From the NCBI GenBank assembly GCA_035527835.1, contig DATKZS010000120.1, forward strand, positions 1-27,867: a DNA stretch of 27,867 nucleotides. Direction: 5' to 3'. A program made the translations under genes and the position numbers. The notes beneath the pieces are model-generated. The model was not told the DNA's origin and made no database searches. It was given only the letters and a program-made list of their open reading frames with translations. This document shows, in pieces, positions 1 through 27,867 of this stretch (position 1 is the stretch's first letter; each line of letters starts with the position of its first letter). The stretch comes from DATKZS01 sp035527835 [NCBI: bacterium]. Lineage in GTDB: Bacteria; RBG-13-61-14.

Positions 1-1
1 C

Positions 2-685
2 AGCCCGTCCAACCCGACCGGCTCGGCCTATACCAAGAAGGAGCTGCAAGGGCTCGCCGCCGTTTTGAAGAAGAGCGACTGCTACGTGGTGTGCGACGAT
101 ATTTACGAGCACATCGTTTACGACGGCTTCGAGTTCCATTCCTTCGCCTCGGTCGCGGGCAAGGAGCTGTTCGAGCGGTGCATCGTGGTCAACGGCGCGT
201 CCAAGGCCTACTCCATGACCGGCTGGCGCATCGGCTACGCGGCCGGGCCCAGGGAAGTGATCAGCGCCATGAGCAAGATCCAGGGACAGAGCACCTCGAA
301 CCCCACCAGCTTCGCGCAAAAAGGCGCCGTGGCCGCGCTCAACGGGCCGCAGGATTTCATGAAAACAATGGTCGCCGAGTTCCGGAAGCGACGCGACTAC
401 GCGGTGAAGACGCTGAACAACATGAAGGGCATCACCTGCTACAACCCGCAGGGCGCGTTCTACGTGCTGCCTTGCTTCAAGGCCTACATCGGCAAGAGCT
501 GGAAGGGCGAGAAGATCAAGGACGACGTGGCGCTGTGCAAGTTCCTGCTCGACGAGGTCAAGGTGGCGGCGGTGCCGGGCGGCGCGTTCGGCGCGCCGGG
601 CTACATCCGCCTTTCCTACGCCACTTCGATGAAGAACATCGAGGAAGGCTTAAGGAGGATCGAGAAGGGCATCGCGTTGCTCTGA
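2..685 (+). CDS. Class I/II aminotransferase, 3' part (5' end outside window)
   Basis: The reading frame is open from base 2, so this is the C-terminal ~227 residues of a PLP-dependent fold-type I aminotransferase; the whole protein should be near 390-400 residues. The sequence opens with SPSNPTG, the conserved substrate/PLP loop of aspartate-aminotransferase-like enzymes. It is followed by DDIYEHIVYDG (cofactor-ring Asp and Tyr), then GASKAYSMTGWRIGY, whose Lys forms the Schiff base with PLP. GYIRLSYATS near the end carries the Arg that binds the substrate alpha-carboxylate. The family transfers an amino group between an amino acid (Asp, Ala or aromatic) and 2-oxoglutarate in the cytoplasm. 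The exact substrate cannot be read from the fragment. An internal TTG at 65 is not the true start, because conserved sequence lies upstream of it. Confidence 0.93.
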   Translation, partial: SPSNPTGSAYTKKELQGLAAVLKKSDCYVVCDDIYEHIVYDGFEFHSFASVAGKELFERCIVVNGASKAYSMTGWRIGYAAGPREVISAMSKIQGQSTSNPTSFAQKGAVAALNGPQDFMKTMVAEFRKRRDYAVKTLNNMKGITCYNPQGAFYVLPCFKAYIGKSWKGEKIKDDVALCKFLLDEVKVAAVPGGAFGAPGYIRLSYATSMKNIEEGLRRIEKGIALL

Positions 686-705
686 GCGGAGGCTTTATCC
701 CGGCA

Positions 706-794
706 GGGGTCAGTGCTTCAGTTTTCAGTTAATAGTATTACCTTCAACACCTCGCAGTATCCCGATATTAACTGAAAACCGAAGCACTGACCCC
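706..794. repeat. Long inverted repeat (29-bp arms, 31-bp loop)
   Basis: Bases 706-734 and 766-794 are reverse complements at 28 of 29 positions; the outer ends read GGGGTCAGTGCTTC. The element fills most of the gap between the aminotransferase and the next gene. The GGGGTCAGTGC-type ends recall REP-like palindromes mobilised by Y1 (RAYT) transposases, but no transposase gene is present and that link is inference. On the plus strand the hairpin is followed by a weak T-rich stretch (TTTGCCTTT), so it could also help terminate the aminotransferase transcript. Confidence 0.75.
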
Positions 795-830
795 TTTGCC
801 TTTAGAGGTGTTTTCAGCGGCCGGCTAAGA

Positions 831-836
831 TATAAT
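831..836 (+). promoter_or_regulatory. Possible -10 box, leaderless start for the membrane-protein gene
   Basis: TATAAT lies 7 bases before the ATG at 844, so a transcript from it would start at or within a base or two of the initiation codon. No well-placed -35 box and no Shine-Dalgarno sequence are visible. Confidence 0.3.
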
Positions 837-843
837 CGCGGAC

Positions 844-2427
844 ATGAGCGGGGAAGCGCGGCAGAGGGATGTGCTGGGCCTGGCCGCGGCGGCAAGCGTG
901 GTCCTGTTAGCCGTGGCCCTGGCTTCTTTTCGGGTCTTCAACTATGACCTGTTCTGGCACCTGCGGACCGGGCAATGGATCGTGGACCATCTGTCGGTCC
1001 CGCGGCAGGACATGTTTTCGTTCACCCGGGAGGGCATGGAATGGATTGACGCGCAGTGGCTGTTTCAGTTGGTCCTGTACGCTTTTTATTCCGCGTTCGG
1101 GGGCAAGGGGACCACGCTCCTGCAGGCCCTGTTGACCGCGGGTACTCTCCTCTTTCTCCTCTTTTCCGTGCCGGGCAAAATTCCGCTGGCGGCGCGCTCG
1201 CTCCTGGGCTTTGTCTTCCTGCTCAGCTTTAACCCGCGCATCAACTGCCGTCCGGAGAACCTTTCCTGCCTTTACATGGCAGGGATGTTCTTCGCGCTGG
1301 AGCGGGCGCGGATGGGGAGAAGCCGATGGCTCCTCCCAGTGGTTATCCTCCAGTTGCTGTTCGTCAACTCCGAAGGTCTCTGGCCCATCGGCCTGGCCAT
1401 GGCGGGAGCGTACGCGGGCGACGCGGCCCGGGAGATGATCAAGGAAAAGGGACTCTCTCGGCGCCGGCGGGAATTATATGCCTGGTTTTTTGCCTTGGCC
1501 GCAATGGCCGCTTTCAGCGCGGTCCAGCCGTACTGGCTGCGGGGCGCCCTTTTTCCTTTCACGCTGCTGGAGGAGACCGCGCTCAAAGGCATGTTGCACA
1601 AAAAGATTATCTCGGATCTGCAGCCGATCTTTGTCACGGCCTGGCCCGAGCGCGTCCTGGTCCCTTACTGCGCGCTCACGGTCCTTTGCCTTGCCGCCGT
1701 GGTCCTCGCGGGGAGAAGGGGCCGCCCGCTGCTCGTCCTGCTCGCGATCATAATTTCCTATTTGGCGTTCACGGCGCGGCGCAACGTGAGCGTGGGCAGC
1801 GTTATCCTGATGCCGTCGCTCTTGGCCCACGTCGCGGTCCTCACCGAGAAGCGGCCGGGCTGGCTCCGGGCGCCGGTGGTCATCCGCTGGAGCGGATTGC
1901 TCGCCATCGTCGGAGCGGCTTTTATTGCCCTTCTGTCGCTGGCGATCCCGGCACGGCAGTGGGACCGGTCGGGCCGTCGGCCGGGCTTCGGCATCGAGAC
2001 GGGAAAATACCCGGTCGAGACCGCGTCGTACCTGAAATCCATCGGGTACCGGGGCAACATCATCAACAGCGAGAACATCGGCGGCTACCTGATCTGGTCG
2101 CTGTGGCCGGAGTGCAAGGTGTTCGCGGATCCCCGGATGGAGCTGGGCGGAGAGGAGGCCATCATCTTCTACCTGGAGACCTACAACGACCAGGACAAGC
2201 TCGCCCGCGTCGCGGACCAATTCCGGGCGGAGGCCGTGGCAACGGCCTACCGCAAACCGTACACGGAATTTTTCCAGCGGATGGCGGCCGACCGGCGCTG
2301 GGCGCTGGTGCACCTGGACTGGAACGCGGCGGTGTTCTTGCGAAGGGATGAGCGGTGGGGCCGGGTGATCAGCCGCGATGAGATCAAGGACCCGCTCAAC
2401 TATGTGCTCACTCCGCCCCCGTCTTGA
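844..2427 (+). CDS. Polytopic membrane protein, GT-C-like
   Basis: A 527-residue integral membrane protein. A hydrophobic segment near residues 10-27 is followed by a loop containing FNYDLFWHLRTGQWIVD. About ten more hydrophobic stretches run to roughly residue 375. The final ~150 residues form a soluble domain with NIINSENIGGYLIWSLWP and VFADPRMELGG. This layout (acidic first loop, many membrane segments, extracytoplasmic tail) resembles uncharacterised GT-C-fold membrane proteins that use polyprenyl-phosphate sugars. No specific transferase can be named. The ATG at 844 has no Shine-Dalgarno; a TATAAT just upstream suggests a leaderless mRNA. The gene converges with the minus-strand CNNM gene, with only 7 bases between the stop codons. 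Confidence 0.8.
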   Translation: MSGEARQRDVLGLAAAASVVLLAVALASFRVFNYDLFWHLRTGQWIVDHLSVPRQDMFSFTREGMEWIDAQWLFQLVLYAFYSAFGGKGTTLLQALLTAGTLLFLLFSVPGKIPLAARSLLGFVFLLSFNPRINCRPENLSCLYMAGMFFALERARMGRSRWLLPVVILQLLFVNSEGLWPIGLAMAGAYAGDAAREMIKEKGLSRRRRELYAWFFALAAMAAFSAVQPYWLRGALFPFTLLEETALKGMLHKKIISDLQPIFVTAWPERVLVPYCALTVLCLAAVVLAGRRGRPLLVLLAIIISYLAFTARRNVSVGSVILMPSLLAHVAVLTEKRPGWLRAPVVIRWSGLLAIVGAAFIALLSLAIPARQWDRSGRRPGFGIETGKYPVETASYLKSIGYRGNIINSENIGGYLIWSLWPECKVFADPRMELGGEEAIIFYLETYNDQDKLARVADQFRAEAVATAYRKPYTEFFQRMAADRRWALVHLDWNAAVFLRRDERWGRVISRDEIKDPLNYVLTPPPS

Positions 2428-2434
2428 GGAGCGG

Positions 2435-3745
2435 TTAGCCGTCGCCCGATTTCTCCGTCACGCGTTCGAGCAGGCAGGTCTTGACCTTGAGCGCGTCGGT
2501 CCGGGTGACGGTGACTTTCCAGTCCTTGATCCGGACCACGTCTCCCTCCTTGGGGAAGCGGCCCATCCGGTCGGTGATGAACCCGGAGATCGTGACCACG
2601 TCCTCACCCTCGATCCCGATCCCGAACTTGGAGCGGAGCAGGGCAAGCGGTGCGCGGCCCGCGGCCTCGTAAACCTCGGGCGCGAGCATTTTCAGCCACG
2701 GCGATTCGGTGTCGAACTCGTCCTGGATCGCCCCCACCAACTGCTCCAGCACGTCCTCCAACGTCACCAGCCCCGAAACCGACCCCACCTCGTCCACCAC
2801 CAGCGCCAGGTGGATGTGCGTGTCCCGGAACCGCTGCAACACCTTCTCCAGGCTCTCCTCCTCCGATACCAGCAGCGCCTCGTGCGCCACCGCCTTCAGG
2901 TCCGGCGCGCCAGGCTCGCGCAGCATCCAGAACACGTCGCGGATGTGGACCATCCCGATTACCTTGTCCAGATCGGTCTCGCATAACGGATACCGCGCAA
3001 AATTGTTGCGGCGAGCCTTGTCCAGGCTCGACTCCAGGCCCTGCGCCAGCGAAAAGTAAACGATCTCGTTGCGCGGGACCATAACCTGCCTGGCCTTCGA
3101 ATCAGCGAGACGCAACGCCCGCTCGCTGATCTTCCGTTCCTGCTCGCTGATCTGGCCGCCCGCCGCCGCCTCGGAAAGGATCATCATCAGCTCGGCATCG
3201 CTGTGGGCCAGTTCCTCGTCACTGGCGGGGGTGATGCCCACCAGCTTGAGGGTCCCCAGCGCGGCCGCGTTGAGCACCCAAATGGCCGGCCAGAACATCC
3301 AGAAAAAGAGGCGCAGGGGCATGGAGATCCACAACGCCGTGTCTTCGGTGCGCCGGATCGCCAGGGACTTGGGAGCGAGCTCTCCGAAGACGATGTGCAA
3401 AAAGGTGATGATGATGAAGCCGGTGACGATGGAAATGGAGGAGACGGTGGTCGGATTGTGGATGCCGAGTCCGCGGAGCAGGGGCTTGAGCTCTTCGGAG
3501 ACCATGGGTTCCCCGATCCATCCCAGTCCCAGGCTGGCCATGGTGATGCCGAGCTGGGTGGCGGAAAGGTAGGCGTCAAGGTTCCGGACCAGGACCCGGC
3601 CCACCCGCGCGCGGATGCTGCCCTGCTCCGCGAGCTCGCTGAGCCTGGTCTCGCGGATCTTCACGATGGCGAACTCCGAGGCCACGAAGAAGCCGTTCAG
3701 GAGAACCAGTGCGAACACGGCGCATATTTTGATGAAGATGATCAT
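2435..3745 (-). CDS. CNNM/CBS/CorC-domain membrane protein (HlyC/CorC, TlyC-like family)
   Basis: 436 residues with the classic three-part build. An N-terminal CNNM (DUF21) membrane domain covers residues ~1-150 (NGFFVASEFAIVKIRETRL near the start). Two CBS motifs span ~210-325 (MVPRNEIVYFSL, LALVVDEVGSVSGLVTLEDV), followed by a CorC_HlyC transporter-associated domain at ~345-425. CNNM proteins are tied to Mg2+ or other divalent-cation efflux and resistance; the older 'hemolysin' label is historical. CBS pairs usually bind adenine nucleotides and gate the membrane part. Length and domain order are normal. The start at 3745 is preceded by only a weak purine stretch. It ends 7 bases from the convergent membrane-protein gene. 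Confidence 0.92.
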   Translation of the reverse strand: MIIFIKICAVFALVLLNGFFVASEFAIVKIRETRLSELAEQGSIRARVGRVLVRNLDAYLSATQLGITMASLGLGWIGEPMVSEELKPLLRGLGIHNPTTVSSISIVTGFIIITFLHIVFGELAPKSLAIRRTEDTALWISMPLRLFFWMFWPAIWVLNAAALGTLKLVGITPASDEELAHSDAELMMILSEAAAGGQISEQERKISERALRLADSKARQVMVPRNEIVYFSLAQGLESSLDKARRNNFARYPLCETDLDKVIGMVHIRDVFWMLREPGAPDLKAVAHEALLVSEEESLEKVLQRFRDTHIHLALVVDEVGSVSGLVTLEDVLEQLVGAIQDEFDTESPWLKMLAPEVYEAAGRAPLALLRSKFGIGIEGEDVVTISGFITDRMGRFPKEGDVVRIKDWKVTVTRTDALKVKTCLLERVTEKSGDG

Positions 3746-3797
3746 GACTTCAAGCCGCCGCCCTCGCCGGGCGGCCGGGACGCGACACTCAAAAAAA

Positions 3798-4961
3798 TTA
3801 CAGCCAGCAGATCACATCCAGCACCGACCTCCATTCCCGGGAAGTCCGGATCCGGCTCTTGCCGGTGGCGGCCCGGAAAAACCCGTCGGCCTCGGCCACC
3901 CCGATGATGGCGCCGGGCAGGTCGTGCGAATTATCATAAAGCCCCGCCACCGACCCGTCCTTGGTCAAGACCTCGTGGCAGCGGAAAAAATAGCGGTCAA
4001 GGGCGCTCACGATGTCATGGGTCCTGTACTCTTCGCCCTGGCCGCTAAGCTCAAGCCACGCGGCCTTGAGTCCGTTGACCGCGTCGAGGTTGATGCAGTA
4101 GGGGAAATCGCCCTTGATGAGCTTTTTATCCCACAGCCCGCTTTCGAGCTGAAGTCCGAGCACGGTGTCAATGACGCGCCGGGGGTACGGCATGGGCCGG
4201 CCGCGGTGCTGATAGATCCACCAGAAGTGCGCGGCGCCGCCCAGGTCGTGCATGGTCGGCCGCTCGGTGAACTTGTTGAAGAAGGCCCGCTGCCACAATC
4301 CGGTCCGCGGGTTGGCCTCGCGGTCCAGCCAGTCGAAATACCAGTCGAACCATTCCTCCGGCGCCTCGCCGCTCATGAGCAGCGACGCGGCTGCGCCCCC
4401 GCCCTGATGAGACCCCACCCAGACCTCATCCCACCAGATCCGGGAAAGCCACTTCCCCAGCTCCGCTTTACTCGACGTCAGCTCTCGCGCCCACCGGAAC
4501 GGATGGAGCGGCCGCGCGCCGAGCAGGGCCAGCGCGCCCGTCGCATAAGCGGTGGCGTGTTCCTTGAAATGGAGCGTCTCGTTGCCGCGGCTGAACCAGC
4601 CGGTTTCCGGGTCCTGGAAAGACTGAAGGAGCGCGGCCCAATCCCGCCGCCCCTCGGGGGTGGTCCGCGCGTCAAGCTCTCCCATGGTCCACAACAGGTA
4701 AACCATGTCCGCGCAACCGTAGAGATCATAACCCCGGCCCCGCTGATAGGAAAAGCGGCCCCGAAGATCATGCGGATCAAAGGGAAACGCCGGATCGTGA
4801 TAGAGCGCCAGATACGGCTCAAGCTGCCGCTCGAACCCGCTGAAATCGTAAAGCCGCTCCCCGGGGGCGGGGCCGGTTTCAGTTGCCCCGCTGCCGCCGC
4901 CCGGACGGAACAGCGCGGCCATGAGAACCACGGCCCAGATGAATTTTCCTTTCGGGAGCAT
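3798..4961 (-). CDS. Exported protein of unknown function, possible helical toroid fold
   Basis: 387 residues if translation starts at the ATG at 4961, which has GAGGAGG about 6 bases upstream and opens directly into a signal-peptide-like segment (MLPKGKFIWAVVLMAALF). The longer frame to 5030 lacks these features. The mature part is rich in Trp, Tyr and Asp, with repeated patterns such as GCADMVYLLWTMGELD, GRRDWAALLQSFQDPETGWF and HATAYATGALALLGARP. Repeats of about 50 residues carrying a turn like 'DPETGWF' are typical of alpha/alpha-toroid proteins (terpenoid-cyclase-like or six-hairpin glycosidase folds). I infer that fold but cannot name an enzyme. It probably acts in the periplasm. It shares orientation with the downstream CNNM gene, 52 bases away. 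Confidence 0.7.
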   Translation of the reverse strand: MLPKGKFIWAVVLMAALFRPGGGSGATETGPAPGERLYDFSGFERQLEPYLALYHDPAFPFDPHDLRGRFSYQRGRGYDLYGCADMVYLLWTMGELDARTTPEGRRDWAALLQSFQDPETGWFSRGNETLHFKEHATAYATGALALLGARPLHPFRWARELTSSKAELGKWLSRIWWDEVWVGSHQGGGAAASLLMSGEAPEEWFDWYFDWLDREANPRTGLWQRAFFNKFTERPTMHDLGGAAHFWWIYQHRGRPMPYPRRVIDTVLGLQLESGLWDKKLIKGDFPYCINLDAVNGLKAAWLELSGQGEEYRTHDIVSALDRYFFRCHEVLTKDGSVAGLYDNSHDLPGAIIGVAEADGFFRAATGKSRIRTSREWRSVLDVICWL

Positions 4962-5065
4962 GGCGGCCTCCTCGGCGCCTGCCGGCAAGCGCCCTTTTTC
5001 AAGTCTGGAGTATAGGCGCGAAGATTTCAAGTCGCGGGGCAGGGAAGGGGAGCGGAGGACGGCGC

Positions 5066-5099
5066 TTAAAATAAAACCGGGGAATGAATCATTCCCCGG
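5066..5099 (-). terminator. Rho-independent terminator of the Lys/Ala peptide gene
   Basis: Bases 5077-5099 form a perfect hairpin (CCGGGGAATGA / TCATTCCCCGG around one central base). Reading the minus strand, it is immediately followed by TTTTATTTT. It lies 25 bases beyond the stop codon of the 27-residue ORF, supporting real transcription of that small gene. Confidence 0.85.
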
Positions 5100-5124
5100 C
5101 TTTACGAATAATGGTTGCTGGTTG

Positions 5125-5208
5125 TTATTTCTTTTTCTTCTTGGCCGCTTTCTTCTTGCCAGCCTTTTTCGCTACTTTCTTCTTTGCCGCTTTCTTTTTC
5201 GTTGCCAT
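5125..5208 (-). CDS. 27-residue Lys/Ala-rich basic peptide, histone-H1-tail-like
   Basis: ATG at 5208-5206 (read on the minus strand), TAA at 5127-5125. The product begins MATKKKAAKKKV and continues in the same style: 17 of 27 residues are Lys and most of the rest Ala, with single Thr, Val and Gly. A strong Shine-Dalgarno (GGAGA, about 7 bases upstream), a sigma70-like promoter at 5384-5412 and a textbook terminator at 5066-5099 make this a complete transcription unit. AAKKK runs resemble the DNA-binding tails of histone H1 and bacterial H1-like proteins (Hc1, AlgP), so nucleic-acid binding is a reasonable inference. Other roles, for example RNA binding or charge neutralisation, are possible. 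It is divergent from the NuoEF operon, whose first protein ends in a similar Lys/Ala/Pro tail. Confidence 0.72.
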   Translation of the reverse strand: MATKKKAAKKKVAKKAGKKKAAKKKKK

Positions 5209-5383
5209 TGTTCTTTTCTCCTTTTCTGCTTTTTGGTTGGTTAGAGCTCCGTTTCCACAAAGAACCTGCCGAATATATTTTGATCCTCAGCGGCGTTCGG
5301 ACAACTGCAAAAAAAATTTTTCTCCCACTCTCCCCCTTCAGCGTCCACCAACTTTTCGACCACCACGATCACCTACCTTGACA

Positions 5384-5412
5384 AGTATACCAAAAAAATT
5401 TTGGGAAGGCAA
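5384..5412 (-). promoter_or_regulatory. Sigma70-like promoter for the Lys/Ala peptide gene
   Basis: On the minus strand TTGCCT (5412-5407) and TATACT (5389-5384) are separated by 17 bases. Transcription would start near 5377 and give a leader of about 170 bases. The spacer is A/T-rich in an otherwise GC-rich region. Confidence 0.55.
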
Positions 5413-5811
5413 GAAAAATCTTCAAAAAAGTGAATTTTTTTTTGGGGGGCCCTCCACGGCCCGAAACGCCTCCCCTCCCGGCTCCGTCTCGATCCGATGG
5501 ATGATCCGATCGCGGCCGCGCCGGCTCTCTCATTTCTTGACTCGATTGGGGAGCGGTGCTACCTTAAATTTCAGAGTCATCAATACGTGGTGTTGCGGGT
5601 GGAGCGCCGGATAAAAGCAGTAGAGTAGAACTCGGGAGCGGCCGGCTCCGCAGAATGATCCTTCCGCGGTCTCTTGTCCTGCCGCCGTGAACGAGCCATC
5701 GAAAGTTGCCGCCGCAGGAGATGAACCAATTACCAGTCGAGTCGGATTCGGGGCGACGCGCGCGGGCTTTCAGGCCCGGCCGTTGCCTGATTAGTCATGA
5801 GGGGGTTATCA
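5413..5811. other. Gene-poor region between the divergent units
   Basis: Apart from an A/T tract and a G run (about 5430-5450), I see no convincing gene here. Two small hairpins can be drawn: GGAGC/GCTCC near 5636-5650 and CGGGC/GCCCG at 5763-5778, the latter about 35 bases before the first NuoE start. The region presumably holds the operon promoter and leader, but no clear -35/-10 pair is visible. A 43-codon ORF at 5497-5628 lacks a ribosome-binding site and is not called. Confidence 0.4.
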
Positions 5812-6456
5812 ATGGCCAATGAGGTTGTTCTCCCGGAAGTGGGGCCGCTGATCGAGAAGATGAAGGAGAAGTTCGCCGCCGCCGGCGACCAGCTCATCCC
5901 CATGCTCCAGCACCTGCAGACCGAGATGGGCTATCTGCCGAACGAGGGCCTGACCTCCATCGCGGACTATCTGAAGGTCCCGGCCAGCCACGTGTACGGA
6001 GTGGCCACCTTCTACGCCCAGTTCCGCTTCAAGCCGCTAGGCTTTAACCGCATCACCGTCTGCCGCGGAACCGCCTGCCACGTGCGCGGCAGCCAGCGCC
6101 TGCTCGATGAGATCGAGCGCGAGATGAAGATCAAGGCCGGCGACACCACCCCCGACCTCATGTTCTCGCTCCAGACCGTGGCCTGCCTCGGATCCTGCGC
6201 CCAGGCCCCCGTGGTCGTGGTCAACGACAAGGTGTACGGAAAGATGACCTCAAAGGCCGCGAAGAAGATCATCAGCCAGGTCGGCGCGGAAAAAACAGCC
6301 CCAGCCGCGCCGCCTGCTCCGTCAGCAAAAGCGGAAGACAAGAAAGCACAACCGGAGAAAAAGGCCGCGGCGCAAAAGCCCGCGCCGGAATCCAAGAAGC
6401 CCGCGGCAAAGAAGCCGGCGGCGAAAAAAGCCGGGAAGTCCCGCAAGAAAAAATAG
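5812..6456 (+). CDS. NuoE/HndA-like [2Fe-2S] subunit with Lys/Ala/Pro tail
   Basis: 214 residues. Start chosen at ATG 5812 because GAGGGGG lies just upstream; an in-frame ATG at 5797 has no Shine-Dalgarno. Residues ~5-160 match the 24-kDa (NuoE, HndA, HydC) thioredoxin-like ferredoxin family: a helical N-terminal part (GYLPNEGLTSIADYL, SHVYGVATFYAQF), then the cluster ligands C84-x4-C89 in CRGTACHVRG and C125-x3-C129 in CLGSCAQAP. The protein relays electrons from a flavin subunit, here most likely the NuoF-like protein encoded next. Residues ~161-214 are an unusual low-complexity tail (PAAKKPAAKKAGKSRKKK at the end), absent from the second NuoE copy and from typical family members. It is first gene of the operon; 79 bases separate it from the next. 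Confidence 0.93.
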   Translation: MANEVVLPEVGPLIEKMKEKFAAAGDQLIPMLQHLQTEMGYLPNEGLTSIADYLKVPASHVYGVATFYAQFRFKPLGFNRITVCRGTACHVRGSQRLLDEIEREMKIKAGDTTPDLMFSLQTVACLGSCAQAPVVVVNDKVYGKMTSKAAKKIISQVGAEKTAPAAPPAPSAKAEDKKAQPEKKAAAQKPAPESKKPAAKKPAAKKAGKSRKKK

Positions 6457-6535
6457 ACGAGCGCCGGATGGCGGGCCCTGGCGCACGGCCCGCGGATAGA
6501 TCATCTTGTGCCGCGAATGGTCAAGGAGGAAGCCA

Positions 6536-9500
6536 GTGGATTTCGAAGCAATCAGGAGTAAGGCCGCTCAGGAATGGAGAGAGATCGAGGACAACGCGGC
6601 GCCGATCATCTTCATCGGGACCGCGACCTGCGGCCGGGCGGCGGGCGCCGAGGAAATCCTGCAGGAGCTTAGGCGGCTGAACCTGGACGCGCGGATCGTC
6701 GAGGTCGGCTGCATCGGGACCTGTTATGCCGAGCCCCTTCTCTACATCAAGAAGCCGGGCCGGCCCATCATCGTCTACGGCGAGATGGACGTCAAGAAGA
6801 CCAACAAAGTGCTCGAGGCCTACCTCATGAACGACGACCCGCTTCCCGCCGAGGCCATGGGCATCCTCGGACCCGGAAAGGTTGACGGCATCCCCGACTT
6901 CTTCAGCCTGCCCATGCTCAAACCCCAGAAACGCGTGGTCCTCAGAAACTGCGGGATCATAGACCCCAACAACATCTACCACTACATCGCGCGCGGCGGC
7001 TATTCCGGCCTCACGCGCGCGCTCGCCCTGAAGCCGGAGGAGGTGATCGAGGAGGTCATGGTCTCGGGCCTGCGCGGCCGCGGCGGCGCCGGCTTCCCCA
7101 CCGGCCAGAAGTGGAAATTCTGCCGCCAGTCGCCGGGCTCGGACAAATATTTGATCTGCAACGCGGACGAGGGCGACCCCGGAGCGTTCATGGACCGCTC
7201 GGCGATCGAGGGCGACCCGCACGCGGTGCTGGAAGGCATGTGCATCGCGGCTTACGCCATCGGGGCGAACCACGGCTACGTTTACATCCGCGCCGAGTAC
7301 CCGCTGGCGATCGTGCAGCTTAGGAAGGCCATGGCGCGGATGAAGGAGTTCGGGTTCCTGGGCGACAGGATCATGGGCTCCGGCTTCTCGTTCGACATCA
7401 AGATCAAGGAGGGCGCGGGCGCGTTCGTGTGCGGCGAGGAGACGGCGCTCATGGCCTCCATCGAGGGCGAGCGGGGCATGCCGCGGGCCCGGCCGCCGTT
7501 CCCGGCGGTGAAGGGCCTGTTCGGCAAGCCCACCAACATCAACAACGTCGAGACCCTCGCCAACGTCTCCGCCATCCTGGAGAAGGGCGGCAAATGGTTC
7601 GCGTCGTTCGGCACCGAGAAGTCGAAGGGCTCCAAGACCTTCGCGCTCGCCGGCAAGATCGTCCGCACCGGCCTGATCGAGGTGCCCATGGGCATGCCGC
7701 TCAACCAGGTCATCTACGAGATCGGCGGCGGGATCGTGGGCGGAAAGAAATTAAAGGCGGTGCAGACCGGAGGTCCTTCCGGGGGCTGCATTCCCGCCAA
7801 GTTCATGGACCTGCCCATTGACTACGAAAACCTGGTCAAGGTCGGCTCCATCGTTGGCTCCGGCGGCATGGTGGTGATGGACGAGGACAACTGCATGGTG
7901 GACATCGCGCGCTATTTCCTCAACTTCACCCAGTCGGAGTCGTGCGGCAAGTGCACGCCCTGCCGGCTGGGCACCAAGGCCATGCTCGACATTTTAACAC
8001 GTATCACCAAGGGCCAGGGCGAGCCGGGCGACATCGAGCTGCTCCTGGAGCTGGCCGAGGGCATCAAGATGGGGAGCCTGTGCGGACTCGGGCAGACCGC
8101 GCCCAACCCCGTGCTCACCACTCTCCGCTACTTCCGCCATGAATACATCGCGCACGTCAAGGACAAGTATTGTCCGAGCGGTGCGTGCAAGGGCCTTTCC
8201 GCGCCGCCATGCCAGAAGAGCTGCCCCGCGGGAGTGGACGTTCCCGCGTACAACGCGCTCATCGCCCAGGGCCGCTTTGACGAGGCCCTGGACGTGATCC
8301 GCCTCGACAACCCCTTCCCCGGCGTGTGCGGCCGCCTGTGCAGCCGCCCCTGCGAGAAGAACTGCGTGCAGGCCGAGACCGATGAAGGCCTCGCCATCCG
8401 CTCGCTCAAGCGCTTTGTGGCCGACCATGAGCGGGGGCACTATCGAACGCGGCCCCTGCCGGCGGGGACCGCCTATCCGGAAAAGGTTGCGGTCATCGGT
8501 TCCGGTCCCTCCGGCCTGACCGCGGCGCGGGACCTCCGGCGCGAGGGGTATCCCGTAACGGTCTTCGAGGCCGACACCCGGCCGGGCGGCATGCTCCGCC
8601 TGGCCATTCCCGATTTCCGGCTGCCACCCGAAGTCGTGGAGCACGACATCCAGGTGATCGTGGACAGCGGCGTGGAGCTGCGCACCGGGGCGGCCCTGGG
8701 CAAGGACTTCACCATCAGCGACCTGCGCGACCAGGGCTATAAAGCCATCCTCATCGCCGTCGGCTCGCACCGGGGTATATTGCCGGACCTTCCGGGAGTC
8801 AAGGGCAACGGGGTCCTTAAAGCCCTTGACTTCCTTAAAGAGGTGAAGTCCGGGAAGAGCAGGGGGCTCTCGGGCGAGGTATTGGTGATCGGGTCCGCCT
8901 ACGCCGCCCTGGACGCGGCGCGGACCGCGGTGCGCCTCGGCGCCTCCCCGGTCGGACTCGTCTACTCCCGCGACCAGGAGCAACTGCCGTTTGAAAAAGC
9001 CGAGTTGCAGGAGGCGGCCGAGGAAGGAGTCATCATCCATTGCCTGCACCAGGCGGTGGAGGTGGTCCGGAACAAGGGCCGGGTGAGCGGCCTGAAATGC
9101 CGGCGCCTGTCCTCGCAAGGCCCGGACCAAACCGGCCGCGCCCGCTCGATGATCGGCGCTGGCCCGGAAGTGCTGCTTTCCGCCCAGACCATTATCTTCG
9201 CCCTGGGCCAGGACCCTGATCTCTCCGTCCTGGGCAAAGAATTCAAGCTGGCGCGGAACGCCTGGAACTGTCTGACCGTGGACGCGGCCACCTCGGGCAC
9301 GGCCGAGCCCGACGTTTTTGCCGCGGGAGACATCACCAGCGGCGGCGGGACCATCATCGAGGCCGTCGCCCAGGGACAGAGGGCCGCGGTGGCCATCCAC
9401 CGCCACTTGCGCGGCCTGGACCAGGGTCTGCCTTATAAACTGGTCAAGCCGCGGCGGCGCGTGCCGTTGGTGGATACGGGCGAAGCCGTGGAAAACTTCA

Positions 9501-9628
9501 AGCGCCCGGAGGAAGCCCGAAGGCCGGCCCGCAAGCGGGCCCATGATTTCAAGGAGACCAATTTGACCCTCTCGGAGATGCTCGCGGTGTGCGAGGCCAG
9601 GCGCTGCCTGCGCTGCGGCATGGACTGA
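6536..9628 (+). CDS. NuoF/HndBC-like flavoprotein fused to GltD-like NAD(P)H oxidoreductase
   Basis: 1030 residues. GTG 6536 is taken as start: AGGAGG lies 6 bases upstream and the reading is VDFEAIRS. Domains: (1) residues ~20-100, thioredoxin-like ferredoxin of HndB type (TATCGRAAGA, VGCIGTCYAEP; three Cys); (2) ~130-540, NuoF core with NADH/FMN motif GRGGAGFPTGQKW (~181-193), SLBB part and ESCGKCTPCRLGT cluster site (~468-480); (3) from ~546, Cys-rich 4Fe-4S module of GltD/DPYD type (CQKSCPAGVDVPAYN, CGRLCSRPCEKNC); (4) ~650-1030, FAD/NAD(P) two-dinucleotide domain with VIGSGPSG at ~653-660, DVFAAGDITSGGG, and a C-terminal ARRCLRCGMD. It likely passes electrons between NADH, a second pyridine nucleotide and the Fe-S chain. 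The second nucleotide site looks atypical (IGSAYAALDAA where GltD normally has a GGGNxA-like motif). Confidence 0.93.
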   Translation: MDFEAIRSKAAQEWREIEDNAAPIIFIGTATCGRAAGAEEILQELRRLNLDARIVEVGCIGTCYAEPLLYIKKPGRPIIVYGEMDVKKTNKVLEAYLMNDDPLPAEAMGILGPGKVDGIPDFFSLPMLKPQKRVVLRNCGIIDPNNIYHYIARGGYSGLTRALALKPEEVIEEVMVSGLRGRGGAGFPTGQKWKFCRQSPGSDKYLICNADEGDPGAFMDRSAIEGDPHAVLEGMCIAAYAIGANHGYVYIRAEYPLAIVQLRKAMARMKEFGFLGDRIMGSGFSFDIKIKEGAGAFVCGEETALMASIEGERGMPRARPPFPAVKGLFGKPTNINNVETLANVSAILEKGGKWFASFGTEKSKGSKTFALAGKIVRTGLIEVPMGMPLNQVIYEIGGGIVGGKKLKAVQTGGPSGGCIPAKFMDLPIDYENLVKVGSIVGSGGMVVMDEDNCMVDIARYFLNFTQSESCGKCTPCRLGTKAMLDILTRITKGQGEPGDIELLLELAEGIKMGSLCGLGQTAPNPVLTTLRYFRHEYIAHVKDKYCPSGACKGLSAPPCQKSCPAGVDVPAYNALIAQGRFDEALDVIRLDNPFPGVCGRLCSRPCEKNCVQAETDEGLAIRSLKRFVADHERGHYRTRPLPAGTAYPEKVAVIGSGPSGLTAARDLRREGYPVTVFEADTRPGGMLRLAIPDFRLPPEVVEHDIQVIVDSGVELRTGAALGKDFTISDLRDQGYKAILIAVGSHRGILPDLPGVKGNGVLKALDFLKEVKSGKSRGLSGEVLVIGSAYAALDAARTAVRLGASPVGLVYSRDQEQLPFEKAELQEAAEEGVIIHCLHQAVEVVRNKGRVSGLKCRRLSSQGPDQTGRARSMIGAGPEVLLSAQTIIFALGQDPDLSVLGKEFKLARNAWNCLTVDAATSGTAEPDVFAAGDITSGGGTIIEAVAQGQRAAVAIHRHLRGLDQGLPYKLVKPRRRVPLVDTGEAVENFKRPEEARRPARKRAHDFKETNLTLSEMLAVCEARRCLRCGMD

Positions 9629-9656
9629 TGCGCCCAAAGAAGGGGAAGGAATTATT

Positions 9657-10109
9657 ATGGAGATCACCCGGCTTGACCAATTGATGGAGAAATACGGCGG
9701 CGACCCATCGGCCCTGATCGCCATCCTGCAGGACATCCAGCGGGAGGAGGGCTATCTCCCCTATCAGACCCTGACCCAACTCTCGGGAAAAATGGAAGTG
9801 CCCCTTTCCCGGATCTATGCGCTGGCCACTTTTTACCGGTCCTTTTCCTTGAAGCCCACCGGCCGGCACAAGATCGGGGTCTGCCTGGGCACGGCCTGCC
9901 ACGTGCGGGGCGGCCAGGCCGTCCTCGACCGCCTGGAGCGGGACCTTGAAGTCCGCGCCGGCAATACCACCACCAACCACCGTTTTACGCTCGAAACCGT
10001 GCGCTGCCTGGGCTGTTGCAGCATCGGGCCGGTGGTAAGGGTTGATCATGAAACCTTCGGCCGGGTACGCCAGGACAAGATGGCCAAGATCCTGAGCCGC
10101 TTTGAGTAG
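9657..10109 (+). CDS. Second NuoE/HndA-like [2Fe-2S] subunit
   Basis: 150 residues, the normal length for this family and without the basic tail seen in the first copy. The ATG at 9657 is preceded by GGGGAAGGA. Cluster ligands are C76-x4-C81 in CLGTACHVRG and C117-x3-C121 in CLGCCSIGP; the second loop has an additional Cys at 120. Helical N-terminal motifs match the family (REEGYLPYQTLTQLS, SRIYALATFYRSF). It lies 28 bases after the NuoF-GltD gene and 37 before the second NuoF gene, so each NuoE is followed by its own NuoF, arguing for two E/F modules in one complex or two related diaphorases. The two NuoE copies clearly differ outside the motifs, so the duplication is not recent. Confidence 0.95.
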   Translation: MEITRLDQLMEKYGGDPSALIAILQDIQREEGYLPYQTLTQLSGKMEVPLSRIYALATFYRSFSLKPTGRHKIGVCLGTACHVRGGQAVLDRLERDLEVRAGNTTTNHRFTLETVRCLGCCSIGPVVRVDHETFGRVRQDKMAKILSRFE

Positions 10110-10146
10110 CTTGCCAACCCGGACCCGGCAACAAAAGAGGAGAGCA

Positions 10147-12036
10147 ATGAGCACGCTGGACCTTATCAGAAGCAGTGACGACCTGGAACGCTGGAAGCGG
10201 GAAGGGACCCGGACCATATCCCCCGGGACCACCAAGATCACCGTGGGCATGGCCACCTGCGGCCAGGCCACCGGCGCCAGGGCGGTGTTCGCGGCCCTGA
10301 CCGAAGAGCTTAATCAAGAGCGCGACGTGATCCTCGCCCAGACCTCCTGCATCGGCTTCTGCCAGATGGAGCCGATGGTCGAGGTCTACCAGCCGGGGAA
10401 ACCGCGGGTGCTGTTTAAACAGATGACCGCGGAAAAAGCGCTGGCGCTGGCCGCCGACCTGAAAAAGGGCGAACTTAACGTCAAACAGGCCCTCTGCACC
10501 CTGGACGGCTTTCCGGGCGGGAGTTCGGCCCCGGGACTGGCGGGCGTTCCCCTCCTGGAGGAGCTCCCGTTTTATCGGAAGCAGACCAAGATCGTGCTCT
10601 CGCGCTGCGGCCGCATCAATCCGGACAGCCTGGCCGAGTATATCGCTTCCGGAGGATATTTCACCTTATGGAGCGTGCTCTCCGGCCTGCCGCCGGATCA
10701 GGTCATTGCCGAGATTGAGCGTTCCGGTTTGCGCGGCCGCGGCGGCGCGGGATTCCCCACCGGCAGGAAATGGCGCCTGGCGCGGGCCGCGGCCGGCTCG
10801 CCCAAGTTCCTCGTTTGCAACGCCGACGAGGGCGACCCGGGAGCGTACATGGACCGGAGCGTCCTGGAAGGCGACCCCTTCGCCATCCTCGAAGGCATGG
10901 CCGTCGGCGCCTACGCCATTGGCGCGGAGCGGGGATTCATCTACGTGCGCGACGAGTATCCGCTGGCGGTGGAGAAACTGGAGAACGCCGCCCGCGAGGC
11001 CCGGGCGCATGGACTGCTGGGCCAAAACATCATGGGCCAGGGACTGGACTTCGACCTCCGCCTGATCCGGGGCGGCGGCGCGTTCGTGTGCGGCGAAGAG
11101 ACCGCGCTGATCGCCTCCATCGAGGGCCGGCCGGGCGAGCCCCGCCAGCGGCCGCCCTTCCCCGCGGAGCAGGGACTCTGGGGCCGGCCCACCGTCATCA
11201 ACAACGTGGAAACCTGGGCCAATGTCCCCTTCATTCTAAGCCCTGAACACAAAGGCCGTTTCGCGGAGCTCGGCACCAAGACCAGCAAAGGGACCAAGGT
11301 CTTCTCCATCGTGGGCAAGATCGTCAACACCGGCCTGATCGAGGTCCCGATGGGGATCAAGCTGCGCGACATCATTTTCGACATCGGGGGGGGCATCCCG
11401 GAGGGCAAGAAGTTCAAGGCCATCCAGACCGGCGGGCCCTCCGGCGGCTGCATCCCGGAAGAGATGCTCGACCTGCCGGTTGATTACGAGAGCCTTAACC
11501 AGGCCGGGGCCATCATGGGCTCGGGCGGCATGATCGTCATGGACCAGGACACCTGCATGGTGGATGTGGCCCGTTACTTCCTGGACTTCCTTAAAGAGGA
11601 ATCGTGCGGCAAGTGCACGCCCTGCCGCGAGGGCATTGACCGGGCCCTGGAAATCCTTGAGCGCATCTGCAAGGGCCAGGGAAGACAAGGCGACCTCGAA
11701 ATGCTGGAAAGCATCGGCAAGATGATGAAGGGCTTCTCGCTCTGCGCGCTGGGCCAAACCGCGCCCAATCCCCTGCTCTCCACGCTCCGTTACTTCCGGG
11801 GCGAGTACGAGGCTCACATCCGCGACCGACGCTGCCCCGCGGGGGTGTGCCGGGACCTGATCCGCTTTTCCATCAGCGCGGAAAAGTGCAACGGGTGCGG
11901 GGCCTGCGTCAAGGCCTGTACCCAGGGCGCCATCACCGGCTCGAAAAAGAAGCCGCACCAGCTCGACCAGGCGCTCTGCATCAAGTGCGGCATGTGTTAT
12001 GAGGTCTGCAAACAGGATGCGGTCATCAAGGAGTAA
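10147..12036 (+). CDS. NuoF/HndC (HydB)-like flavoprotein subunit with 2x[4Fe-4S] tail
   Basis: 629 residues from ATG 10147 (GAGGAG just upstream; the longer in-frame start overlaps the preceding gene and has no support). Residues ~30-110: HndB-type thioredoxin-like ferredoxin domain (MATCGQATGA, SCIGFCQMEP). Residues ~145-560: NuoF core with GRGGAGFPTGRKW (~197-209), ADEGDPGAYMDRS, an SLBB region and ESCGKCTPCREG (cluster N3-type ligands from ~487). Residues ~580-629: bacterial ferredoxin domain with two CxxCxxCxxxC motifs (CNGCGACVKAC, CIKCGMCYEVC). This is the layout of the FMN/NADH subunit of trimeric and tetrameric electron-bifurcating [FeFe] hydrogenases (HydB, HndC). Unlike the first NuoF it keeps the ferredoxin tail and lacks GltD. 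Its stop is 4 bases from the next start. Confidence 0.95.
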   Translation: MSTLDLIRSSDDLERWKREGTRTISPGTTKITVGMATCGQATGARAVFAALTEELNQERDVILAQTSCIGFCQMEPMVEVYQPGKPRVLFKQMTAEKALALAADLKKGELNVKQALCTLDGFPGGSSAPGLAGVPLLEELPFYRKQTKIVLSRCGRINPDSLAEYIASGGYFTLWSVLSGLPPDQVIAEIERSGLRGRGGAGFPTGRKWRLARAAAGSPKFLVCNADEGDPGAYMDRSVLEGDPFAILEGMAVGAYAIGAERGFIYVRDEYPLAVEKLENAAREARAHGLLGQNIMGQGLDFDLRLIRGGGAFVCGEETALIASIEGRPGEPRQRPPFPAEQGLWGRPTVINNVETWANVPFILSPEHKGRFAELGTKTSKGTKVFSIVGKIVNTGLIEVPMGIKLRDIIFDIGGGIPEGKKFKAIQTGGPSGGCIPEEMLDLPVDYESLNQAGAIMGSGGMIVMDQDTCMVDVARYFLDFLKEESCGKCTPCREGIDRALEILERICKGQGRQGDLEMLESIGKMMKGFSLCALGQTAPNPLLSTLRYFRGEYEAHIRDRRCPAGVCRDLIRFSISAEKCNGCGACVKACTQGAITGSKKKPHQLDQALCIKCGMCYEVCKQDAVIKE

Positions 12037-12040
12037 GACC

Positions 12041-12829
12041 ATGATCAAGCTCAAAATCAACGGGCAAGCCGTCAAGGTGGGGCCGGGGACCACGGTCCTG
12101 CAAGCGGCGCAGGGCCTGGGCATTAAGATTCCCACGCTCTGCCATCATGAAGGCCTTACGCCGTACGGGGCCTGCCGTCTGTGCACGGTCGAGATCAATG
12201 ACGCCGGCCGTTCGTCGCTCCAGGCTTCGTGTTGTTATCCGGCCAAGGAGGGCCTGGTTGTGCAAACCGAGACGCCGGCCATCAGCGATGGCCGTAAGCT
12301 GTTGCTGCAACTGTTGCTGGCGCGCTGTTCCCGGTCGCCGGCCATTATCAGGCTGGCCGCGGAATGGGGGGTGACCGCTACCCCCTTCTCGCCCAAAGGC
12401 GAAGAATGCGCGCTCTGCGGCCTCTGCGTCCGGGCCTGCGCCTCCCTGATGAAGGTGGAGGCCATCGCCATGAGCGGACGCGGGGTCTCGCGCAAGGTCA
12501 CCACTCCCTTCGGGTTCATGTCCGAGGAATGCCGGGCCTGCGGGGCCTGCACCTATGTCTGCCCCACCGGCCACATGCAAATGGAAGCGGAAACGGTGGC
12601 GCAACTCCGGAGACAGGTCGGTATTGACCGCAAGTGCCGCTACATGCTGATGGGCCTGGTGGCGAGCAAGCTCTGCCCCAACAACTATGACTGCGCCCAC
12701 TGCGCCTTTGACCAGACCATGGAGCTGCGCCTGGGCACGCACCCGGCCTTTTCCCTCGCCGCGGACGGGAAGGCGGCGTCGGCCGATGATGAAATGCCGG
12801 GAGGCAAGGCAACGCCATCAAGGACATGA
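12041..12829 (+). CDS. [2Fe-2S]/2x[4Fe-4S] ferredoxin subunit, HoxU/HndD-N-terminus-like, without H-cluster
   Basis: 262 residues; ATG 12041 is preceded by AAGGAG inside the end of the previous gene. Residues ~1-75: plant-type [2Fe-2S] ferredoxin (C34, C45, C48 and C64 in LCHHEG, GACRLC, SCCYPA). The His-Cys3 segment that normally follows in NuoG/HydA is missing; instead there is a helical stretch (LLLARCSRSPAIIRLAAEWG). Residues ~123-190: two 4Fe-4S motifs (CALCGLCVRAC, CRACGACTYVCP). Residues ~199-235 add a Cys-rich motif, CRYMLMG and NYDCAHCAFDQTMEL, of a type I recall beside GcvH-like domains in anaerobic bacteria. No [FeFe]-hydrogenase, formate-dehydrogenase or other catalytic domain follows. 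It probably connects the two NuoEF modules to a catalytic partner encoded elsewhere. Confidence 0.88.
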   Translation: MIKLKINGQAVKVGPGTTVLQAAQGLGIKIPTLCHHEGLTPYGACRLCTVEINDAGRSSLQASCCYPAKEGLVVQTETPAISDGRKLLLQLLLARCSRSPAIIRLAAEWGVTATPFSPKGEECALCGLCVRACASLMKVEAIAMSGRGVSRKVTTPFGFMSEECRACGACTYVCPTGHMQMEAETVAQLRRQVGIDRKCRYMLMGLVASKLCPNNYDCAHCAFDQTMELRLGTHPAFSLAADGKAASADDEMPGGKATPSRT

Positions 12830-12915
12830 ACCCGGGGAAAAGGGACTACGGAATGGCCCGGGCCCAGAGGGAAGCCGCGCGCTGTCTCCGGTGCGGCCTG
12901 GAGGTTGAGAAATAG
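12826..12915 (+). CDS. 29-residue CxxC ORF, GltD-C-terminus-like
   Basis: The ATG overlaps the stop of the ferredoxin gene (ATGA), the usual arrangement for translational coupling. The product ends GMARAQREAARCLRCGLEVEK (positions 9-29); its core RCLRCG is the same as in the C-terminus of the GltD domain of the first NuoF (ARRCLRCGMD). Three readings fit: a real small Fe-S or zinc-binding subunit; a leftover of a lost GltD domain; or the true C-terminus of the ferredoxin protein reached by a frameshift, since this frame is open back to 12793. No independent Shine-Dalgarno beyond AAGGA is seen. Real coding is plausible but unproven. Confidence 0.45.
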   Translation: MNPGKRDYGMARAQREAARCLRCGLEVEK

Positions 12916-13018
12916 CTCCCCCCGCCAATCCGTCTCCGCGCCGGCTCGGGCATGGAAGCCTGCGAGTTCGAGGCGGTGCTTTGCGAGTAAGGTGAGATAG
13001 GGTGGTAGAGTTTTTTTT

Positions 13019-13087
13019 CACGCAAAGGCGCAAAGACCGCAAAGATTAATTTTATTTTTTCCTTTGCGTTCTTTGCGCCTTTGCGTG
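13019..13087. repeat. CGCAAAG-heptamer inverted repeat
   Basis: Bases 13019-13044 and 13062-13087 are reverse complements at 25 of 26 positions; each arm is three near-tandem copies of CGCAAAG. The A/T-rich loop is 17 bases. It lies between the convergent ends of the electron-transfer operon and the TPR gene, so a hairpin transcript could act as a bidirectional end signal, but no U-tract of proper form follows. The rest of 12916-13106 holds no evident gene. Confidence 0.8.
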
Positions 13088-13106
13088 CAATAAAATCTTT
13101 CCAACG

Positions 13107-13535
13107 TCAAGCTGACGGCGGGTAGCCCAGCTCCTTGGCCTTCTGGTAATACTGTTTGGCCTTGTCCGGCAGGTCGAGCTTCTTATAGACCACCGCCAGG
13201 TTGTAATGGGCCATGGCGTAGTCGGGATCAATCTCCAGCGCCTTTAAAAACAACTCCTCCGCCTTGTTGAAGTCCTTCCTCCCCGCGTGGATGATCCCCA
13301 GGTTGTGGTGCGCGATGGCCAGGAAGTGCTGCACGTCCTTGATCTGGATGTTCAGGAGCTTCACGATGTTCTGCCATTCGCGGTAGGAGTCCTGGCCGGT
13401 CTCGAACTTCTTCTGCGCCGCCTCGAACGTCTGGATGGCGTAGCCCACCTTGTCCGAAAGGTCCTGGATCCGCAGCGCCTTCTTGGCCACTTCCACCCGG
13501 CCCAGCGCGGTCTTGCCTTTGCCTTGTTTTTCCAT
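13107..13535 (-). CDS. TPR-repeat protein
   Basis: 142 residues. A charged helical N-terminal half (residues ~1-70) is followed by two tetratricopeptide repeats: one around 74-107 (AHHNLGIIHAGRKDFNKAEE) and one around 108-141 (AHYNLAVVYKKLDLPDKAKQ). Spacing of Ala8, Gly/Ala20 and Pro32-type positions fits TPRs. No signal peptide or membrane segment is present, so it is probably a cytoplasmic protein-interaction adaptor. It stands alone, with 60 bases between its start and the UroD-family gene upstream; the same orientation would allow cotranscription. Partner unknown. Confidence 0.85.
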   Translation of the reverse strand: MEKQGKGKTALGRVEVAKKALRIQDLSDKVGYAIQTFEAAQKKFETGQDSYREWQNIVKLLNIQIKDVQHFLAIAHHNLGIIHAGRKDFNKAEELFLKALEIDPDYAMAHYNLAVVYKKLDLPDKAKQYYQKAKELGYPPSA

Positions 13536-13595
13536 CCGCGGTCCTTTGCGCCAAGTTAATTCAGCCGCCGTTTGCCGGCGTTCGCCTTAAACACA

Positions 13596-14786
13596 TCATG
13601 CGTCATGCGCTCCCTCCTGGATCTCGCGGACGGTGCGGAAGATGGCGCGGACATTCTCTAATGGCATAGTATACTGCATCATGTGGGTCATGCCAAGAAT
13701 GTGGCGGCCCTTTTTCCCGCCGATCTTGTAGGCTCGGAGGATGGAGTCGCGGAGCTCTTCCGGCGTCATGCTCTCGCCCTGCTGGATGTCAATCCCGGTG
13801 TTGAAGCAGAGCTTGTCGCCGTATTTAGCATACGCCGCGGCGAAGTCGTTTCCGGCCTTGGGCTGGAAGGTCTGGAGGATGTCCACCCCGGCCTCCACGT
13901 AATAGGGCAGGAAGGGCATCTGGTAGCCGCAGGAGTGGAGCATGGCGAGCCCGCCCGCGTCGTGCACGGCCTCCACCAGGCGCCTGAGGTGAGGATAGGT
14001 GAACTCCTTCCACATCGGGATTGAGATCAGCGGCCGGCCGGTGTAGCCGTAGTCGTCGTAAATGAAGACCACGTCCGCGCCGGCCTTGACGCTCCGCCGC
14101 GCGATGCCGATCATGTAGTCGCAAAAGCGCCGCTGAAATGCCTTGATGTCCTCCGGCGCGTCGTAGAGCGCCATCATGAACTGGCTCATCTCCCAGATCT
14201 GGGTGGCGGGCAGGTCCTGGACCCCGAAATTGTCGCTGAAGATGCAGGCCCCGGGATGGCGGGCGCGGAACTTCCGGATGGCGGCGTAGTTCTTATCGTG
14301 GGTCGCGTCGCGGAGCGGCAGGTCGCGGAGCTCGCGCGCGGTCTTGACCGCGGGCTTGATCACTTCGAGGTAAATGCCGCCCATGCCGCGGAGGGCGCCG
14401 AAAACGTCCTTGGCCCGGATGCGTCCGTTCTCGCGGTAGAGCTTGCCCCAGTAGGCCGCGGTGCCGTAGGGAACGTTCGCCATGTCCGCGCCCAGTTCGA
14501 GGAGGTACGAGCTGTTGGCGTAAACCTGCAACAGGAGCGGGAGCGCGTTCCTGGTTTCTTCCTTGAGCCTTAAAAGGCCGGGGCCGTCGGTGAAGCGCTT
14601 CCAGAAGAGCCGCGCCAGAAAATTCCAGGTCCGGCTCCGGCCCGGCTGGAACTCGGCCATCATCTTGCACGCCGCGTGCGGATTGAGCCAGTACATCACG
14701 GGCACCCGGTCCACCGGCAGGCCCTTGACGGCGGCAAGCACGCGCTCGCGGGAGGTCATGCTTGATTTGTTGTTGCTATCACTCAT
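13596..14786 (-). CDS. Uroporphyrinogen-decarboxylase-family protein (methyltransferase-like)
   Basis: 396 residues beginning MSDSNNKSSMTSRERVLAAV. The family's opening pattern 'RERVLAAVKGLPVDRVPV' is clear. Later motifs include FSDNFGVQDL, VFIYDDYGYTGRPLISIPM, MLHSCGYQMPFLPYYVEAG and VDILQTFQPKAGNDF. The HSCG segment and the following 'GVD.LQ' stretch are closer to corrinoid-linked methyltransferases (MtaA/CmuA branch) than to haem-synthesis HemE, which has a different N-terminal signature. In anaerobes such proteins often handle methyl groups from methylamines, methanol or methoxylated aromatics, but no corrinoid protein or activator lies nearby, so the substrate is unknown. No strong Shine-Dalgarno precedes 14786; the Met at residue 10 is an alternative start. 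Confidence 0.85.
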   Translation of the reverse strand: MSDSNNKSSMTSRERVLAAVKGLPVDRVPVMYWLNPHAACKMMAEFQPGRSRTWNFLARLFWKRFTDGPGLLRLKEETRNALPLLLQVYANSSYLLELGADMANVPYGTAAYWGKLYRENGRIRAKDVFGALRGMGGIYLEVIKPAVKTARELRDLPLRDATHDKNYAAIRKFRARHPGACIFSDNFGVQDLPATQIWEMSQFMMALYDAPEDIKAFQRRFCDYMIGIARRSVKAGADVVFIYDDYGYTGRPLISIPMWKEFTYPHLRRLVEAVHDAGGLAMLHSCGYQMPFLPYYVEAGVDILQTFQPKAGNDFAAAYAKYGDKLCFNTGIDIQQGESMTPEELRDSILRAYKIGGKKGRHILGMTHMMQYTMPLENVRAIFRTVREIQEGAHDA

Positions 14787-14858
14787 ATTCGAGAACGGGA
14801 GGGATGTCGCAATCGAATTGTCGTCCCCTTAATCCTTCCCGGCTATCTATGAAGATTC

Positions 14859-15148
14859 GACCTAACCTCACTCTTGGTCCAAAATAGGCCGTAAGAAAAC
14901 CGCCAAGACGCCAAGAGCGCCAAGGATCGCCAAGTAAATCATGATGTTTCTTCGCGGCCCGGCAAAGAACAACTCCGGAGCGTTGGCCCCAACCGGCTTG
15001 GCGAACCGGCCGACGGGAGCGCCAAGCCAGAAACATACGCACCCAAGCCCTCTTAAAATCGTGTTGAAAAATAATCCTTGGCGCTCTTGGCGTCTTGGCG
15101 GTTCTCCGGTACGTTTATTTTGGACAGCACTGACCTAACCTGACTCTT
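14859..15148. repeat. Direct repeat flanking the MITE-like element (possible target-site duplication)
   Basis: GACCTAACCTCACTCTT at 14859-14875 recurs as GACCTAACCTGACTCTT at 15132-15148 with one mismatch, just outside the two ends of the palindromic element. The right copy contains the stop codon of the zinc-ribbon gene. A duplication of about 17 bases is long for a classic transposon but is what would be seen if the element inserted there and the target was copied. Confidence 0.5.
14876..15131 (+). mobile_element. MITE-like palindromic element, copy 1
   Basis: Bases 14900-14927 and 15074-15101 are perfect 28-bp inverted repeats made of the heptamer CGCCAAG repeated (CCGCCAAGACGCCAAGAGCG is the outer part). 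Weaker symmetry continues outward (TCCAAAATA on the left, TATTTTGGA on the right). The element carries no transposase and lies in the 348-base gap between the UroD-family gene and the zinc-ribbon gene. A nearly identical copy in opposite orientation is at 27651-27867. A 65-codon ORF runs through both copies, but its differences are mostly amino-acid-changing, so I do not call it a gene. Confidence 0.75.
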
Positions 15149-16556
15149 CCAGCGCATCGGTGAGCTCGATCACCCCGTCCTCGCCGATGATGTCGGCCTC
15201 GGCGACCAGCTCGGCGAGCTCGGGGAGCTCGGCAAAGCCGGCCCAGGGGTCGCTCTCCCTTTGCACCTCCTCCTGGCCGGTGAGGTTCCCGGTGTTGAAC
15301 AGCTCCTTGATGGTGCCGAGCTTGACCGGCCCCAGGATCAGGCCGTCAGGATAGCGGATGCGGTAGCGGGTGTCAGGGTGCGCCTCGCTGAGAGGCACCA
15401 GGTCCTCGATGATCTCCTCCTCTTCCTTCTCTTGCTCTTCTCCCTCCATCTCGAATTCGGTGCCGACCGCTTCCGGCTCGACGATTTTTTCTTCAGGCGT
15501 GGGAGCGGGAGGAGGAGCGGGCTCGGCGGATGCTTGAGCTTCCGGGGCCGGCGCCTCCGCGGGAGACTCCGCCGGTTTTTCTTCTTTCTTGGTTTGGCCC
15601 CAGTCAATGACCTCGTCCTCTTCTTCATCCACGCCCGGGGCCTGGTCTGCTGCCGGCGGCGCCGGCTCTTGTATTTCAGCTTCCTCCGGAGCGGCGGACT
15701 CCTCGGAGGCGGCCGCTTCGTCGCCGGTATCCTCGGAGGCGGCTGGTTGTTGCTCCTTTTCTTCGGCTTGGGCTTCGGGCGCGGCCTCGGACGATGGAGG
15801 CGTGGGCTCGGCGGGCTCCGGGGCCGGTTCGGGCGGCTCCTCTGCCGGTTCTGTCTCGGCAGGGGCTTGGGGGAGTGGTTCGACAGGCTCGGGCCCGCCG
15901 GCGGCTTCAGCTTTTTCAGGAAGGGGAGGCTCCGGTTTTTCTTCCGTTTTTTCCTCTCCGCCGAATGCGGCCATGAAGGCCTCTTCAACCTTGTCTTCGA
16001 GGCCGGTGGTGTCCATGATCTCTTTCATGTCGGGGAAGAGCTCGGCGAGCTCCGGGAATTTCATGAGCGGTACGTAGTCGGCGCCGTCCTTGGACACCTC
16101 CTCCACTCCCTTGATCCTTTTCTCGCGGGCGAGCACGGCCACGGTGCGGAGCTTGATGGGTCCGAGCACCAGGCCGTCGGCCGAGCGGATGGTGTAGCGG
16201 GACTCCTGGATCTCCGGCGCGGGCGCGGGCGCGGACACGCCGTACTTGTCCTTGACCTTGCTCACCAGCGCGTCAATGCGGCACTGGTAGCAGATCGGGC
16301 TTTTTTCGTTGGCGGGCTTGATGAATTTATTGCCGCATTTGAGGCAGGCTACCTTGACGGTTTCCGCCTTGATCTGCGCCTCGTCCCGGGGCTCGGGCGG
16401 GGGCTGCAGGCCGCCGCCGATCTGCGCGGTGATCTGGTCCACCGAAATGCGGATCAGGTTCTGGCATTTGCCGCATTTGAAGGTGACGGGCTTGCCCGGG
16501 TTCTTCTTGATCGTGATTTTGTACTTTGAGTTACAGTTATCGCACAGGACGAGCAT
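15135..16556 (-). CDS. MJ0042-type zinc-ribbon protein with duplicated C-terminal module
   Basis: 473 residues starting at ATG 16556 (MLVLCDNCNSKYKI), which places the zinc ribbon at the very N-terminus as usual for this family; the frame is open further upstream but into repeat DNA. Ribbon 1: CDNC at ~5-8 and CGKC at ~26-29; ribbon 2: CLKCGNKF and CYQC near 70-90. Then comes a module of ~60 residues (RYTIRSADGLVLGPIKL ... FPELAELFPD), a long Glu/Pro/Ala-rich linker (~200-390), and a second copy of the module at the C-terminus (RYRIRYPDGLILGPVKL ... LPELAELVAE). The module resembles GYF_2-like domains. Such proteins in deltaproteobacteria are often regulatory or motility-associated; no role can be assigned here. 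Confidence 0.82.
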   Translation of the reverse strand: MLVLCDNCNSKYKITIKKNPGKPVTFKCGKCQNLIRISVDQITAQIGGGLQPPPEPRDEAQIKAETVKVACLKCGNKFIKPANEKSPICYQCRIDALVSKVKDKYGVSAPAPAPEIQESRYTIRSADGLVLGPIKLRTVAVLAREKRIKGVEEVSKDGADYVPLMKFPELAELFPDMKEIMDTTGLEDKVEEAFMAAFGGEEKTEEKPEPPLPEKAEAAGGPEPVEPLPQAPAETEPAEEPPEPAPEPAEPTPPSSEAAPEAQAEEKEQQPAASEDTGDEAAASEESAAPEEAEIQEPAPPAADQAPGVDEEEDEVIDWGQTKKEEKPAESPAEAPAPEAQASAEPAPPPAPTPEEKIVEPEAVGTEFEMEGEEQEKEEEEIIEDLVPLSEAHPDTRYRIRYPDGLILGPVKLGTIKELFNTGNLTGQEEVQRESDPWAGFAELPELAELVAEADIIGEDGVIELTDALEESG

Positions 16557-16610
16557 TGATTGCACCAAATATATTAAATAGCAGAGCGGGGCCGGTATTT
16601 CAAATGAAGT

Positions 16611-16692
16611 GGGGCTTGAGGCATGAGGCTTGGGGCTTGAGGCTTGAGGCTTGGGGCTTGGGGCGGAATTCCTGACCTCAAGCCTCACGCCT
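16611..16692. repeat. GGCTTGA/GGCTTGG heptamer array
   Basis: About seven imperfect tandem copies of GGCTTGA or GGCTTGG run from 16611 to 16664, followed by a reverse-oriented stretch (CCTCAAGCCTCACGCC) at 16676-16691, so the array can fold back on itself. It lies in the 147-base gap between divergent genes. A related array lies downstream of the next gene at 19818-19919. Confidence 0.75.
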
Positions 16693-16703
16693 TGGCGACC
16701 ATC

Positions 16704-19700
16704 ATGGAAGGTTCCGCGAACATAAGCAACGATCCATCTCCGGCGCCCGCCGGCCGTCTGCCCGGGGAGGACACGCCGGCGTGGCCGGTTTTCATTTTCC
16801 TGGCCGCGCTTTGCTGGCGCGCATTGAACTCGCTTTACGGCGACACCTATTACGACGGCTTCGCCTACATCATGACCGCGCGCAACATCCTCTCCGGCCA
16901 CCTGGCCACGCCCTACATCTGCCAGGGCATCACCAACCATTACCAGCCCCTTTATCCGCTGCTCATCGCGGCCCTGAATTTCGCGACTCACGACCTCTTC
17001 GCCTCCGCCCGCCTGGTCAACATCCTGGCCGGCTCGCTGCTGGTGTTTCCCGTTTTCGGTCTGGCCCGAGACGTCTTCGGGCGCAAGGCCGCGATCTACG
17101 CCGGGGCCCTGCTCATCATCAACCCCGAGCTGGTGCGGTCGAGCTCGAACGCCTATTCCGAGCCGGTGTACGTGCTCGCGGGCCTCCTGGGAATCTGGTT
17201 TACGTGGCGCGCCCTGGACCGCGATTCCTGGCGCTGGCTCCTCGCGGGGACCGCTATGTTCGTATTGGCGACCTTTGCCCGCTCGCAAGGCGTCTCCGCC
17301 TTTATCGCCGCCATGCTCGGGTTCGCCGCCGTCCGCCTGCTGGCGCGGCGCGGCGGCCAGCGCCAGGCCGCTTCCATGGCTCTCATCGCCTCCGCGCTGT
17401 TTTTCATCATCGTCGTGCCTTCATTCCGATTCATGGAAAGGAACCAGGACAAGGCGCAGGCCGGCGGCAAGGTCGGCCAGGAATTGTACAAGAAAACCCG
17501 GATGTTTCGCGACCCCCAATGGCTGACGTGGGAGCGCAAGCTGGCCCCGAGCGGCGAGAAATTGTATTGGGTGGACATGGCGTCCCAACGCGGACCGCTG
17601 TGGCCGGTCCGGGAAAAACCCGGAGTATACTTCCGGCTGGCGTTGCGGGACCTGCTGGTCTTCACCATCACTCTCTTCTCCAGGCTCTTCCTGCCTCCGC
17701 TCCTTCTCCTGCCCATCGCCGCGCTCCTGCTGCTCGATCTTGCCCGCCGGGATTTCCAGCGCGGCCTCTGCCTGTATTTCGCCGTGATCCTGGCCGGCAC
17801 CGTCCTCTCTTTGGCCCTCATCGCCTCCACCGTCGAGCGTTATCTGCTGTTGGCGGCCCCGCTTTTCCTGGTGCTGGCCGGAGCGGGCATGGCCGCGGTG
17901 GAGCCGCTGATCATCCGAAAGCTTGGCGAGCTCAAAGCGCCGCGCTTTGTCGCGGGCGCCGTCCCCTGGTTCTTCATCCTCGCATCCCTCGTGTTTTACA
18001 ATCAGCCCCGCCTCTCGAGCTATACCAAGCCGCCGATGCGGGACCAGGCCTACCGCCAGGCCGCCGACTGGGCAAGGCCTTTCCTCGACCCCGCCACGAA
18101 AGAGATCATCATGACCTCCAAGCCCGGCGTGCCGGCCTACACCGGCGACTATTTTTACCTCCTCCCCTTCGACGGCCCGGAGCGCGTGGCCCCTTATGCC
18201 CGCCTGCAAAAGGCAGATTTCATCCTCACCGATGATTGGTTCCTCAAGAAGCTCTCCGGTCCCCAGCGCGAGACCTGGCTCAAGGGCAACCTTGCCCGCC
18301 TGGGCCTCAAGCGGCAGGGAAGGATCGGCCTGGTCAACAACAGCAACGAATTCTCCACGATGACGCTCTACAAGGTCGAGAAGGTGTCGCCCGCCGCGCC
18401 CGAGGGCTCGCCGCCCGGCCTGGCCCTGGAAACGATCGAGGCCATGGCGCGGCGGCTCAAGGCCGCCTCCGGAACAGGGCCTACGCCCAAGCCTCACGTC
18501 ATTTTAATCTCGCTCGACACCCTGCGCGCCGACCACCTTAGCTGCTATGGCTATTTCCGCGAAACCTCGCCCAACCTGGACCTGATCGCGGCCCACGGAG
18601 TCAGGTTCACGCAGGCTTTCAGCCAGGCCCCCCGCACCGCCCCCTCCCACATGACCATGTTCACCGGACTCTATCCGTCGCTGCATCACACCCATTTCGC
18701 TTACTCCCGCGATGGGGCTAAAATGACCCCGTTAAGCAAGGACGTCATCACCCTGCCCATGCTTTTCAAGCAGGCCGGCTACGCCACCGCGGCCTGGACC
18801 GGCGGCGGTGAAGTGGTTGCCGAAGCCGGCTTCGGACGCGGCTTTGACGAGGTCCATGAGACCGTGAGCCGGATCTCCACGGAAAAAATGCGCGTGGTCG
18901 CCGAATGGTTCAAGGCCAATGCCGCCAAGCCGTGCTTCATTTTCCTCCACACCTATCAGATCCATGATCCCTATCTGCCACCGCCGCCGTACAACAAAAT
19001 GTTTGACCCTTCCTACCAGGGCTGGGTGGTGGGTGACGAGGATGAAATCGTAGCGCGGGCGGGAAACCACGAGTGGAACTCGCTGCACCGGGCCTTCTGG
19101 GACGGCGCGTTGGACCAGAAAGGCCTGGTCGTTTCCGCCCGGGTCACGCCGCGCGACGTGGACCACCTGATCGCCCTCTACGACGGCAACATCAGGTACA
19201 CCGACCTGGTCCTGGCCGGGTTCTTCCGCGACCTGATTCGGGACGGGCTCCTCGATCACGCCATCGTGGTCATCACCGCCGACCACGGCGAAGAGTTCGC
19301 GGAGCACGGCGGGTTCCTCCATAAAAAACTCTACCAGGAGACTCTCCACGTTCCCCTGATCATCTTCAGCCCCTCACTGTTTCCGGAGGGGAGGGCCGTC
19401 GGTGGCCGCGTCGGCCTCATTGACTTGCCGGAAACCATCCTCCAACTGGCCGGCCTTTCCGTCCCTTCACAGTTCATGGGACGGAGCCTGGAGCCGGCCA
19501 TCGAGGGAGAGGGCGTCTTCGATACCGTCTACAGCGAGGATCCCTGGGCCGTGACCGGCTCATACATCCGGGGGTTGCGCTCACACGGGTACTTTCTTTA
19601 TGACCAGGGCCCAAACATCGAACTCTATGACATCGGCGCCGACCCCATGGAGCGCTTCGACCTGGCCGACGAGCGCAAACCGGTTCTGGCGGCGATGCGC

Positions 19701-19817
19701 CGGGAGCTGGGAGCGTTCGAGAAAATCCTGGCCGAGCGCTCACGCCCGGCCCCGCTCAACGGGCCGGTTTCGGATGAAAACTTGAAGCAGCTCAGGGCTC
19801 TGGGGTATGTCAAGTAA
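16704..19817 (+). CDS. GT-C-like membrane domain fused to alkaline-phosphatase/sulfatase-fold domain
   Basis: 1037 residues from ATG 16704 (MEGSANISN); the earlier in-frame ATG at 16644 lies inside the repeat array. Residues ~20-450 form a polytopic membrane domain of GT-C/RgtA-D type (GDTYYDGFAYIMTARNIL, HYQPLYPLLIAALN), then a periplasmic stretch to ~590. Residues ~598-1037 are a sulfatase/alkaline-phosphatase-superfamily domain: metal-site D605 in SLDTLRADHL, nucleophile region APRTAPSHMTMFTG, D860-H861 in TADHGEEFAEHGGF, and a C-terminal QLRALGYV. The nucleophile position aligned with the sulfatase formylglycine Cys/Ser is Thr645, so this is unlikely to be an ordinary sulfatase; Thr nucleophiles occur in phosphoethanolamine and related phospho-transferases of this fold. 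It may modify a surface glycan. Confidence 0.88.
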   Translation: MEGSANISNDPSPAPAGRLPGEDTPAWPVFIFLAALCWRALNSLYGDTYYDGFAYIMTARNILSGHLATPYICQGITNHYQPLYPLLIAALNFATHDLFASARLVNILAGSLLVFPVFGLARDVFGRKAAIYAGALLIINPELVRSSSNAYSEPVYVLAGLLGIWFTWRALDRDSWRWLLAGTAMFVLATFARSQGVSAFIAAMLGFAAVRLLARRGGQRQAASMALIASALFFIIVVPSFRFMERNQDKAQAGGKVGQELYKKTRMFRDPQWLTWERKLAPSGEKLYWVDMASQRGPLWPVREKPGVYFRLALRDLLVFTITLFSRLFLPPLLLLPIAALLLLDLARRDFQRGLCLYFAVILAGTVLSLALIASTVERYLLLAAPLFLVLAGAGMAAVEPLIIRKLGELKAPRFVAGAVPWFFILASLVFYNQPRLSSYTKPPMRDQAYRQAADWARPFLDPATKEIIMTSKPGVPAYTGDYFYLLPFDGPERVAPYARLQKADFILTDDWFLKKLSGPQRETWLKGNLARLGLKRQGRIGLVNNSNEFSTMTLYKVEKVSPAAPEGSPPGLALETIEAMARRLKAASGTGPTPKPHVILISLDTLRADHLSCYGYFRETSPNLDLIAAHGVRFTQAFSQAPRTAPSHMTMFTGLYPSLHHTHFAYSRDGAKMTPLSKDVITLPMLFKQAGYATAAWTGGGEVVAEAGFGRGFDEVHETVSRISTEKMRVVAEWFKANAAKPCFIFLHTYQIHDPYLPPPPYNKMFDPSYQGWVVGDEDEIVARAGNHEWNSLHRAFWDGALDQKGLVVSARVTPRDVDHLIALYDGNIRYTDLVLAGFFRDLIRDGLLDHAIVVITADHGEEFAEHGGFLHKKLYQETLHVPLIIFSPSLFPEGRAVGGRVGLIDLPETILQLAGLSVPSQFMGRSLEPAIEGEGVFDTVYSEDPWAVTGSYIRGLRSHGYFLYDQGPNIELYDIGADPMERFDLADERKPVLAAMRRELGAFEKILAERSRPAPLNGPVSDENLKQLRALGYVK

Positions 19818-19919
19818 GGCTTGAGGCGTGAGACTTAAGACTTGGGGCTTGAGGCTTGAGACCTGGGGCTTGAGCAAGGGCCTTGAGAACAAGGCGGGCA
19901 TCTCCTCACGCCTCAAGCC
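19818..19919. repeat. GGCTTGA heptamer array with terminal inverted repeat
   Basis: GGCTTGAGGCGTGAG at 19818-19832 is perfectly repeated in reverse complement at 19905-19919. Between them are further degenerate GGCTTGA/GACTTGG units. It begins at the base after the fusion gene's stop codon and belongs to the same sequence family as the array at 16611-16692 before that gene. Confidence 0.8.
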
Positions 19920-19943
19920 CTCACGTAACCCGTCAGACCGGGC

Positions 19944-19972
19944 TTGACATCGTGGGCGCGGAATATTAGACT
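19944..19972 (+). promoter_or_regulatory. Promoter of the Phd/VapC pair
   Basis: TTGACA at 19944-19949 and TAGACT at 19967-19972 with a 17-base spacer. Just downstream, GACT...AGTC half-sites (about 19969-19987) could be the antitoxin operator that gives autoregulation, as is normal for Phd-family antitoxins. Confidence 0.55.
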
Positions 19973-20003
19973 AGTATCAGACCAGTCAAATAAGGAGCCG
20001 ACC

Positions 20004-20243
20004 ATGACGACGGTAGGGGTTTACGAGGCTAAAACCCACCTGGCCCAGTTGCTGGACCGGGTGGCCAAAGGGGAACGAATCACCATCACCCGGCATGGCG
20101 TACCGGTGGCGATTCTCTCGTCGGCGGAGCCCGCGGACCGGAGGCCGGTGCGGGAGGTGATCGAGGAATTGAAGCGTTTCCGCCGGGCCCATCCCCTGAA
20201 GCGTTCCACGATCCGGAAGATGATAGAGGAAGGGAGGGATTGA
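20004..20243 (+). CDS. Phd/YefM-family antitoxin
   Basis: 79 residues; ATG 20004 preceded by AAGGAG. The N-terminal half has the family pattern (VGVYEAKTHLAQLLDRV, GERITITRHGVPVAIL) that forms the DNA-binding dimer; the charged C-terminal part (IEELKRFRRAHPLKRSTI) should wrap and inhibit the toxin. Its TGA overlaps the toxin ATG (TGATG). It would repress its own promoter at 19944-19972 together with the toxin. Confidence 0.92.
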   Translation: MTTVGVYEAKTHLAQLLDRVAKGERITITRHGVPVAILSSAEPADRRPVREVIEELKRFRRAHPLKRSTIRKMIEEGRD

Positions 20244-20662
20244 TGCCGGACCGGTTCGTCGTTGACAGCTCGGTGGTCATGGAGTGGTGTTTTTCGGATG
20301 AGCAGGATGATTACGCGGAGAGGGTGCTGGGAGGCCTTGACCATGACGAGGCGGTGGCGCCGGCGGTCCTGCCGCTCGAGGTGGGCAACGTGCTGGTGGT
20401 GGCGGAGCGGACCAGGCGTCTTTCCAAGGTCGAGGCCAGCCGCTTTCTCGACATGCTTGGCGGCATGCGGCTGACCGTGATTCAGGAAACTCCCCAGAGA
20501 ATGTTCAAGGAGATCGTTGCGCTGGCGCGGGAGCACAACCTCACGACTTACGACGCCTCCTACCTCGATCTTGCCATGCGGCTGGGCCTGCCGCTGGCCA
20601 CCCTGGATGCTTCGCTGTCCCGGGCCGCCAGGAAATGCCAGGTCAAACGCTACCAACCGTGA
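20243..20662 (+). CDS. PIN-domain toxin (VapC family)
   Basis: 139 residues; the ATG shares its A with the antitoxin stop codon (TGATG), so translation is coupled. PIN-domain acidic residues are visible: D8 in FVVDSSVVMEW, a Glu in VLPLEVGNVL, and Asp residues in YDASYLDLAMRLGLPLATLD. VapC toxins are Mg2+-dependent RNases that cut tRNA or rRNA and stop translation; the cognate antitoxin is the Phd-like protein directly upstream. Length and motif order are normal, so it appears intact. Confidence 0.92.
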   Translation: MPDRFVVDSSVVMEWCFSDEQDDYAERVLGGLDHDEAVAPAVLPLEVGNVLVVAERTRRLSKVEASRFLDMLGGMRLTVIQETPQRMFKEIVALAREHNLTTYDASYLDLAMRLGLPLATLDASLSRAARKCQVKRYQP

Positions 20663-20718
20663 GGCCGTTTCCTGCCGGCGGCGGCCATGATATAGTGATT
20701 ATTGAGGTATAGATCTTC

Positions 20719-21405
20719 ATGCCGTTGCTCAGCGTAGTCATGCCGGTGTATAACGAACGCGCGACGCTCGATCAGATCGTGGCGCGGGTGCTGGCCGTGC
20801 CCATTGACAAGGAGCTGATCATGGTTGATGACGGCTCCACCGACGGGACCCGCGACCTGTTGCACAAGCTTGAAGGGAAACCCGGCGTCAAAGTCATCCT
20901 CCACGAGCGCAACCGGGGCAAGGGCGCCGCGCTCCGCACCGGGTTCGCCGCCGCCGCCGGCGACATCGTGATCGTCCAGGACGCGGACCTCGAATACTTT
21001 CCCGAGGAGTTCCCCGAGCTGATCGAGCCCATCGTCAAGGGATGGGCCGACGTCGTCTTCGGCTCCCGCTTCCTCGGCCGCCGCCACCGCGTCCTCCTTT
21101 ATCACCATTACCTCGCCAACAAGGCCCTCACCTTCCTCTCCAACGTCTTCACCAACCTGAACCTCTCCGACATGGAGACCTGCTACAAGGTCTTCCGCCG
21201 CGAGGTGATCCAGGCGATCCCCTTGAAGCAGGACCGCTTCGGCTTCGAGCCCGAGGTCACGGCCAAGGTCGCCCGCCGCCGGCTCCGGGTCTTCGAGGTC
21301 GCCATCTCCTACAACGGCCGCACCTACGAGGAGGGCAAGAAAATCGGGTTCAAGGACGCTTTGAAGGCGCTGTGGTGCATCATCCGATATTCGTTCTTCG
21401 ATTGA
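20719..21405 (+). CDS. GT2 family glycosyltransferase (polyprenol-phosphate sugar synthase-like)
   Basis: 228 residues, single GT-A domain with no C-terminal membrane segment. It opens [19 protein letters not shown], then [17 protein letters not shown] and the metal-binding DxD-type motif in [14 protein letters not shown]. Also typical are [13 protein letters not shown] and [13 protein letters not shown], features of the DPM1/ArnC-like branch that moves mannose, glucose or a related sugar from a nucleotide onto polyprenyl phosphate at the cytoplasmic membrane face. The GT-C gene 30 bases downstream would be a natural consumer of the product. No good Shine-Dalgarno is seen before ATG 20719; TATAGT at 20691 may be a -10 box. 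Confidence 0.92.
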
Positions 21406-21435
21406 AATTCAAGTGAGTTACTCGAAATCGTTCCC

Positions 21436-23154
21436 ATGGACCTGAAAAAATACGCCGTGTCTTTTTGTCTGGTTTGGCTTTTCGGCCTGGGTCTGTTCCT
21501 CCGGATCTACGGGCTCTCCAGGTATTATTTTTCTCCCGACGATTGCTATGAACTCTGGATCTCCGGCCAGCCGACCTTTGCCCTGGCCTGGCGACTGGGT
21601 TCTCATGAGCCCCATCCCCCGCTCCTGTACGTCGTCTTGCACGTGATGCTCCTGATCAGCCACAACGAACTGTTCCTCCGGAGCTTCTCCCTGGTCCCCG
21701 GCATGGCTTTGATCCCGGCCGGTTTTTTGCTGGGCCGCAAGGTGAGCGGGACCGTGTCGGGCCTCGCCATGGCCTTCATGACCACCTTCAGTTATGCCGC
21801 CATCCTCATGTCCGAGTCCATCCGTTGCCACGGTTTCATGGCGCTCTGCATGGCGGGGACTCTGTATTTATACTGTTCCTATTGGGAGGACGGCCGCTCC
21901 AAGCATCTTTACGCGGCGGCCGCCCTGCTCACCATCGCGTTGTTGTTGGAGTACGTCGCCGTCTTTTTCGTCACCGCGCTGGGGCTGGTGTGGTTTGCTT
22001 CCTTGATCTTAAAAAGGAAGCCGGCCCGCGCTTACGCCCTCATGGCCCTCACGTTCCTTCCCTTCGCGCTGGCCCTGGCCGGACTCTATTATTTCCATTT
22101 GGCCGACATTTTCGCCTCGAAGCGGTTCTCCAACCCCGTCGAGGCCTGGAACGCCCGATACTTCTTCAGCGACTGGCCGGGATTCCTCTCCAACATGCGC
22201 GACCTGTTCGGCTATTTTTTCCTGCCGCCCAACGCTCTATGGACCGCCGCCATCGCTCTGGCCGGCCTCGCCGCGCTCTGGAAACAGAAGCGGCTGGACC
22301 TGGCGGCCATGATCCTGGTGGCCCTGGTCCTAAACGTATTTTTCACCCTGCGCCACAAATACTCCCTGGGCGGCATCAGGCATTCTTATTATCTTTTCAT
22401 CCTGGCCTCGCTGCTGATCGGGGCTTCGCTCCAGTATGCTCACGATGCCGTGAAAAAGGGCCTGGCAGCCGGGAAGGGCCGCGAATTATATGAATGGCTT
22501 GCCGCGAAGCAGAGGCCGCTGATAATTTTTTCTCTGCTCTGCCTCGTCGGCGCCGGCTTGGGCATCGCCCGGCATTACGGCAAGTCCGACTATCTCCGGC
22601 GCTACAGCGGAAAGAGCTCGATGGAGCTGCCCATGATGCGCGCGGATTATTTGTGGGCCTGGGACTATATCCGGAGCAACGTCCGGCCCGATGATACCAT
22701 CATGGCCACCTATCAGACCATGATCTACGTTTTTTATGCCACGCTCGATGAAACGTCCGCCGAGCAGGTTGCCGGCGGACTCCATAAGATCTCCTATCTC
22801 GGGCGCAGCTTTTATTTCATCAAGGAGGGCAGCTCGGGATGGTCCTTCGACTCCAACCGAAAGCTCACGGACGCCCTCGCCAGGTTGTGCGCCCATGTCC
22901 CGGTCCCGGATGGCTCAACCGTATGGATCGTCAACATCGGATGGGCCCCCGACCTGAAATTCGTCTCCTACGGCCCGTTCTGGCGCCGTCTCCAACAGCG
23001 GAAATTCCTGCTGCCGGGAGCGGCAATCTACGCCCTCAATGCCTCGGACCTGAAAAAATCCCTATCACGAGCCGGGGCTCCTGCCGCCCATAAATCCCTG
23101 CTGCCGCCATCACGTGATGACATCTCTCCAGCTCCAGAGCGGCCCCACCCGTGA
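21436..23154 (+). CDS. GT-C membrane glycosyltransferase (PMT/ArnT-like)
   Basis: 572 residues. The first membrane segment (VSFCLVWLFGLGLFLRIYGL) is followed by the acidic loop YYFSPDDCYELW and then EPHPPLLYVVLHVML, matching the catalytic Asp and 'HPPL' pattern of the PMT/ArnT superfamily. About ten hydrophobic segments extend to ~residue 385, then a ~170-residue extracytoplasmic domain rich in aromatic residues (DYLWAWDYIRSNVRPDD). Family members transfer a sugar from polyprenyl phosphate to lipid, protein or glycan on the outer face of the inner membrane. It is 30 bases behind the GT2 gene that could make the donor. Acceptor unknown. Confidence 0.88.
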   Translation: MDLKKYAVSFCLVWLFGLGLFLRIYGLSRYYFSPDDCYELWISGQPTFALAWRLGSHEPHPPLLYVVLHVMLLISHNELFLRSFSLVPGMALIPAGFLLGRKVSGTVSGLAMAFMTTFSYAAILMSESIRCHGFMALCMAGTLYLYCSYWEDGRSKHLYAAAALLTIALLLEYVAVFFVTALGLVWFASLILKRKPARAYALMALTFLPFALALAGLYYFHLADIFASKRFSNPVEAWNARYFFSDWPGFLSNMRDLFGYFFLPPNALWTAAIALAGLAALWKQKRLDLAAMILVALVLNVFFTLRHKYSLGGIRHSYYLFILASLLIGASLQYAHDAVKKGLAAGKGRELYEWLAAKQRPLIIFSLLCLVGAGLGIARHYGKSDYLRRYSGKSSMELPMMRADYLWAWDYIRSNVRPDDTIMATYQTMIYVFYATLDETSAEQVAGGLHKISYLGRSFYFIKEGSSGWSFDSNRKLTDALARLCAHVPVPDGSTVWIVNIGWAPDLKFVSYGPFWRRLQQRKFLLPGAAIYALNASDLKKSLSRAGAPAAHKSLLPPSRDDISPAPERPHP

Positions 23155-23208
23155 AAAAATCAATGAGGAATCAAAATAATGGTCCCCTGCATCTAAACAT
23201 TGTCAATT

Positions 23209-24048
23209 ATGGTGACACCAAGAAAAAAGATCAGCTCGGCGAGGCGAATCTCGGGTTCAATAGCGAGAATCGCCGTGGCCTCATTCATCGGCCTCACGAT
23301 CTTCCTTTACTTTTTCCAGTCCTATTACCTCTACCGTCCCATGAGCGACATGATAACGACCCCCGACCGGCTGGGCCTGGAATATGATAGGATCATGTTG
23401 CGCTCGTCGGACGGCGTGAATATTTCAGCCTGGTTCATTCCGGCGCCCGCTCCCAGGGGTGTCATTCTGTTCTGCCACAGCAACTACGGCAACATCTCCT
23501 ATTTCGTTGACTCGGCGAAGATCTATCATGATCTGGGGTTCTCCACGCTCCTGTTCGATTACCGCGGTTTCGGCGCGAGCGGCGGGCGGCCCGGTGAAGA
23601 GGGAACGTACCAGGACGCCGAGGCCGCATGGAACTACCTGGTCCATGAGCGCAAGGTGGCGCCGGGAGACATCGTCATTGTCGGCCGCTCCCTGGGCGGC
23701 GCGGTGGCGTCATGGCTCGCGATGAAACATCGGCCCCGTGCGCTGGCGCTCGAGTCCGCTTTCACCTCATTCCCCGACCTGGCCTCCGACTACTACCCCT
23801 ACCTCCCGGTCCGGCTCATCGCCCGCTACGATTACAACACTAAAGAATATCTTGGCACCGTAACCTGCCCCGTCCTCGTCGTCCACAGCCGCGACGACGA
23901 AATAGTCCCGTATCATCACGGCCTCGCTCTCTTCCGGGCCGCCCCTGAGAACAAGAGGTTCATGGAAATCTCTGGAACGCACAATGACGGGTACCTGACT
24001 TCGGGCAGGAGATATGAGGAGGGTCTGGAAAAATTCTTATCGCCTTGA
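23209..24048 (+). CDS. Membrane-anchored alpha/beta hydrolase
   Basis: 279 residues from ATG 23209; a TTG nine bases earlier is less likely. An N-terminal anchor (~residues 19-38, IAVASFIGLTIFLYFFQSYY) precedes an alpha/beta-hydrolase domain. Visible elements are the strand and oxyanion region GVILFCHSNYGN, DYRGFGASGGRPGE, nucleophile Ser in VGRSLGGAVASW, acid Asp in VVHSRDDEIVPYHHG, and catalytic His in EISGTHNDGYLTSG. This is the BEM46/FrsA-like branch of serine hydrolases; substrate unknown. The active site probably faces the periplasm or cytoplasmic membrane surface. It follows the GT-C gene by 54 bases. Confidence 0.9.
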   Translation: MVTPRKKISSARRISGSIARIAVASFIGLTIFLYFFQSYYLYRPMSDMITTPDRLGLEYDRIMLRSSDGVNISAWFIPAPAPRGVILFCHSNYGNISYFVDSAKIYHDLGFSTLLFDYRGFGASGGRPGEEGTYQDAEAAWNYLVHERKVAPGDIVIVGRSLGGAVASWLAMKHRPRALALESAFTSFPDLASDYYPYLPVRLIARYDYNTKEYLGTVTCPVLVVHSRDDEIVPYHHGLALFRAAPENKRFMEISGTHNDGYLTSGRRYEEGLEKFLSP

Positions 24049-24086
24049 TAGCAGGGGCCCGCTTGGCCGGCCAGGTTCGCGCGGAG

Positions 24087-24428
24087 TTAGAGCCGCATGA
24101 GGATGCGCAGGCAGTCCTCGACCTGCTGCATGGTCTGGGCGGAGACGGCGCCCAGTTTCCGGGCCAGCCTGGACTTGGAGATGGAGCGGACGGCCTCGCT
24201 CATGATGTAACTTTGTTTCTTGAGCCCGCCTTCCGGCGGTTTCAGCGGGACGTGGGAAGGGACGGCGCGGTCGGTGGCGGTGATGGGAATGACGATGATG
24301 AGGTCGGCCGGGCCCTGATTGAAAAGGTCATCGGACACTACGAGCACGGGCCTGGTCCCGGCCTGCTCATGGCCGCGCACCGGGTTCAGCCCGGCGATCC
24401 AGATTTCGCCGCGCGCCGGGGCGGTCAT
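24087..24428 (-). CDS. MazF/PemK-family toxin
   Basis: 113 residues with the family pattern at the N-terminus: RGEIWIAGLNPVRGHEQAGT, then RPVLVVSDDLFN and IIVIPITATDR, and a conserved-looking SYIMSEAVRSISKSRL. MazF toxins are sequence-specific endoribonucleases that cut single-stranded mRNA. One base separates its ATG from the stop of the antitoxin gene upstream, so the two are translated from one message. Length is typical and no key segment is missing. Confidence 0.93.
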   Translation of the reverse strand: MTAPARGEIWIAGLNPVRGHEQAGTRPVLVVSDDLFNQGPADLIIVIPITATDRAVPSHVPLKPPEGGLKKQSYIMSEAVRSISKSRLARKLGAVSAQTMQQVEDCLRILMRL

Positions 24429-24429
24429 G

Positions 24430-24708
24430 CTATTTCCGTTTCCCGCCCGCGCGGCGCGGACGATGGCGGTCCAGGCCGTCGTTGCTGGCGGCGTCCCAAT
24501 CCTCGCGTTCCCGTCCGACGTCCGCCCACGCCGCGGGGTCCGTCCGCAGCTTCGAGTAGGCCGCGTTGACGCTTTCCAGGAACACGCGGCGGCGGTATTC
24601 CTCGACCGCCCGGCGCAGCACCTCCTGCATCGTCTCTCCCGAACGGGCCGCGAGCTCCTTCAGCGTCTCCCGGCTGGCCTGGTCCAGGCGCACCGTTATG
24701 CTGGACAT
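24430..24708 (-). CDS. Ribbon-helix-helix antitoxin of the MazF-type toxin
   Basis: 92 residues. MSSITVRLDQASRETLKEL followed by RSGETMQEVLRRAVEEYRR is a ribbon-helix-helix DNA-binding domain; the C-terminal half is charged and disordered-looking, as expected for toxin neutralisation. GAGGTG lies 7 bases before the ATG at 24708. It is the first gene of a two-gene unit and presumably represses the promoter at 24747-24775. Confidence 0.9.
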   Translation of the reverse strand: MSSITVRLDQASRETLKELAARSGETMQEVLRRAVEEYRRRVFLESVNAAYSKLRTDPAAWADVGREREDWDAASNDGLDRHRPRRAGGKRK

Positions 24709-24746
24709 TTTGTCACCTCTTTTGTCGCGGGTAATGTCTACAAAAT

Positions 24747-24775
24747 AGTATACATATAATTTGGCCGGGAATCAA
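24747..24775 (-). promoter_or_regulatory. Promoter of the MazF-type toxin-antitoxin pair
   Basis: On the minus strand TTGATT (24775-24770) and TATACT (24752-24747), 17 bases apart, lie about 40 bases before the antitoxin start. The GTATAC palindrome overlapping the -10 box may be part of the operator. Confidence 0.6.
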
Positions 24776-24808
24776 TGGCCGGGCCTGAGTTTGATCCGCT
24801 GAAGATGC

Positions 24809-26296
24809 TCACGGGAGCGCCTTGGCCACCTGCTCGGCCACCCGCTCGGCCAGGGCCATGATGGTGAGGTAGGGGTTGACGTGTGAGCTTGAGGGGAAGA
24901 GGGAGGCGTCGGCCACGTGGAGCCAGGGCCGGCCGTGGACCCGGCCCAGCGGGTCGGTCACCGAGTGGTCGGGGCCGGCGCCCATGCGGCAGCCGCCCTG
25001 CGGATGGGCCGAGGAGAGCGGGGTCTTCACGGACAGGAAATTTTTCGGCGTGATGAACTGCTCGAGCTTTTCGTCCGCCACCTCTCCGGCCTTGAAGATG
25101 GGCCGGTCCGCGCACGGCATGATGACTTGTTCGCAGCCGGCGGCGAAGAAGATGCGGGTGGCCTGCGCCTGGGCGTGGCAGAGCGAGCTTACGGTCTCGG
25201 GAGCGATCTTATAGCGCAGCTTGAGCGCGCCGTTTTTGGCGATGACCACGCGGTTGTCGGCCGTGGCCGGGTCGTGGTTCAGGACGATCTGGGTCATGAA
25301 GCGGGTGTAGGCCTTCATGGTTTCTTTGAGGTCTTGGCCCCACAGGCCGAGGTGCTTGGTGGAGATGAAGGGGTAATAGAACGCGGTCTCGATGTAATAG
25401 CCGTGGCTTAGGGAAAACTTGGGCGTGTAATAGGTCTTGGGGAAGCCGCGGTAGTTTTTGATGGCGCGCGGGTAAATGCCGTAGACCGTGAGCGCCGGGT
25501 GCATGGTGATGTAGCGGCCGAGCAGGGGCAGGTCGTCCATTCCCGAGCGCATCATGATCCCGGTGGTCCCCGGACAGCCGGCGGCCAGGACCACGGCCCG
25601 CGCCTTGAGCTCGGCCTTTCCCGGGGGCCACGGCCCCGGCACGGTACCGGCCGGCGCCGGCCGCACCGTCGCGCTCACGCTGCCCTCGTTCACGCGGTCC
25701 ACCTCGCAGTTTGGCACCAGCTCGATCCCCGCCGCCACGGCCCGCGGGATTTGCAGCTCCATGGTCCCCTGCTTGCCGCCGGTGGTGCAGCCCAGGTTGC
25801 AAAAGCCGTTCTGGTCGCAATCCTTCAGATTGAGCCGGATCTTCTCCACCGGCCAGCCCAGCTGGTCGCAGCCCTCCTTGAAGAGCCGGTTGTTGTCGTT
25901 GACCATGTCCTCACCCGGCTCGATCACGTTGAGCTCGCGCTCGAGTCGCTCGAAGCGCGGCCGGAGCTCGTCGGGCGTGATGCCGGGCACGTTCCACTCG
26001 ACGCACACCGCGTCGGGCAGGCGGAAGGTCACGCCCGTGTACATGATCGTGCTCCCGCCCACGCCCTTGCCCGCCGCCAGCGTGATTGACCCGTCCTCCA
26101 CCGGCCACGCCCCGTTGTGCCAGAGCAGCCCCATCATCTCGATCTCGCGCTGCGTGAAATATTCCCTGGTAAAGTGCGGCCCGGCCTCCAGCACCGCGAT
26201 CCGCGCGCCCGCCCTCGCCAGCGGGATCAGCCGGTCCGCCACCGTGCCGCCGCCCGCGCCCGAGCCCACGATCACCACGTCGTACTCGCGCTTCAT
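24809..26296 (-). CDS. GMC-family FAD-dependent oxidoreductase
   Basis: 495 residues from ATG 26296, whose ATGA overlaps the stop of the small-subunit gene. It begins MKREYDVVIVGSGAGGGTVA (FAD Rossmann motif), then AGKGVGGSTIMYTGVTFRLP (GMC signature 1) and a Cys-bearing loop CDQNGFCNLGCTTGGKQG. The C-terminus has AHPQGGCRMG and SSSHVNPYLTIMALAERVA with the catalytic His/Asn pair. The family oxidises alcohols, sugars or sugar acids. With the partner gene upstream it looks like a gluconate-/alcohol-dehydrogenase-type two-subunit enzyme, but no cytochrome c subunit is present and no Tat signal is visible on either protein, so the electron acceptor is unclear. Confidence 0.92.
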   Translation of the reverse strand: MKREYDVVIVGSGAGGGTVADRLIPLARAGARIAVLEAGPHFTREYFTQREIEMMGLLWHNGAWPVEDGSITLAAGKGVGGSTIMYTGVTFRLPDAVCVEWNVPGITPDELRPRFERLERELNVIEPGEDMVNDNNRLFKEGCDQLGWPVEKIRLNLKDCDQNGFCNLGCTTGGKQGTMELQIPRAVAAGIELVPNCEVDRVNEGSVSATVRPAPAGTVPGPWPPGKAELKARAVVLAAGCPGTTGIMMRSGMDDLPLLGRYITMHPALTVYGIYPRAIKNYRGFPKTYYTPKFSLSHGYYIETAFYYPFISTKHLGLWGQDLKETMKAYTRFMTQIVLNHDPATADNRVVIAKNGALKLRYKIAPETVSSLCHAQAQATRIFFAAGCEQVIMPCADRPIFKAGEVADEKLEQFITPKNFLSVKTPLSSAHPQGGCRMGAGPDHSVTDPLGRVHGRPWLHVADASLFPSSSHVNPYLTIMALAERVAEQVAKALP

Positions 26297-26760
26297 GCCA
26301 CGACCTCGATCCGGCCCTGGCAAAGCGCCCGGACCACGTCGTCGGGGAACGGGCGGTCCGGCACCAGCGGCCCTTCATACCCCATGCTCTTCCACGTGTC
26401 CTCCCGCGCGTAATAACCCATGCACGCGTAACTCTTGATCCCGAAAAAGCCGAGCCGCAGCACTCGCACCGGAGAGTTTTCCAGAAACTTGAGCTCGCGG
26501 TCTTGCGCGGCCGCGCTGTTTCTGGTGAACGGCCGGCCGCCGAAAAGCACGCCCAGGAACTCGAGCGCGATCAGCAGCATCAGGATCTGCGAGCGCAGCG
26601 CCGGGTCAATGCGGCCGAGCGCCCAGTCCACCACGCCCGCCGTGGCCATGTTCCCGGCGCCCGGGCCCTCAGCGTCCGCCGGCACGATCCGGTCCGCCAC
26701 CGCCAAAAAGACCTTGAGCCGCCTGCCCGTCAGATATTTCAACTGATAAACCTCGGCCAT
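26293..26760 (-). CDS. Gluconate-2-dehydrogenase-subunit-3-like small subunit
   Basis: 155 residues from ATG 26760, with GGAGG 8 bases upstream; a GTG three codons earlier is possible. Features are the helical opening LKYLTGRRLKVFLAVADRIVP, an internal stretch VVDWALGRIDPALRSQILML, and the aromatic segment FGIKSYACMGYYAREDTWKS. These fit the small accessory subunit that normally accompanies GMC dehydrogenases and helps fold or export the large subunit. Here it lacks the Tat signal usually seen in exported versions. It overlaps the GMC gene by 4 bases (ATGA), indicating tight co-translation. Confidence 0.8.
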   Translation of the reverse strand: MAEVYQLKYLTGRRLKVFLAVADRIVPADAEGPGAGNMATAGVVDWALGRIDPALRSQILMLLIALEFLGVLFGGRPFTRNSAAAQDRELKFLENSPVRVLRLGFFGIKSYACMGYYAREDTWKSMGYEGPLVPDRPFPDDVVRALCQGRIEVVA

Positions 26761-26899
26761 CTCCGACACCTCCGCCCTCGGATTCGCCCGCTCTTTGGCG
26801 GAATTTTATTTTCATGCAAAGCAGGAGCGAACGCAAAGTCAAGGCGCGTGGCTGACGGGAGCCGGCGGACCGTGGATGCCCAAGGCGGCTTCCGTGCCG

Positions 26900-26928
26900 T
26901 TGACACCATTACACCATGGTGTTATAAT
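26900..26928 (+). promoter_or_regulatory. Consensus sigma70 promoter with palindromic operator
   Basis: TTGACA at 26900-26905 and TATAAT at 26923-26928, spacer exactly 17 bases: both boxes are full consensus. The spacer ends in the perfect palindrome ACACCATGGTGT (26911-26922), whose symmetry extends imperfectly on both sides. A repressor bound here would block RNA polymerase; the antitoxin encoded 27 bases downstream is the obvious candidate. Confidence 0.85.
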
Positions 26929-26954
26929 GTAAAATCGGGAAAGGGGGTTATTTC

Positions 26955-27212
26955 ATGGTCAGGGCGCAGATCATACTGGATGAAGAGACCTACCAGCGGG
27001 CCAAGCTGGAGGCTTTTAAGAACGGCAAGAGCATGTCGGCCGTGGTGCGCAAGGCGCTGCGCGAGCGCTGGGGGATCGGGGACAAGAAGGCGAAGTCAAG
27101 GAAGAAGCCGCTTAGCTCCAAGGACTTTAAATTTATCGGCTCGGCATCAATGGGCAAGGTTGACAACATCTCCGAGCGTCATGACGAGGAGTTGGGCAAA
27201 GGCAGATGGTGA
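26955..27212 (+). CDS. Ribbon-helix-helix antitoxin (VapB-like)
   Basis: 85 residues. MVRAQIILDEETYQRAKLEA and NGKSMSAVVRKALRERWG form a ribbon-helix-helix DNA-binding domain; the C-terminal part (LSSKDFKFIGSASMG, ISERHDEELGKGRW) is a toxin-binding tail of a kind often seen with PIN toxins. A GGGGG stretch serves as ribosome-binding site. It is under the consensus promoter/operator at 26900-26928 and overlaps the toxin gene by 7 bases. Confidence 0.9.
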   Translation: MVRAQIILDEETYQRAKLEAFKNGKSMSAVVRKALRERWGIGDKKAKSRKKPLSSKDFKFIGSASMGKVDNISERHDEELGKGRW

Positions 27213-27607
27213 TTTTTATAGACACCTCCGCATTAATCGCTCTCGCGGTCAGGGATGACGTCAACCATGTGGCCGCGGTCAAGTTGTTTGACCGGGCGAG
27301 GGGGGAGGGTCATGTCTTTTTGCTCCATAACCTGATCCTGGTGGAATGCGTGTCGCTGCTGCATCGGAGGAAGGGCCATGAAGCCGCATGCCGACTGGTC
27401 AGGGAAATACATCATTTCGAGACCCTGCTGGTGGATGAAGCCGTCCATCATGAAAGCCTGGAAAACTTTGTTTCCTCCGTCAAGCGGAAAGTGAGCCTGG
27501 TTGACCAGGTGAGTTTTGTGGTGATGAAAAGGAAAGGGATTAAATCCGCGTTTGCTTTTGATGATGATTTTAGAAAGCAAGGATTCACGCTCTACGGCCA
27601 GGGATGA
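27206..27607 (+). CDS. PIN-domain toxin (VapC family), second
   Basis: 133 residues; ATG 27206 lies inside the last codons of the antitoxin gene. PIN motifs: D6 in IFIDTSALIAL, Glu in LILVECVSLLHRR, Asp in SLVDQVSFVVMKRKG, and AFAFDDDFRKQGF near the end. It appears intact and of normal length, so it should be an active RNase when free. It is quite different from the VapC at 20243, so the two pairs are independent acquisitions rather than a duplication. Confidence 0.92.
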   Translation: MVIFIDTSALIALAVRDDVNHVAAVKLFDRARGEGHVFLLHNLILVECVSLLHRRKGHEAACRLVREIHHFETLLVDEAVHHESLENFVSSVKRKVSLVDQVSFVVMKRKGIKSAFAFDDDFRKQGFTLYGQG

Positions 27608-27650
27608 GGTCGGCCCGGGTTGTTGAATCCATTGCCATCCTGTCAGATTA

Positions 27651-27867
27651 GTGCTGTCCGAAATAAACGGACCGGAGAACCGCCAAGACGCCAAGAGCGC
27701 CAAGGATTATTTTTCAACACTATTTCAAGAGGGCTTGGGTGCGAATGTTTCCGGCTTGGCGCTCCCGTCGGCCGGTTCGCCAAGCCGGTTGGGGCCAACG
27801 CTCCGGAGCTGTTCTTTTTTGGGCCGCAAAGAAACATCATGATTTACTTGGCGATCCTTGGCGCTCT
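27651..27867 (-). mobile_element. MITE-like palindromic element, copy 2 (cut by window end)
   Basis: Reverse-complement copy of the element at 14876-15131, with few differences by eye over about 215 bases. One 28-bp terminal repeat is complete (27680-27707); the other begins at 27854 and is cut after 14 bases. Homology to copy 1 extends outward to GTGCTGTCC at 27651-27659 and then stops, which marks the element's edge. It lies 43 bases after the VapC stop codon. Confidence 0.8.

What the first reader, a model, noticed from the sequence alone, without database searches (positions are those of the whole stretch)
5812..12915. Doubled NuoE-NuoF operon with a ferredoxin subunit and no hydrogenase or other catalytic subunit
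Seen: E1, F1-GltD, E2, F2-ferredoxin, then a 2Fe-2S/4Fe-4S protein, in one operon with gaps of 4 to 79 bases. Known: Hnd/Hyd bifurcating hydrogenases use one E, one F and an H-cluster subunit; Nfn uses a GltD-type subunit for NADH-dependent ferredoxin:NADP+ chemistry. Inference: the operon combines Hnd-like and Nfn-like modules into one electron-confurcating or transhydrogenase complex, or a shared diaphorase for an unlinked enzyme.
Basis: partly seen in the sequence, partly recalled or inferred. Interest (0 to 1): 0.75.

Follow-up and report, generated by a model that had tools for sequence, protein, structure and literature searches.

The report
Two-core electron-bifurcating operon, rewired flavin domain
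An anaerobe's operon carries two copies of a known electron-splitting enzyme core side by side; the closest matching operon ends in a formate dehydrogenase gene, and in both operons a flavin domain that normally handles NADPH appears to have lost its NADPH site, so it may work as an internal wire.

Summary
In detail: E1, F1-GltD, E2, F2-ferredoxin and a small NuoG-like protein lie in one direction with gaps of 79, 28, 37 and 4 bases. Both E-F pairs look like cores of the known Bfu (HydABC-like) family. NuoF-GltD fusions are common (161 distinct ones aligned), and one type is in print. Of 82 with 2.8 kb on both sides, 66 have a formate dehydrogenase, [FeFe] or [NiFe] hydrogenase gene within 5 kb; 16, the window included, have none. 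The doubled order is rare. I found it in one other genome, G415, followed at once by a 917-aa formate dehydrogenase. The new point: of 161 fusions only these two have lost both the glycine pair and the first arginine of the NADP(H) motif, while keeping the FAD motif and nine cluster cysteines. Best reading: a two-core, probably formate-linked Bfu complex whose dehydrogenase is encoded elsewhere, with GltD as an internal FAD/Fe-S relay. The mechanism is inferred, and no host genome was available.

The parts
5812..6456 (+). E1: NuoE/HydC/BfuC-type [2Fe-2S] thioredoxin-like subunit with a Lys/Ala-rich tail
   Evidence: PF01257 E 9.7e-50; deviates at 0 of 13 near-invariant columns; groups with E of L303-L306 (0.57) and then G415 (0.87)
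6536..9628 (+). F1-GltD: BfuB/NuoF core whose C-terminal ferredoxin domain is replaced by a GltD domain (two [4Fe-4S], FAD); NADP(H) motif lost (GSAYAALD...YSRD)
   Evidence: Pfam; core deviates at 1 of 111 near-invariant columns, GltD at 4 of 52, three of them in the NADP Rossmann motif; one of 2 in 161 without both the GG pair and the first Arg
9657..10109 (+). E2: second NuoE/BfuC-type subunit
   Evidence: PF01257 E 6.2e-47; sister of G415 E2, support 0.975
10147..12036 (+). F2-Fd: second BfuB/NuoF with thioredoxin-like N-terminus, FMN/NADH core and C-terminal 2[4Fe-4S] ferredoxin domain (HydB architecture)
   Evidence: Pfam; residues 30-626 of 629 aligned to the StnB-type chain 9bov_B, E 1.2e-218; sister of G415 F2, support 0.909
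12041..12829 (+). G: small BfuA/HydA-N-terminal-like subunit with one [2Fe-2S] and two [4Fe-4S] sets, no PF10588 match and no catalytic domain; C-tail KCRYMLMG..CPNNYDCAHCAFDQ
   Evidence: tail shared with G415, L195 and L336
12826..12915 (+). 29-aa ORF overlapping the stop of G by ATGA, with a GltD-type REAARCLRCG motif; stub of a lost gene or a microprotein
   Evidence: only a sub-threshold Pfam match to Fer4_20, E 0.043

Best explanation
The operon encodes the electron-splitting part of a Bfu-family (HydABC-like) enzyme with two BfuBC cores. Shown from sequence: E1-F1 and E2-F2 are two cores whose near-invariant residues are almost all kept; F2 carries the ferredoxin port; G is a small relay BfuA without a catalytic domain; F1 carries a GltD domain in place of a ferredoxin port, and this domain keeps its FAD motif and cluster ligands but has lost the NADP(H) motif. 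Inferred: the third substrate enters through a separately encoded dehydrogenase, most likely a formate dehydrogenase, whose electrons (about -420 mV) are split between NAD+ at the FMN sites and ferredoxin at F2, or merge in reverse. GltD does not reduce NADP+. Its clusters and FAD pass single electrons inside the complex, from F1 towards G/E2-F2, so that the two cores share one dehydrogenase and one ferredoxin outlet.
For: Same five-gene order in G415, with FdhA (PF00384 E 8.5e-93, NuoG-like N-terminus) directly downstream. The two best F1 matches in the phylum samples are G113 and G415 (1196.8 and 1196.2 bits); in G113 the next genes are an FDH split at an in-frame TGA (L143). Close relatives of E1-F1 in three genomes of the sample have a convergent FDH, split at TGA, next to E>F-GltD (L333-L335). 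An E2-F2-G-type module precedes FDH pieces in L285. NADP motif: 2 of 161 F-GltD lack both the GG pair and the first Arg, exactly these two; nine of nine cluster Cys kept. The NADP subdomain of the two is unusually diverged relative to the FAD parts: ratio 0.84 against a mean of 1.17, 167 of 7605 pairs as low. The GltD domain is predicted to fold like StnC (Z 47.4 to 9bov_A) and keeps the StnC-type Lys ligand.
Against: No FDH in the window and no genome to look in; 15 other F-GltD loci of 82 also lack a recognised dehydrogenase or hydrogenase gene within 5 kb, so a bare operon need not hide one. Only one other doubled operon was found. Window and G415 GltD are sisters (0.99), so the motif loss may be one event, and long branches (5th and 10th longest of 161) may pull them together. 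The NuoF core of F1 does not clearly join G415's (support 0.07; it sits with L303-L306 at 0.79), so the history of the whole operon is unclear. The second FAD part is as diverged between the two (36%) as the NADP part (37%). Each module occurs alone elsewhere with other partners. Nothing shows that the two cores touch. G415's own F1 core is eroded at 6 of 111 near-invariant columns.
Confidence: 0.4

Rival explanations
1. Two independent enzymes share one operon: E1-F1-GltD is the diaphorase of a formate dehydrogenase encoded elsewhere, and E2-F2-G is a Type 2 Bfu module serving another unlinked partner such as Por, Hdr or a tungsten enzyme.
For: In other genomes the modules do occur apart: F-GltD with FDH, FeFe, NiFe or MetVF, and E-F-Fd-small G with POR (PF01558, PF01855), HdrA-like and FDH genes. 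F1 and F2 fall in different parts of the NuoF tree, and the F1 core of the window does not clearly join that of G415.
Against: The same order is kept in two genomes whose proteins are only about 46-60% identical, with gaps of 4 to 79 bases in the window. Loss of both NADP motif elements was seen only in F1-GltD of these two operons, which a stand-alone FDH diaphorase would not explain.
Confidence: 0.3
2. A rearranged Stn-type transhydrogenase (NADH + reduced ferredoxin to NADPH) in which the GltD domain moved from StnC to a second NuoF; no further catalytic subunit is needed.
For: All Stn modules are present (NuoE, NuoF-Fd, NuoG-like N-terminus, GltD). The GltD is closest in fold to StnC-type chains (9bov_A Z 47.4, 8oh5_C Z 46.0) and keeps K170. 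It would explain the missing catalytic subunit.
Against: GSAY/YSR replaces GGGN/YRR in the NADP(H) Rossmann motif. Stn itself has one NuoE-NuoF pair, with GltD in the NuoG-like subunit. G415 adds an FDH.
Confidence: 0.13
3. A decaying operon: the sixth gene has been deleted and F1-GltD is drifting.
For: A 29-aa stub with a GltD-type Cys motif follows G. FDH is absent although present in G415. The terminal branch of the window GltD is the 5th longest of 161.
Against: All five ORFs are open. F1 core deviates at 1 of 111 and F2 at 3 of 111 near-invariant columns, and the Fe-S ligands examined in G and GltD are kept.
Confidence: 0.12

Closest known systems
Bfu family of electron-bifurcating enzymes (HydABC homologues; PMC9304861, section 4 part 1 and section 5 read)
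   Same: E2-F2-G has BfuC, BfuB (thioredoxin-like N-terminus, FMN core, C-terminal 2[4Fe-4S]) and a small BfuA resembling Type 2, which feeds from extra subunits
   Different: Two BfuBC-like pairs with one small BfuA and no adjacent catalytic subunit; F1 lacks the C-terminal ferredoxin domain that is part of the family's definition
Stn / Nfn-Bfu transhydrogenase, StnABC (PMC10482914 and PMC7483475, sections; PDB 8oh5, 9bov, 9n5u)
   Same: Same modules; GltD with StnC-type Lys ligand and best fold match to StnC-type chains
   Different: GltD fused to a second NuoF rather than to the NuoG-like subunit; NADP(H) motif lost; two NuoE-NuoF pairs
Sub-type I BfuABC of Hydrogenedentota [FeFe]-hydrogenases (PMC11406978, passages)
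   Same: BfuB whose B3/B4 ferredoxin domain is replaced by a DPD_II plus FAD/NAD(P) domain, as in F1-GltD
   Different: A hydrogenase with an H-cluster BfuA; the passages seen mention no second BfuB with a ferredoxin domain in the same complex
FDH-linked Bfu enzymes (Gottschalkia Fdh-Bfu, PMC9304861; Chloroflexi FdhAB, PMC5736913 passages)
   Same: FDH subunit next to NuoE/NuoF-type subunits, as in G415
   Different: One NuoF-type subunit, as described there; no FDH in the window

Membership tests
Bfu family (E2-F2-G) | BfuB with thioredoxin-like N-terminus, FMN core, NADH_4Fe-4S and C-terminal ferredoxin domain | tested here: met
   Pfam on F2 (the thioredoxin-like hit is below its cut-off, 21.3 against 24.8 bits); alignment over 30-626 to 9bov_B and 37-626 to 7t2r_B
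Bfu family (E2-F2-G) | BfuC [2Fe-2S] subunit and a BfuA with Fer2 and 4Fe-4S domains in the operon | tested here: met
   E2 PF01257; G Fer2_4 and Fer4; 12 Cys invariant over 17 G sequences
Bfu family (E1-F1) | C-terminal ferredoxin domain on BfuB | tested here: not met
   Replaced by Fer4_20 plus Pyr_redox_2; so F1 is a derived relative of BfuB, as in sub-type I of PMC11406978
Bfu Type 2 | BfuA lacks A3/A5 clusters and extra catalytic subunits are encoded with it | tested here: inconclusive
   G has no PF10588 match; cluster names not mapped to a structure; no catalytic subunit in the window
Stn transhydrogenase | GltD fused to a NuoG-like subunit (StnC) | tested here: not met
   GltD is fused to NuoF; G is 262 aa without GltD
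Stn transhydrogenase | NADP(H)-binding GltD | tested here: not met
   GGGN to GSAY and YRR to YSR by motif; binding itself not assayed
Bifurcating [FeFe] or [NiFe] hydrogenase | H-cluster or NiFe subunit | tested here: not met
   None among 19 window ORFs scanned; an unlinked subunit cannot be excluded
FDH-Bfu | Molybdopterin FDH subunit | not testable with these tools
   Not found in the window; present in G415; no host genome held
Any bifurcating enzyme | Coupled reduction of NAD+ and ferredoxin | not testable with these tools
   Needs purified protein

The most novel reading that the evidence does not exclude
A two-core Bfu complex in which the GltD flavoprotein domain has been stripped of its NADP(H) site and reused as an internal FAD/Fe-S bridge between two FMN-type bifurcating cores, giving a tandem (two-stage or two-acceptor) bifurcation machine driven by formate.
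Probability: 0.26. Interest if true: 0.75.

Novelty: new variant of a known kind. Interest (0 to 1): 0.5.

Why it matters
In the sections and passages I read, each functional Bfu unit has one BfuBC core. Two linked cores would allow electrons to be split twice, or shared between two acceptors, from one donor. A GltD domain that keeps FAD and clusters but loses its nucleotide site would be an unusual natural case of a redox enzyme turned into a wire, and it can be tested by a simple NADPH assay. That NuoF exchanges its C-terminal ferredoxin domain for GltD in many contexts also makes the outlet of the bifurcated electron a separable, exchangeable module.

Tried and rejected
Host genome search: none held. 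Taxonomy of the window: the CNNM protein (2435-3745) matched best, of 31 genomes tried, one labelled Thermoanaerobaculia (G677, 41% identity, 341 bits; next best 233 bits), so the window may be acidobacterial. This is a hint only. F1 was then searched in 347 genomes of that phylum; no doubled operon was seen in the 30 loci returned or the 10 longer stretches fetched. F2 was searched in the 38 genomes of one class; none was seen in the listed matches or the 12 loci.

Other doubled arrangements were looked at and set apart. L144 is F-GltD>E>plain F(424)>G>NiFe S>L, with intact GGGN/YRR. L013, L161, L170, L175 and L181 are two FeFe hydrogenase sets in tandem, each with its own G. L169 is F-GltD>G>FDH>E>F. 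L144 is the nearest counter-case: a doubled diaphorase with the NADP motif intact.

Sampling of further phyla with F1 (118, 117, 179 and 178 genomes) gave no match above 1043 bits, against 1196 for G415 and G113. The loci (L372-L374) came after the motif count and are not in it. In one search the list of matches was cut, so G415 being the only one of 80 relatives with both F types adjacent holds for the listed rows only. The neighbour tally uses BLAST labels from my own reference set, so 'none' may miss distant genes.

The model of G was poor (mean pLDDT 64.5) and was not searched. A claim of two independent motif losses was dropped, since the two GltD domains are sisters. The 29-aa ORF as a conserved microprotein was rejected for now: no like-placed ORF with the motif was found in the other loci; the two other short hits are one F-GltD tail seen twice (L103, L170).

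Full report
Observation. The window has five ORFs in one direction: E1 (5812-6456), F1-GltD (6536-9628), E2 (9657-10109), F2-Fd (10147-12036) and G (12041-12829), with gaps of 79, 28, 37 and 4 bases at the start codons I chose. Pfam and NCBIfam give NuoE, NuoF and GltD-type domains and a Fer2/4Fe-4S protein without a catalytic domain. The nearest flanking genes show no link to electron transfer: CNNM, an ORF without a Pfam match, TPR and a URO-D-like methyltransferase. There is no Rfam match at the gathering score.

What the parts are. F2 aligns along most of its length with the NuoF-like subunits of Stn and of bifurcating hydrogenases (9bov_B, 7t2r_B, 8oh5_B, 7q4v_B). G's best solved relative is a 247-aa NuoG-like chain (9mqx_A, E 1.1e-39). 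Over 17 related G proteins the twelve cysteines expected to hold one [2Fe-2S] and two [4Fe-4S] clusters are invariant. F1's NuoF core deviates at 1 of 111 near-invariant columns over 278 sequences, F2's at 3 of 111, E1 at 0 of 13 and E2 at 1 of 13 over 264 sequences. So both pairs look like working cores of the Bfu (HydABC-like) family described in PMC9304861 (abstract, section 4 part 1 and section 5 read).

F1-type fusions elsewhere. NuoF fused to GltD is common. Across loci from a genome-wide scan and phylum samples I aligned 161 distinct ones. Of 82 that have at least 2.8 kb on both sides, 66 have FDH (18), FDH with MetF (15), [FeFe] (13), [NiFe] (12) or FDH-like with NiFe (8) within 5 kb, and 16, the window included, have none of these (BLAST labels; examples confirmed by Pfam). 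Some FDH genes are split at an in-frame TGA (L143, L333-L335), probably selenocysteine by inference. One such fusion, in [FeFe] hydrogenases, is in print (PMC11406978, passages).

The doubled order. Of 159 distinct long F-GltD genes (window included), 91 had at least 2.8 kb of sequence downstream. A directly following E>F-ferredoxin pair was seen in two, the window and G415 (L142); one more (L144) is followed by E>plain F. G415 belongs to the phylum sample drawn around the genome of L023, labelled Dehalococcoidia. Its operon reads E, F-GltD, E, F-Fd, G (272 aa with the longest start), then a 917-aa protein with a NuoG-like N-terminus and molybdopterin FDH domains. In trees, window and G415 are sisters for GltD (0.99), E2 (0.975) and F2 (0.909). 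E1 and the F1 core sit first with L303-L306, loci from the sample around G677 (0.57 and 0.79); G415 joins E1 next (0.87) but the F1 core only at 0.07. In three of those genomes (L333-L335) a convergent FDH lies beside E>F-GltD; the fourth contig is too short to tell.

The NADP(H) site. GltD domains carry a second Rossmann motif, GGGN...YRR in most fusions. Its role in NADP(H) binding is recalled from the family; PMC7483475 section 8 names the second glycine-rich motif of StnC (GxGxxA) as the proposed NADP(H) site. Of 161 sequences, 139 have GGGN/YRR, 8 GGGN/CLE (in FDH-MetVF-type loci or cut loci of that layout), 12 small variants with YRR, and two have lost both the GG pair and the first Arg: GSAY/YSR in the window and GCDH/YPR in G415. 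The last glycine of the motif is otherwise invariant (138 of 139 non-window sequences, the exception being G415). The nine cluster cysteines are kept in both, as are the FAD GxGxxG motif and the StnC-type Lys that replaces the Glu ligand of bifurcating NfnB (roles from PMC10482914 sections 8, 9 and 11). Between window and G415 the cluster part is 57% identical, the first FAD part 49%, the NADP subdomain 37% and the second FAD part 36%. The NADP-to-FAD ratio of 0.84 is low against a mean of 1.17 for pairs of like FAD identity (167 of 7605 as low; pairs are not independent). The two rank 4th and 5th lowest of 159 for their mean ratio, among CLE-type sequences. The predicted fold is intact (mean pLDDT 87.9) and matches StnC-type chains best. 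So the domain is probably folded and carries FAD, but is unlikely to bind NADP(H). This is motif evidence, not an assay.

E2-F2-G elsewhere. Relatives of this module lie in operons with POR subunits (L286: PF01558, PF01855, TPP_enzyme_C), an HdrA-like protein (L288: FAD and 4Fe-4S domains; the name HdrA is recalled), a Glu_synthase-like protein (L302) and FDH pieces (L285). It therefore behaves as a plug-in BfuCBA module whose partner varies. The C-terminal tail of G (CRYMLMG...CPNNY.C..C..DQ) was found only in the window, G415, L195 and L336 among the loci held at that point.

Mechanism proposed. Formate (or another donor near -420 mV) would enter through a separately encoded dehydrogenase. 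F1 and F2 exchange hydride with NAD(H) at FMN. Low-potential electrons leave to ferredoxin through the C-terminal clusters of F2, as proposed for StnAB and HydBC (PMC10482914, sections 10 and 11). The GltD clusters occupy the place of F1's ferredoxin clusters in the chain; with no NADP(H) site they can only pass electrons on inside the complex, most simply to G or E2-F2. The core assignments rest on sequence; the partner, the contact and the direction are inferred.

Alternatives and limits. Two separate enzymes in one operon is the strongest rival, because each module occurs alone elsewhere and the F1 cores of the two operons do not clearly group. A rearranged Stn is disfavoured by the lost motif. 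Decay is possible: FDH is missing, a 29-aa stub with a GltD-type cysteine motif overlaps the end of G, and the GltD branch is long. Only one comparison operon exists; the motif loss may be a single ancestral event; L144 shows that a doubled diaphorase can keep its NADP motif; 15 other F-GltD loci also lack a recognised catalytic neighbour.

Literature. Searches listed no paper whose title, abstract or opened passages describe an operon with two NuoE-NuoF pairs, one with GltD and one with ferredoxin, or a NADP-site-less GltD in such an enzyme; only open-licence PMC papers were searched, and most listed papers were not opened. Opened: sections of PMC10482914, PMC9304861 (4 part 1, 5) and PMC7483475; passages only of PMC11406978, PMC5736913, PMC10327494, PMC9012536 and PMC2702500.

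Verdict. A real and rare two-core variant of a known enzyme family; most likely the bifurcating half of a formate-linked complex. The lost NADP(H) site is the feature worth following.

Noticed in passing
window 12826-12915: 29-aa ORF starting inside the stop of G (ATGA) with a GltD-type REAARCLRCG motif; no like-placed ORF with the motif found in the other loci; weak Fer4_20 match (E 0.043) below cut-off.
   Followed up: partly
L110, L178, L199, L201, L205, L206, L212 (and L109, cut): Eight F-GltD fusions, in FDH-MetVF-type operons, have CLE in place of YRR but keep GGGN; perhaps a switch from NADP(H) to NAD(H).
   Followed up: no
L144 (G312): F-GltD>E>plain NuoF>NuoG-like>NiFe small>NiFe large: another doubled diaphorase with one NuoG and a [NiFe] hydrogenase, NADP motif intact.
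   Followed up: partly
L161, L170, L175, L181, L013: Tandem pairs of [FeFe] hydrogenase gene sets, one with GltD-type and one with plain or ferredoxin-type NuoF.
   Followed up: no
L171:1120-1845 (-): A 242-aa NuoF-like protein that matches the NuoF core only in its C-terminal part and seems to lack the FMN domain, between F-GltD (GGGY motif) and a NuoG-type FDH.
   Followed up: no
L195:4809-6089 and L336:2-514: The CRYMxxG..CPN.Y.C..C..DQ tail of G also occurs next to a glycine-cleavage-H-like domain (PF01597 in L195); L336 looks alike by eye.
   Followed up: no
window 13010-13095: Inverted repeat cgcaaaggcgcaaag...ctttgcgcctttgcg between the operon and the convergent TPR gene, seen by eye; perhaps a two-way terminator.
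   Followed up: no
window 16644-19817: 1057-aa ORF joining a PMT_2 glycosyltransferase-like part to a sulfatase part.
   Followed up: no
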